Position numbers and translations under genes: made by a program
Notes under the pieces: model-generated
The model's input: only the letters and a program-made list of their open reading frames with translations
Database searches by the model: none
What the model was told of the DNA's origin: nothing
NCBI GenBank assembly: GCA_017507525.1
Contig: JAFWAT010000020.1
Location: forward strand, 1-48,254
DNA length: 48,254 nt
Direction of reading: 5' to 3'
Source of the DNA: Clostridia bacterium
GTDB lineage: Bacteria; Bacillota; Clostridia; UBA1381; UBA9506
Shown: one piece after another, positions 1 to 48,254 of the stretch
Numbering within the stretch: position 1 is the first letter of the stretch
Layout: each line of letters starts with the position of its first letter

Positions 1-633
1 CAGGTCTTTGGTAGAATCATTTAAAGGCACATGCAGCGTAATGTAATCACTGTTTGCAAACACCTCATTAATGTCTTTTGCCTTATGTATGCTTCTGGAC
101 AGATGCCAAGCTGAATCAATGGTCAAATACGGGTCATAACCAATAACGTCCATGCCCAGGTTCTGAGCAGCATTTGCCACCATAACGCCAATGGCACCCA
201 GACCGATAACACCCAGCTTTTTGCCCTTGATTTCCGGACCAACAAACTGGCCTTTACCTTTTTCAACCAGCTTCGGCACTTCTGCGCCTTTACCAATTAA
301 GGTTTTTGCCCATTCGATACCGCCGGTAATGTTACGGCTGGCTAAAAACAGTGCAGAAATAACCAGCTCCTTAACTGCATTGGCATTCGCACCGGGGGTG
401 TTAAACACAACGATACCCTTATCTGTGCAAGTATCGATGGGAATGTTGTTCACGCCGGCACCGGCACGGGCAACAGCCTTTAAGCTGTCAGCCAGTTCCA
501 TGTCATGCATGGAAAAGCTGCGAAGAATAATACCGTCAGGGTTCTGACAATCATCGGTCACCCGATAGTTGTGTGCGCCGAACTTTTCAAGACCTTGCTC
601 GGCAATTTTATTTAAAGTTAAAATATCAAACAT
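1..633 (-). CDS. serA: D-3-phosphoglycerate dehydrogenase (N-terminal part, cut by window edge)
   Basis: First enzyme of serine biosynthesis: oxidises 3-phosphoglycerate to 3-phosphohydroxypyruvate with NAD+. Only the first 211 residues are present; the gene runs off the left edge. Visible are the N-terminal substrate-binding half and the start of the NAD-binding Rossmann domain, with GVIGLGAIG at about residues 140-148 followed by a GYDPY segment. The ATG at 633-631 opens MFDILTLNKIAEQGL, the usual short N-terminus of clostridial SerA. It lies 16 bp downstream of serC on the same strand, so the two are almost certainly co-transcribed and supply consecutive steps. Whether a C-terminal ACT domain exists cannot be seen. 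Confidence 0.92.
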   Translation of the reverse strand, partial: MFDILTLNKIAEQGLEKFGAHNYRVTDDCQNPDGIILRSFSMHDMELADSLKAVARAGAGVNNIPIDTCTDKGIVVFNTPGANANAVKELVISALFLASRNITGGIEWAKTLIGKGAEVPKLVEKGKGQFVGPEIKGKKLGVIGLGAIGVMVANAAQNLGMDVIGYDPYLTIDSAWHLSRSIHKAKDINEVFANSDYITLHVPLNDSTKDL

Positions 634-649
634 TTTACTTCCTCATTTC

Positions 650-1726
650 TTAGTTGTTCTTTTCAAATTCCTTCATGAAAGCAACCAGTTTCTCGACACC
701 TTCAACCGGCATTGCATTATAAATGCTTGCACGCATACCGCCTACGGTGCGGTGACCCTTTAAGTTCACAAAGCCTGCTGCCTTTGCTTCTTTAATAAAT
801 TTCGCATTTAATTCATCAGAATCTGTTACAAAGGGAACGTTCATCAAAGAACGGTCCTTGGCAACAACTGTGCCACGGAACATGTTAGATTCGTCTAAAT
901 AGTCATATAAAATCTTAGCCTTTTTCAGGTTGATTTCATACATTGCTTGGATACCGCCCAGCTCTTTGAGCCACTCGAGCACCAGCTTGCAGATATAAAT
1001 ACCGTAGGTCGGCGGGGTGTTATACATAGAGCCGTTATCCACATGAATCTGGTAATCAAACATAGTGGGTGTGCCCTCTTTTGTAAAGCCCAAAAGGTCT
1101 TCACGAATGATAACCACAGTAACACCGGCGGGACCCATGTTTTTCTGTGCGCCGGCATATAACATACCGAACTTGGATACATCAATAGGCTGAGACAGAA
1201 TATTGGAAGAAATATCTGCTACTAAGGGAACATCACCTGTATCCGGCAGGCTGGTATAACGTGTGCCGTAAATTGTGTTATTAAAGGTGATGTGGAAATA
1301 GTCTGCATCCTTTGTAAAGGTAGCAGGGTCTAATTCGGGAATATAGGAAAAGGTTTTATCTGCCGAACTTGCAACACGGTTCACCGTGCCATATTTCTCT
1401 GCTTCCTGTGCAGCCTTTTTAGACCACTGACCGGTGATGACATAGTCAGCCTTACCGGTTCTCATCAGGTTCAGAGGAATCATGGCAAATTGACTAGAGG
1501 CACCACCCTGCAGAAACAGAACCTTATAGTTGTCAGGAATCTGCATCAGCTCACGAAGAAGGGATTCTGCACCGCCGATAATTGCTTCATAATCTGCTGA
1601 ACGGTGACTCATCTCCATAACGGACATGCCGCTTCCTTCGTAGTTTAACATTTGCTCTGCTGCCTTTTCCAGAACGGCTTCCGGTAACATGGAAGGACCG
1701 GCTGAAAAATTGTACACTCTACCCAT
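650..1726 (-). CDS. serC: Phosphoserine aminotransferase
   Basis: PLP enzyme that transaminates 3-phosphohydroxypyruvate to O-phosphoserine, using glutamate. The 358-residue product has normal family length. It opens MGRVYNFSAGPSMLPEAVL, the classical SerC start (NFxAGPxxLP), and carries the PLP-lysine region YAGAQKNMGPAGV at about residue 190 and a C-terminal HRTVGGMRASIYNA segment that is strongly conserved. An in-frame ATG at 1741 is rejected as start because it lies inside the Shine-Dalgarno GGAGG (1735-1739); the ATG at 1726 sits 8 nt after it. serA follows immediately. A consensus promoter lies about 110 nt upstream, leaving a structured leader. Confidence 0.95.
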   Translation of the reverse strand: MGRVYNFSAGPSMLPEAVLEKAAEQMLNYEGSGMSVMEMSHRSADYEAIIGGAESLLRELMQIPDNYKVLFLQGGASSQFAMIPLNLMRTGKADYVITGQWSKKAAQEAEKYGTVNRVASSADKTFSYIPELDPATFTKDADYFHITFNNTIYGTRYTSLPDTGDVPLVADISSNILSQPIDVSKFGMLYAGAQKNMGPAGVTVVIIREDLLGFTKEGTPTMFDYQIHVDNGSMYNTPPTYGIYICKLVLEWLKELGGIQAMYEINLKKAKILYDYLDESNMFRGTVVAKDRSLMNVPFVTDSDELNAKFIKEAKAAGFVNLKGHRTVGGMRASIYNAMPVEGVEKLVAFMKEFEKNN

Positions 1727-1838
1727 TTGTAAAACCTCCATTTAGTATAATATGCTAAACTCTGCGTTCATTTTTTGCCACGAAGGCTCCACCTTTGGTT
1801 GGATTTTTGGGCAAAAAAATAAAGAGAATTTTATCATT
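1727..1838 (-). promoter_or_regulatory. Leader of serC with a long-stem hairpin
   Basis: The serC promoter is about 110 nt from the start codon. The leader contains TTTTTTGCC (1771-1779 on the plus strand) paired with GGCAAAAAA (1810-1818), enclosing a smaller CCACC/GGTTGG hairpin. There is no uridine-tract terminator and no T-box GGGUGGNACCGCG element. Function is unknown; the hairpin could affect mRNA stability or translation. Confidence 0.4.
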
Positions 1839-1844
1839 TAAAAT

Positions 1845-1873
1845 ATTATATTACAATCTAAAATAAATGTCAA
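1845..1873 (-). promoter_or_regulatory. Sigma-A promoter of serC-serA
   Basis: On the minus strand TTGACA (1873-1868) and TATAAT (1850-1845) are separated by exactly 17 bp. Both hexamers are perfect consensus. It points to serC; the predicted start of transcription is near 1838. Confidence 0.7.
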
Positions 1874-1954
1874 TAAAAACAACCTAAATAACTAAACAGT
1901 TACAAAAATATTTTATAAATTTAAAACGATTCAGAAAAAAATTTTTAAATATGC

Positions 1955-1983
1955 TTCCCTTTTCTGTTTTTCTATGTTATAAT
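1955..1983 (+). promoter_or_regulatory. Extended -10 promoter of the ferredoxin gene
   Basis: TATAAT at 1978-1983 is preceded by TGT (an extended -10 TGn motif). The -35 (TTCCCT, 1955-1960, 17 bp spacing) is poor, as is common with extended -10 promoters. It precedes the ferredoxin start at 2045 by about 55 nt. Confidence 0.45.
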
Positions 1984-2044
1984 GGCTATGATATAATAAT
2001 TTATATCAGCACAAAATGTGTATTGAGCTTAAGGAGGTGCAAAA

Positions 2045-2215
2045 ATGGCTTATAAAATTACAGACGAATGCATCAGCTGTGGTGCTTGTGAAGCAGAATG
2101 CCCGGTTTCCTGCATCAGCGCTGGTGATGATGTTTACACAATTGACGCTGATAGCTGCATCGATTGCGGTAACTGCTCAAACGTATGTCCCGTAGGTGCT
2201 CCTGTAGGCGAATAA
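2045..2215 (+). CDS. 2[4Fe-4S] clostridial-type ferredoxin
   Basis: Small cytoplasmic electron carrier of 56 residues. It has the two canonical cluster motifs: CISCGACEAECP at about residues 9-20 and CIDCGNCSNVCP at about residues 38-49, giving eight cysteines that hold two [4Fe-4S] clusters in the crossed CxxCxxCxxxCP pattern. It starts MAYKITDECISCG, like clostridial ferredoxins. The start is fixed by a strong Shine-Dalgarno AAGGAGGTG (2031-2039). It is a single-gene unit with its own promoter and a 13-bp hairpin terminator downstream. Its partner enzyme is not evident here; pyruvate:ferredoxin oxidoreductase or hydrogenase is usual in fermenters. Confidence 0.96.
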   Translation: MAYKITDECISCGACEAECPVSCISAGDDVYTIDADSCIDCGNCSNVCPVGAPVGE

Positions 2216-2260
2216 TCGCGTCAAACATTACATAACACGAAGCACGCTTCTGTTAACAGC

Positions 2261-2304
2261 GAGGCTGCAGCAAAACACTTGCTGCAGCCTCTTGTTTTGT
2301 GTTT
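2261..2304 (+). terminator. Rho-independent terminator of the ferredoxin gene
   Basis: GAGGCTGCAGCAA (2261-2273) pairs perfectly with TTGCTGCAGCCTC (2279-2291), a 13-bp stem with a 5-nt loop, followed by TTGTTTTGTGTTT. Its arms resemble two other hairpins in this window (31800-31833 and 44894-44922). Confidence 0.85.
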
Positions 2305-2319
2305 ACCAGATATTACACC

Positions 2320-2349
2320 TTGCCACACGCTGCATGACTCCTGTATAAT
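2320..2349 (+). promoter_or_regulatory. Sigma-A promoter of the small membrane protein gene
   Basis: TTGCCA (2320-2325), 18-bp spacer, TATAAT (2344-2349), about 33 nt before the ATG at 2382. Confidence 0.6.
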
Positions 2350-2381
2350 AGATGTATAGTTAAAATTAAGGAGTGGCTTTC

Positions 2382-2618
2382 ATGCAACACAAACCAAAGA
2401 AACCAAGAGCAGTCACAAAAATGCATTGGGCTGCCCGTTTCGTCATTCAATATGGTACGCTTTTCTCTCTTTTTTTCTTACTCTGTGGTTTTTTCTTTCC
2501 CAGAGCGTCTTTTTATGCCATATCTATCTGCCAAAGTGCTGTGTATTCTTTTGCCGTTTCCATTATTGGCGGCTTACTGCTGGATGTAATTGCTGTGCGG
2601 CGCGGCATGGATGAATAA
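2382..2618 (+). CDS. Small two-helix membrane protein, unknown function
   Basis: Predicted 78-residue membrane protein. A basic N-terminus (MQHKPKKPRAVTK) precedes a hydrophobic segment at about residues 24-42 (IQYGTLFSLFFLLCGFFF core) and a second at about 49-71, ending with a charged RRGMDE tail. The start is the ATG at 2382, 8 nt after AAGGAG (2368-2373); an in-frame GTG at 2373 overlaps the ribosome binding site and is unlikely. It is convergent with spoIIE, only 4 bp away, and has its own promoter, so it is expressed independently. I do not recognise a family. Confidence 0.65.
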   Translation: MQHKPKKPRAVTKMHWAARFVIQYGTLFSLFFLLCGFFFPRASFYAISICQSAVYSFAVSIIGGLLLDVIAVRRGMDE

Positions 2619-2622
2619 GAGG

Positions 2623-4962
2623 CTATGACTCTATCAGTTTTGCAACCAAAACTGTCATATCGTCTTTTGCCATACCGCCCCCTGCCTCGATGGCAGTGCG
2701 CAAAATGATGTCTGACAGTTCCTGCGGCGAAGCCCCTTCATAGTCTGCAATAACCTTTGAAATTCTGCTGTTTGTGCTGTCTTCCAAAACATCTGTCACA
2801 CCGTCTGTTACCAAAACAACCATATCCCCCGCCTTAGCAAAGGATAAATCACAATCCGGCTCAACCTCAGAAAGAATACCTGCCGGCAGTGAGGTACAGC
2901 CGATTTTTTCCACCGTGCTGCCCCGTTTCACATAGGAACTGGCGGCACCGATTTTGATAAACTCCAGCGCACCGGAATACAGATTGACCAAGCATAAATC
3001 CGCCGTTGCAAAGCTCTCCCGCTCCGCACTGACCATAAGCACACTGTTTATCAGGCGCAGGGCGGTTTCCTTATCAAAACCCGAATCAATAAGCCTGCGA
3101 ATCAGGTAAATGGTCATGCTACTTTGTGCTTCTGCCGAACCGCCATGGCCCATTCCATCGGAAAGCGCCAGAATGTATCGACCGTCTGCCGACGCAGAAG
3201 ACATATGATAATCGCCGCTTTTGCCGCCATTTTGTCCCGCAATTTGCGCAAAGCCTGACTCTATGGAAAACCGTGCCCGTTCTAAAAATTTAAGTCGGCA
3301 AGTCCCTTTTCCGCAGGTTGTGGGAAGTTTTAGCATAGGTATGCCAACCGCACCGCTGATAACCGCTGCAACACGGTTTGAGCACACCCTGTCACCGCCG
3401 CAGTTTTGCATCATAAGGGTTACTTCCAACCCATCACCGTTTACAACCCGCACCTGACCGGCTTCTATCCCTGCCCGATCAAGAGCAGCAGCAATTTTTC
3501 GTTCCAGACGGATGCTGTCTGACGGTTCACACACCAGTTCGTGCTTTAAATTTGCCAGAACCGAAGATACATTTTTAAACTGTGCAGCAACCAGATTACG
3601 GCTTTCTGCCACACGTCCCGCCCAAAGCAAATTCACTTTATGTACATCATAATTTTTATTCAGTGTTTCCAAAAAATCTCCCATGCGAATGCATTTATGT
3701 TTAAAGGCCTCCGGAACATCTTCCATCTCTCCGCGCCCCCGCAATTCCATGCGGTTATATAAGGTTAACAAAGCATGTCTTGTCTGATTGTACTCTTTTT
3801 GCCAGCAATAATTCATTAATGTACACCCACGGCAAACCTGATCTGCCGTTCTGTCAAACAAATAGCCCGGGTCACGAACCTCGCTGTCAACCCTTTTTTC
3901 CACAGCCTCATTAAAGATTCCCGAAAGTTCAGAAAAAGACTCTGAAACCTCTGTCAGCTTGTCCTCCATAATTTCGCGAATCCGCAGCACCGAGTCTTCC
4001 TGATACCCCGGTGCCTTCATAACCTCTCCAAATAAAGATAGAAACCGATCCGGTATTAAAAATAAAAGAACGCCGGAAGCCACGATGCACGAAAAGGCTA
4101 CCACTGTGTTAACCGACTGGCTAAAATACAACGCTGCTAAGCTGTTAGCAATAAAAAAACCGATGACAACGCCCCATCTTCCCTTTTTTTGAAGCAGCCC
4201 GGAGCACAGTGCACTGACACCGTAAACCGCCACCACCTGCGCCGGCAGAACATCTGATATGCTGTTAACCACACCCAGCGTCAGGCCGGTGGCGCAGGAA
4301 AGAGAAAAACCGCCGGATATGCCTGCAACAAAAATAATAACAAGACTCAAAACATGAGCAACATCTTGCAAAAAAGGAATCCCCTGCAGGCTTAAAATAA
4401 CACCGGCAGCAAGAACCACCAGACTTAAGCTCTCTACAGGTTCAAAAACCTTGCGCTCCGTAACACCCCGCAAAACAATAACTGCTTTATCAAAAGCAAA
4501 ATATGACAAAAATACCAAGATGGATTCCAACACCTGAAACAACATGTCATAGAGCAAAAATCCGTTGAATATAACAAAAATCATACCGGTTACCATTAAA
4601 GAAACCGATGATACAACAGCATACAACCAAGGATTTTCCAAAAATTCCTTCTCCATTAAAATACAAAATACCATGGTAATCACAAGAGCGCCTATGTACT
4701 TTAAAGATACAATGCCCATCCCGGCTGCAATAACACCGAAGCAAGCAGCAATAATGCCCAAGCCCTGTTTTTGCTTGGGGAACGCCGCTACAAAATATGA
4801 CAGGCCAAAAGGAGAAAGAGCCCCGAACATAAAAATCTTGTTCAAAAGAAACATAAGACAATACTCAACCGTCTCCAAAAGGCTGAAGTGATACACTCTC
4901 TTTCTCTGTTTTCTCACAGGGATTCCCATGCGTTTATAGGATTGAATTTCTTGATTTGTCAT
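2623..4962 (-). CDS. spoIIE: Stage II sporulation protein E, serine phosphatase
   Basis: Membrane-bound PP2C-type phosphatase that dephosphorylates SpoIIAA and so releases sigma-F in the forespore after asymmetric division; it also acts at the polar septum. Length is 779 residues, close to the usual 800-830. The N-terminal third is a run of about ten membrane helices (roughly residues 30-320), then a central region with a CRGCTLMNYCW cysteine motif near 375, and a C-terminal PP2C domain from about 560. Metal-binding signatures are visible: ALSDGMGHGG (about 605), VLVTDGVTD (about 735) and AKDDMTVLV near the end. The promoter has TTGACA-N21-TATAAT spacing, matching Spo0A-activated spoII promoters. 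Confidence 0.96.
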   Translation of the reverse strand: MTNQEIQSYKRMGIPVRKQRKRVYHFSLLETVEYCLMFLLNKIFMFGALSPFGLSYFVAAFPKQKQGLGIIAACFGVIAAGMGIVSLKYIGALVITMVFCILMEKEFLENPWLYAVVSSVSLMVTGMIFVIFNGFLLYDMLFQVLESILVFLSYFAFDKAVIVLRGVTERKVFEPVESLSLVVLAAGVILSLQGIPFLQDVAHVLSLVIIFVAGISGGFSLSCATGLTLGVVNSISDVLPAQVVAVYGVSALCSGLLQKKGRWGVVIGFFIANSLAALYFSQSVNTVVAFSCIVASGVLLFLIPDRFLSLFGEVMKAPGYQEDSVLRIREIMEDKLTEVSESFSELSGIFNEAVEKRVDSEVRDPGYLFDRTADQVCRGCTLMNYCWQKEYNQTRHALLTLYNRMELRGRGEMEDVPEAFKHKCIRMGDFLETLNKNYDVHKVNLLWAGRVAESRNLVAAQFKNVSSVLANLKHELVCEPSDSIRLERKIAAALDRAGIEAGQVRVVNGDGLEVTLMMQNCGGDRVCSNRVAAVISGAVGIPMLKLPTTCGKGTCRLKFLERARFSIESGFAQIAGQNGGKSGDYHMSSASADGRYILALSDGMGHGGSAEAQSSMTIYLIRRLIDSGFDKETALRLINSVLMVSAERESFATADLCLVNLYSGALEFIKIGAASSYVKRGSTVEKIGCTSLPAGILSEVEPDCDLSFAKAGDMVVLVTDGVTDVLEDSTNSRISKVIADYEGASPQELSDIILRTAIEAGGGMAKDDMTVLVAKLIES

Positions 4963-4997
4963 TTGTATGCCTCCAATAGGAAATTTTTGGTATTTCC

Positions 4998-5030
4998 ATT
5001 ATATACCAATCTTTTTAAAAATTTTGTCAA
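4998..5030 (-). promoter_or_regulatory. spoIIE promoter with 21-bp spacer (Spo0A-type)
   Basis: On the minus strand TTGACA (5030-5025) and TATAAT (5003-4998) are both perfect but are 21 bp apart, too far for unaided sigma-A. In B. subtilis the spoIIE and spoIIG promoters have the same 21-22 bp arrangement and need Spo0A~P. Upstream, TGTCAAA (5074-5068) and AGTCGAT are near-matches to the 0A box TGTCGAA. Confidence 0.65.
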
Positions 5031-5125
5031 ATTCTGTTTGTCTTTCAAAAAAACTTATCGACTTTTTTTGACAAAGCAATACTTTTTAAATAAAAGATGA
5101 AAAAATCTCCTTTGGCTGTTTTCTT

Positions 5126-5155
5126 TTGACAAAAAATATGATATAATATTATAAT
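5126..5155 (+). promoter_or_regulatory. Sigma-A promoter of the DUF6062-to-rqcH operon
   Basis: TTGACA (5126-5131), 18-bp spacer, TATAAT (5150-5155); both hexamers are consensus. A second TATAAT at 5142-5147 has no suitably spaced -35. The first gene starts at 5192 after GGAGG. Confidence 0.7.
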
Positions 5156-5191
5156 GATAAAATAGGACAATTAAAAACAGGAGGCATTGCC

Positions 5192-5902
5192 TTGAAAGAA
5201 AAAATATACACCATTCCCTTAACAGATGCTTTTGCAGAAGGCGGAGAATGTCCTTTTTGCACTTTGGAAAAAAAGCTGGAGGCTGAGCAGGTTACCTATG
5301 CTTTGGGGGCTTCCATGATGGAACCGGACAGTCGCATTATTTCTAACAAAAAAGGTTATTGCCGGCGGCACTTTGAGCAAATGAGCCGGGAGGGAAAGGC
5401 TTTGAGCCTGGGCCTAGTCCTTGACACCCACTTAAACGAATTAATACAAAGCTTAGAAGAGGCCGTGGCTACTCCCAAAGCAAAGGGCGGCTTGTTTAAA
5501 AAATCTTCTGAGGTTGACCCTCTGGCAGCCGTTTTAGAAACAAATCAAAATTCCTGTTTGATTTGTGATAAGCTGCACCACACCTTAGAAAAATTTTCCG
5601 AAGTTTTTTGGTATCTTTATAAAAATGAACCTGATTTTAAAGAAAAAGTTGAAACATGTCAGGGTTTTTGCCTGCCCCACTTTAAGCTGCTCTTATCCTG
5701 TGCAGACCACGAACTTTCAGGCAAAACATTAGAAGAAGCAAAAGCTGAGATCATTGCTTTAGAGCTTTCACATTTAAAACGCATTAACGACGAGGTAAAT
5801 TGGTTTACCAAAAAATTTGATTACCGCAACCAAAATGAGCCTTGGGGCAACTCAAAAGATGCGCCCCAGCGTGCGATGGAAAAACTGTCTAAATTCTTGT
5901 AA
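5192..5902 (+). CDS. DUF6062 family protein, unknown function
   Basis: A 236-residue soluble protein of unknown function that I recognise as the clostridial family DUF6062. It has repeated Cys/His patterns: CPFC at about residues 20-23, CRRHF at about 57-61, CLICDKLHHTL near 125, and CQGFCLPHF near 155. Spaced CxxC and CxxHF pairs suggest two copies of a metal- or thiol-active module. No signal peptide is seen. The start is a TTG at 5192 with GGAGG 8 nt upstream; no ATG fits. It leads an operon of coaE, a lytic transglycosylase, polA, whiA and rqcH, and the next start lies 17 bp downstream. Context does not reveal a role. Confidence 0.8.
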   Translation: MKEKIYTIPLTDAFAEGGECPFCTLEKKLEAEQVTYALGASMMEPDSRIISNKKGYCRRHFEQMSREGKALSLGLVLDTHLNELIQSLEEAVATPKAKGGLFKKSSEVDPLAAVLETNQNSCLICDKLHHTLEKFSEVFWYLYKNEPDFKEKVETCQGFCLPHFKLLLSCADHELSGKTLEEAKAEIIALELSHLKRINDEVNWFTKKFDYRNQNEPWGNSKDAPQRAMEKLSKFL

Positions 5903-5919
5903 AAAGCGAGGGAAACGCC

Positions 5920-6504
5920 TTGAAAACAGTGTTGGGGTTAACCGGCGGTAGCGGCTCGGGCAAAAGCCTGGCAGCCGATTATTTTAAAACGCACGGCGCA
6001 TACATCATAGATGCCGATCAAATTGCCAGGCAGATTACTGAGCCCGGCAAACCGGCTCTTTTGGAAATTGCAAAAAGCTTTGAGGATATTCTTATGCCGG
6101 ATGGCAGTTTAAATCGCAAAAAGCTGGGATCTTTAGTGTTTCGCGACCCGGATGCCCTGCATAGGTTAAATACAATTACGCATACATATATCATTGAGGA
6201 AATCAAAACCCTCCTTGCAAACAGCTGGCATGACTTTATAGTGATTGATGCACCGCTCCTGCTTGAGTGTAATTTAGACCGGCTGTGTACGGCTTGTGCC
6301 TGTGTTTTAGCAGATACCGCTTTGCGAGTCCGCCGCATTATGACGCGCGACAAGCTGACAGAAGCACAGGCGCGTGACCGCATCAATTCACAAAAGGAGA
6401 ATGATTTTTATAAAAGCCGTTGCCGGTTTGTCATTGAAAACAATGGTGACGCCGCTTCTCTGTATGCTGCACTTGATCAATTGTTAAAGGAGCTTTTATC
6501 TTGA
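5920..6504 (+). CDS. coaE: Dephospho-CoA kinase
   Basis: Last step of coenzyme A synthesis: ATP-dependent phosphorylation of dephospho-CoA at the 3'-hydroxyl of the ribose. Length, 194 residues, is normal. The P-loop GLTGGSGSGKS sits at residues 6-16, followed by the family's IIDADQIAR motif (about 30-38), IVIDAPLLLE (about 107-116) and a lid segment RIMTRDKLT. It starts with TTG at 5920 and its stop overlaps the TTG start of the next gene by 4 nt, indicating translational coupling. The family is often found next to polA in Firmicutes, as here. Confidence 0.95.
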   Translation: MKTVLGLTGGSGSGKSLAADYFKTHGAYIIDADQIARQITEPGKPALLEIAKSFEDILMPDGSLNRKKLGSLVFRDPDALHRLNTITHTYIIEEIKTLLANSWHDFIVIDAPLLLECNLDRLCTACACVLADTALRVRRIMTRDKLTEAQARDRINSQKENDFYKSRCRFVIENNGDAASLYAALDQLLKELLS

Positions 6505-7094
6505 GAAAAAAGAAAAAACGAATCAAATGGGGGCGTTTTTTTACCCTGGCACTCCTCATCGTTCTCATTTGCAACCTGGGAAACATTGCCCGGAAGATAT
6601 ATCCGGTTAAACATATGGACTCTATAAAAAAATATTCTGCTAAGTATGAGGTAGACCCTTACCTGATTATGAGCGTGATTAAAACAGAGAGCAACTTTAA
6701 TGCTGATGCTGTTTCCCACAAAAACGCCACAGGACTTATGCAGATTATTGAACCTACCGCCTTTTGGCTGGCAGACCGGATGGAGCTTTCTGGTTTTAGC
6801 TATGAAGACATAAAAGAACCCGAACTGAATATTCAAATGGGCTGTTACTACATCAGCTATCTGCTATCACTTTATAACGGCAACGCAGGCACCGCCCTTG
6901 CCGCCTATAACGCCGGTGAAGGCACAGTGGATAAATGGTTGACAAATGAGGAATATTCAAAAGATGGCGAAAACTTAAGTTATATTCCCTATCCGGAAAC
7001 CCGGCATTATATTACAAAAGTGACAAACAATCAAAAAATCTATCAGGCTTTATACGAATTTTCCGTTCCCGATCAGAATATTGCATTGCAATAA
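6501..7094 (+). CDS. Soluble lytic murein transglycosylase-like protein
   Basis: A 197-residue membrane-anchored murein lytic transglycosylase that should cleave the MurNAc-GlcNAc bond to give anhydro-MurNAc ends. An N-terminal basic stretch (RKKKKRIKWGRF) and one hydrophobic helix at about 12-27 act as a signal anchor. The SLT domain follows, with catalytic glutamate in IKTESNFNADAVS (E near residue 62), then GLMQI and a YNAG motif near 136 (AAYNAGEGTV). It starts with a TTG that overlaps the coaE stop. The same short clostridial form is often encoded beside coaE and polA. Confidence 0.92.
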   Translation: MRKKKKRIKWGRFFTLALLIVLICNLGNIARKIYPVKHMDSIKKYSAKYEVDPYLIMSVIKTESNFNADAVSHKNATGLMQIIEPTAFWLADRMELSGFSYEDIKEPELNIQMGCYYISYLLSLYNGNAGTALAAYNAGEGTVDKWLTNEEYSKDGENLSYIPYPETRHYITKVTNNQKIYQALYEFSVPDQNIALQ

Positions 7095-7129
7095 GCCGGC
7101 GGCAGGATAAAGAAAAGGAAGGATGCAAA

Positions 7130-9754
7130 ATGACAAAGGAAAAGTTTTTGATTATTGATGCAAACAGCATTATTAACCGCGCTTTTTACGGCATTCGACT
7201 GCTCACCACCAAAGACGGCACCTATACCAACGCCGTTTATGGTTTTTTAAATATTTTTTATAAATTTAAAGAAGAAATTAAGCCGGATTATATTGCCGCA
7301 GCATTTGATTTAAAAGCACCCACCTTTCGCCATAAAATGTTTGACGGCTACAAAGCCACACGCCACCCCATGCCGCAAGAGCTGGTGCCGCAGATTCCTC
7401 TTTTAAAAGAGGTTTTATCAGCACTGAAGATTCCAATTTTAGAAAAAGAGGGCTATGAAGCAGACGACATCATCGGAACAGTCTCCAAAAAATGTACCGA
7501 TGCCGGCATCGGTTGTATGATTTTAACCGGGGACAAGGATGATTTGCAGCTTGCAACTGAAGAAAATAAAATTTATCTTGTCACCACACGTATGGGCAAT
7601 ACGGACACGGAGATTTTTGACGCTGACCGCGTTTTTGAAAAATACGGCGTAACCCCCAAGGAATTTATTGATGTAAAAGCCATTATGGGTGATTCCTCCG
7701 ACAACATCCCCGGTGTTCGTGGCATTGGTGAAAAAGGTGCTCTTTCCTTAATTTCAAAATTCAAAAGCTTAGATGCCGTTTATGAAAATTTAGAATCAGG
7801 TGAAATCACCAAAGCTATGAAGGCAAAGCTTGCAGAACATAAAGACACCGCATTTTTATCCAGAACGCTTGCAACCATTGATTGCGATGTGCCTATCGAG
7901 TTTAATTTAGAAGATGGCCGCGAAAAAGCCGGCAATTATAAAACCCTGCAGGCGCTGTATACCCGTCTTGAATTTAAAAGCTTTTTAAAGCGTCTTTCTG
8001 CTGAAACGCCTGAGGAGGCCAAGCCGGAGCAGACCCAAAGTCAATGTGAAGCCATCACGCTGACAGAGCCGGAAGCGTTAAAGGAATTGTTAAAAAACGA
8101 TACGGTTTTTTATCAAATAGACACAAAAAGCAACCTGGTCTACCTTGCAACAAAGGCTTCCTGCGCGGCTTGCGCACCTATAAGTGGTAACTTTTTGCCC
8201 CTTTGGAAAGCGTTCTTTGAATGCCCCAACACCAAAAAAATCACCCACGGCGCAAAGGAACAGTTTATATTCCTCAGTTCCTTGGGCATAACATTAAAGG
8301 GCAACTTGTTTGATACAGCCATTGCCGCCTACCTGACAGAACCGGGCAGGCGGGATTATCAACTATCTGAGCTTTGTTTTGACCTGTTAGGATTGAATTT
8401 CGGCGGCGACCAAACCGGTGAGCAGCTATCCTTTATGGACGAGCCGGCAGATACCCGTTCACCCTTCTTTGACGAAACAGCCGCGCTGGTTCCGCTTCAC
8501 GAATACCTCCTCGCCCGTATGAAAGCCGAGGGTTCGCTAACTTTGTTTGAAACAGTAGAAATGCCTCTTGTGGAGGTGTTAGCCTCTATGCAAAATATTG
8601 GCATTTTGGTTGATAAAGAGCGGCTTTTAGAGTTTGGCGTAATGCTGGGCAGCGAAATTGACCGCTTAACAGACGAAATTTACGAACTGGCAGGGGAAGA
8701 ATTTAACATTAATTCTCCAAAACAGCTGGGCGTTATTTTATATGAAAAATTAGGGCTTAAATCCTCTAAAAAAACTAAAACCGGCTACTCTACCAACGCA
8801 AGTACACTGGAAAAGTTGGCCGAAAGCCATCCCATTATCAATAAAATTCTGGAATATCGCCATCTTGCCAAATTAAATTCCACCTACGTGGATGGTTTAA
8901 AGGATGTTATTGACCCCCAAAGCGGCAGAATCCATTCCAACTTCCATCAAACTGTCACGGTCACCGGTCGCATCAGTTCTTCTGAGCCGAACCTGCAGAA
9001 CATTCCCATTCGCACCGAGCTGGGGCGCGAAATGCGTAAAATGTTTGTTGCAGCTCCCGGGCATGTGCTTTTAGATGCAGACTATTCTCAAATTGAGCTG
9101 CGAGTGCTTGCACATATTGCAGATGACGAAACCATGATTGAGGCATTTAGCGCCGGTGAAGATATTCATGCCTCCACGGCTTCCAAAATTTTTGGTGTGC
9201 CCAAAGCGGAGGTTTCTACCGAGATGCGCACAGCCGCAAAAGCCGTTAACTTTGGCTTAATTTACGGCAAAGGCGAATTTTCTCTTGCCCAGGATTTAGG
9301 CATCTCCATGCGCGAAGCAAAGGCACACATTGAAGACTATTTAGGCTCCTTTCCTAAGGTGCGCAATTATATGAAAACCGTAGTAGAAGAAGCCAAGAAA
9401 AACGGATATGTTACCACCTTAATGGGTCGCAGAAGGGTGCTGCCGGAGCTTGCCTCAAGTAACTTCCAGCTCCGCTCCTTTGGTGAGCGTGCCGCCTTAA
9501 ACACCCCCATTCAGGGAACCGCGGCAGATATCATTAAGCTGGCTATGGTACGGGTATACAACCGCTTAAAAGAAGAAAAGCTTGCCGCCCGTCTCATTCT
9601 GCAGGTGCACGACGAATTGATTGTAGAAGCGCCTTTGGGCGAAGCGGAAGCCGCAGGAAAAATTCTACGTGAGGAAATGGAACAGGCTTTTGCATTAAAA
9701 GCATCTCTCAAAGCCGATATGCACAGCGGACAAAGTTGGTATGATGCAAAATGA
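7130..9754 (+). CDS. polA: DNA polymerase I, proofreading site apparently lost
   Basis: 874-residue family A polymerase for Okazaki-fragment processing and repair. Domains in order: 5'-nuclease (about 1-290, with DANSIINRAFYG, GYEADDIIG and LTGDKDDLQL metal ligands), a central 3'-5' exonuclease fold (about 310-465), and the polymerase (about 470-874). Polymerase motif A is DADYSQIELR at 649-658, motif B is the AAKAVNFGLIYG segment, and motif C is QVHDE at 825-829. In the central domain the first Asp-x-Glu pair is replaced (FYQIDTKSNL), so 3'-5' activity is probably absent, as in several Gram-positive Pol I enzymes. ATG at 7130 has AAAGGAAGG upstream. Confidence 0.97.
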   Translation: MTKEKFLIIDANSIINRAFYGIRLLTTKDGTYTNAVYGFLNIFYKFKEEIKPDYIAAAFDLKAPTFRHKMFDGYKATRHPMPQELVPQIPLLKEVLSALKIPILEKEGYEADDIIGTVSKKCTDAGIGCMILTGDKDDLQLATEENKIYLVTTRMGNTDTEIFDADRVFEKYGVTPKEFIDVKAIMGDSSDNIPGVRGIGEKGALSLISKFKSLDAVYENLESGEITKAMKAKLAEHKDTAFLSRTLATIDCDVPIEFNLEDGREKAGNYKTLQALYTRLEFKSFLKRLSAETPEEAKPEQTQSQCEAITLTEPEALKELLKNDTVFYQIDTKSNLVYLATKASCAACAPISGNFLPLWKAFFECPNTKKITHGAKEQFIFLSSLGITLKGNLFDTAIAAYLTEPGRRDYQLSELCFDLLGLNFGGDQTGEQLSFMDEPADTRSPFFDETAALVPLHEYLLARMKAEGSLTLFETVEMPLVEVLASMQNIGILVDKERLLEFGVMLGSEIDRLTDEIYELAGEEFNINSPKQLGVILYEKLGLKSSKKTKTGYSTNASTLEKLAESHPIINKILEYRHLAKLNSTYVDGLKDVIDPQSGRIHSNFHQTVTVTGRISSSEPNLQNIPIRTELGREMRKMFVAAPGHVLLDADYSQIELRVLAHIADDETMIEAFSAGEDIHASTASKIFGVPKAEVSTEMRTAAKAVNFGLIYGKGEFSLAQDLGISMREAKAHIEDYLGSFPKVRNYMKTVVEEAKKNGYVTTLMGRRRVLPELASSNFQLRSFGERAALNTPIQGTAADIIKLAMVRVYNRLKEEKLAARLILQVHDELIVEAPLGEAEAAGKILREEMEQAFALKASLKADMHSGQSWYDAK

Positions 9755-9780
9755 TCAGCCACCAAAAGAAAGGAGCCAAT

Positions 9781-10698
9781 ATGTCATTTTCAAGTGATGT
9801 AAAACAGGAATTATGCCGTATAGAGCCGGAAACACCCTGTTGCCTGAAGGCAGAACTTGCAGGACTTTTAGCTCTTTCCGGTGTCCTCTTATCAGAAACG
9901 GACGGCGGCGGTCTTCGTTTCCGGACGGAAAACGAAGACGTGATGCGCCGCACACAAGAACTTCTTGCTGCATTGTTCGGCATAACACCGCTTAAATCTG
10001 TCATGAGAAAAAAGGGTGCCGGTAACATTTATACGCTGAGATTATTAAAAAATCAAACCTATAACCATATTATGAAAACCTTGGGTTTTTGGCGTGATGG
10101 TCGCATTAAATTTTCCGTTGACCCCTTTATTACAGCAGAATCCTGCTGTCGCCGTGCCTTTTTGCGAGGCGCATTTTTAAGTAGCGGTTCAGTTAATGCG
10201 CCGGAAAAAAGCTACCACTTAGAAATCGAAACCCATTATCATGGACTTTCCCGAGATATTCTGCAGCTGTTTGAGGATGAACAGCTTTCTGTCCGCAGTG
10301 TGATGCGAAAATCGAATTTCGTGATTTACATAAAAGACAGCGAAGAAATCGCCAACGCATTAACAGCGTTGGGTGCTACAGACTCTGCACTGGAGTTGTA
10401 TTCCATCAAAGTGGAAAAGGATATGATTAACAAAATCAACCGACGGGTTAACTGCGAAACAGCAAACCTGACAAAAACCGCCAACGCCGCAGCCACGCAG
10501 ATTAAAGCAATCAACAAGCTGCTTTCTTCGCACTTTGCATCCGATTTATCGCCGGCATTGTTAGAGCTTGCTAAGCTCCGGCTGGAAAATCCGGAGGCGA
10601 GCCTTACGGAGTTAGGCGGCATGCTAAAGACCCCCATCAGCAAATCCGGCGTAAACCGGAGATTGCAGAAATTAATTGCAATGGCAGAAGAAATGTAA
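9781..10698 (+). CDS. whiA: DNA-binding protein WhiA
   Basis: WhiA combines an N-terminal degenerate LAGLIDADG homing-endonuclease fold with a C-terminal helix-turn-helix. In actinomycetes it is a sporulation regulator; in Firmicutes it affects division and chromosome segregation. This 305-residue product starts MSFSSDVKQELC, the family hallmark, contains RAFLRGAFLSSGSV near residue 125 and NRRVNCETANLTKTANAA near 220, and ends with an HTH around ASLTELGGML and SGVNRRLQKL. The upstream in-frame ATG at 9751 lies inside polA; AAAGGAG at 9769-9774 fixes the start at 9781. In many Firmicutes whiA sits with rapZ and yvcK; here it is between polA and rqcH. Confidence 0.95.
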   Translation: MSFSSDVKQELCRIEPETPCCLKAELAGLLALSGVLLSETDGGGLRFRTENEDVMRRTQELLAALFGITPLKSVMRKKGAGNIYTLRLLKNQTYNHIMKTLGFWRDGRIKFSVDPFITAESCCRRAFLRGAFLSSGSVNAPEKSYHLEIETHYHGLSRDILQLFEDEQLSVRSVMRKSNFVIYIKDSEEIANALTALGATDSALELYSIKVEKDMINKINRRVNCETANLTKTANAAATQIKAINKLLSSHFASDLSPALLELAKLRLENPEASLTELGGMLKTPISKSGVNRRLQKLIAMAEEM

Positions 10699-10721
10699 CA
10701 CCACCAGAGAGGATGAAAAAA

Positions 10722-12470
10722 ATGGCATTCGACGGACTGGTTGTCCGTGCCCTGGCACACGAACTAAATACAAAGCTAAACGGCGCAAGGCTCGACAAAG
10801 TGTATCAGCCTGAATCCGACGAGTTGCTTCTTGCCTTCCATACCCCCCACGGTGCTTATAAGGTCACCGTATCGGCAAATGCATCTATCCCCCGCATTGC
10901 GCTGACAGAAAAGACAAAAGAAAACCCTATGGTTGCGCCTATGTTCTGCATGCTGCTCAGAAAGCATTTAACCTCGGCACATCTTGTTTCGGTGTATCAG
11001 CCCGGTCTTGAGAGAATGCTCTGCTTTGAACTGGAAACCCGAAACGAATTAGGTGATCAGGTAACCAAAAAGCTGGTTGTGGAGATTATGGGGCGCCACT
11101 CCAACATTATTTTAGTAGACGAAAAAGGCAACATTTCAGACAGTATTAAGCGCATAGACTTTTCCGTCAGCTCAAAACGCCAGATTCTGCCAGGACTTCC
11201 TTATGAAATGCCGCCGGCACAGGATAAAACAGACCCCTTATCCTGCAATTTGGAAGAGTTTTTAAATGTTTTATCAGATTGCAGCGAAACAGAACGGTTA
11301 GACAAAGCTATTTTGAGCCGTTTTGCAGGCGTTAGCCCTTTGATTGCAAGAGAAATTGCCTACCGTGCCACCGGCGAAACAGACCCTCTTTGCGAGGATT
11401 TTAACTATGCTAAGCGCTTAGATGTTGCCACCATTATGCAGCAAATCTTTTCATCCGTTTCAGCAGGTGATTTTGCTCCCTGCTATCTGGTGAACAGTGA
11501 AACACAAAAGCTTATGGAGTTTTCCGCCATCCCCATCACCCAATACGCAGGCGGCGCAATGGTGTATCCTGAGGATTCCATGGGGTTTTTGATCAATCGG
11601 TTTTACTATGAGCGAGATAAAAAAGAGCGGATGCTGAGGCGAGGTTCTGACCTTTTAAAATTGGTTTCCACCCATATTGAGCGTTCTGCTAAAAAGTTAG
11701 AACGGCTCATGTCTGAGCTTTCTGACACGGAGCAAAGAGAAACCTGGCGCCAGTATGGCGAGTTGATTACCGCCAACATTTACCAGATAGAAAAAGGGAT
11801 GGAAAACCTTCGTGTGCAAAATTATTTTGACGAAGAGCTTTCCATGGTGGTCATCCCCTTAGACAGCACCAAGAGCCCCGCTGCTAACGCACAGCGGTAC
11901 TATAAAAAATATAACAAAGCAAAAACAGCTTACGCTGAGCTTTCAAAGCAAATTGAGCTGACGCAGGCAGAACTTGCCTATCTTGAAACCGTTGAAGAAG
12001 CCTTGCTTCGTGCAGAAACCGCCGCCGACCTTTCACAAATCGGCGATGAGCTGGCAAGCCAGGGGTATCTACGCCGCAGGCAAGAGCAAAAACGAAAAAA
12101 AGAGACACCAACCTCCCCTGCCTCCTTTAAAACTGCAGACGGATTTTTGGTGTACGCCGGCAGAAACAACAAACAAAATGATTATCTAACCTGTAAGCTG
12201 GCACAAAATAAAGACCTTTGGTTCCACACGAAGAACATCCCCGGTTCTCATGTTGTATTAAAATTTGAGATAGACCGCCCCTTTACCAGCGAAGCTATCA
12301 CAGAGGCTGCATCCCTTGCAGCATTTTTGTCAAAGGCAAAAGAGGCAGATAAAGTGCCGGTTGATTACACTGAAATCAAAAATGTAAAAAAACCAAGCGG
12401 CGCAAAACCGGGATTCGTAATTTACACTACTAACCAAACCGCATATGTAACACCGAAAAATATGTCATAA
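10722..12470 (+). CDS. rqcH: Ribosome quality control protein RqcH (NFACT family)
   Basis: Binds stalled 50S subunits and adds C-terminal alanine tails to truncated nascent chains, marking them for ClpXP. It is also annotated as fibronectin-binding protein FbpA. The 582-residue product begins MAFDGLVVRALAHELN, typical of the NFACT-N domain, has a central coiled-coil stretch (about 290-430) and a C-terminal NFACT-R domain with DLWFHTKNIPGSHVV, including the conserved W-F-H. The ATG at 10713 abuts GAGAGG and is too close; the ATG at 10722 has good spacing. It is the last gene of the operon and is followed by a strong terminator. Confidence 0.95.
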   Translation: MAFDGLVVRALAHELNTKLNGARLDKVYQPESDELLLAFHTPHGAYKVTVSANASIPRIALTEKTKENPMVAPMFCMLLRKHLTSAHLVSVYQPGLERMLCFELETRNELGDQVTKKLVVEIMGRHSNIILVDEKGNISDSIKRIDFSVSSKRQILPGLPYEMPPAQDKTDPLSCNLEEFLNVLSDCSETERLDKAILSRFAGVSPLIAREIAYRATGETDPLCEDFNYAKRLDVATIMQQIFSSVSAGDFAPCYLVNSETQKLMEFSAIPITQYAGGAMVYPEDSMGFLINRFYYERDKKERMLRRGSDLLKLVSTHIERSAKKLERLMSELSDTEQRETWRQYGELITANIYQIEKGMENLRVQNYFDEELSMVVIPLDSTKSPAANAQRYYKKYNKAKTAYAELSKQIELTQAELAYLETVEEALLRAETAADLSQIGDELASQGYLRRRQEQKRKKETPTSPASFKTADGFLVYAGRNNKQNDYLTCKLAQNKDLWFHTKNIPGSHVVLKFEIDRPFTSEAITEAASLAAFLSKAKEADKVPVDYTEIKNVKKPSGAKPGFVIYTTNQTAYVTPKNMS

Positions 12471-12496
12471 AAAAAACACCCTCTCGGGTGTTTTTT
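12471..12496. terminator. Bidirectional terminator between rqcH and potD
   Basis: AAAAAACACCC (12471-12481) pairs with GGGTGTTTTTT (12486-12496) around the tetraloop TCTC. A T-run follows on each strand, so it can end both convergent operons. Confidence 0.9.
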
Positions 12497-12501
12497 TATA
12501 G

Positions 12502-13611
12502 CTAATTAATCTTTACCGTTTCCCATAAAGCATTAATGTAATCTAAGGTTTCAGGCTTCAAATTTCTGTATGCATTTTCGTTATACTGTGTGGTAAAGTC
12601 CTCAACCTTTCCATACAGAACGTTCATAGCCTCTTCACCCATTTCTTCCTGATAGCCTGCATTTTCATAAACTACCTTATTGGGCGATGCATAGTAGGTG
12701 TACTGGGCGTTAGCAATTGCTGCGTCTTCTGAGAGCATAAAATTAATAAAGCTTTCAGCCAGCGCCTGATTTTGACAGCAAGTAGGAATACACATGGCAT
12801 CTACATAATAGTTGGTTCTTTCAGGGTAATAGAACTGAAGATCAACACCCTCTGCCTGAGCATCCTTCATGGTGAAATAATCCCCGGCATAATAAGCTCC
12901 GATTGCCGCCTCTCCAGATTCCATCATGTTATAAATTTCATCCATTACAAAGCTATATACAAAGGGACGCTGCTTGAGCAGTTCTTCATAAGCCGTATCC
13001 CAAACGGTTGTTTCCTCGGAATTGACATCCAGCCCCAGCTTATACATTGCCATACCAAAGGCATCACGGGAATTGTTAAACTGCAGAATTTTATCTGCAT
13101 ATTTTTCATTCCATAAAAGATCCCAGCTTCCGGTGTCGGCTTCTTCTACTTCGTTTGCGTTATAAATAACACCGATAATCCCGTAAGCATAGGGTACGGT
13201 ATACTTAGCTTCCGGGTCATAGTAAAGACCTTTGAAGCTATCATCAATATTTTGATAATTGGGAATATTCTCATAGTTTAAGGGCAGGAGCATATTCTCC
13301 TCTGCCATTCTGGCAATCATGTAGTCAGAAGGAATCACAACATCATAGCTGACTGCACCGGAGGAAAGCTTGCTGTACATGTCCTCATTAGAAGCAAAGG
13401 TTGTGTAGTTAACCTTAACCTTCTGCCCATAGGTTTCCTGATACCACTTTTCAAATTCGTTCACGGTATCATAACTGCCCTCGCTGCCGTCGGAGATGTA
13501 TTCCCCCCAATTATATACGTTTAAAACAAGTGTGTCAGAATTTCCACAGCCGGAAAGGCACAGGGCCGATGCCATCAGGATAGCCAAGAATAGTGCTAAA
13601 GCTTTTTTCAT
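12502..13611 (-). CDS. potD: Spermidine/putrescine ABC transporter substrate-binding lipoprotein
   Basis: Extracytoplasmic polyamine receptor, 369 residues. The N-terminus MKKALALFLAILMASALCLSGC is a lipoprotein signal with the lipobox cysteine at residue 22. The mature part begins with LNVYNWGEYI, the typical PotD start, and continues with YDVVIPSDYMIARM and AVIGAYYAGDY-like ligand-pocket segments (AAIGAYYAGDY near 238). It is the last gene of potABCD and its start overlaps the potC stop by 4 nt. The preferred ligand (spermidine or putrescine) cannot be told by eye. Confidence 0.95.
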   Translation of the reverse strand: MKKALALFLAILMASALCLSGCGNSDTLVLNVYNWGEYISDGSEGSYDTVNEFEKWYQETYGQKVKVNYTTFASNEDMYSKLSSGAVSYDVVIPSDYMIARMAEENMLLPLNYENIPNYQNIDDSFKGLYYDPEAKYTVPYAYGIIGVIYNANEVEEADTGSWDLLWNEKYADKILQFNNSRDAFGMAMYKLGLDVNSEETTVWDTAYEELLKQRPFVYSFVMDEIYNMMESGEAAIGAYYAGDYFTMKDAQAEGVDLQFYYPERTNYYVDAMCIPTCCQNQALAESFINFMLSEDAAIANAQYTYYASPNKVVYENAGYQEEMGEEAMNVLYGKVEDFTTQYNENAYRNLKPETLDYINALWETVKIN

Positions 13612-14453
13612 GATTGTTCGCTCCTTTTCAATCTTATTTTTCTTTGTTTTTTAAGTTCGCGCCACCGTTTGTCTTCTCCGCTCTCAACAAAATTATTGAG
13701 TAACAAAAGTGTCAGGGTGACAAAGAAAATAATGGTTGCCAAAGCATACATTTTGGGCGTTACCGTTTTTTTCGTCATGCCGTAAATACGAATCGGCAAG
13801 GTTTGAAAATCATTGCCGGAGGTAAAATAACTGATAACAAAATCATCAAGTGACAAGGTAAACGCCATAATCGCACCGGTAATAATGCCCGGCAAAATTT
13901 CCGGCATCGTTACCTTTAGAAAAGCTCTAAACGGCGTGCAACCCAAATCCATTGCCGCTTCCGTCAGGTCCCGTTCCATTTGCTGCAGCTTTGGCAGCAC
14001 CTGGAAAATAACATAAGGCAGGCAAAAGGTGACGTGGGCAATGAGCATTGTCCAAAAATTCAAGCTGGTAGATGCCCCGAAAAGCCGACCCACGAATACA
14101 AACACCAGCATCATGGAAATACCGGTGATGATGTCCGGATTAATCATGGGAATGTTGGTCACCGTGTTCACCGCCATACGATACCAGCGGTTTTTCAGCT
14201 TGTGTATTCCCACTGCCGCCGCGGTGCCCATCACTGTGGAAATCACCGTGGCTGCCACAGCCAAAATCAGTGTATTCTTAACGGATTCCAAGGTATTTTC
14301 ATCATGAAACAGCTCTTGATACCATTTAAGTGAAAAGCCCGAAAAAACCGAAAGACTTTTTGCCTCATTAAAGGAAAAAACCAAAAGCACTAAAATGGGA
14401 GCAAACAGAAAAATAAAAATAAGCGCTGTATAAAGCTTTGATGTTATTTTCAA
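13608..14453 (-). CDS. potC: Spermidine/putrescine ABC transporter permease PotC
   Basis: One of two inner-membrane permeases of the polyamine importer, about 281 residues with six predicted helices. The EAA loop for contact with the ATPase is visible as LTEAAMDLGCTPFRAFLKV near residue 165. The start is uncertain. A GGGGGTGA Shine-Dalgarno-like stretch at 14466-14459 precedes a TTG at 14453 with 5-nt spacing, giving MKITSKLYTALIF. Upstream in-frame alternatives are GTG 14462, ATG 14468 and TTG 14474, all overlapping the potB end. Translational coupling to potB is likely. Confidence 0.93.
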   Translation of the reverse strand: MKITSKLYTALIFIFLFAPILVLLVFSFNEAKSLSVFSGFSLKWYQELFHDENTLESVKNTLILAVAATVISTVMGTAAAVGIHKLKNRWYRMAVNTVTNIPMINPDIITGISMMLVFVFVGRLFGASTSLNFWTMLIAHVTFCLPYVIFQVLPKLQQMERDLTEAAMDLGCTPFRAFLKVTMPEILPGIITGAIMAFTLSLDDFVISYFTSGNDFQTLPIRIYGMTKKTVTPKMYALATIIFFVTLTLLLLNNFVESGEDKRWRELKKQRKIRLKRSEQS

Positions 14454-14454
14454 T

Positions 14455-15345
14455 TTACTCACCCCCATACACAAGCCGCGCCGTCAGGTATTTCACCAAA
14501 GCCATGCACGCAAGTAAAATGACCATTAAAATAAAGGCTATGGCTGCTGCAAAATGCAAGTTGTTGGCTATGTACTGCCCTTCAATGGCGTCACCAATTA
14601 AGAAAAACTTGCCGTTACCCAATTTCTGCGAAATATAAAAGGTGCTGATAGACGGAATGAGTACCATGGTAATGCCGGATATAACCCCCGGCAAGCTCAA
14701 GGGGAAAATCACCCGTTTGAACACCGAAACGCTGTTACAGCCCAAATCCCTTGCAGCTTCTAATAGCTTACCGTCCATCTTGGCTAAAATGGAATAAATC
14801 GGCAGAATCATATAGGGAAAATAGTCATAAACCATGCCGATAACAACCGCCGTTTCTGTTCCGATAATGTGAATTTTATCAATGCCAACAAGGCCTAAAA
14901 GCCCATTTAAAATACCAGTGTCTTGCAGAATGGTCATCCAGGCATAGGTACGAATTAAAAAGTTCATCCACATAGGAATCATAATCAGCGTTACCAGTGT
15001 TTTCTGCGTTCTCACTTTTGCCCGTGCCATGATATATGCCATGGGATATCCCATTAAAAGACAAACCAGCGTTGAAATGGCTGCAAGCTTTAAAGAGCGC
15101 ATAAAAATAACAAGATATGTGCGCACCTCGCCGATTGTACCATCATCAGCTTTGAGTTCACTGGTTGCCGTAAAAAAGCGAGTTATGTTTTCTGTTGTAA
15201 ATGCAAAATTATCATCTGTAAAAGCATAATACGCCACAAAAATCAGGGGCACCAAAATAAACAAGAGCGACCAGGCAGAGTAAGGTGCCAAGGCAAGACT
15301 CATGCCGCCCCGTTTTTTTGTTTTGACTGAGGTTTGCATGGTCAC
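14455..15345 (-). CDS. potB: Spermidine/putrescine ABC transporter permease PotB
   Basis: Partner permease of PotC, 296 residues with six predicted helices. The EAA loop is [19 protein letters not shown] near residue 200. An extended periplasmic segment after the first helix is usual for PotB. A GTG at 15345 overlaps the potA stop (GTGA), and an ATG at 15339 is an alternative; both lie downstream of GGGAGGTGAGG. Gene order potA-potB-potC-potD with 4-nt overlaps indicates a single translationally coupled transcript. Confidence 0.94.
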
Positions 15346-16454
15346 GCCTCACCTCCCGGGTCAGAGAGCTCATCGAGTTCATTGGAATAGGAGGAATAGT
15401 CACCAAACATACCGGAGTATTTTGATTTTTTCATAATATGAATGGCATCAGGGTCTAAAGAGATGCCGATGCGGTCATCAACACTGGCTGAATCCGTTGT
15501 CTGAATCATCCATTTAAAACCGCCGATATCCACAATAATTTCGTTGTGAACACCCATGAAGGTTACTGCTGTTACCACACCCTGCAGCATTGCATTCTCT
15601 AAAGGCACAATGTCAACATCCTCAGGCCGAACCACAACATCCACCTGCTCACCCTGTGCAAAACCTGCATCTAAGCACTGGAAGGTATGGCCCGAAAAGC
15701 TGACCCTATAATTTTCAAGCATGACACCATCAATGATATTGCTCTCGCCAATAAAATCTGCTACAAAGGCATTTTGAGGCTCATTGTAAATATCCGTCGG
15801 GGTACCAATTTGCTGAATCTTGCCCTCGCTCATAACCACAATGGTGTCAGACATGCTGAGTGCCTCTTCCTGGTCATGGGTAACAAAAACGAAGGTAATC
15901 CCCGTGGTTTTTTGAATTTTTTTCAGTTCCTGCTGCATGTCCTTTCTGAGCTTTAAATCAAGCGCACCCAAAGGCTCATCTAAAAGCAACACCTTGGGGT
16001 GATTAATCAGCGCTCTTGCAATGGCAACACGCTGCTGCTGACCACCGGAAAGACTGGTCACACTGCGCTCTGCAAAATTAGAAAGCATAACAAGTGACAG
16101 CATCTTTTCCACCTTTTCGCGAATTTCTTTTTTGGGAACCTTGCGCTCCCGCAGGGGAAAAGCCACATTTTCAAAGACATTCAGATGCGGAAACAGGGCA
16201 TACTTCTGGAATACCGTGTTCACGTTCCGCTTGTGAGGCGGTACATCGTTGATTTTTTCATTCATAAACAGAATATCGCCACAATCCGGATGTTCAAAGC
16301 CGCCAATCATGCGGAGCATGGTAGTCTTACCGCAACCTGAAGGACCTAATAGCGTAATAAATTCATTATCATAAATATCTAAACTGATATCGTCTAAAAT
16401 CAGTTCTCCGCCAAAGGCTTTAGAGATATTTTTCAGTTCAATCACTTTTTTCAT
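15342..16454 (-). CDS. potA: Spermidine/putrescine ABC transporter ATPase PotA
   Basis: Cytoplasmic ATPase of the polyamine importer, 370 residues. Walker A is GPSGCGKTT near residue 37, the signature motif [15 protein letters not shown] near 134, Walker [13 protein letters not shown] near 155, and the switch histidine is in [10 protein letters not shown] near 190. The C-terminal third is the TOBE-type regulatory domain (VVRPEDVDI). The frame is open for 26 further codons upstream, but AAGGAG at 16467-16462 lies 7 nt before the ATG at 16454, fixing that start. Transcription should begin some 380 nt upstream, at a consensus promoter, so the gene has a very long structured leader. Confidence 0.96.
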
Positions 16455-16836
16455 GGTCCTTCTCCTTACACAAGCATTAAAAAAGGGTATGCCGCCATGT
16501 AGCAACATACCACTTGTAAGAAACAAAGTCATGAAAACTCCTGCACGCAGGAAACATTATCACGTTGTCTTATCCCAATGGGTTTAGAGTCTATATAGCA
16601 AAGATTACTTTTACCACTCTTATTGACCATTTCACAAGTTATATGCCACATGGCATTGGTTTATAGTCACCAACTTATAAAACTTGAGCTTTTAACTCAA
16701 TCAATAAGGCAACAGAAGTTGCCAACCGCACAAGCGGTTTTCGGCATTTGACCCGGCTGTCCGTATGGCCTTAGCCGACAAAAACATCGGCGGTCAGTTT
16801 ATCTTGCTTCGGAAAACTCTTTTCCGATTGAGATGT
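16455..16836 (-). ncRNA. Long, highly folded potA leader (candidate structured RNA or riboswitch)
   Basis: About 380 nt with no gene between a consensus promoter and potA. Read on the minus strand it holds nested helices. CGGAAAA/TTTTCCG (16826-16810). A multibranch domain closed by TGACC/GGTCA (16796-16792 with 16753-16749) contains the hairpin GCCGA/TCGGC. AACCGC/GCGGTT is closed by TGCC/GGCA (16746-16720). Hairpin GGCAAC/GTTGCC (16723-16708) shares its first arm with the preceding stem. A second multibranch domain is closed by TTATTGA/TCAATAA (16707-16701 with 16626-16620). Then come AGAGT/ACTCT and CCTGC/GCAGG, and a 10-bp hairpin (16511-16486) whose outer stem overlaps the potA ribosome binding site. 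It matches no RNA family that I can recall with confidence; part could be a known family such as raiA. Confidence 0.6.
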
Positions 16837-16841
16837 GACAA

Positions 16842-16870
16842 ATTATAGCACATTTTTTGTGTTTTGTCAA
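16842..16870 (-). promoter_or_regulatory. Consensus sigma-A promoter of the potA leader
   Basis: On the minus strand TTGACA (16870-16865), 17-bp spacer, TATAAT (16847-16842). It starts only 7 bp after the MFS gene stop. Predicted start of transcription is near 16835. Confidence 0.8.
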
Positions 16871-16876
16871 GGTTTT

Positions 16877-18193
16877 TTACGCAGTTATTTCCCCATTCTC
16901 TTCTATCTGTGATAAAATAATTTTTCTATCCCGGTTAGCAGCAGACAAAACAAATTGCATGGATATGGTGACAAAGCACATCATAATACCAAATATTAAA
17001 AAGGCAATCTGATAACTTCCAAAAAAATCATAGCAGAAATTGCCAAAGGGTGACCCCAAGGCAAACCCTGCATAGCTTGCCGATACAAACAGCCCTACAA
17101 ACTTATCAAAGTCCTTATTACCAAACATCTCGCAGGCAAAAAGCGGAAGCATAACCGTCTCAAGCGGCAGGGCAAAGGAACCGGCAAAACCTCTTACAAA
17201 GGCAAGCACCTGACCGGCAGGAGAATTTGTCAACACGATAAGACCAAACAGAGATACAAAAGAACAAACAAAGCAAATATTCATAGACACACGCATGCCG
17301 AACCTATCATAGAAAAAGCCAGTTGTAAACTTTGATATTGTCAAGATAATACTGGTAAAGCTTGTAACCAGCGCCACAAAGCCTACATCAAGTCCAATGT
17401 CATACATATGCGGAACTGCAATACCACTCAATCCTTGAAGCGACATACCTGTTAAAAACATACGAAGCATCGCAACATATAAATATGGTTTTCTGATGGC
17501 ATCATCGTAGTCCATACCTTCCCAACCAGTGCCCCGGACTTTTCGTTTTTTTGCCGGAACCACAGTCTTATCTTCCCCACCGTCTTTCGGATTCTCTCTG
17601 AAAAAAATAACAATCAGCAACAGTGCTACTGTCAAAATAGCCGAAACCAAAAGGTAAGAGGTTCTATACCCAAATGGTTTTCCCTCTTGAAAGATGATAG
17701 GCGATAAAATCTGAACGGCAATGGCACCGCCTAAGCCGTTAGCGGCAAGCGTTGCACCTGTGATAGTTCCAATGTTTTTTTTGCACCACTTATGGATAAT
17801 GGCACTCACCATGGTTGTGCTTGTCCAGGAAAGTCCAATTCCCAGGAAAATGCTGGCTATGTAAAATGTATATACGCTCGTAGCTACAGCGTTAATGAGT
17901 GCAAAAGCAATCAGACAGACAAAGCCTGCACAAATTAGTTTTTTGGTGCCAAAACGGTATACCAGCCTACCGAAATATAAGTTGACAATGGTAGAGGTAA
18001 CATATCTGAAACTATCGTTAAACGCAAATGCACCCCTTGGAATGCCAAGCGCATCGGTAATAGCCGTCAGATACATGGTCCTGCCACTACTGCAAAACCC
18101 CATACTGGTCAGAATCATCATAAAGCAAATGCCAATTATAACCCACGCATAATCAAACTTTTTCGTTTGTTTTTCACCATTTTCCATATCCAT
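16877..18193 (-). CDS. MFS transporter, substrate unknown (likely in the glutamate-fermentation regulon)
   Basis: A 438-residue major facilitator with twelve predicted helices in two halves and a charged central loop (about 195-225, KKRKVRGTGWEG). The first half carries YFGRLVYRFGTKKL, matching the MFS loop 2-3 signature. It resembles monocarboxylate or oxalate/formate-type MFS members, so a carboxylate substrate is plausible but not shown. Its promoter region contains the core of the site seen at the gntR operator (18257-18268), linking it to glutamate fermentation. No clear terminator follows, so it may read through into the potA leader. Confidence 0.85.
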   Translation of the reverse strand: MDMENGEKQTKKFDYAWVIIGICFMMILTSMGFCSSGRTMYLTAITDALGIPRGAFAFNDSFRYVTSTIVNLYFGRLVYRFGTKKLICAGFVCLIAFALINAVATSVYTFYIASIFLGIGLSWTSTTMVSAIIHKWCKKNIGTITGATLAANGLGGAIAVQILSPIIFQEGKPFGYRTSYLLVSAILTVALLLIVIFFRENPKDGGEDKTVVPAKKRKVRGTGWEGMDYDDAIRKPYLYVAMLRMFLTGMSLQGLSGIAVPHMYDIGLDVGFVALVTSFTSIILTISKFTTGFFYDRFGMRVSMNICFVCSFVSLFGLIVLTNSPAGQVLAFVRGFAGSFALPLETVMLPLFACEMFGNKDFDKFVGLFVSASYAGFALGSPFGNFCYDFFGSYQIAFLIFGIMMCFVTISMQFVLSAANRDRKIILSQIEENGEITA

Positions 18194-18222
18194 ATGCCTC
18201 CGCCGAGTTTATTTACCTTTTC

Positions 18223-18250
18223 ATTATAGCAAGGAATCAACAATTGTAAA
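18223..18250 (-). promoter_or_regulatory. Promoter of the MFS gene
   Basis: On the minus strand TTTACA (18250-18245), 16-bp spacer, TATAAT (18228-18223), about 30 nt from the start codon. Confidence 0.55.
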
Positions 18251-18256
18251 TGGAAT

Positions 18257-18268
18257 TTATATAACAAT
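18257..18268. promoter_or_regulatory. Candidate GntR operator upstream of the MFS gene
   Basis: TTATATAACAAT is identical to 12 bp of the palindrome at the gntR promoter (24275-24286). It lies just upstream of the -35 of the MFS promoter. Confidence 0.45.
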
Positions 18269-18553
18269 ATGGAATTTTTGAAACATAACCGACATTTTAT
18301 ATTGTGTTTTCTGTCTGTATGTTAGAAAAACAAGAGATATTGTACACACGGGAAAAATCATCTTTGACAACATAGAAGATTTGTGAATTGTTTGTTTCCG
18401 GCACAAAGACAGTAAGCCACACAGCAAAATTGAAATCTGTGCTACCCATTCCTTTATTATAAGGGTTTCCGGCTCTGTTTTATGTAATTTTTATAACCAA
18501 GTTGACCTTTTTTCATTGTCCGTTTTTACCGGACTTATTCATGATAACACCGC
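18269..18553. other. Intergenic region without a gene
   Basis: No convincing coding frame is seen. It is AT-rich and holds one short hairpin, GTCCG/CGGAC (18518-18534), without a T-tract. The MFS promoter lies on its right-hand gene side and the mal terminator follows it. Confidence 0.5.
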
Positions 18554-18601
18554 AAAATAATAAAGACAACCTTTCTTTCGAAAAATTGTCTCTATTATTT
18601 T
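18554..18601 (-). terminator. Terminator of the glutamate mutase operon
   Basis: Arms 18554-18569 and 18586-18601 pair over 16 bp with one mismatch, enclosing a loop that itself contains TTTC/GAAA. On the minus strand the second arm ends in TTTATTATTTT. It follows the methylaspartate ammonia-lyase stop by about 25 nt. Confidence 0.7.
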
Positions 18602-18626
18602 CTTGGTATTTGTTATGTTTTAAAAC

Positions 18627-19886
18627 TTATTTAACAAAATTTTTCTTAGCTTTTTTCATAGCTAAGATACGATTCATTTCGTTATAAACTATCATATACC
18701 CTTCATCAACACCCATGCCCGGTTTTGCAAGAATCTGAACAGGCTGGGTCGCCATTGCACAATGCACACATACCTGGGCACTACGGTCAGTTTCATTACA
18801 TGTACCGCCCTGATAAGCGCCAATTCCTTTTTCTTTGCAATATAACACTGCCTCAATAGTATTATTAATGCCTCCAAGGTCAGGAGTCTTGATCTGCACC
18901 ATGTGACCTGCTTTATGATCGGCAAAAAGCTTTATATCTTCAAGTGTGTTACACCATTCATCTGCAACAAGCTCTACATCGCAATTTCTGTCATCAAGCT
19001 CTTTGGTAAGGGCAGCCAAAGCCGTCATCTGTGTCTCTCGGTCACAATCACAGTCCATAGGACCCTCAATGCGGATTTTGAAAGGTTTTGCAATTTCTCC
19101 TATTTCCTCTATGTAATCTGCCATTGCCTTATAGTTGTTGTTTCCAAAGGCAGCGCCTATTGTTCCATACACATCTATGTGCATAACCGGAGAATAATCT
19201 TCACTTGAACGGAAATTCAAAATACGCTCCCGCAGCCAAGCTACATATTCTTTAAGCTTTTCGCCGTTTCTGCCAAGCTTTGTGTCAACGTTATTAATAA
19301 GAGCATGCGGAAGAACCTGTGCTCCTTTTAGAATCATCTTATCCGAATTGTCATAGCGGTCATCACCTGACTGCGTGAAAATCGGAATGGGTGTTTCTGA
19401 TACAGTACATCCGTACTCATCAGCTACAACCTCACACATCATTCTGCCTGTTGCCTTTGCAACTGCGTCAAGTATTGCCTGCGATACGCCATAACGAATA
19501 GCTGTATGAAGACGTTTACCGTCTACACAAATAGCTTCCATCATCGCACATAAATCACGGAAATTGTCAGCTTCTTTTCCAACCAGTTCAGGCTTTATAT
19601 ATGTATCAATAACAGGTATAAAATCTGCTGCAAGGAATAGCGGGTCACGACCACCTGCGCCTGAATATTGAACAGCGGCACAGTCGCCAAACGCAATCTG
19701 TCCATCTTCCAATACGATCATAACAGAGATAGACTCACCTGCCTGACGAACAGAACGAAAACCCTCGGTTACAGGGTCACCTGTATAAAACACGCCATCA
19801 TGACCTGCACCCTGCTTAATGGCACGTTGGTCATCAAAGTAAAAGCCTGTGCGACCCGGTGAACAAACAACATCTATAATTTTCAT
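18627..19886 (-). CDS. mal: Methylaspartate ammonia-lyase
   Basis: Enolase-superfamily enzyme that eliminates ammonia from (2S,3S)-3-methylaspartate to give mesaconate, the second step of the methylaspartate pathway. The 419-residue product is close to the 413 residues of the C. tetanomorphum enzyme. Visible are MHIDVYGTIGAAF (metal ligand Asp), RIEGPMDCD (Glu), ELVADEWCN (Asp) and the catalytic-lysine context MVQIKTPDLGGINNT. A longer in-frame extension to 19961 is rejected because AAAGGAG at 19895-19901 serves the ATG at 19886. It is the last gene of glmS-glmL-glmE-mal. Confidence 0.96.
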   Translation of the reverse strand: MKIIDVVCSPGRTGFYFDDQRAIKQGAGHDGVFYTGDPVTEGFRSVRQAGESISVMIVLEDGQIAFGDCAAVQYSGAGGRDPLFLAADFIPVIDTYIKPELVGKEADNFRDLCAMMEAICVDGKRLHTAIRYGVSQAILDAVAKATGRMMCEVVADEYGCTVSETPIPIFTQSGDDRYDNSDKMILKGAQVLPHALINNVDTKLGRNGEKLKEYVAWLRERILNFRSSEDYSPVMHIDVYGTIGAAFGNNNYKAMADYIEEIGEIAKPFKIRIEGPMDCDCDRETQMTALAALTKELDDRNCDVELVADEWCNTLEDIKLFADHKAGHMVQIKTPDLGGINNTIEAVLYCKEKGIGAYQGGTCNETDRSAQVCVHCAMATQPVQILAKPGMGVDEGYMIVYNEMNRILAMKKAKKNFVK

Positions 19887-19905
19887 AATAAAGTTCTCCT
19901 TTATA

Positions 19906-21357
19906 TTAATATTTTGGACGACCAACCAAACGGCCTTTACCGATAGCGTATACATCATCAATTACCATCTGGAAAGAGGCCTTACGATTTTCGGCAGCTG
20001 CACGCTTGTCGATTTTTTCTCTGTGGAAATCGATAAGCTCCTGACTAAACGGAAGATTACCAGTATCTAAGATGCGAACAGCACCATCATTATCACGGCA
20101 CGGCAACATCTTACCCGCGTTTGCACGGCAAGGAGCAAACGGAACATCTAAAACACCCGCCTCAACACCACGGCAAACACCAACAGCTATATCTCCATTT
20201 CCAAGCTCAAAGCATTTATCAACAATAGCACGGGTTTCCTGACGGATTATCTCCTTTTCCTGCTCTAACGAATCTGACTGGAAGGTCTGATCAGCAAGCA
20301 TGTTAACCACCTGTTTTGTGCAACGAAGCCCCTGAGCATTTGCTTCCATTGTAGGAATACCAACCGCCTCATGAGGGGTTTTTACAATGACCTTTGTCGC
20401 CTTTGACAAAGCTGCAATGAGGCTACCTGAAGAAATAACACCAAATGCCTTTGCCTCGTCAGCAGGGAAACCGCCCATCCACTGATGGAGAACGGTCGTA
20501 ACATCAACATCGGAGTATCCGTACTCTTTTAAGTAGTCATCGGTTAATTCCTGTAATGTGCGGATCGCTGCAATATCCTGCACAAGATTTCCGCACTGAC
20601 CGTAGCCGACAGTTATGTTTTTAACACCCTGTTCAGCTGCAAGCAATGCTTCAATGATTGCTGCCGCATGAGAAATACAAGGCGGAACCAATGTACCCGT
20701 CAAAGGTCCGTATGGTTCACGATTGATAGAAACACCCATTTCTTCATAGATGCCTGTCAAACGGTCAACATACTGCCAGTCGCAAATGGTTCTCTCCATA
20801 GGGATATTTTTGCAATACGGAAGATTATATGAAATACCGCCGCCCTCATAGCTTGTAAAACCGCCGGCATATGTAATTTCAGTCAAAAGTCTTGCATCCG
20901 GCGTGCCATGACGAACCTGCATCGGAACATTAACGCTCTCAATAACCTGACGGCATTTTGCTACACCGTGGTTAACTGCAGGAAAGCCGTTTAGCATAGC
21001 TCTTTCCAAACGCAATGATTCCGAAATACCATTTTCTGCCTCTTCGTAGCGATTTTGTCTTGTATAACTGTCTATCGTTGACGGCAACAGGTCAGCTTCT
21101 CCGTGTTCTTCAAGATACTGCATAAGCTTTATATGCTCTTCCACAACAGGAACACCTGCACGTGGTTGTACTAATGTACGATTATCACGTTTTGCGTCTA
21201 AAAGCTTTTTAGAAAATTTTCTTGACTCAGGCATAGCTTTATGATAGGCAACAGCCTCTTCAAGGTCGACTTCTTTTCCGGTGGGCCATTGCATCAAAAC
21301 TTCCTGTCTAAGACGGTTAAATTCTTCGTCAGAAATACGTTTATTTCGAATATCCAT
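19906..21357 (-). CDS. glmE: Glutamate mutase epsilon (catalytic) subunit
   Basis: Adenosylcobalamin-dependent carbon-skeleton mutase subunit; with GlmS it interconverts L-glutamate and (2S,3S)-3-methylaspartate. Length 483 residues is the family norm. The TIM-barrel substrate-binding segments include [12 protein letters not shown] near residue 145, [19 protein letters not shown] near 170, and an [14 protein letters not shown] stretch. The ATG at 21357 has AAAGGAG upstream within the 3' end of glmL, so the genes overlap by 17 nt. B12 binding lies mainly in the partner GlmS. Confidence 0.97.
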
Positions 21358-22732
21358 GGTATTTAAGCTCCTTTTTCATAATTCGTAAGGCTGTTTTAGG
21401 ATGATATGAAGATAAAAGCCCCATCGCAGCCAAAATGTATGTTTTGTCTACCCACACATCTGCACTTTTAGGTTTTAGCGATGCTGGGTTTATTTGTGAG
21501 TAAAGGGCATGGGAGGCTATCTCTTCTGTCCTTTTTGTATGTATAAGGCTACCGCCTGTAACCACAATTTGTTTTACTTTTGTCAGGTTTTTTCCTTCCT
21601 GCACAAAGGTCTGGCCCATCATTGTATACGTTTCCGATATGGTTCCTGCATGACGGGTAACCGCTTCATCAATAGCACACGAAGCCAATGCAAAATCAAG
21701 TGCCTCTAACTCTTCATCGCCGTTTGGAAGCTTGTCGGTATTACGTTTTAACTCCTCTATCAGAGTCAGTGCCTTTTCTGTGGAAAGGCCCGAAAGCCGG
21801 CATATACGCTCTATCCCCTGCGCATCTACAATACCCTGCACACTATATCGCATGCCAATATCCCCTTCCACCGTTCGCTTTGCGTAAGGTTCCGGAAGGC
21901 CTTTGAATACAGTGTTCATGTGTTCAGGCATGCCGTCGGCAATGGAATAAACATCAGTTGTTGCACCGCCCACATCAACTGCAATCAGTTCCCCGATTCC
22001 TATCTCGTCTTCATGCCCGTTTGCAAGCAGTTCCATGGCTTGAAGCACAGCAGATGGTGTAGGCATCATTATATCAGAAAGAAGATTTGTTACTTTACTT
22101 AATCCTTTAGCCTGTATAATGCGATTTAAAAATATCTCTCTTATCTTTTTTTGTGTAGGCTCTATCTGCAGAGTACCGAATTTAGGCATAACATTGGGAC
22201 AAGTATAGACTTCACAATCCTTTAAAATTCTCTCACACGCACTTGCACAAGTACGGTTTCCTGCCAATACAATCGGAAATTTTGGGTTCATCTTCGAGAG
22301 CATTTTTGCATTATGAATGATACAATCAGTGTTTCCGCCGTCTGTTCCCCCAACCAACAAAAATATGTCAGGATTGATTTTACCGATTTCCTCTATATCA
22401 TGTTCGGTTAATTCAAACGCATAAACACCTACGGTTTTAGCGCCCGCTCCAAGGCTGGCAAGTTTTGCAGCCTCCCCGGTAAGTTCAGGAACAAGTCCGC
22501 TTGTTACCATTCGCAAGCCACCGGCAGCAGAAGAGCAAGCATAACAGGCGTCATATTTAATCTTTCCGGTTTTTTGCTCTAAAAGTTTAAGTCCCTCATT
22601 GAGACCATCATTTATATCAGTCTGAACAGTTGTATATGCTGCAGCGGTTGCAAGGATTTCTTCCTTTCCTATATCTACAGCAGTAAGCTTTGTATATGTA
22701 CTGCCAAAATCAATCAGCAAAACCTTGCTCAT
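21341..22732 (-). CDS. glmL: Glutamate mutase-associated ATPase MutL/GlmL
   Basis: 463-residue ASKHA-fold (actin/Hsp70-like) protein invariably encoded between the S and E subunits of glutamate mutase. Its exact role is not settled; a chaperone or reactivase that exchanges damaged cobalamin is the usual proposal. The N-terminus [16 protein letters not shown] is the phosphate-1 loop, [15 protein letters not shown] near residue 255 is the phosphate-2 loop, and [11 protein letters not shown] near 390 is the adenosine motif. The start overlaps the glmS stop by 4 nt and the stop overlaps glmE, so all three are coupled. Confidence 0.95.
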
Positions 22733-23163
22733 TGATTGCCACCTTCCGTATCCAAAAGCTCATGAAGTGCTTCAATGGTAGTTTCAGGTGTTGTTCCGGG
22801 CGGAAACGCACGGTCAAATCCCATTGCTTTAAAACGTTTTTCAACATCTTCAAATTTTTGTTTACCAATAACAATATTGCCTCCAACCAGCAAAGGAATT
22901 CCTTTAAGACCGGCCTCATCACACTTTTCACGCATACCCCGGCAATCAAGCTCACCCTGTCCATAAAGGGAAGATATGACAATAGCATCTGCACCGGATT
23001 CAATGGCAGCCGCAATATATTCTTCCTGAGAAACCATAACACCAAGATTGACTACTTCAAAACCGGCTTCTGTAAAAGCATGGTACAAAATTTTATTGCC
23101 AACAGCATGAACATCGGCGCCAATAACACCAATGACCAATACTTTTTTCTCCTTATTATTCAT
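22729..23163 (-). CDS. glmS: Glutamate mutase sigma (cobalamin-binding) subunit
   Basis: 144-residue B12-binding subunit. The base-off, His-on motif DxHxxG is visible as GADVHAVG at about residues 15-22, with the usual [10 protein letters not shown] (about 65) and [12 protein letters not shown] (about 92-103) segments that cradle the nucleotide tail. It leads the operon. The start ATG at 23163 follows CGAGG. A sigma-A promoter and a near-palindromic operator lie in the 100 bp upstream. There is no cobalamin riboswitch. Confidence 0.97.
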
Positions 23164-23202
23164 TTCAATACCTCGTAATATTATTTCATAGACGCAACTA
23201 TG

Positions 23203-23228
23203 ATTGTTATATATCTATATAATACAAT
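23203..23228. promoter_or_regulatory. Candidate GntR operator at the glmS promoter
   Basis: A near-palindrome whose ends are ATTGTTATATA and TATAATACAAT. It shares ATTGTTATATA with the gntR operator and overlaps the glmS -10, which suits a repressor. Confidence 0.5.
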
Positions 23229-23247
23229 GTGATATATCACTTGTCAA
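23219..23247 (-). promoter_or_regulatory. Sigma-A promoter of glmS-glmL-glmE-mal
   Basis: On the minus strand TTGACA (23247-23242), 17-bp spacer, TATTAT (23224-23219). The spacer contains the perfect palindrome GTGATATATCAC (23229-23240), a further possible operator. Confidence 0.65.
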
Positions 23248-23273
23248 GAAAAAATGACTATTTTAAATAATTT

Positions 23274-24251
23274 TTATATGGTTTTTTTATCACGAATTCT
23301 TTTGATTTTGGTTTCGAGATACAAAACAGACCCTTCATCCATCTCATAATTACAGTCTATTATATTGCCTTTAAATCCAAGTATATGCTTTAGCGTTTGG
23401 GCATCAAAGTATTTTTCGTAACTTTTAGGAACAAGAATTGAATCTTTGTCACCAAGATACTTTTGTATATTCCCATCAGCACTTATAATGAACGGTTTAC
23501 TTAAATCCATTTCTTCAGCATATATTTTGCACGTATCATATATAAGCTCTGCAAAACGCTCGCTGTACCCTACTATACCAACCCTTTCAGCCGGACGAAT
23601 TTTAAAGATAGAGGTAAGGCACCCGATAGAAATCCTCAGCGCGACTCTAACCACCGCTTTCTGTCCCGGCACAATACTTTCCAAATACTGAGCATGACGC
23701 GATGTCGTAACAATAAGATCAAAATCCTCCCCTAATTTATAAGGGTATTGTTTTACACTGTCGAGGGTATAGGAATATAAATCAACGCCGTGAATATGCC
23801 GAAGTTGTTCAGACATCTGTGACAGATTTTCAGGATTACATTCAACGACCGCAACCTTTACAGTTGCTTCCTTCTGAGAATATTCACGAAGCTTAAGGTC
23901 TAAAAATATGTTTATTTCAGGAGCCGATAAGCCCATACCTTCCAATCTTTCAAGCATTTCATCTATCGCCGCCATTGCCTGTTCTTTTCTGCTTCCTGAA
24001 TTTGCAGGCTGATATTTTACAAAAGTCCCTCTTCCCTGCACCTTTTCTATAAACCCAATGCGTTCTAATTCATCATACGCTCTTTTGACAGTGCCTCTTG
24101 CAATGCCAACTTCTTCTGTCATTTCACAAACAGTCGGAAGCTGTTGACCGGACGAAAGCTCACCGGTTTTTATTGCAGTGCAAATAGCATCCACAAGCTG
24201 CTGATATATAGGGATATCCAGTTCCATATTAACTTTATAAATAGACTTCAT
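23274..24251 (-). CDS. GntR-family transcriptional regulator of the methylaspartate cluster
   Basis: 325-residue regulator. The N-terminal winged helix-turn-helix (about 8-80) has the GntR pattern: IPIYQQLVDAICTAIKTGEL, then QLPTVCEMTEEVGIARGTVKRAYDELE and IEKVQGRGTFV. The C-terminal 230 residues form an effector domain I cannot place in a named class; it contains VAVVECNPENL and VGIVGYSERF. The start is the ATG at 24251 after AGGAG (24259-24263 region); an upstream frame to 24284 lies in the operator. It sits between the glm and citrate-lyase-type operons on the same strand, and a 28-bp palindrome overlaps its own -10, so autoregulation is likely. Confidence 0.88.
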   Translation of the reverse strand: MKSIYKVNMELDIPIYQQLVDAICTAIKTGELSSGQQLPTVCEMTEEVGIARGTVKRAYDELERIGFIEKVQGRGTFVKYQPANSGSRKEQAMAAIDEMLERLEGMGLSAPEINIFLDLKLREYSQKEATVKVAVVECNPENLSQMSEQLRHIHGVDLYSYTLDSVKQYPYKLGEDFDLIVTTSRHAQYLESIVPGQKAVVRVALRISIGCLTSIFKIRPAERVGIVGYSERFAELIYDTCKIYAEEMDLSKPFIISADGNIQKYLGDKDSILVPKSYEKYFDAQTLKHILGFKGNIIDCNYEMDEGSVLYLETKIKRIRDKKTI

Positions 24252-24263
24252 AGATTTCTCTCC

Positions 24264-24291
24264 TATATAATTGTTATATAACAATTATATA
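24264..24291. promoter_or_regulatory. Perfect 28-bp palindromic operator of gntR
   Basis: The 28 bases are their own reverse complement, centred on 24277/24278, with core TTGTTATATAACAA. The site covers the -10 of the gntR promoter, so occupancy should block RNA polymerase. Cores of the site recur at 18257, 23203 and 28395. Confidence 0.75.
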
Positions 24292-24311
24292 TCTTTTCGA
24301 AATTTTGTCAA
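24284..24311 (-). promoter_or_regulatory. Promoter of the gntR gene
   Basis: On the minus strand TTGACA (24311-24306), 16-bp spacer, TATAAT (24289-24284). The -10 lies inside the palindrome. Confidence 0.65.
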
Positions 24312-24326
24312 TACCCTTTATAACAA

Positions 24327-24356
24327 TTAAGACACGCATATCTCAGCGTGTCTTAA
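24327..24356 (-). terminator. Hairpin after the mesaconase genes
   Basis: TTAAGACACGC (24327-24337) pairs perfectly with GCGTGTCTTAA (24346-24356). The minus-strand tail is TTGTTATAAA, a weak T-tract, so termination may be partial. Confidence 0.55.
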
Positions 24357-24362
24357 GATATA

Positions 24363-24923
24363 TTATTTATTTTTTTGTGCAAGATAGGCCTCTCTGCCTG
24401 TTTCATAAAGATTATTTCCATTACTGTCAATTATTACAATAACAGGAAAATCTTCTACCTCCAGTCTCCGGATGGCTTCTGCGCCAAGGTCATCATAGGC
24501 AATGACCTCAGCCTTTTTAATACACTTACTCAAAAGCGCTCCGCAGCCACCAATAGCACCAAAATATACTGCACCATATTGTTTCATAGCAGTAATTACC
24601 TCAGGACCTCTTTTGCCCTTGCCAATCATACCGGTTTGACCAATGGCAATTAAATCAGGGCTGTAAGCATCCATACGATATGATGTAGTCGGCCCGGCAG
24701 AACCTATAGCCTGTCCCGGTTTTGCAGGCGTAGGACCAACAAAGTATATAATGCTGTCTTTGATATCCAAGGGGAGTTCCTTGCCTTGTGCAATAAGCTC
24801 GCACAAGCGTTTATGGGCAGCATCTCTCGCTGTATATATTACGCCTGATATTAAACAGCTGTCCCCTGCTTTAAGTTTTTTTGCACTTTCGCGACTTAAC
24901 GGTGTTTTAATAGAAATAGCCAT
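24363..24923 (-). CDS. Class I fumarase-type hydratase, beta subunit (mesaconase by context)
   Basis: 186-residue C-terminal half of an oxygen-sensitive [4Fe-4S] hydratase of the class I fumarase family (TtdB/FumB-like). IYFVGPTPAKPGQAIGSAGPTTSYRMD carries the family's GPTT substrate loop near residue 80, and KGKRG and YFGAIGGCGALLS follow. Class I fumarases also hydrate mesaconate to (S)-citramalate. Placed between a methylaspartate ammonia-lyase operon and a citramalate-lyase-type operon, mesaconase is the best reading, though fumarase activity may coexist. It follows the alpha subunit without a gap. Confidence 0.9.
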   Translation of the reverse strand: MAISIKTPLSRESAKKLKAGDSCLISGVIYTARDAAHKRLCELIAQGKELPLDIKDSIIYFVGPTPAKPGQAIGSAGPTTSYRMDAYSPDLIAIGQTGMIGKGKRGPEVITAMKQYGAVYFGAIGGCGALLSKCIKKAEVIAYDDLGAEAIRRLEVEDFPVIVIIDSNGNNLYETGREAYLAQKNK

Positions 24924-25763
24924 TTATATCACCTCCGAACCATGTCTTGTAACATGACAATTTATATTGACCGCTACGGGTAAGCCTGCAATATGTGTAG
25001 GATATTTTTCGATGTTTACGGCAAGTGCAGTAGTCTTCCCGCCAAAGCCTTGCGGTCCAATGCCGAGGTTGTTTATCTCTTGCAACAACTCTTTTTCAAG
25101 ATTTGCATAGAACGGGTCCTCATTTGATACATCCACAGGACGAATCAGTGCCTTTTTTGCCAGATAAGCAGCCTTATCAAATGTTCCGCCTATACCCACA
25201 CCCACAACAATAGGAGGGCAGGGATTCGGGCCGGCTTCTTCAACAGATTTTATTACAAAATCCTTTACACCTTGCAAGCCGTCAGAAGGCCGAAGCATAG
25301 CAATTTTGCTCATGTTTTCACTGCCAAAGCCTTTTGGCGCCACAGTAACTTCTATCTTATCCCCCGGTACAATTTCAAAATAAAGCATAGCAGGCGTATT
25401 GTCACCGGTGTTTACTCTGTCAAGCGGGTCGCGAACTACACTCTTTCTAAGGTAGCCTTCTTCGTAGCCTTGTCTTACGCCTTCGTTTACCGCTTCAGTA
25501 ATATCGCCTTTTACATGGACATCCTGACCAATTTTAAGAAATACACACGCAACGCCCGTATCTTGACAAACAGGCTGATTGTTTTCGTCGGATATATTGT
25601 AATTTTCAATAATACGTTCCAATATCTCCTTTGCCTGCGCCCATGTTTCATCCTCGCAAAAACTCTCTATACGCTCTTTAATATCACTACTCAGATGACA
25701 GTTTGACTCAATGCAAAGCTTTTTGACTGCCTGAGTAATTTTTAAAGCATCGATTTCCCTCAT
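24924..25763 (-). CDS. Class I fumarase-type hydratase, alpha subunit (mesaconase by context)
   Basis: 279-residue iron-sulfur half of the hydratase. Three cysteines fit as [4Fe-4S] ligands: PVCQDTGVA near residue 63, GPNPCPPIVVGVGIGG near 185 and NINCHVTRHG near the C-terminus. The split alpha/beta arrangement is normal in Clostridia. AGGAGGAGATATT precedes the ATG at 25763. Together with the beta subunit it should carry out step three of the pathway, mesaconate to citramalate. It is 24 bp downstream of citF, in the same operon. Confidence 0.92.
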   Translation of the reverse strand: MREIDALKITQAVKKLCIESNCHLSSDIKERIESFCEDETWAQAKEILERIIENYNISDENNQPVCQDTGVACVFLKIGQDVHVKGDITEAVNEGVRQGYEEGYLRKSVVRDPLDRVNTGDNTPAMLYFEIVPGDKIEVTVAPKGFGSENMSKIAMLRPSDGLQGVKDFVIKSVEEAGPNPCPPIVVGVGIGGTFDKAAYLAKKALIRPVDVSNEDPFYANLEKELLQEINNLGIGPQGFGGKTTALAVNIEKYPTHIAGLPVAVNINCHVTRHGSEVI

Positions 25764-25787
25764 AATATCTCCTCCTGTATATTATTT

Positions 25788-27191
25788 TTATAGCACATTA
25801 TATATCCTGTCTAAAACATCGCCCTCACGGCCGATCACCTCTGCAACCACTTTGTCACCCTTAGGCAATGTCTGTGGTTTGCCGGTTATTTGCTCCGTTT
25901 TTTCTTTAAGCTCTGAAATATCTATAATCGGCAACTTAGCTTTTAGCAGCCGCTCCTTCAACTCCTTGTTTTTAGGATTAACCGCAATTCCGCCCTGAGT
26001 AACCAAAACATCAATATCTTTACCGGGCGTAGAGATGCAAGTTACACGGTCTGTAACAATCGGCAATCTCGCTCTGAACATAGGAGCAATAATCATAGAG
26101 AGCTTAGAGCCTGCCGCAGTATCGCTGTGGCCGCCCGAACCGCCCATAATATATCCGTTTGAGTCTGTGTGAACATTGACATTGAAATCCGTATCAATCT
26201 CAGTAGCACCCAAAATAACAACATCAAGGCTGTCAACCGCTGCACTTTTGCTATTGGGAGATGCGTACTGCATAGCGGAAATTTCTTTATGTCTAGGATC
26301 ACTTTTTATAGACTCCACTGCTGTAAGGTCAAAACACTGAACATCCATAAGATTGCGGAAACAACCGGCTTTAAGCATATCTACCATATAACCCGTAATT
26401 CCCCCAAGCCCAAAGCTACCCACAATACCTTTTTGGAGCATAATGTCTTTTAAAAACTTAGCTGCGGCAAGCGATGCACCGCCGGCGCCTGTCTGAAAAG
26501 AAAAACCGTCCTTTAAAAGTCCCGAGGCTTCTATAACTTTTGCCGCATGAGAAGCCATAACCAAGCCTACAGGGTCACGGGTAATTCTGGTGGTTCCTGA
26601 AACAATACCCTTCGGGTCACCGATCGCATCAACGCTGACTACATAGTCTATATAATCTTCAGAAATGGACCAATCCTGCATGGGATAAGGCACAAGGTTA
26701 TCAGTAATGACCACTGTTTTTTTTGCAAACATAGCATCAGCATAGGCATAACCAAGGCTACCGCAAGCAGACTTTCCATATTTACCCGAACAATTACCCA
26801 TGGCATCGGCAGTAGGCGCTGCGATAAAAGCAACATCAATGGGCGTTTTGCCGGAGGCTATATCACTCGGTCGACCTCCATGAGTCCGAAACTCTATGGG
26901 TCTTGCCAAGATACCCTTGGAAAACGCTCTGCCAAGGTTAGCCGAAATATAGTCAGCCCCAACGCCTGTAACCACGTTATTTTCAATGTGGGTAATCAGT
27001 GGCGTGTGTACATCAAACAGCGAACTTGCATTGACCGTCAAATCTTTTATTCCCAAGTTCGATATTTCTTCCATAACCATATTTAAAACGTAGTCGCCAT
27101 TACGCAAATGATGATGGAAAGAAACCGTCATTCCATCTTTTAAGCCAGAAAGAACAATAGCTTCGCGAATAGAATTTACTAATTTATTCAT
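25788..27191 (-). CDS. citF: Citrate lyase-type alpha subunit (citramalate lyase CoA-transferase by context)
   Basis: 467-residue transferase subunit that moves the acetyl group on the acyl-carrier subunit to the incoming acid, forming citramalyl- (or citryl-) ACP. CitF hallmarks are the N-terminal TVSFHHHLRNGDYV segment, SSLFDVHTPLI, and QTGAGGASLAAAKFL near residue 240. Sequence alone does not separate citrate lyase from citramalate lyase. The adjoining mesaconase and glutamate mutase genes favour citramalate lyase. The start overlaps citE by 8 nt. Confidence 0.92.
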   Translation of the reverse strand: MNKLVNSIREAIVLSGLKDGMTVSFHHHLRNGDYVLNMVMEEISNLGIKDLTVNASSLFDVHTPLITHIENNVVTGVGADYISANLGRAFSKGILARPIEFRTHGGRPSDIASGKTPIDVAFIAAPTADAMGNCSGKYGKSACGSLGYAYADAMFAKKTVVITDNLVPYPMQDWSISEDYIDYVVSVDAIGDPKGIVSGTTRITRDPVGLVMASHAAKVIEASGLLKDGFSFQTGAGGASLAAAKFLKDIMLQKGIVGSFGLGGITGYMVDMLKAGCFRNLMDVQCFDLTAVESIKSDPRHKEISAMQYASPNSKSAAVDSLDVVILGATEIDTDFNVNVHTDSNGYIMGGSGGHSDTAAGSKLSMIIAPMFRARLPIVTDRVTCISTPGKDIDVLVTQGGIAVNPKNKELKERLLKAKLPIIDISELKEKTEQITGKPQTLPKGDKVVAEVIGREGDVLDRIYNVL

Positions 27192-28071
27192 TGATATCCC
27201 TCCTGTCTAACCCCAAAGCCTCGGCCATGGAAATGGTTCTTTCTGCTCTTGCAACAATAGGAGCATCTATCATCTTACCATGTAATGAAATAGCACCCTT
27301 TCCCATCTGTTTTGCAAGGGTTATGGCACCCATCACTTCATATGCATAGTCGATTTCAGCCTGAGTAGGACTGAATACTGCATTGATAGTTTCAACATGA
27401 CGCGGTGAAATAGATGCCTTTCCTGTAAATCCAAGCTCTTTTGCTGTTTTTGCATCTTCCACTATGCCTGCATCATCATTTACATCAGTAAACGGAGTAT
27501 CATAGACATCAACACCTGCTGCACGAGCAGCAACAACAAGACGTGTTCTTGCATATTCTATTTCTCTGCCTTCTTTCGTACGTTTACACTGAAGGTCAGC
27601 AGTAAGGTCCTCTGCTCCAAGAAATAGGGCTTTTACTCGATTGGAACAGGATGCAATTCTATATGAATTTTCAACACCCAATGCAGTCTCGATAAGGGGC
27701 ATAAGACCAACCGTTCCCTTTTCTATGCCGCATTTTCCCTCCACCTGTGTCATATATTCGTCTGCCAACAGAACATCTTCAGGCGTACAGGTTTTAGGTA
27801 ATAATATAATCGCAGGTTTTTCAGGAAGAAGAGAGTCAAGGTCTTTTTTCCAGTAATCTGTATCAATAGAGTTTATACGAACTATCATTTCACAGCCGTT
27901 AAAATCCATATAACGCATAGTATTTCGCACAAGAATACGAGCCGCATCCTTTTCCTGCGGAGAAACTGCATCCTCTAGGTCAAATATGACAGCATCAGCA
28001 CCAAAGCAGTTTCCATTAATAAGCATATTCGGATTATTTCCCGGTAAAAACAACATGCTGCGACGCATCAT
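27184..28071 (-). CDS. citE: Citrate lyase-type beta subunit (citramalyl-ACP lyase by context)
   Basis: 295-residue lyase subunit of the HpcH/HpaI-CitE family. It would split citramalyl-ACP to pyruvate and acetyl-ACP (or citryl-ACP to oxaloacetate). Visible are MRRSMLFLPGNNPNML at the start, VIFDLEDAVSPQEKDAAR near residue 30 (metal-ligand region), IVRINSIDTDYW near 62, LMPLIETALGVEN near 123 and LFLGAEDLTADL near 150. ATG at 28071 follows GGGAGGAG and overlaps the citD stop. Family length is normal. Confidence 0.95.
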   Translation of the reverse strand: MMRRSMLFLPGNNPNMLINGNCFGADAVIFDLEDAVSPQEKDAARILVRNTMRYMDFNGCEMIVRINSIDTDYWKKDLDSLLPEKPAIILLPKTCTPEDVLLADEYMTQVEGKCGIEKGTVGLMPLIETALGVENSYRIASCSNRVKALFLGAEDLTADLQCKRTKEGREIEYARTRLVVAARAAGVDVYDTPFTDVNDDAGIVEDAKTAKELGFTGKASISPRHVETINAVFSPTQAEIDYAYEVMGAITLAKQMGKGAISLHGKMIDAPIVARAERTISMAEALGLDRRDINE

Positions 28072-28337
28072 ATCTCCTCCCTTCCACGAAGAACTGCCGT
28101 TTCAACCCTGGCACGGATGACACACTCAAGAGCCCCTCTGTCTACAATTCGGACATCAGCATTCTCTATCCCCGTTTCATCTAAAACATCAGTAACAGCT
28201 TTTTTTATTTGTTCGCCAAACTGTTTTTCTACAACAGACTCAAGTTCAATTTTTATACCATCATCGCACGGTTTAATTTCTACATAAACATCGCTGGATT
28301 CCATCGTTCCCGCAGATGCGCATTTTTTAATGTTCAT
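28068..28337 (-). CDS. citD: Citrate lyase-type gamma subunit, acyl carrier protein
   Basis: About 89 residues. Carries the 2'-(5''-phosphoribosyl)-3'-dephospho-CoA arm. The attachment motif ASAGTMESSDV near residue 8-18 contains the conserved serine. The frame is open to 28370, but the standard CitD N-terminus is MNIKKCASAGT, starting at ATG 28337, with AAAGGGG 12 nt upstream; a GTG at 28358 is an alternative. First gene of the citDEF-mesaconase operon, divergent from citC. Confidence 0.92.
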   Translation of the reverse strand: MNIKKCASAGTMESSDVYVEIKPCDDGIKIELESVVEKQFGEQIKKAVTDVLDETGIENADVRIVDRGALECVIRARVETAVLRGREEI

Positions 28338-28393
28338 ATCTATCCATACCCCTTTCACTCCATTTTGCAAAAGATATAGTTCAATTTACAGAT

Positions 28394-28422
28394 ATTATAT
28401 AACACACTTTGTAAAAATGCAA
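28394..28422 (-). promoter_or_regulatory. Promoter of citDEF and mesaconase genes, with operator core
   Basis: On the minus strand TTGCAT (28422-28417), 17-bp spacer, TATAAT (28399-28394). The core TTATATAACA (28395-28404) found in the gntR operator overlaps the -10. Confidence 0.5.
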
Positions 28423-28439
28423 TTGTTTTTCTTTTTTTC

Positions 28440-28469
28440 TTTACTTTTCTATGTGCCATGAGTTATAAT
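28440..28469 (+). promoter_or_regulatory. Promoter of citC operon
   Basis: TATAAT at 28464-28469 with TTTACT at 28440-28445 (18-bp spacer). It faces citC, starting at 28510. Confidence 0.45.
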
Positions 28470-28509
28470 ATTAATATAAATAATATAAAAATTTTAAAGG
28501 GTATGAATT

Positions 28510-29496
28510 ATGTATATTGAGCTGTTATCAAAATTAAATAAATCAAAACTAGAAATGTGGAAGTGTTTTTTGAGAAAATCTAACTTAGAGCCGGACGAAT
28601 CCGTGGGGCAAACCATACTTTTGTGGGATGATGATGTCCTTGTTGCCACAGGCTCAAGAGATGGTAATTTGCTTAAATGTATTGCTGTAGACGAATCCCG
28701 TCAGGGAGAGGGGCTTACAGCTACCATTATCACCGCACTGAGAAAAGAAGCTTTCTCAGAGGGAATCAGCCATCTTTTTCTCTATACCAAGCCACAAAAT
28801 ATAAGTTTGTTTTCCGATTTATTCTTTTATCCGGTAGCTCAAACCGATAAAGTTCTTTTAATGGAAGACAAAAAAGACGGAATCAATAAGTTTTTGGAAC
28901 AGTTTCCTGTAGATAACCGCACCGGGAAAATCGGTTGCATGGTTGCAAACTGCAATCCTTTTACCTTAGGACATCGCTACCTGATTGAAAGCGCCAGCAA
29001 GGATTGTGACCATCTTTATGTTTTTGTTGTATCCGAAGACAAAAGCAGATTTTCAGCAGATGACCGCTTTGAGATGGTACGCAGAGGCACAGCACACCTA
29101 TCGAATGTCAGCGTGCTTCCCACAGGACCATACCTGATTTCTTCGGCAACATTTCCTACCTATTTTCTGGATGACAGGGAGGCTGCTACACAGGTTCAGT
29201 GCCGTTTAGATATTGAAATATTTGCAAAATATTATGCACCTAGATTTAATATAACAACTCGCTATGTAGGCACAGAGCCTATTTCGCCAATGACAAATCA
29301 ATACAACATTGCTTTAAAGGAATTTTTGCCGCAGCACAATATTGCGCTTAAGGAAATCCCAAGACTTGAAATGTCAGGCACACCAATCAGTGCAAGCCAA
29401 GTAAGAGCTTTAATGGATTCAAACAATACTCAGGCTGTTAAATCACTGGTTCCCGACACAACATACGATTATCTGGTTAGTAAGGGTTTAATGTAA
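28510..29496 (+). CDS. citC: [Citrate (pro-3S)-lyase] ligase
   Basis: 328-residue enzyme that acetylates the thiol of the CitD prosthetic group with acetate and ATP, switching the lyase on. The N-terminal 120 residues look like a GNAT-type acetyltransferase fold (CIAVDESRQGEGLTATII). The C-terminal half is a nucleotidyltransferase with NPFTLGHRYLIE near residue 150 (HxGH-type motif) and the ISASQVRALM segment near 295. Divergent from citDEF, it starts a three-gene maturation operon whose next gene begins 16 bp later after AAGGAGG. Confidence 0.95.
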   Translation: MYIELLSKLNKSKLEMWKCFLRKSNLEPDESVGQTILLWDDDVLVATGSRDGNLLKCIAVDESRQGEGLTATIITALRKEAFSEGISHLFLYTKPQNISLFSDLFFYPVAQTDKVLLMEDKKDGINKFLEQFPVDNRTGKIGCMVANCNPFTLGHRYLIESASKDCDHLYVFVVSEDKSRFSADDRFEMVRRGTAHLSNVSVLPTGPYLISSATFPTYFLDDREAATQVQCRLDIEIFAKYYAPRFNITTRYVGTEPISPMTNQYNIALKEFLPQHNIALKEIPRLEMSGTPISASQVRALMDSNNTQAVKSLVPDTTYDYLVSKGLM

Positions 29497-29512
29497 TCAA
29501 GGAGGAATAAAT

Positions 29513-30448
29513 ATGCAAGAGCGCCAGAAAAATCATATTTTAAGCAGTTATTTCGCGCCACGAGGACACCAGCGTATGTATGCCCTCGGTATGCAGCTGG
29601 CACAGCTTTACCTGTCTCCGTTTGATAAGCTTATCGGCGTAATAGGCGATGCAGGTTCCGGTAAAAGTGCCCTGCTCAGAGGAATGTTTCCGGGGCTTGA
29701 GCTTACCAATGATGATGACGGTGTATATGTACGTCCGCTTCCGCTTTTGGAACAAAATAACGGATACTTTTCTCCACATACCTATCATGTTGATATACGT
29801 TTTGAAAACGGCTTTACTCAAATGTCAGTTCTGGCCGAAGCTATTATCGAGGCATTGCACAACGGAAAACGAGTGATTGTTGAACATTTCGACCTGATAT
29901 ATCCGCTGCTTGGGTTTAATGCAAATCTTATGATAGGCGTAGGCGAACAGGTGCTAATTGCAAGACCAAATCTTTTTGGTCCTGAACCGCAGGAAATACG
30001 TGACAAGGTCTACGAATCACTATCATACCGACTCATGGCTCATTCCGCAGAGGATTTGTGTGAGCTTTGTATGCCCGAACACGAAACGGCACGTTGTGGA
30101 CATGATGATGTAAGGCACGGTTTTATCATCACATTCCCTGAAACAAAGCCAGATTTTGATATTCTTGAAGTTGAAAAAAAAGTTAATGAAGTAATTTCAA
30201 AAAATCTTCCCATTACCTACGTAGACAATCATCACATATCCGTGGGCGGTCGTCATCATTTCTGTACCGGTCCGCGAATTCACGTAAGTCATACAGGTAT
30301 GATTGAAAATTTCCATTTACTCAATCACTTTATATACGACCGATTCAACAGACGTTATATGTTGGTTGGGTGCGTTGGAAAAAATGCCGAAAGCAATTTA
30401 AAAAAACTAGATGCACACCAGAAAAAACAGAACGATCTTATTCTGTAG
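29513..30448 (+). CDS. P-loop protein with AlaRS second-additional-domain-like C-terminus, function unknown
   Basis: 311 residues. Walker A GDAGSGKS at 45-52 follows a hydrophobic beta strand (KLIGVIG), as in small nucleoside or uridine kinase folds. A VIVEHFDLIYP strand near 121-131 may be Walker B. The second half has clustered Cys and His: C183, C186, C195, H197, the pairs H240-H241 and H248-H249, and C251, suggesting a metal site. I recall homologues being named alanine-tRNA synthetase second additional domain protein, without a proven function. It lies between citC and citXG, so a part in making or attaching the lyase prosthetic group is a reasonable inference. The start has AAGGAGG. Confidence 0.75.
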   Translation: MQERQKNHILSSYFAPRGHQRMYALGMQLAQLYLSPFDKLIGVIGDAGSGKSALLRGMFPGLELTNDDDGVYVRPLPLLEQNNGYFSPHTYHVDIRFENGFTQMSVLAEAIIEALHNGKRVIVEHFDLIYPLLGFNANLMIGVGEQVLIARPNLFGPEPQEIRDKVYESLSYRLMAHSAEDLCELCMPEHETARCGHDDVRHGFIITFPETKPDFDILEVEKKVNEVISKNLPITYVDNHHISVGGRHHFCTGPRIHVSHTGMIENFHLLNHFIYDRFNRRYMLVGCVGKNAESNLKKLDAHQKKQNDLIL

Positions 30449-30466
30449 CGATATATGGGGGACCAA

Positions 30467-31792
30467 ATGGCAAATGTTACTTTGAACCAAGTACTTCAAT
30501 CACGCGAGGAACGTGTAAAAAAACAACAACACGTATTAAATCAGTTCGGATATCCCCTTATAAGCTTTACCATGAACATTGCAGGGCCTGTTAAAACTTC
30601 GCCCATAATTGAACGTGCTTTTTTTGAAGGTGTCAGGCTTTTAAAGGAAAGTTTGTGTGATTACAACATTGCATACCAAGAGATAGACACTAAAATCACG
30701 GGCTGCGAGGCTATATTTTCGGTAAATGCTGATGCATCAAATCTTAAGAGCATCTGCACCAACATCGAAGATAGCTTATCTATTGGAAGGCTGTTCGATA
30801 TGGATGTAATTGACACAGACGGAAACAAGCTGGAGAGAAACGCCCTTCGCGGTTGTTTTGTTTGCGGTGCTCCGGGGCGAACCTGTGCTGCATCCAGAGC
30901 ACATTCTGTTGATGAACTGCAGGCTGCAACAAAGGAAATTATAGAAAACTATTTCTTTCTTCTCGATAGGGAGCAATGCGCTACCCTTGCGACAAAAAGT
31001 CTTTTAGACGAAGTATATACCACTCCAAAACCCGGACTTGTGGATGGTCAGAACAACGGGAGCCATAGCGATATGGACCTCCACACTTTTGAAAAAAGCG
31101 CCCACGCTCTCAAGCCTTATTTTGGTGAATGCTTTTCTATTGGCAAAAAAACTGCCGACCTTACTTATGATGAGGCATTTTCCCTTTTGCGTAATTCCGG
31201 AATACAGGCGGAGCAAGTTATGTATAGCACCACCGGTGGAGCAAACACCCATAAAGGTGCCATTTACTCTTTGGGCATTCTTTGTGCAAGTATCGGAAGA
31301 CTCTGGTCGCTTGAGAATCCATTTGCAGACGTTTTGCGAATTTGTTTGGAAAGTGCAAACATCGCCGGGAACGCTATAAAAAAAGATTTTGAACAAATTG
31401 ATGCATCAACTGCAGGCGGAAGTCTTTACCTACAATATGGCATTACCGGAATTCGCGGAGAAGTTGCATCCGGATTTGAATCTGTTTTAAAAATCGGGCT
31501 TCCGTGTTACAAAAACCTTAGAAATAAGGGCTTCACCCAAAATGATGCAGGCGCTATCACACTGCTTCACTTTATTGCAAATATCAAAGATACAAATATC
31601 TATCATCGCGGCGGAATAGAAGGTGCTAAATACGCCACCCAATCTGTAATAAGTCTTTTGAATGCCTCTCCTGAGCCTACAAAAGAACAAATTGAGTTCT
31701 TAGATGATGATTTTATCAAACGCAATCTATCTCCCGGGGGTTGTGCAGATTTACTTGCTGTTACATACTTCCTATACAGTCTTAAACAATAA
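30467..31792 (+). CDS. citXG: CitX-CitG fusion: apo-citrate lyase phosphoribosyl-dephospho-CoA transferase and triphosphoribosyl-dephospho-CoA synthase
   Basis: 441 residues carrying two activities. The N-terminal CitX part (about 1-165) contains LQSREERVKKQQ and a GCFVCGAPGRTCAASRAHS segment near 135 and transfers the prosthetic group to CitD. The C-terminal CitG part (about 170-441) makes triphosphoribosyl-dephospho-CoA from ATP and dephospho-CoA and shows LLDEVYTTPKPGLVDGQNNGSH near 185, STTGGANTHKGAIYSLG near 260, and SPGGCADLLAVTYFL at the end. TGGGGGAC favours the ATG at 30467 over 30455. Such fusions are known in enterics and clostridia. A terminator follows. Confidence 0.94.
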   Translation: MANVTLNQVLQSREERVKKQQHVLNQFGYPLISFTMNIAGPVKTSPIIERAFFEGVRLLKESLCDYNIAYQEIDTKITGCEAIFSVNADASNLKSICTNIEDSLSIGRLFDMDVIDTDGNKLERNALRGCFVCGAPGRTCAASRAHSVDELQAATKEIIENYFFLLDREQCATLATKSLLDEVYTTPKPGLVDGQNNGSHSDMDLHTFEKSAHALKPYFGECFSIGKKTADLTYDEAFSLLRNSGIQAEQVMYSTTGGANTHKGAIYSLGILCASIGRLWSLENPFADVLRICLESANIAGNAIKKDFEQIDASTAGGSLYLQYGITGIRGEVASGFESVLKIGLPCYKNLRNKGFTQNDAGAITLLHFIANIKDTNIYHRGGIEGAKYATQSVISLLNASPEPTKEQIEFLDDDFIKRNLSPGGCADLLAVTYFLYSLKQ

Positions 31793-31799
31793 AATAAGG

Positions 31800-31833
31800 G
31801 GCTGTAGCAAAATGAAATGATTTTGCTACAGCC
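31800..31833. terminator. Bidirectional terminator between citXG and the Cys-rich gene
   Basis: GGCTGTAGCAAAAT (31800-31813) pairs perfectly over 14 bp with ATTTTGCTACAGCC (31820-31833), loop GAAATG. TCTTTCTATTT follows on the plus strand and CTTATTTTATTGTTT on the minus strand. Confidence 0.88.
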
Positions 31834-31838
31834 TCTTT

Positions 31839-32105
31839 CTATTTGGTTCGGTTTTTCTTAGCCATTTCAGAAATCTCTGAAAATTTAGATGTTATGTAGG
31901 AATATCCGTTTTCACTGTGAGGGATAAGGCAATTTGAGCAGTCCTTTATCCCATCTTCTATGTAAACAAAGTTTCCGCCGCATGCATCCCCCAAGGCATA
32001 AAGGGGACAATAGCAAAATAGACAGTTAAATGCTTCGCCCTCTGTCTTATGACATGGAAAATATTCACACGCAGTATTTTTAAAATAGGCAAAATTATTT
32101 TTCAT
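31839..32105 (-). CDS. Cysteine-rich small-domain protein (putative metal binder)
   Basis: 88 residues with nine cysteines in a fixed pattern: CEYFPCHK (about 13-20), CLFCYCPLY (about 28-36), DACGG near 41 and DCSNCLIPHS near 55. This matches the small cysteine-rich domain often found in or near cobalamin genes in Clostridia and methanogens; it is thought to bind a metal, but no activity is proven. It lies 28 bp after a DUF4430 lipoprotein gene. The cluster also holds B12-dependent glutamate mutase. Confidence 0.82.
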   Translation of the reverse strand: MKNNFAYFKNTACEYFPCHKTEGEAFNCLFCYCPLYALGDACGGNFVYIEDGIKDCSNCLIPHSENGYSYITSKFSEISEMAKKNRTK

Positions 32106-32133
32106 AACTTATTCCCCGTTTTTCGTGTTTAAT

Positions 32134-32562
32134 TTACTTTGTACATACAAGCTCATAATGTTCGCCGTCTGAAATTTCTGCTCCGCTCACACCGGTTGGC
32201 ATACTTTCGCCGTTTTTGGTAAATGCCCAATATGTTTGATTGACATTATAGTCAGCAGTGATACCGTTTACCGATTTTACATAGAGTCCGTATGGTCCAT
32301 TTTCTCCTGATATCAGATTATGCTCAAGAAGAGCATCGTCTAATTTTTCTTTATCGGTTTTTATTGTAAACGTTACAGACCGATCCTCTGCCCTTACCTC
32401 TACCAATACTGTTTTAGAACCATTACCAAACGTCATATCTTCAGAATAGGTCGCGCTTTCCCACGCCCCTTTTTCATCAACCCCAGCACCGCAAGCTGCA
32501 AAAGACGAACACATTACGCTAATAAGCAATAAACATAGTACAGGCTTTATAAATCTTTTCAT
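32134..32562 (-). CDS. DUF4430 lipoprotein, transcobalamin C-terminal-like
   Basis: 142-residue exported lipoprotein. The signal peptide MKRFIKPVLCLLLISVMCSS ends with the lipobox FAAC, cysteine near residue 24. The mature part fits DUF4430, the beta-rich domain related to the C-terminal domain of transcobalamin and intrinsic factor: GPYGLYVKSVNGITADYN and NQTYWAFTKNGESMPTGV followed by a YELV end. Ligand binding is not shown. The start ATG 32562 has AAAGGAG (32571-32577); the longer frame to 32643 runs through the promoter. With the Cys-rich protein it forms a two-gene unit. A B12 capture role is an inference. Confidence 0.82.
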   Translation of the reverse strand: MKRFIKPVLCLLLISVMCSSFAACGAGVDEKGAWESATYSEDMTFGNGSKTVLVEVRAEDRSVTFTIKTDKEKLDDALLEHNLISGENGPYGLYVKSVNGITADYNVNQTYWAFTKNGESMPTGVSGAEISDGEHYELVCTK

Positions 32563-32595
32563 TTTATTTTCTCCTTTATATTTTACAAAATATCC

Positions 32596-32624
32596 ATTAT
32601 AACGACCGATATATCGCACCGCAA
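32596..32624 (-). promoter_or_regulatory. Promoter of the DUF4430 lipoprotein operon with palindromic spacer
   Basis: On the minus strand TTGCGG (32624-32619), 17-bp spacer, TATAAT (32601-32596). The spacer holds the palindrome CGATATATCG (32607-32616), and TATATCG recurs just upstream, suggesting a regulator site. Confidence 0.5.
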
Positions 32625-32698
32625 GGTATATCGAAAATTCCAACAGGAATTTATATCGATGAGTTTAATCTTTGATTAAGTTCATTATACTATACACT

Positions 32699-34084
32699 TT
32701 AGTAGATAACGACCCTCGTACCTACCGGAATGAGGGAATACAGCTCCTGAACATCCTGTTTAAGCATTCTGATACATCCGGCAGAAGCAGGATTGCCCAT
32801 GGTTGTATCAATGACATAGCCGCTATGACTAACCGGCTGGTTATGAATTGCATAGGCCTCAAAAAGCGAGAGAACGGGATCGCAAACATAATCTTCTGTT
32901 ACCCAACGGGTTTTATATTGATATTCACAAACAATTGTCGGCGTCGGTGTTGTATTTTTACCGGTGGCTACCGGATACACACGGTCTACCTGCCAATCCT
33001 CCTGGCTGCCTGTAAACAGCACCAGTCTTTGTCTTTGCTTATTAATCCAGACCAGATACCCCGTTTTGCTAGCATAGCCCATTTCATTAACAAAAGCCTC
33101 TCTGTCTGCATTTGTAAGAATATCTTGTATGGTATAGTTCGCACGCGAAATGCTCACCGCAGACATAGGAAGCCAGCACAAAGTACCTGACGGAAGCTTA
33201 ACCTTTGCCGATTTCATGGAGTGGCTGTTGTCAGGATTTAAATATTCCACAACGGTTCCTGCCGGAACGGTGGTTATGTATCCCGTCAGGGAAGCATAGG
33301 CATAACCGGTTGTATTGTAGTTAACTGTGGCAGGAATCACTAAAGGTTCAATTTTTTTCAGTGCCATAATTTCAGCCGTCATTTTTTTGACATCATATTC
33401 TACTGTAGCCGGCTGAAGCTGTGATGACACAGGTGATTCGGACTGAACCTTATAGGTAAAGACAAAATCAGCCGGATCTGTTGCATTCATGCTTTCAGGC
33501 ACCGTTACAACCATCTGCAAGCCGTTGTAGATGATTAATTCCTGTTTGGAACCGGGAATTTCTGCACCACGCACATACCCCGTGCCACAAAGCTTAAACA
33601 CTCTGCCTGCCGGCACACTAAAACGAACACCGAAATACAGCTCATATCCCTGATGCACCCCTTCCGGCACAGAGAAGAAACGCATGGTAATTGCAGGTCT
33701 GTTTGAAACTGTGAAAACCTGAGCACTGTACAAACTCTGTCCGTTATCACAAATCAGCTCAAGCAAAACTGTGTGCTGATAGTTAACATCCAAGGTCTCC
33801 GGAACATGAAAATCAAAATTTTCATTATTTTGCGTGCCTAAAACAAAATACTCAGAGCCGGCACCTTCAATCAATGCGCCATCAAGATACAGTCTTGCTT
33901 TTGCACCCATAGGCTCTGCCGCATTTGTAATGGTGCAATGAAGCTTGGCTATTTCACCATAATACAGCTTATTTTCCATGCTAGTCTCCACTGCCACGCT
34001 TTGAACAGTCTCTTGGGCAAACACAGGCATTGCGGTCAAAATGATTAATGCTGCTAACACTAAAGTTGTAACTCTTTTCATCAT
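32699..34084 (-). CDS. L,D-transpeptidase (YkuD) with exported N-terminal domains
   Basis: 461-residue secreted cell-wall enzyme that should form 3-3 peptidoglycan cross-links or attach proteins. Signal peptide at 1-24 (RVTTLVLAALIILTAMPVFA core). About 30-230 are beta-rich Ig-like repeats, about 230-320 an SH3-like stretch with CWLPMSAVSISR. The C-terminal 120 residues are the YkuD domain: RLVLFTGSQEDW, then HSGYVIDTTMG and the catalytic SAGCIRM near residue 430. The ATG at 34084 (or 34081) follows GGGGTGATC. It is the last gene of the recJ operon. Confidence 0.93.
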   Translation of the reverse strand: MMKRVTTLVLAALIILTAMPVFAQETVQSVAVETSMENKLYYGEIAKLHCTITNAAEPMGAKARLYLDGALIEGAGSEYFVLGTQNNENFDFHVPETLDVNYQHTVLLELICDNGQSLYSAQVFTVSNRPAITMRFFSVPEGVHQGYELYFGVRFSVPAGRVFKLCGTGYVRGAEIPGSKQELIIYNGLQMVVTVPESMNATDPADFVFTYKVQSESPVSSQLQPATVEYDVKKMTAEIMALKKIEPLVIPATVNYNTTGYAYASLTGYITTVPAGTVVEYLNPDNSHSMKSAKVKLPSGTLCWLPMSAVSISRANYTIQDILTNADREAFVNEMGYASKTGYLVWINKQRQRLVLFTGSQEDWQVDRVYPVATGKNTTPTPTIVCEYQYKTRWVTEDYVCDPVLSLFEAYAIHNQPVSHSGYVIDTTMGNPASAGCIRMLKQDVQELYSLIPVGTRVVIY

Positions 34085-34119
34085 GATCACCCCATAATTA
34101 TATTGCAATCTAACATATT

Positions 34120-35382
34120 TTACTCTAAACCGTACTGCTTATAAACTTTTACTCTTTCTTTCATATCAGGGTATTGTTTCTTTGTTTCTTCTGAGAACAT
34201 GCCCAAAGATAAGTCCTTTGTTGCCATGGTCTCGTGACCAATGAGGGTATAGGTCGCATCAATCAAATGATGGAACTTAGGCTCCTGCAGCTTTTCACAG
34301 TAAAAACTCTGTCTTGGGCTGTTAATATCCTCACCGCTAATCTGAAACAGGTTATAGTCTTCGCAAAGTGCCATCACTCTGTCAAGCTGCTCCTCTGTGT
34401 TTCGAGACGGCATATATGTCACCGCATCAAAGCCCAGCTGACTAATGGTTTCAAACAGCAGCTCAAGATAATCGTCTTCAAATTTCTGTGCCTTTTTATC
34501 ACCGGTAACACTCTGCCCCACATCTCCTAAGTATGCATAGGCGGAAATCGCACCAATTTCTTTTGAAAAAGCAATGATGTCGCGGATTTTTGGGCACTCA
34601 TCAGTTGCATCAATATAAATTTTTCCAATCATGTCACTTTTTAACACACCTAAGAGATCATACGCATAATGCGGATTGTTCTCATCCAGTAAAAATTCTT
34701 CAATTTTCGAAGAAATAGAGATGCCCATGGTGTTTTTTAAAAAACCGATGCATCCGGCTCCCTTACCAAATACAGACATGATTTTCAGTGCAAGCGCATA
34801 TAAAAGATGACGCTCTGTAACTGAACCGCCCGCGGCATGCTGAGACAGAGGCAATACGTCTGCGTCAAAATCAAGGGTGACACCATAAGAAGACAACAGT
34901 TTATTACAGTTTTCAACCATTTTTCTGTTCCGGCGGTTTCGTGCTTCAACATAAGGCTTAAAGAATGATTCCAATTTATCAATCTGCGTGTGGGGAACGC
35001 CGTGCAGAGTCATATATACAATACCGTTCTGGTCAGGATTATTAATTCTGCGTCCGGCTAAGGGCGTACCTTCCATATTGGCACGGCATTCAGCACCAAT
35101 GGTTGTCTTGAGCCCCACAATCTTACCGGCTTCCAAAAACTCTCTTGCACCGCTGATGGAGTCGTGGTCCACAATGCCGGCTGTAGAGAGACCGGCAACA
35201 TAAGCCTTAGCCACCGCCATCGTCGGCGAATACGGAGAAAAAGAATAGGTTGTGTGAATATGATTGTTGACCTCATCCTTTGTCCGACAAGGCTGAAGCT
35301 CGCCTTTTTCTAACAGTTCCTTCAGTGCCATCAAGCGCAGATTTTTATCCCGATCGTTAAGCCTTTCAAAATTACCTTGCAT
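34120..35382 (-). CDS. PHP-domain metal-dependent phosphoesterase-like protein
   Basis: 420 residues. The PHP metal ligands are visible: NNHIHTTYSFSPYSP near residue 42 (HxH) and AGIVDHDSISGA near 73 (DHD), with TIGAECRAN near 96 and an HLLYALALK segment around 196. Family members hydrolyse phosphate esters such as histidinol phosphate or nucleic acids. The substrate here is unknown and no polymerase part is attached. It lies 20 bp after the exonuclease gene and 35 bp before the L,D-transpeptidase gene. Confidence 0.85.
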   Translation of the reverse strand: MQGNFERLNDRDKNLRLMALKELLEKGELQPCRTKDEVNNHIHTTYSFSPYSPTMAVAKAYVAGLSTAGIVDHDSISGAREFLEAGKIVGLKTTIGAECRANMEGTPLAGRRINNPDQNGIVYMTLHGVPHTQIDKLESFFKPYVEARNRRNRKMVENCNKLLSSYGVTLDFDADVLPLSQHAAGGSVTERHLLYALALKIMSVFGKGAGCIGFLKNTMGISISSKIEEFLLDENNPHYAYDLLGVLKSDMIGKIYIDATDECPKIRDIIAFSKEIGAISAYAYLGDVGQSVTGDKKAQKFEDDYLELLFETISQLGFDAVTYMPSRNTEEQLDRVMALCEDYNLFQISGEDINSPRQSFYCEKLQEPKFHHLIDATYTLIGHETMATKDLSLGMFSEETKKQYPDMKERVKVYKQYGLE

Positions 35383-35402
35383 AATGCCACCTCATTTAAA
35401 AT

Positions 35403-36233
35403 TTAAAGACTGTTTATGTCCTTCTTTTTTTCCACAAATCGCAGGCGCTTTTTCCGCCGGCGCTTGCCTTCTTTATCGGTATATACCTCAACAGATGCAA
35501 ACAAGTTCCTTTTGCACTGATTGCACCGCATCAAAGCAAAGCCGTTTCGCGTATCACAAAACCAGCCGCTTTTATTTTTCAGCTCGTTGCCGCAATCAGG
35601 GCAGAAAAACTGCAGTTTTTTGTCTACCTCTTTTTTCTCCGGCTTAGTTTTAGGTGCCGCAGCATCATAAACATAGCCCGGAAACAGCTTTTTATCAAAC
35701 ACTTTGGCAAACACCTTGCCTGAAATTTCAGCATCCACATGGGCATCGTGGAGAGTTTCTTCTTCATAGGCTATCTGGCAAAGGTCAGCCGCTGTTTTGA
35801 GCCCTATCTGCTGCTTTTCTCCCTCCATCAGCCGGTTTGCAGCAAACTTTTGTAAATCTGCAAACCGATGCATGAAATTGAGCTTTGCATTTTTATCATA
35901 ATACTGGGCATTCACTCGCAAAATCTGAATATCCTGAGGCCCCCAGGACATCAGGACGCTGTCATGCCCAATAAAGGATTTAAATTCTCGAAACGCTTCC
36001 GGAAAAGGCACACCAAAGCGCATAAGATGGTCACGGGTAATACCGGTAATCTCTGCTACTTTATGGTCAATCCGGTCATACACGCCCGGCTTGATAAAAC
36101 GGTTAAAACTCCCCTTATACTTTAAATGCTTATCATATTTAACTGCACCGATTTGAATAATCTCATCGGGACATTTGGGAATGACCCGCCTAATATTTCT
36201 GGACCACTCCAGATCGAAAATGATATATTCCAT
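35403..36233 (-). CDS. DEDD-type 3'-5' exonuclease with C-terminal zinc ribbon
   Basis: 276 residues. The exonuclease domain begins MEYIIFDLEWSRN (Asp-x-Glu), followed by GFxSFIGHDSVLMSWG (SFIGHDSVLMSWG near 92) and a DAHVDAEISGKVFAKVF segment near 165 holding the last Asp; it resembles the KapD/sporulation-inhibitor exonuclease group. The tail, about 205-276, has two CxxC pairs (FFCPDCGNEL and RCNQCKRN) and a very basic RRRKKRLR stretch, suggesting nucleic-acid binding. A longer frame to 36386 overlaps ung; AGAAAGG fixes ATG 36233. RNA and DNA are both possible substrates. Confidence 0.88.
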   Translation of the reverse strand: MEYIIFDLEWSRNIRRVIPKCPDEIIQIGAVKYDKHLKYKGSFNRFIKPGVYDRIDHKVAEITGITRDHLMRFGVPFPEAFREFKSFIGHDSVLMSWGPQDIQILRVNAQYYDKNAKLNFMHRFADLQKFAANRLMEGEKQQIGLKTAADLCQIAYEEETLHDAHVDAEISGKVFAKVFDKKLFPGYVYDAAAPKTKPEKKEVDKKLQFFCPDCGNELKNKSGWFCDTRNGFALMRCNQCKRNLFASVEVYTDKEGKRRRKKRLRFVEKKKDINSL

Positions 36234-36258
36234 ATGTAAAATACCTTTCTGGTCTTTT

Positions 36259-36924
36259 TTACAGTTCCCAACAAATCGGTTTTTTACCCAACCGATGTAA
36301 GATGGTATTAGTTTTACTGAAATGCCGACAGCCGAAAAATCCCCGGCTGGCAGATAAGGGGCTGGGATGCACCGTAGATAAAACATAATGCTGGTGCCCT
36401 GTAATCAAAGGCAGTTTTTCTTTTGCATTCGCACCCCATAAAAGGAAAATAACCGGATCTTCCCTCTGGTTTAGTTTGGATATAATGCTGTCTGTAAATT
36501 CTGTCCACCCTAGTTTTTTGTGGGAATTCGGCTCACCCTCCCGCACCGTCAAAACGGTATTCAAAAGCAAAACACCCTGCTCTGCCCAAGGAATGAGGCA
36601 ACCGGTTTTGGGAAAAGGCATCCCAACATCCTGCTCCAGTTCCTTAAAAATGTTCTGCAGTGATGGCGGAAACGCTGTTCCCGGTTGAACAGAAAAAGCC
36701 ATGCCATGCGCCTGTCCCGGTCCGTGGTAAGGGTCCTGCCCTAACAGCAAAACACGGACGTCTCTATAGGGCGTATAACGTAAGGCATTAAAAATATTTT
36801 CCTTGGCAGGATACACCGTTTTACTTGCATACTCTGCCTCAACCTGAGTCCACAGCTCCTTAAAATAGGGCTTTTCAAATTCAGTTGCTAAAATTTCATC
36901 CCAATCCTGATTGATAAATCCCAT
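36259..36924 (-). CDS. ung: Uracil-DNA glycosylase
   Basis: Removes uracil from DNA in base-excision repair. The 221-residue product has the family 1 signatures: LLLGQDPYHGPGQAHGMAFS near residue 60 (catalytic Asp in GQDPYH), VLLLNTVLTVREGEPNSHK near 117, and the leucine loop HPSPLSASRGFFGC near 187. Length is normal. It sits 4 bp after nrdR and 25 bp before the exonuclease gene, all in the same direction. Confidence 0.97.
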   Translation of the reverse strand: MGFINQDWDEILATEFEKPYFKELWTQVEAEYASKTVYPAKENIFNALRYTPYRDVRVLLLGQDPYHGPGQAHGMAFSVQPGTAFPPSLQNIFKELEQDVGMPFPKTGCLIPWAEQGVLLLNTVLTVREGEPNSHKKLGWTEFTDSIISKLNQREDPVIFLLWGANAKEKLPLITGHQHYVLSTVHPSPLSASRGFFGCRHFSKTNTILHRLGKKPICWEL

Positions 36925-36928
36925 ACGA

Positions 36929-37381
36929 TTACCTCTTTAAAAGCTTGTTAACCTCTTCAACAAAGGTATTTAAATCTCTGAACTCACGGTATACAGACGC
37001 AAAGCGAACATAGGCAACCTCATCTAAGTTTTTGAGCTTATCCATTACCATTTCGCCCAGCTGTTCACTTTTAATTTCATGCTCCATCAAATTTTGTGCC
37101 GCCGTTTCAATTTCCTCTGCCACACGTTCCATATCGTCCACCTTAACAGGGCGCTTTTCACAGGCACGCATAATGCCGTTTAACAGCTTCTGACTGTCAA
37201 ACATCTGACGGGAACCATCTTTTTTAATAACCATTAAAGGAATGCTTTCCACCTTTTCATACGTGGTGAACCGTTTTTTACAGTTCAGGCATTCTCTGCG
37301 CCGTCTGATGGCTTCATGCTCGTCCGTGGGTCTTGAATCAATAACTTTACTGTCTGCTGCATCACAATATGGGCATTTCAT
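36929..37381 (-). CDS. nrdR: Transcriptional repressor NrdR
   Basis: 150-residue zinc-ribbon/ATP-cone repressor of ribonucleotide reductase genes; the ATP-cone senses ATP/dATP. It opens [20 protein letters not shown] with the CxxC, and [12 protein letters not shown] completes the zinc ribbon near 31. The ATP-cone covers about 47-140 ([32 protein letters not shown]). An in-frame ATG at 37393 directly abuts GGAAGG, so ATG 37381 is preferred. NrdR boxes cannot be located here because no nrd gene is in the window. Confidence 0.96.
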
Positions 37382-37414
37382 AGTGCTTTTCATCCTTCCG
37401 TCGCTTTTGCGGCA

Positions 37415-38620
37415 TTATTTTAATATATCAGTTTCCTGACTAAAAAATGTATACATATATTGTTTGCGATTTCGCATTTCCTCTTGTCGGTTGAGATATT
37501 CAGTTAAATCCCGAACATTGAATATCCGTTCAATTCGCCCGGGACGGACAAGTTTTGTAACACTGCCGACACCAAAGCCCATCACCGTCATCAGCTCCTG
37601 CATCATACCAATGTTATAAAGGCACTCCGTTCCCGGCAAGGCAAAGCCTGTGTTTTCAAGACTACCCACCATATGCTTTTGGCGGTATAAATAATAGGGT
37701 AAGTACCCTGTCTCATCTAAGAAACGATAAGCAAAATCCAACATTTTAGCAGCGCCGGCATGAGCCTCCTTAGTCGGTTCAAAAACACCTTTTAAGTTAG
37801 AAGCACGCTTAATGCTCATGGTATGCACCGTTATGTTTTCCGGTCTCGCCGCCTCCACTGCTTTAAGTGTTTCTATAAAATCCTCCGGTGTTTCACCGGG
37901 AAGCCCGGCTATGACATCCATGTTGATAACGGAAAAATTCTGTTTTTTTGCTAAGCAAGCGGCATCAAACACCGCCTCGGGTGTATGTTTTCTGCCAATT
38001 CTCTTTAAGGTTTTTTCATGAATCGTCTGAGGATTAATACTGATTCTGGTAACACCACGCTCAGACATAACGCTAAGCTTATCCTCGGTGATGGTATCCG
38101 GCCGCCCGGCTTCAACACAAAACTCGGTTACTGAGGATAGATCAAAGGTTTGAGATATTTTATACAATAAATTATCAAGCTCAATCGAAAGCAGCGTTGT
38201 CGGCGTTCCGCCGCCAATATAGACAGAACGGACTGTAAAGCCTAAATCCTTTACGATTTTCCCGCCCAGCTCCAACTCCCGATACAAAGCAGCAAGATAC
38301 GGTTCTGCATACTGCTGCATCTGCTTTGCATCAAAGGAAGCAAAGGCGCAATAGGTGCACCTTGTAGGGCAAAAAGGAATGTCAATATATAAGGCAATTT
38401 CTTTCATGCCTAAATTTTTTGTCAGCACAAGCTCCCGCTCAGCAATAGACAAGGCAAGTGAAATTCTTTCGTCTGAGATTCCAAAAGCATTACGAAGACT
38501 TTCCCGAATTGTCTCGTGAGACTGACCCTCGCGAAGCATATCCGCTACCCGTTTCACCGGACGCACACCGCAAAGCGTGCCCCAGGGCTCAGCAATAACA
38601 TTCCCACTCATAGACTTCAT
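37415..38620 (-). CDS. hemZ: HemZ-like radical SAM coproporphyrinogen dehydrogenase, short N-terminus
   Basis: 401-residue radical SAM protein of the HemN/HemZ family. The cluster motif FCPTRCTYCAFASF (CxxxCxxC) lies near residue 90, then YIGGGTPTTL near 150 and DVIAGLPGETPEDF near 240. HemZ proteins usually carry about 140 extra residues before the PWGTLxGxRPxK segment; here that segment is at about residue 11, so the N-terminal domain is missing. The start is ATG 38620, five bases after AAAGGAG, overlapping the upstream gene by 32 nt. Heme synthesis is not otherwise seen, so the true substrate is uncertain. Confidence 0.88.
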   Translation of the reverse strand: MKSMSGNVIAEPWGTLCGVRPVKRVADMLREGQSHETIRESLRNAFGISDERISLALSIAERELVLTKNLGMKEIALYIDIPFCPTRCTYCAFASFDAKQMQQYAEPYLAALYRELELGGKIVKDLGFTVRSVYIGGGTPTTLLSIELDNLLYKISQTFDLSSVTEFCVEAGRPDTITEDKLSVMSERGVTRISINPQTIHEKTLKRIGRKHTPEAVFDAACLAKKQNFSVINMDVIAGLPGETPEDFIETLKAVEAARPENITVHTMSIKRASNLKGVFEPTKEAHAGAAKMLDFAYRFLDETGYLPYYLYRQKHMVGSLENTGFALPGTECLYNIGMMQELMTVMGFGVGSVTKLVRPGRIERIFNVRDLTEYLNRQEEMRNRKQYMYTFFSQETDILK

Positions 38621-39218
38621 TATGCTCCTTTTCATAGCCGATTGTTGATGACGGACCATGCCCCGGATAGACACAAGTAGCATCATCTAATGCAAACAAT
38701 TTGTTTTTTATGCTGCTGACAAGGGATGGTAAACTGCCGGTAGGAAAGTCCGCTCGGCCGATCCCCCGATTAAACAAGGTATCCCCTGAAAACAGATTGC
38801 CCTCACACAGAAGGCAAAGAGAACCACTGGTGTGCCCCGGCGTTGTTATCACCCGAAAATCACAGTTTCCAGCAGAAAAAACATCTCCGTCAAATAATAA
38901 CCCCACAGGTTCAACCAATTCCGCTTTCGGTGCAAAATATCCGTTAAAAGAGACCTTACGGCTAAAATAATTTTCCTTTTCTGCCGCCCCTAAATATAAT
39001 TTAGCACCGGTTGCCTCCACGATGTCTGCCACAGCACCGATGTGGTCATAATGGCAATGCGTTAATGCTACATACGAAACCTTATAGCCTTTTGCACGTA
39101 TATGCTCTAAGATACGCAAGCTCTCATCGCCGGGGTCGATGACGACCAGCGCTTCAGGGTCACCGACTAAATAGCAATTTTCTTCCATTTTACCAACTGT
39201 AAGTTTATCTAAAATCAT
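38589..39218 (-). CDS. MBL-fold metallohydrolase (glyoxalase II-like)
   Basis: 209-residue metallo-beta-lactamase-fold hydrolase. The zinc motif THCHYDHIGAV (HxHxDH) is near residue 54, VITTPGHTSGSLCLL near 122 and LFSGDTLFNRGIGRADFP near 142, with a VYPGHGP motif near the end. These fit the YqgX/glyoxalase II-like thioesterase group widely found beside relA in Firmicutes. The physiological thioester is unknown. It is 17 bp after relA and overlaps hemZ. Confidence 0.92.
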   Translation of the reverse strand: MILDKLTVGKMEENCYLVGDPEALVVIDPGDESLRILEHIRAKGYKVSYVALTHCHYDHIGAVADIVEATGAKLYLGAAEKENYFSRKVSFNGYFAPKAELVEPVGLLFDGDVFSAGNCDFRVITTPGHTSGSLCLLCEGNLFSGDTLFNRGIGRADFPTGSLPSLVSSIKNKLFALDDATCVYPGHGPSSTIGYEKEHNEVYEWECYC

Positions 39219-39235
39219 GTGCGGATTTCTCCTTT

Positions 39236-41416
39236 TTACGCATTGCTGCGGGTCACTTCAAAAACGCCGCCAAGGTTCGAAAGTTTTTTTACGACAATCT
39301 CAAGCTGCTCTTTTGAATTAACCTCAATGGTAATGTAAATGTAAGCCATTTGATCTTTTGTTGTTTTTGTGTGCACAGCAGACAGAGGAATCTTCATTTC
39401 ATAAAGCATACCGGTGATTTCAGCCAAAAGCCCCTGCCTATCATAGGATGCAATCTGAAGCTCTGCAAGATATGCCGAACCGCCGGCACCCGCTTCCTCC
39501 CAATAAACCTGAATCAAGCGACCGGCACCCGCTTCCAGCTTTTCTTCTGCCTTAATATTCGGGCAGTCTGCACGGTGCACTGAAACGCCGCGACCACGGG
39601 TAATATAACCTACAATATTATCTCCCGGCACAGGATTGCAGCACCGGGACAACCTGACCAGACAATTTTCAATGTCCTCAACCACAATACCGCAACCGGA
39701 GCTTTTTTTCTTTTTGTTGCTTGTCAATGGCACGAGCGCGGCTTCCGCGTTTTTATGAGTCAGGCGGTATTCTTCCTTCAGGCGAGACAGCACCTTGTTG
39801 ACCGTTAACCCACCAAAGCCTACTGCCGCATACATATCATCCTCTGTATGAAAACCATATTTTTTAAGGACTAATTTCTCAACCCATTCCGGTTTAAACA
39901 GCTGGCTGTGACTCATGCCGATTCTTTTGAGTTCTTTATCAATCATGTCTCTGCCGCGGAGAATATTTTCCTCCCTGCGTTCTTTTTTAAACCACTGATT
40001 GATTTTGGTTCTCGCCTGAGATGTTTTACAAATTTTCAGCCAGTCACGGCTGGGACCATGCATGGCAGAAGATGTCATAATTTCAACAATATCACCGTTT
40101 TGCAAATTATAGTCTAAGGTAGCAATCTTACCGTTTACCCGAACCCCTGCCATGCGGCAACCAATTGCACTGTGAATGGCAAAGGCAAAGTCAATGGGGG
40201 TTGAGCCTGCCGGCAGATTGATAACATCACCCTTCGGGGTGAACACAAATACCTCATCGGCAAATAAATCTATTTTAAGGGTTCTCATAAAGTCATCAGA
40301 ATCCACAGCTTCGTTCTGGATTTCCAGAATCTTTCCAATCCATTCAAGCTTTTCATCCATATCGCTCTGACCGCTGGTTCCCTCTTTATATTTCCAGTGC
40401 GCCGCAATACCAAATTCTGCTATTTTATGCATCTCCTTGGTGCGAATCTGCACCTCAAAAGGAATGCCATTGGGTCCCATAACCGTCGTATGCAGGGATT
40501 GATACATATTGGGCTTGGGCATGGCAATGTAATCCTTAAACCGCCCGGGAATGGGATAGTAAAGTTCATGGACCATACCTAAAACCGCATAACAGTCCTT
40601 AACACTGTCCACAATGGCACGGACAGCAAATAAATCATAAATCTCATCAATACTCTTGTTCTGCGCATACATTTTTCTGAAAATGCTGTAAAAATGCTTG
40701 GCACGCCCCATAAGCTGTGCCTGAATACCAATTTCGGAAAGCTTTTGCCTGAAGGTGGCAATAATATCTTCAATATACTGCTCCCGCTCTTTCCGCTTCT
40801 GGCTGATGGAGTCCGCTATCTCCTTATAGGCAACGGGGTCTAAATACCGCAGGGATAAATCCTCTAGCTCCCATTTGATTTTAGACATACCAAGGCGGTG
40901 CGCTAAGGCTGCATAAACCTCCAAGGTTTCTCTTGCCTTTTCACGCTGCTTATCTTCAGACATGGCCTTAAGGGTACGCATGTTATGCAAGCGGTCTGCC
41001 AGCTTAATTAAAATCACACGAATATCCTTTGCCATGGCAAGAAACATTTTACGCAGGTTTTCAATCTGCTGTTCTTCTTTGTTGGTATATTGAATTTTGC
41101 TGAGCTTTGTAACACCATTAACAATAATGCCGACGCTGTCTCCAAACTCTCTGGAAACATCCGCAATGGTACAGTCTGTATCCTCCACCACGTCATGCAA
41201 AAGGGCGCCGACTAAGCTGTCACAATCCAATTCTAAATCTGCCAAAATGTGCGCAACAGCCAAGGGGTGAATGATGTAGGGTTCACCCGTGTTGCGCAAT
41301 TGACCCTCATGAGCACTTTCAGCAAGTTCATATGCCCGGGTCAGCTTCTCAATATCAAATTTTGGATTGTAGCTCTGAACCTTCTTGACCAGAGCCTCAA
41401 AAGTCCTGTCGTTCAT
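39236..41416 (-). CDS. relA: Bifunctional (p)ppGpp synthetase/hydrolase
   Basis: 726-residue long RSH enzyme that makes and degrades the stringent-response alarmone. The HD hydrolase region (about 30-190) has PYIIHPLAVAHILADL and ALLHDVVEDTD (HD ligands). The synthetase follows (about 230-350, VRAIVDSVKDCYAVLG and GRFKDYIAMPKPNMYQSLHT). TGS is at about 395-455 (VFVFTPKGDVINLPAGSTPIDFAF region), then a conserved-cysteine segment (RCCNPVPGDNIVGY) and a C-terminal ACT domain (about 655-726). Both catalytic halves look intact. It is 14 bp after recJ. Confidence 0.97.
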   Translation of the reverse strand: MNDRTFEALVKKVQSYNPKFDIEKLTRAYELAESAHEGQLRNTGEPYIIHPLAVAHILADLELDCDSLVGALLHDVVEDTDCTIADVSREFGDSVGIIVNGVTKLSKIQYTNKEEQQIENLRKMFLAMAKDIRVILIKLADRLHNMRTLKAMSEDKQREKARETLEVYAALAHRLGMSKIKWELEDLSLRYLDPVAYKEIADSISQKRKEREQYIEDIIATFRQKLSEIGIQAQLMGRAKHFYSIFRKMYAQNKSIDEIYDLFAVRAIVDSVKDCYAVLGMVHELYYPIPGRFKDYIAMPKPNMYQSLHTTVMGPNGIPFEVQIRTKEMHKIAEFGIAAHWKYKEGTSGQSDMDEKLEWIGKILEIQNEAVDSDDFMRTLKIDLFADEVFVFTPKGDVINLPAGSTPIDFAFAIHSAIGCRMAGVRVNGKIATLDYNLQNGDIVEIMTSSAMHGPSRDWLKICKTSQARTKINQWFKKERREENILRGRDMIDKELKRIGMSHSQLFKPEWVEKLVLKKYGFHTEDDMYAAVGFGGLTVNKVLSRLKEEYRLTHKNAEAALVPLTSNKKKKSSGCGIVVEDIENCLVRLSRCCNPVPGDNIVGYITRGRGVSVHRADCPNIKAEEKLEAGAGRLIQVYWEEAGAGGSAYLAELQIASYDRQGLLAEITGMLYEMKIPLSAVHTKTTKDQMAYIYITIEVNSKEQLEIVVKKLSNLGGVFEVTRSNA

Positions 41417-41430
41417 ACATAATCTCCCAA

Positions 41431-43158
41431 CTATGACGAAAGCCGCATATCTTTAAGTAAAATCTGAGCTCTGCGTTCGCCATGGTATACATTGGCTTCC
41501 AAATTAAAGGCAATTTCTATCTCCGCACCAACAGCTAGCTGTTCTGCCAGATTGCCCATAGAAAACCCAACTGCCTGTACCAAAACACGACCGTCAGAAA
41601 GTTGAAGCCGCAAGTGCTTTCCATCGCTCATAGTATGAATGCCTACCACCTTAAGACCACCGCAATAAAAAACCGGATTTGGATTATTCATCCCGAATGG
41701 CTCCATCACGGATAGCTTATCTACCGTATGTAAATTTGCATATTCAACCGGCAAATGGGTATCAATCATAAGAGTCGGAATAAAATGCTCCTTGGAAAGA
41801 TGCTTTGCAGCGTATGCATTGATTGCTTCTCTGAATGGTTCAATGTTATCTGTCAAAACCGTTAAACCAGCTGCAAGTTCATGACCGCCGAAACGAATCA
41901 GGTGCTCCGCGCAATGAGACAGGGCTTCAAACAGATTAAAGCCTCGAATGCTTCTTCCTGAGCCTTTGCTTTCTGCTCCGTCACAGCTGATTAAAATACA
42001 GGGCTTATTATATTTTTCAGTTATCTTTGAGGCAACAATACCGATAATACCGCTGTGCCATCCCTCTTTTGATAAAACCAAAACCGAATCTTCTTCAAAG
42101 CGGGCTGACTCGTTTGACAAAATTTGCATTGCCTCCTCATAGGTCTCCTGCTCAATTGCCTGGCGCTCTCTGTTCATGGCATCAAGCTGCTTCGCCTTTT
42201 CTTCCGCCACCGCATCTGTTTCTGCAAGTAACAGCTCTACACCCAGTTTCGGGTCATCCATCCGCCCGGCGGCGTTGATGCGGGGTGCTAAGCCAAAGCC
42301 GACAGAACTTGTTGAAATATGTTCTGTGTTAACCCCTGCCTGCTTAATAAGCGCCCTAAAACCCGGATTTTTAGTTTGTGCCAATTTTTCCAGACCGTTT
42401 TTCACCAAAATTCGGTTTTCGCCAACCAGGGGCATCACATCGGCTATAGTGCCAACAGATGCAATATCTACATACGTTTCAAAAAACTTCGTTTCATCCA
42501 GCGCCAATTGGCGGACAAGGCCCTGCAAAAGCTTAAAGGCAACGCCCACACCGGCAAGATTTTTAAAGGGATAGGTACAATCCGGCTGTTTGGGATTTAA
42601 AACTGCTACAGCCAACGGAATTTCACTTTTGCACTCATGATGGTCCGTGACAATCACATCAATCCCCAGGCTGTTTGCATAGTCTACCTCCAAAACCGAG
42701 GTAATGCCACAGTCAACCGTAATCAACAAATCTACATTTTGCTCATGACAAAAATCAATCACAGTTGATTTTAGACCGTATCCGTCACGAAAGCGGTCAG
42801 GAATCTGATACAAAACGCTGCCGAACCCGATTTCCCTAAGGAAGCGAACTAAAATAGAAGTCGACGTAATGCCGTCTACATCATAGTCCCCAAAAACCAA
42901 AACCGTTTCCTGCCGTTCTTTTGCCAATATAATTCTTTCTACTGCCTGATGCATACCCTTCATTAAAAAAGGGTCATGCAATTTTTCAAGACCGGGACAA
43001 AGAAACGCAGAAAACGATTCCACACCATAAAGCAACAAAATTTTTGCAACTAAAGGCGGAATGCCGTTAGACCGGCTGACCGATTGAATTGTATCTATAT
43101 TACATGCAGGTGAATCCTTTGAACGCAGCACCCATTTCTTTTTTTGCAATGGTTGCAT
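41431..43158 (-). CDS. recJ: Single-strand DNA-specific exonuclease RecJ
   Basis: 575-residue 5'-3' exonuclease used in recombination and mismatch repair. DHH motifs are visible: VFGDYDVDGITST near residue 80, LLITVDCGI near 140, VTDHHECKSEIP near 163, and GRMDDPKLGVELLL near 295. DHHA1 follows with GSGRSIRGFNLFEAL and RFGGHELAAGLT near 420-450. The frame extends to 43200, but GGGAG lies 8 nt before the ATG at 43158 and the extension runs through the promoter region. It leads a nine-gene operon ending with the L,D-transpeptidase. Confidence 0.96.
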   Translation of the reverse strand: MQPLQKKKWVLRSKDSPACNIDTIQSVSRSNGIPPLVAKILLLYGVESFSAFLCPGLEKLHDPFLMKGMHQAVERIILAKERQETVLVFGDYDVDGITSTSILVRFLREIGFGSVLYQIPDRFRDGYGLKSTVIDFCHEQNVDLLITVDCGITSVLEVDYANSLGIDVIVTDHHECKSEIPLAVAVLNPKQPDCTYPFKNLAGVGVAFKLLQGLVRQLALDETKFFETYVDIASVGTIADVMPLVGENRILVKNGLEKLAQTKNPGFRALIKQAGVNTEHISTSSVGFGLAPRINAAGRMDDPKLGVELLLAETDAVAEEKAKQLDAMNRERQAIEQETYEEAMQILSNESARFEEDSVLVLSKEGWHSGIIGIVASKITEKYNKPCILISCDGAESKGSGRSIRGFNLFEALSHCAEHLIRFGGHELAAGLTVLTDNIEPFREAINAYAAKHLSKEHFIPTLMIDTHLPVEYANLHTVDKLSVMEPFGMNNPNPVFYCGGLKVVGIHTMSDGKHLRLQLSDGRVLVQAVGFSMGNLAEQLAVGAEIEIAFNLEANVYHGERRAQILLKDMRLSS

Positions 43159-43212
43159 GTCTTTTCTCCCATCTGCTGCACTGTTTGCAGCTGACAACAA
43201 ATATTCATTATA

Positions 43213-43241
43213 ATTGTATCATATACAGACATGTTTGGCAA
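43213..43241 (-). promoter_or_regulatory. Promoter of the recJ operon
   Basis: On the minus strand TTGCCA (43241-43236), 17-bp spacer, TACAAT (43218-43213) with an extended -10 TGA. About 55 nt from the recJ start. Confidence 0.55.
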
Positions 43242-43319
43242 GAAAAAATTCATTTAAAACCGCAAAATACTGACTATGTCGATTGTTGTCGCACTAAATG
43301 TTGCGGTTAAAATTTATGA

Positions 43320-43347
43320 ACGGTTTTTACGTTTTTTTCATAATATG
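43320..43347 (+). promoter_or_regulatory. Candidate sigma-K promoter of dpaAB
   Basis: AC at 43320-43321 and CATAATATG at 43339-43347 fit the mother-cell sigma-K pattern (AC, about 17 bp, CATAnnnTA) with one mismatch. Distance to the ATG at 43382 is 34 nt. Dipicolinate synthase is under sigma-K in B. subtilis. Confidence 0.35.
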
Positions 43348-43381
43348 TAGCATAAAGTTCTTCCTGTAAAGGAGCCCTGCT

Positions 43382-44263
43382 ATGAAAAAAGCGGTTTATG
43401 CCGTCATCGGCGGCGACGAAAGATACCTTTTGGCAGCAAACTATCTCAGCTCTTTAGGTGCTCATGTCCGAATCTTTGGATTTGATTCCGGCGCGATTGT
43501 AGACCAAAGCGTCACAGTGTCAGATTCTCTTTTTTCGGCTATTCATGGTGCTGATTATATAATTCTTCCCCTTCCCTGTTCCATCGAAAAAGGTCTGATT
43601 CATACACCTCTATACAAAGACTCGATTTCTCTTGATGCTTTGTTTTGCCACATCAAGCCAAACCAAATTGTCTTTGGCGGAAAGCTTGATACCTCCTTCT
43701 GCGCCGCTTTAGCTGAAAAAAACATAATCTGTCACGATTATGCAGAGCGAGAGGAGTTTTCAATTTTAAATGCCATCCCCACAGCAGAAGGGGCTATTGA
43801 AATCGCCATACGTGAGCTACCGTTTACCCTACACGGTTCAAACTGTCTTGTCATCGGCTACGGGCGCATTGCAAAAGTGCTTTGCCACAGCCTTGCCGGC
43901 TTAGGGGCACAGGTGAGTGCCGCCGCACGAAAAGAAAGCGACCGAACGTGGATGCAGACTTTTGGCTATAAACCCATACATACCAAGGATTTAACGGAAC
44001 ACATCAGTCAATTTCAAGTCATTATCAACACAGTACCTCAGGTGCTGTTAACCCGTGATGTTTTAAGGCAGATAAAACAGGATGCCCTGATTATTGATCT
44101 TGCCTCCCGCCCCGGCGGTGTAGACTTTGAGAGTGCCAAAGAGCTTGGTCTTAAGGTCATATGGGCTCTTTCCCTTCCCGGCAAGGTGGCACCTCAATCT
44201 GCCGCCAACATTATTTGTAAAGCCATTTTTAATATCATAGACGAATCGGAGGTGAATGCATGA
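43382..44263 (+). CDS. dpaA: Dipicolinate synthase subunit A
   Basis: 293-residue NAD(P)-dependent dehydrogenase-like subunit (SpoVFA). With DpaB it oxidises a dihydrodipicolinate-pathway product to dipicolinic acid in the mother cell, which is then loaded into the spore core. Visible are YAVIGGDERYLLAANYLSS at the N-terminus, GGKLDTSFC, and a Rossmann motif CLVIGYGRIAKVLCHSLAGLG near residue 155, plus IDLASRPGGVDFE near 235. AAAGGAG precedes the ATG. The stop overlaps the dpaB start (ATGA). Confidence 0.97.
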   Translation: MKKAVYAVIGGDERYLLAANYLSSLGAHVRIFGFDSGAIVDQSVTVSDSLFSAIHGADYIILPLPCSIEKGLIHTPLYKDSISLDALFCHIKPNQIVFGGKLDTSFCAALAEKNIICHDYAEREEFSILNAIPTAEGAIEIAIRELPFTLHGSNCLVIGYGRIAKVLCHSLAGLGAQVSAAARKESDRTWMQTFGYKPIHTKDLTEHISQFQVIINTVPQVLLTRDVLRQIKQDALIIDLASRPGGVDFESAKELGLKVIWALSLPGKVAPQSAANIICKAIFNIIDESEVNA

Positions 44264-44832
44264 AAGATAAAACCATCGGCTTTGCTCTGACCGGCTCATT
44301 TTGTACGTTTAAAAAAGTTGTTAAAGAAATTGCTGTGTTAGCAGAAACAGGAGCCAACATTATCCCCATCATGTCTCACATTGCCTATACCACTGACACC
44401 CGTTTCGGGAAAGCAGTGGATTTCATAGAAGAAATTGAATCCATCACACATAATAAAGTGATTCACACCATCCCAGAAGCTGAGCCTATCGGACCCAAGA
44501 ACTTACTGGATGCTCTCATTATTGCCCCCTGCACCGGCAATACCCTTGCAAAGCTGGCACTCGGCATTACCGATACGCCGGTTACCATGGCTGCCAAGGC
44601 AACTCTCAGAAACCAAAATCCGGTAATTCTTGCCGTTTCAACCAATGACGGTTTAGGCAGCAGTGCAAAAAACATTGGCGGGCTGCTCAACACACAAAAT
44701 ATTTACTTTGTTCCCTACGGTCAGGATGACCCTATATCCAAGACAAATTCTTTAGTTGCTGATATGACAAAAATTACCGAAACGGTAAAATCAGCTCTGC
44801 AGGAAATACAAATACAGCCTGTTCTTTTTTAA
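44260..44832 (+). CDS. dpaB: Dipicolinate synthase subunit B
   Basis: 190-residue flavoprotein-like subunit (SpoVFB) of dipicolinate synthase. It opens IGFALTGSFCTFKKV, typical of the family, and carries PLDALIIAPCTGNTLAKLALG-like segments (LIIAPCTGNTLAKLA near residue 90), TPVTMAAKATLRN and VLAVSTNDGLGSSAKNIG, recalling flavin-binding decarboxylases of the PPCDC fold. It overlaps dpaA by 4 nt. A hairpin follows at 44894. Confidence 0.97.
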   Translation: MKDKTIGFALTGSFCTFKKVVKEIAVLAETGANIIPIMSHIAYTTDTRFGKAVDFIEEIESITHNKVIHTIPEAEPIGPKNLLDALIIAPCTGNTLAKLALGITDTPVTMAAKATLRNQNPVILAVSTNDGLGSSAKNIGGLLNTQNIYFVPYGQDDPISKTNSLVADMTKITETVKSALQEIQIQPVLF

Positions 44833-44893
44833 AATAGGAGGCACGGCCTCGGGACTGCGTTTATTAAATCTGCGCTATTTTGTTTCTAGCTTG

Positions 44894-44933
44894 GAGGACT
44901 GTGGAATTTTGCCACAGCCCTCTTGCAGTTTTT
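44894..44933 (+). terminator. Hairpin terminator after dpaAB
   Basis: GAGGACTGTGG (44894-44904) pairs with CCACAGCCCTC (44912-44922) with one mismatch, then TTGCAGTTTTT. It belongs to the same sequence group as the hairpins at 2261 and 31800. Confidence 0.65.
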
Positions 44934-44951
44934 GTCGCTTTATGGTAAAAT
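44923..44951 (+). promoter_or_regulatory. Candidate promoter of the SulP gene
   Basis: TTGCAG (44923-44928), 17-bp spacer, TAAAAT (44946-44951), about 50 nt before the ATG at 45003. It overlaps the tail of the preceding terminator. Confidence 0.4.
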
Positions 44952-45002
44952 AAGTATTTGCGTAAACAATGAATAGTAACACCAGAAAGGACGACTCTAC
45001 CA

Positions 45003-46643
45003 ATGAAACAATTTAAACCCATGCTTTTTTCAGATTTGAAGCGCTACAACGGTAACCAGTTTGCAAAGGATTTAATCGCCGGCATCATTGTTGCGATTAT
45101 TGCACTGCCTTTATCCATTGCTCTTGCTATTGCCTCCGGTGTCAGCCCGGAAGCAGGAATCTACACCGCCATTATTGCTGGTTTTATCACCGCCTTTTTC
45201 GGCGGCAGCAGCGTGCAGATTTCCGGTCCTACCGCAGCCTTTGCCACCATTGTTGCCGGCATCGTTGCAAAAAGCGGCACAGAGGGCTTAGCACTTGCCA
45301 CTGTCATGGCAGGTGTGATGCTGATCATCATGGGTTTATTAAAATTCGGAAACCTGATCAAATTTATCCCCTACACCATCACTACCGGCTTTACCGCCGG
45401 CATTGCCGTAACCTTAGTTATCGGGCAGCTTAAGGACTTTTTCGGCGTTACATACGCTTCCGGCGAAGCCCCCATTGAAACCATGGAAAAGCTGACCGCT
45501 TTTTTTGAAAGCATTGCCTCTGTAAATCCGCAGGCTATCCTCGTGGGGGCGGTTTGTCTTGCCATTTTATTTATCTGGCCTAAAATTTATGATAAAATTC
45601 CAGCCTCGCTTTTAGCCGTTGCTGCCGGTATTATTATGGTAAAAGGGTTTGGCATGAACGTAAACACCATTGGCGATTTATATTCTGTCAGCCGCGCCCT
45701 GCCTGCCTTTAGTCTTCCAAGCTTTAGCATTGAGGGCATGATTGCCATTTTTCCTGATGCCTTCACCATTGCCCTGCTTGCCGGCATTGAATCGCTTTTG
45801 TCCTGCGTGGTTGCAGACGGCATGGTGGGCAAAAAGCACCGTTCTAACGCAGAGCTTGTGGGGCAAGGTCTTGGCAACATTTCATCTGCCCTCTTCGGGG
45901 GCATTCCAGCAACCGGCGCTATTGCCCGCACGGCTGCCAATGTGAAAAACGGCGGCAGAACTCCCATTGCCGGCATGATACATGCCGTTGTGCTGCTCCT
46001 TGTTCTTGTGATTTTAATGCCCTACGCCGCCTGGATTCCCATGCCGGCAATTGCAGCCATTTTAATCAGCGTTGCTTATAATATGTGTCAGTGGCGTCAG
46101 TTTGTATCTCTTACAAAAACCTCGCCGAAAAGTGATATTACCGTTTTGGTCATCACATTCCTGCTCACCGTAGTCTTCGACTTAGTCGTTGCCATCGAGC
46201 TTGGTCTTGTCATGGCTTGCTTCCTCTTCATGCGTCGCATGAGCAATGAAACCAAAATCGAAAGCTGGCGCTATATTGAACAGGAGAAAGGCCCTGACAG
46301 CATTGACCTTAAAAAGGTTTCCAAACACATCAGCGTGTATGAGCTCAGCGGTCCTCTGTTTTTTGCCGTCGCAAATGAAATTACCCGTATTGAGACAAAG
46401 CCCTACACAAAGTGCGTAATTCTGCGTATGCATGCTGTTCCCTCTGTTGATACCGATGCCCTGCGGATGCTTTCTGAGTTTGTTACAGGTTGCTCTAAAA
46501 AAGGCATCACCGTTGTTATGTCGCACGTGAATGCACAGCCCATGCGCGCCATGCACAAATCCGGATTATATGACCTTGTGAAAAAAGAAAACTTCTGCCA
46601 CGACATTGATGCGGCTCTTGCTCGGGGCGAAGAGCTGAAATAG
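45003..46643 (+). CDS. SulP-family inorganic anion transporter with STAS domain
   Basis: 546-residue SLC26/SulP membrane protein. The transmembrane core (about 20-420, some 12-14 helices) begins DLIAGIIVAIIALPLSIALAIA, the SulP signature, with SVQISGPTAAFATIVAGIV near residue 78 and a second half starting near 200. The C-terminal STAS domain (about 430-546) has ELSGPLFFAVANEI and VILRMHAVPSVDTDAL. Substrates in the family include sulfate, bicarbonate and dicarboxylates; nothing nearby (no carbonic anhydrase or sulfate genes) picks one. Single-gene unit ended by a 19-bp hairpin. Confidence 0.94.
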   Translation: MKQFKPMLFSDLKRYNGNQFAKDLIAGIIVAIIALPLSIALAIASGVSPEAGIYTAIIAGFITAFFGGSSVQISGPTAAFATIVAGIVAKSGTEGLALATVMAGVMLIIMGLLKFGNLIKFIPYTITTGFTAGIAVTLVIGQLKDFFGVTYASGEAPIETMEKLTAFFESIASVNPQAILVGAVCLAILFIWPKIYDKIPASLLAVAAGIIMVKGFGMNVNTIGDLYSVSRALPAFSLPSFSIEGMIAIFPDAFTIALLAGIESLLSCVVADGMVGKKHRSNAELVGQGLGNISSALFGGIPATGAIARTAANVKNGGRTPIAGMIHAVVLLLVLVILMPYAAWIPMPAIAAILISVAYNMCQWRQFVSLTKTSPKSDITVLVITFLLTVVFDLVVAIELGLVMACFLFMRRMSNETKIESWRYIEQEKGPDSIDLKKVSKHISVYELSGPLFFAVANEITRIETKPYTKCVILRMHAVPSVDTDALRMLSEFVTGCSKKGITVVMSHVNAQPMRAMHKSGLYDLVKKENFCHDIDAALARGEELK

Positions 46644-46683
46644 CATTTAAAAATATCCACCTGCATTGCGTAGTTTTCGGGAT

Positions 46684-46726
46684 ACAATAAAAACGAACCT
46701 GCTTATGGCAGGTTCGTTTTTATTGT
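46684..46726. terminator. Strong bidirectional terminator after the SulP gene
   Basis: Arms 46684-46702 and 46708-46726 are perfectly complementary over 19 bp, loop TTATG, with GTTTTTATTG at the end on one strand and the same on the other. It overlaps the stop of the convergent gene by one base. Confidence 0.93.
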
Positions 46727-47919
46727 TACCATTTTGTTCCGTCAGCAAAAACAATTTCTGTTACACGTACATTTTTTATTGTATAAACGCTATCCGCACC
46801 ATAAAGGTCCCATGTATAGCTCCAACACTCACCGCTGTCCATATTTGTACTATCACAATAATAACCGCTGTAATAAGTGTTTTCTACATCACCAAAAATA
46901 TTATAACAAGTAAATTGCAGTTTAAACGCTGCGATCTTTTTATAGGAAACGTTTCTAAACCAGATTGTAACCTCCGGAACGCCATATTCTTCATCTAAGG
47001 AATAGCTCCCGGTATATGCCAAGGGGCAACGCAAGGAATTTCTCCAAGCATCCATAACCTGCTCTTTCAATAATTGCGCGGAATATTGATATTCTGTTCC
47101 ATAAAAAGCCTTTTCGTATTTATCAAATAATTCCATAGCATCTTCATAGCTTCCGGATGCACGGAATTGGTTAACATCCCGCCTAATCAGTTCAAATAAA
47201 TATCCCTCTGCCGTATACCATCCTACATTTTTATAAGCTTCCACCTCATAAGGAGGAATTTCAATAGTTCGTCCGTCAAGAGCATACATTGTAACCGCTT
47301 CATACCAGCCTACTGCTGTATATAGTGGCACTTGAGCATCATAGACCGTTATGATTCTCCCATCCATTGCATATAAATCTACCTGCTTGCAATGATAATA
47401 ACCGCCGCTTGTGTGTTCTTTATATGAAGTCTTTCCAACAATAGAAAAGGTTGCTGTATTTTCCGGCACATCAATATAATCAGCGTATTTACTAAAATCA
47501 AGCAAAGCAACTCTATTGCCGTATGTATCAAAGCACATCATATTAAGCGACACATAACCGCTTTCAGCATAGTCAAAGGTGTAGTGAATACGTATTTTAT
47601 TTGAGTCACTTACGTATTCAACCCAATCAATATCAAATTGCAAAATATCTAACGCATCTGTCCCATATGAGTCAGAAACATAAATCGTCGTCGGCAACTG
47701 GGTAATATTATTCAACTTCACCGGTACTATGCTCCAACCAACAGCAAGATAGTCCTCCAGCTCATTTTCCGGAATCACCGCTGTGCCATATTGAGAATAT
47801 ATAGTGACATTATCCGTCGAGCTGGAATTTACAGCCGATACCGACACGCTCAATACTAACATACCTAGTGTAAGAGTTGCAAAAATTAATAATGTCATTA
47901 TTGTTTTATTTTTTTTCAT
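46726..47919 (-). CDS. Secreted repeat protein of unknown function
   Basis: 397-residue exported protein. Signal peptide at about 1-29 (KTIMTLLIFATLTLGMLVLS, cut after VSA). After it, three degenerate repeats of about 30 residues end in aVGW: SQYGTAVIPENELEDYLAVGW, then YAMDGRIITVYDAQVPLYTAVGW and YALDGRTIEIPPYEVEAYKNVGW (segments listed in order, each near residues 38, 195 and 225). The middle has a FDYAESGYVSLNMMCFDTYG beta segment, and the C-terminus a similar FKLQFTCYNIFGDVENTYYSG block. The start ATG 47919 has GGAGG (47927-47931). I recognise no named family. It is convergent with the SulP gene. Confidence 0.75.
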   Translation of the reverse strand: MKKNKTIMTLLIFATLTLGMLVLSVSVSAVNSSSTDNVTIYSQYGTAVIPENELEDYLAVGWSIVPVKLNNITQLPTTIYVSDSYGTDALDILQFDIDWVEYVSDSNKIRIHYTFDYAESGYVSLNMMCFDTYGNRVALLDFSKYADYIDVPENTATFSIVGKTSYKEHTSGGYYHCKQVDLYAMDGRIITVYDAQVPLYTAVGWYEAVTMYALDGRTIEIPPYEVEAYKNVGWYTAEGYLFELIRRDVNQFRASGSYEDAMELFDKYEKAFYGTEYQYSAQLLKEQVMDAWRNSLRCPLAYTGSYSLDEEYGVPEVTIWFRNVSYKKIAAFKLQFTCYNIFGDVENTYYSGYYCDSTNMDSGECWSYTWDLYGADSVYTIKNVRVTEIVFADGTKW

Positions 47920-48080
47920 CAAAAATCCTCCTTTTTTATATCGACAATATATTCTCCCATTCATTTTATCACATAAATTGTTTTTCTACAAGAAAGAAAT
48001 GGTTTTTATAAAAAAATACATTCGCAAATAAACGCACTCACATTTTCACTTTGTAACTGCAAGCAAAAATAAACAAGCAG

Positions 48081-48109
48081 GTATAAATTTACTTTTTCTG
48101 GAAATTATG
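48081..48109 (+). promoter_or_regulatory. Candidate sigma-F promoter of sigG
   Basis: GTATA (48081-48085), 14-bp spacer, GGAAATTATG (48100-48109), against a sigma-F pattern of GYATA and GGnnAnAnTR with one mismatch. In spore-formers sigG is transcribed by sigma-F in the forespore. Confidence 0.35.
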
Positions 48110-48141
48110 ATAATGAAAAAGTAAAAGGCTGGTGATTGATT

Positions 48142-48254
48142 GTGGCAAACAAAGTAGAAATCTGCGGCGTAAATACAGCAAAGCTGCCGGTACTTAGTAA
48201 CGACGAAAAAATAGCGTTATTTGAAAAAATCAAGCAAGGGGATAAAGAGGCGCG
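48142..48254 (+). CDS. sigG: RNA polymerase forespore sigma factor sigma-G (N-terminal 37 codons)
   Basis: The window ends inside this gene. Codons from a GTG at 48142 read MANKVEICGVNTAKLPVLSN and continue DEKIALFEKIKQGDKEAR. The NKVEICGVxTxKLPVL segment is the highly specific N-terminus of sigma-G; it is far more conserved than the sigma-F N-terminus. A TTG two codons upstream is an alternative start; GGTGAT (48131-48136) is the likely ribosome binding site. Sigma-G drives late forespore genes. Confidence 0.93.
   Translation, partial: MANKVEICGVNTAKLPVLSNDEKIALFEKIKQGDKEA

Follow-up and report, generated by a model that had tools for sequence, protein, structure and literature searches.

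The leader of the potABCD operon in a Clostridia bacterium contains a large conserved RNA, which probably acts in cis as a polyamine-responsive transcription attenuator and is most probably a riboswitch. We base this reading on a conserved fold, compensatory base changes, consistent association with polyamine genes, and alternative pairing between a terminator and an antiterminator. An earlier reading of the letters alone (the sequence-only reading) had proposed a riboswitch controlling polyamine uptake, and the same four lines of evidence support that proposal, with the ligand being putative. Positions refer to the window, that is, the whole 48,254-nt stretch of contig JAFWAT010000020.1 that was analysed, and all features of the leader and its operon lie on the minus strand.

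A folded leader between a consensus promoter and potA

A sigma-A promoter (TTGACA-N17-TATAAT, with TG before the −10 box; 16842–16870) matches the consensus hexamers at 12/12 positions and begins, at 16870, 7 bp downstream of the stop codon of an MFS gene (16877), as the sequence-only reading had stated. From its position, transcription should start near 16835, and about 380 nt separate the promoter from the potA ATG at 16454 (the sequence-only reading had drawn the potA boundary at 16455). Just before potA, an intrinsic terminator hairpin (16486–16511; −14.6 kcal/mol) is followed by a U tract (16485–16480). The structured leader RNA thus delimited by promoter and terminator would be about 356 nt long (16480–16835). 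An in-frame start further upstream (ATG at 16532, potA frame) would add 26 codons to PotA and overlap the terminator; it is probably unused, and the good Shine-Dalgarno sequence AAGGAG belongs to the ATG at 16454.

The predicted minimum free energy of the leader is −120.5 kcal/mol, compared with −87.6 ± 4.5 kcal/mol for shuffled sequences (z = −7.3; 0/100 shuffles as low), which bears out the earlier impression of an unusually folded leader; single-sequence folding by itself was not relied upon as evidence of structure. Both helices named at the outset are present, TGACC/GGTCA at 16796–16792/16749–16753 and TTATTGA/TCAATAA at 16707–16701/16620–16626. The earlier description of promoter, fold and helices therefore holds, but it had overlooked the terminator at 16511–16486.

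Downstream, the operon encodes the spermidine/putrescine ABC transporter ATPase PotA (15342–16454; NF043075, 550.7 bits at a cut-off of 550), the permeases PotB (14455–15345; best match NF007044 PotB, under the equivalog cut-off) and PotC (13608–14474; best matches spermidine/putrescine permeases including NF007047 PotC, under the cut-off), and the substrate-binding protein PotD (12502–13611; best match NF007048 PotD, under the cut-off). Elsewhere in the window, at 18627–24284, the protein sequences alone suggest a cluster of glutamate mutase-like and methylaspartate ammonia-lyase-like genes (mesaconate pathway), with a regulator gene of the GntR type at its far end.

Architecture of the conserved RNA

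Not counting the terminator, conservation extends over about 230 nt. In the window, the domain at 16580–16820 gives a full-length match of 207 bits to our covariance model R1, whose alignment contains the window sequence itself. The predicted fold surrounds it with an outermost closing helix, which would pair AUCUCAAU (16827–16834) with AUUGGGAU (16579–16572); the close relatives L020 and L101 carry AUUGAGAU at the position of the 5′ strand. Inside it, the long-range helix P2, which is supported by compensatory changes, encloses the conserved RNA by pairing GCAAGAU (16801–16807) with AUCUUUGC (16598–16604).

The 5′ domain (16741–16796) corresponds to Rfam family RF02440 and consists of P3 (UGACC/GGUCA) and the variable hairpin P4. 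It is followed by a lineage-specific hairpin (AACCGC/GCGGUU; 16724–16740), found in the window's genus and a few others and missing from most homologues, and by the P5 hairpin (GGCAAC/GUUGCC; 16708–16723). P6 joins UUAUUGA (16701–16707) to UCAAUAA (16620–16626) around the P7 hairpin (UUGAG/CUCAA; 16684–16700) and a three-way junction with hairpins P9 and P10 (16636–16676), which is closed by P8 (AAGUU at 16676–16672 with AACUU at 16640–16636). Compensatory changes are seen in both P5 and P7.

The 3′ core, AACUUGUGAAAUGGUCAAUAAGAGUGGUAAAAGU...UUUGCUAUAUAGACUCU (16586–16640), is kept even in minimal homologues. It contains P11 (AGAGU/ACUCU; 16620–16616/16590–16586), which crosses P2, and the two helices probably make a pseudoknot if both form at once. 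Base 16620 serves both P6 and, as its first base, P11, and these uses compete. Variation in P11 comes mainly from Brachyspira and Synergistota (UGAGC/GCUCA). In three divergent congeners of the window's genus (L136, L137, L138), CGACC/GGGUCG replaces UGACC/GGGUCA, a compensatory change; at the site of the P11 loop these loci carry another 3′ segment, GAGUACGUGUACGACUC, and potA still follows.

Compensatory base changes support the fold

We scored the 54 proposed pairs of helices P2 to P11 in a MAFFT alignment of 47 sequences that was built without reference to structure. Compensatory double changes occurred in 34/54 pairs, compared with 16.6 ± 2.1 in shuffles (0/500 as high), and 89.4% of cells were paired in this alignment, a value that fell to 33–44% when the partners were slid. 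The two helices named by the sequence-only reading proved to be conserved across homologues, with 98.7% of cells paired in P3 (UGACC/GGUCA) and 99.3% in P6 (UUAUUGA/UCAAUAA). Each of them shows a compensatory change in one pair only, because their sequence hardly varies.

When the 54 proposed pairs were tested against a tree-based null, with correction for that number, E < 0.05 was reached by every one of the five P4 pairs, by two P5 pairs and by one P2 pair. This stronger result depends on restricting the test to proposed pairs; over all column pairs, where power is low, only the P4 pair 51–81 reached E < 0.2. An R1-fitted alignment of 98 distinct rows, which leans towards the model, contained 344 doubly changed cells versus 77 ± 9 expected, and RNAalifold recovered P3, P4, P5 and P6 unaided. 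Taken as comparative evidence, these changes indicate that the leader is a conserved structured RNA with compensatory base changes, as would be expected of a riboswitch.

A catalogued small RNA covers one peripheral domain

An Rfam 15 scan of the whole window returned a single match, RF02440 (SpF59_sRNA, "ldcC RNA"), at 16796–16741. It scored 71 bits against a gathering threshold of 37.2 bits and spanned model positions 1–54 of 54, that is, 56 nt of the leader. The sequence-only reading had named such a match as the mark of an already described RNA. A significant match was indeed found, but it covers one peripheral 56-nt domain only. Although the family is catalogued as a streptococcal sRNA, the RNA described here does not behave as a stand-alone streptococcal small RNA, because it forms part of a leader of about 230 nt that lies directly before polyamine genes in Bacillota, Brachyspira and Synergistota. 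The 54-nt model covers only P3 and P4 of this RNA; its pneumococcal member also precedes a polyamine gene. The portion catalogued previously is thus the 54-letter RF02440 piece only, and the full element appears to be new. We found no description of it in the literature searched; subscription papers and preprints, which were outside the scope of that search, could describe it.

The raiA motif RNA is a large conserved RNA of Bacillota and in this respect resembles the element studied here. The suggestion that part of the leader belongs to it fails: the Rfam 15 scan gave no hit to raiA, not even with E relaxed to 10, and no raiA gene lies nearby. SAM-I and T-box were likewise unmatched in the Rfam scans, at gathering thresholds and at E up to 10, as were lysine or any other Rfam riboswitches at E up to 10; hits to Lacto-phage-1, RnaG and miRNA families were attributed to chance. 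PyrR-type and T-box attenuation leaders also rely on an intrinsic terminator that forms conditionally within a structured 5′ leader but control other genes, and the window RNA has no Rfam sequence match to them.

That RNA can sense polyamines is not new as such, contrary to what the sequence-only reading had supposed. A spermidine riboswitch, a rare SAM-I variant with a four-stem aptamer and 13 examples, has been published (Salvail et al. 2023, PMC10853860); it controls ldcC, speE and speB and was shown by experiment to be an OFF switch, and its authors expect further classes (PMC10853860). It likewise controls polyamine genes through a terminator/antiterminator platform. Unlike that SAM-I-type aptamer, the window RNA has a different architecture, with neither a SAM-I-like aptamer nor its four-stem junction (no SAM-I clan match at E up to 10), and it is far more widespread.

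The RNA precedes polyamine genes in several phyla

A 24-nt exact sequence from the domain, used as a search pattern, matched at least 120 genome contigs. Among the matches listed are Paenibacillus, Bacillus, Neobacillus, Cohnella, many Clostridia and Lactococcus, as well as Brachyspira, another spirochaete MAG and Synergistaceae, placing the RNA in Bacillota, Spirochaetota (Brachyspira) and Synergistota. Every genome tested carried one copy. The full R1 model was present in 25/398 sampled genomes of the window's phylum, RF02440 was matched in 8/10 genomes of its genus, and a viral contig collection contained no exact copy of the motif.

The loci were selected by sequence pattern and not by gene. 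In all 127 pattern-found loci with a recognised gene, the first downstream gene was a polyamine gene: carboxynorspermidine synthase in 65, speD in 44, potA in 14 and an Arg/Lys decarboxylase in 4. Outside this tally stood five regions too short to judge and two unassigned loci, L034, whose downstream region ends after 451 nt, and Lactococcus L119, whose first gene was identified as potA by NCBIfam. With the latter, a polyamine gene lies directly downstream and co-oriented in 128/128 scorable loci from at least three phyla. Family names were checked on representatives (the window's PotA, one carboxynorspermidine synthase, one SpeD and one decarboxylase), some of which, including the carboxynorspermidine synthase, are best matches below the curated cut-off. 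As far as these annotations show, the genes whose 5′ leaders contain the RNA are functionally related, as would be expected for a riboswitch. At one locus, L114 (motif at 1357–1572, minus strand), the RNA precedes a small gene resembling the nitrogen regulator P-II, with an ABC gene similar to potA next in line, which is an unusual combination.

Inspected individually, new distant R1 matches scoring as low as 33.6 bits also stood before speD or a decarboxylase gene, and some of them have no RF02440 domain. Three homologues (L165, L169 and L170) do without this domain; in L169 and L170 most of the middle is missing too, but AACUUGUGAA...AAUAAGAGUAGUAAAAGU...UUUGCUAUAUAGACUCU is retained, with speD or a decarboxylase gene downstream. 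Since these homologues dispense with the RF02440 piece and retain the 3′ core, the former would be peripheral and the latter the heart of the RNA. In L169 (1501–1736) and L170 (1501–1698), this minimal RNA is reduced to P2 and the 3′ core, followed by a terminator and speD, and promoter-like sequences (TTGACT...TACAAT / TAAAAT) stand directly before it.

In the window's genus, speD (AdoMet decarboxylase) was absent from 10/10 genomes in which the controls were detected, and a search without a positive control did not find carboxynorspermidine synthase in the window's genome. For these reasons import is plausibly the polyamine source that is regulated in this genus. The genome has one gene of the Orn/Lys/Arg decarboxylase family elsewhere, and the organism may therefore make a diamine.

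A terminator and a predicted antiterminator would compete for the same strands

Terminators were detected automatically in 96/109 loci. The window's own escaped the scan because of an extra C before its U tract and was taken from a separate terminator search of the window. The core strand NNCUUG, which supplies the 3′ side of P8, complements the terminator 5′ arm (CAAG), and in 74/101 loci it is the best partner for that arm in the entire RNA. The first variable core position co-varies with the arm in many lineages: a C there goes with a matching arm G in 13/15 loci, and a U (Brachyspira, Synergistaceae and Clostridia) with an arm A in 7/8 (2 × 2 table 13, 1, 1, 7; Fisher p ≈ 4 × 10−4, with relatedness ignored). 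In the core-C lineages the corresponding pair of P8 is lost (P8 217–283 is paired in only 73%) and that of the antiterminator is kept, so NNCUUG follows the terminator rather than its partner strand in P8. At the second variable position (X2 with Y2), 77/94 loci matched versus a permutation mean of 74.4 (65/2000 permutations at least as high), a weak signal because most loci have A-U there. Core–arm duplex energies showed only a moderate excess over dinucleotide shuffles (median z −1.6).

In the window, CAUAUAACUUGU (16645–16634), which overlaps the 3′ strand of P8, can pair with ACAAGUGGUAUG (16517–16506), which overlaps the terminator 5′ arm, in 11/12 positions. Enforcing this antiterminator gives a fold 6.5 kcal/mol above the minimum. 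Because the pairing uses both the P8 strand and the terminator arm, P8 with the terminator on one side and the antiterminator on the other are predicted to be mutually exclusive, as the two states of an expression platform should be.

About eight rumen Clostridia loci (L009, L018, L023, L037, L047, L070, L099 and L117) carry the RNA before speD with no terminator detected. They have a CCAUC/GAUGG hairpin over the Shine-Dalgarno sequence, in some cases with CAAGUU just before it, and may use a translational platform.

Proposed mechanism and alternative explanations

At high internal polyamine concentration, the polyamine, most likely spermidine, would bind the folded core and stabilise P8. With P8 stable, NNCUUG would be held in the core, leaving the terminator arm free, and the hairpin would form and stop transcription before potA. 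When polyamines are scarce, P8 would open and NNCUUG would pair with the CAAG of the arm (CAUAUAACUUGU with ACAAGUGGUAUG); the terminator could then not form, and potABCD would be made. We infer this OFF polarity from the alternative pairings and the roles of the genes. The genes under its putative control cover import as well as SAM-dependent synthesis (speD) and SAM-independent synthesis (carboxynorspermidine synthase), and since these share only their polyamine product, a polyamine is favoured over SAM, dcSAM or MTA. Spermidine or a close relative is the most likely putative ligand; norspermidine, carboxylated intermediates and putrescine are possible.

A cis-acting attenuator could also have a protein sensor (or a translation factor) whose binding to the RNA depends on polyamines, much as PyrR acts on pyrimidine operons. 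Such a sensor would fit the anatomy (helices, terminator, pairing and genes) equally well, and the conserved single-stranded blocks GGCCAUACGGACAGCC and GGUCAAUAAGAG could form its site. The absence of a regulator gene beside the element, in the operons examined for chosen polyamine signatures, speaks weakly against it, and the size and complexity of the fold would be typical of large aptamers; we regard a protein sensor as unlikely.

The ligand might instead be a precursor or by-product (SAM, dcSAM, MTA, lysine, arginine or agmatine), as the presence of speD and the Arg/Lys decarboxylase among the regulated genes could suggest, and known SAM-I variants precede ldcC (PMC10853860). However, the RNA controls potABCD in genomes without speD and also the SAM-independent carboxynorspermidine synthase, and SAM-I, lysine and other Rfam riboswitches were unmatched at E up to 10, which makes such a ligand distinctly improbable.

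The annotation in S. pneumoniae as an sRNA or ncRNA (PMC3395615, PMC6212727, PMC12323649) might suggest a trans-acting RNA whose position upstream of polyamine genes is incidental, and a terminated product of about 350 nt could act in trans as well. Yet neither a directly upstream, co-oriented position in 128/128 scorable loci of at least three phyla nor a terminator arm that co-varies with the core would be expected of a trans-acting RNA, and we consider this very improbable. Finally, although any single-sequence fold can look elaborate, an ordinary leader with a chance fold and no regulatory role is scarcely credible given z = −7.3, the compensatory changes and the conservation across phyla.

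Implications for pneumococcus and for polyamine sensing

The polyamine-responsive attenuator reading may extend to a pneumococcal RNA. In S. pneumoniae, F59 sits between SP0915 and SP0916 (PMC3395615), and SP_0916 encodes arginine decarboxylase (PMC7531197). Transcripts reported there include SN20, which is 318 nt long and upstream of SP_0916 (PMC2887815), srn235 of about 327 nt (PMC12323649), and srf-13 of 328 nt, annotated as "ncRNA of unknown function" (PMC6212727). We identified srf-13 as F59 by coordinates and literature references. These transcripts of 318–328 nt would be terminated leaders. Transposon insertions in the pneumococcal RNA gave a relative fitness of 0.05 in mouse lung (PMC3395615). 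If this RNA is the speA leader, the strong lung fitness defect probably arises in cis, by way of arginine decarboxylase, and a pneumococcal "sRNA of unknown function" would become the leader of the arginine decarboxylase operon.

RNAs that sense polyamines selectively are hard to find because polyamines bind RNA generally, and the one established class is rare, with 13 examples (PMC10853860). The candidate described here is common, large, tied to genes of both synthesis and import, and equipped with a clear expression platform. On balance we favour the view that it represents a new structural class of spermidine (polyamine) riboswitch, one that is widespread, has an unusually large aptamer (about 230 nt) in which a pseudoknot probably joins P2 to the P11 loop, and also exists in a minimal form without the 5′ domain. 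In many Bacillota and some spirochaetes and synergistetes, it would be the chief RNA-based control on polyamine synthesis and uptake.
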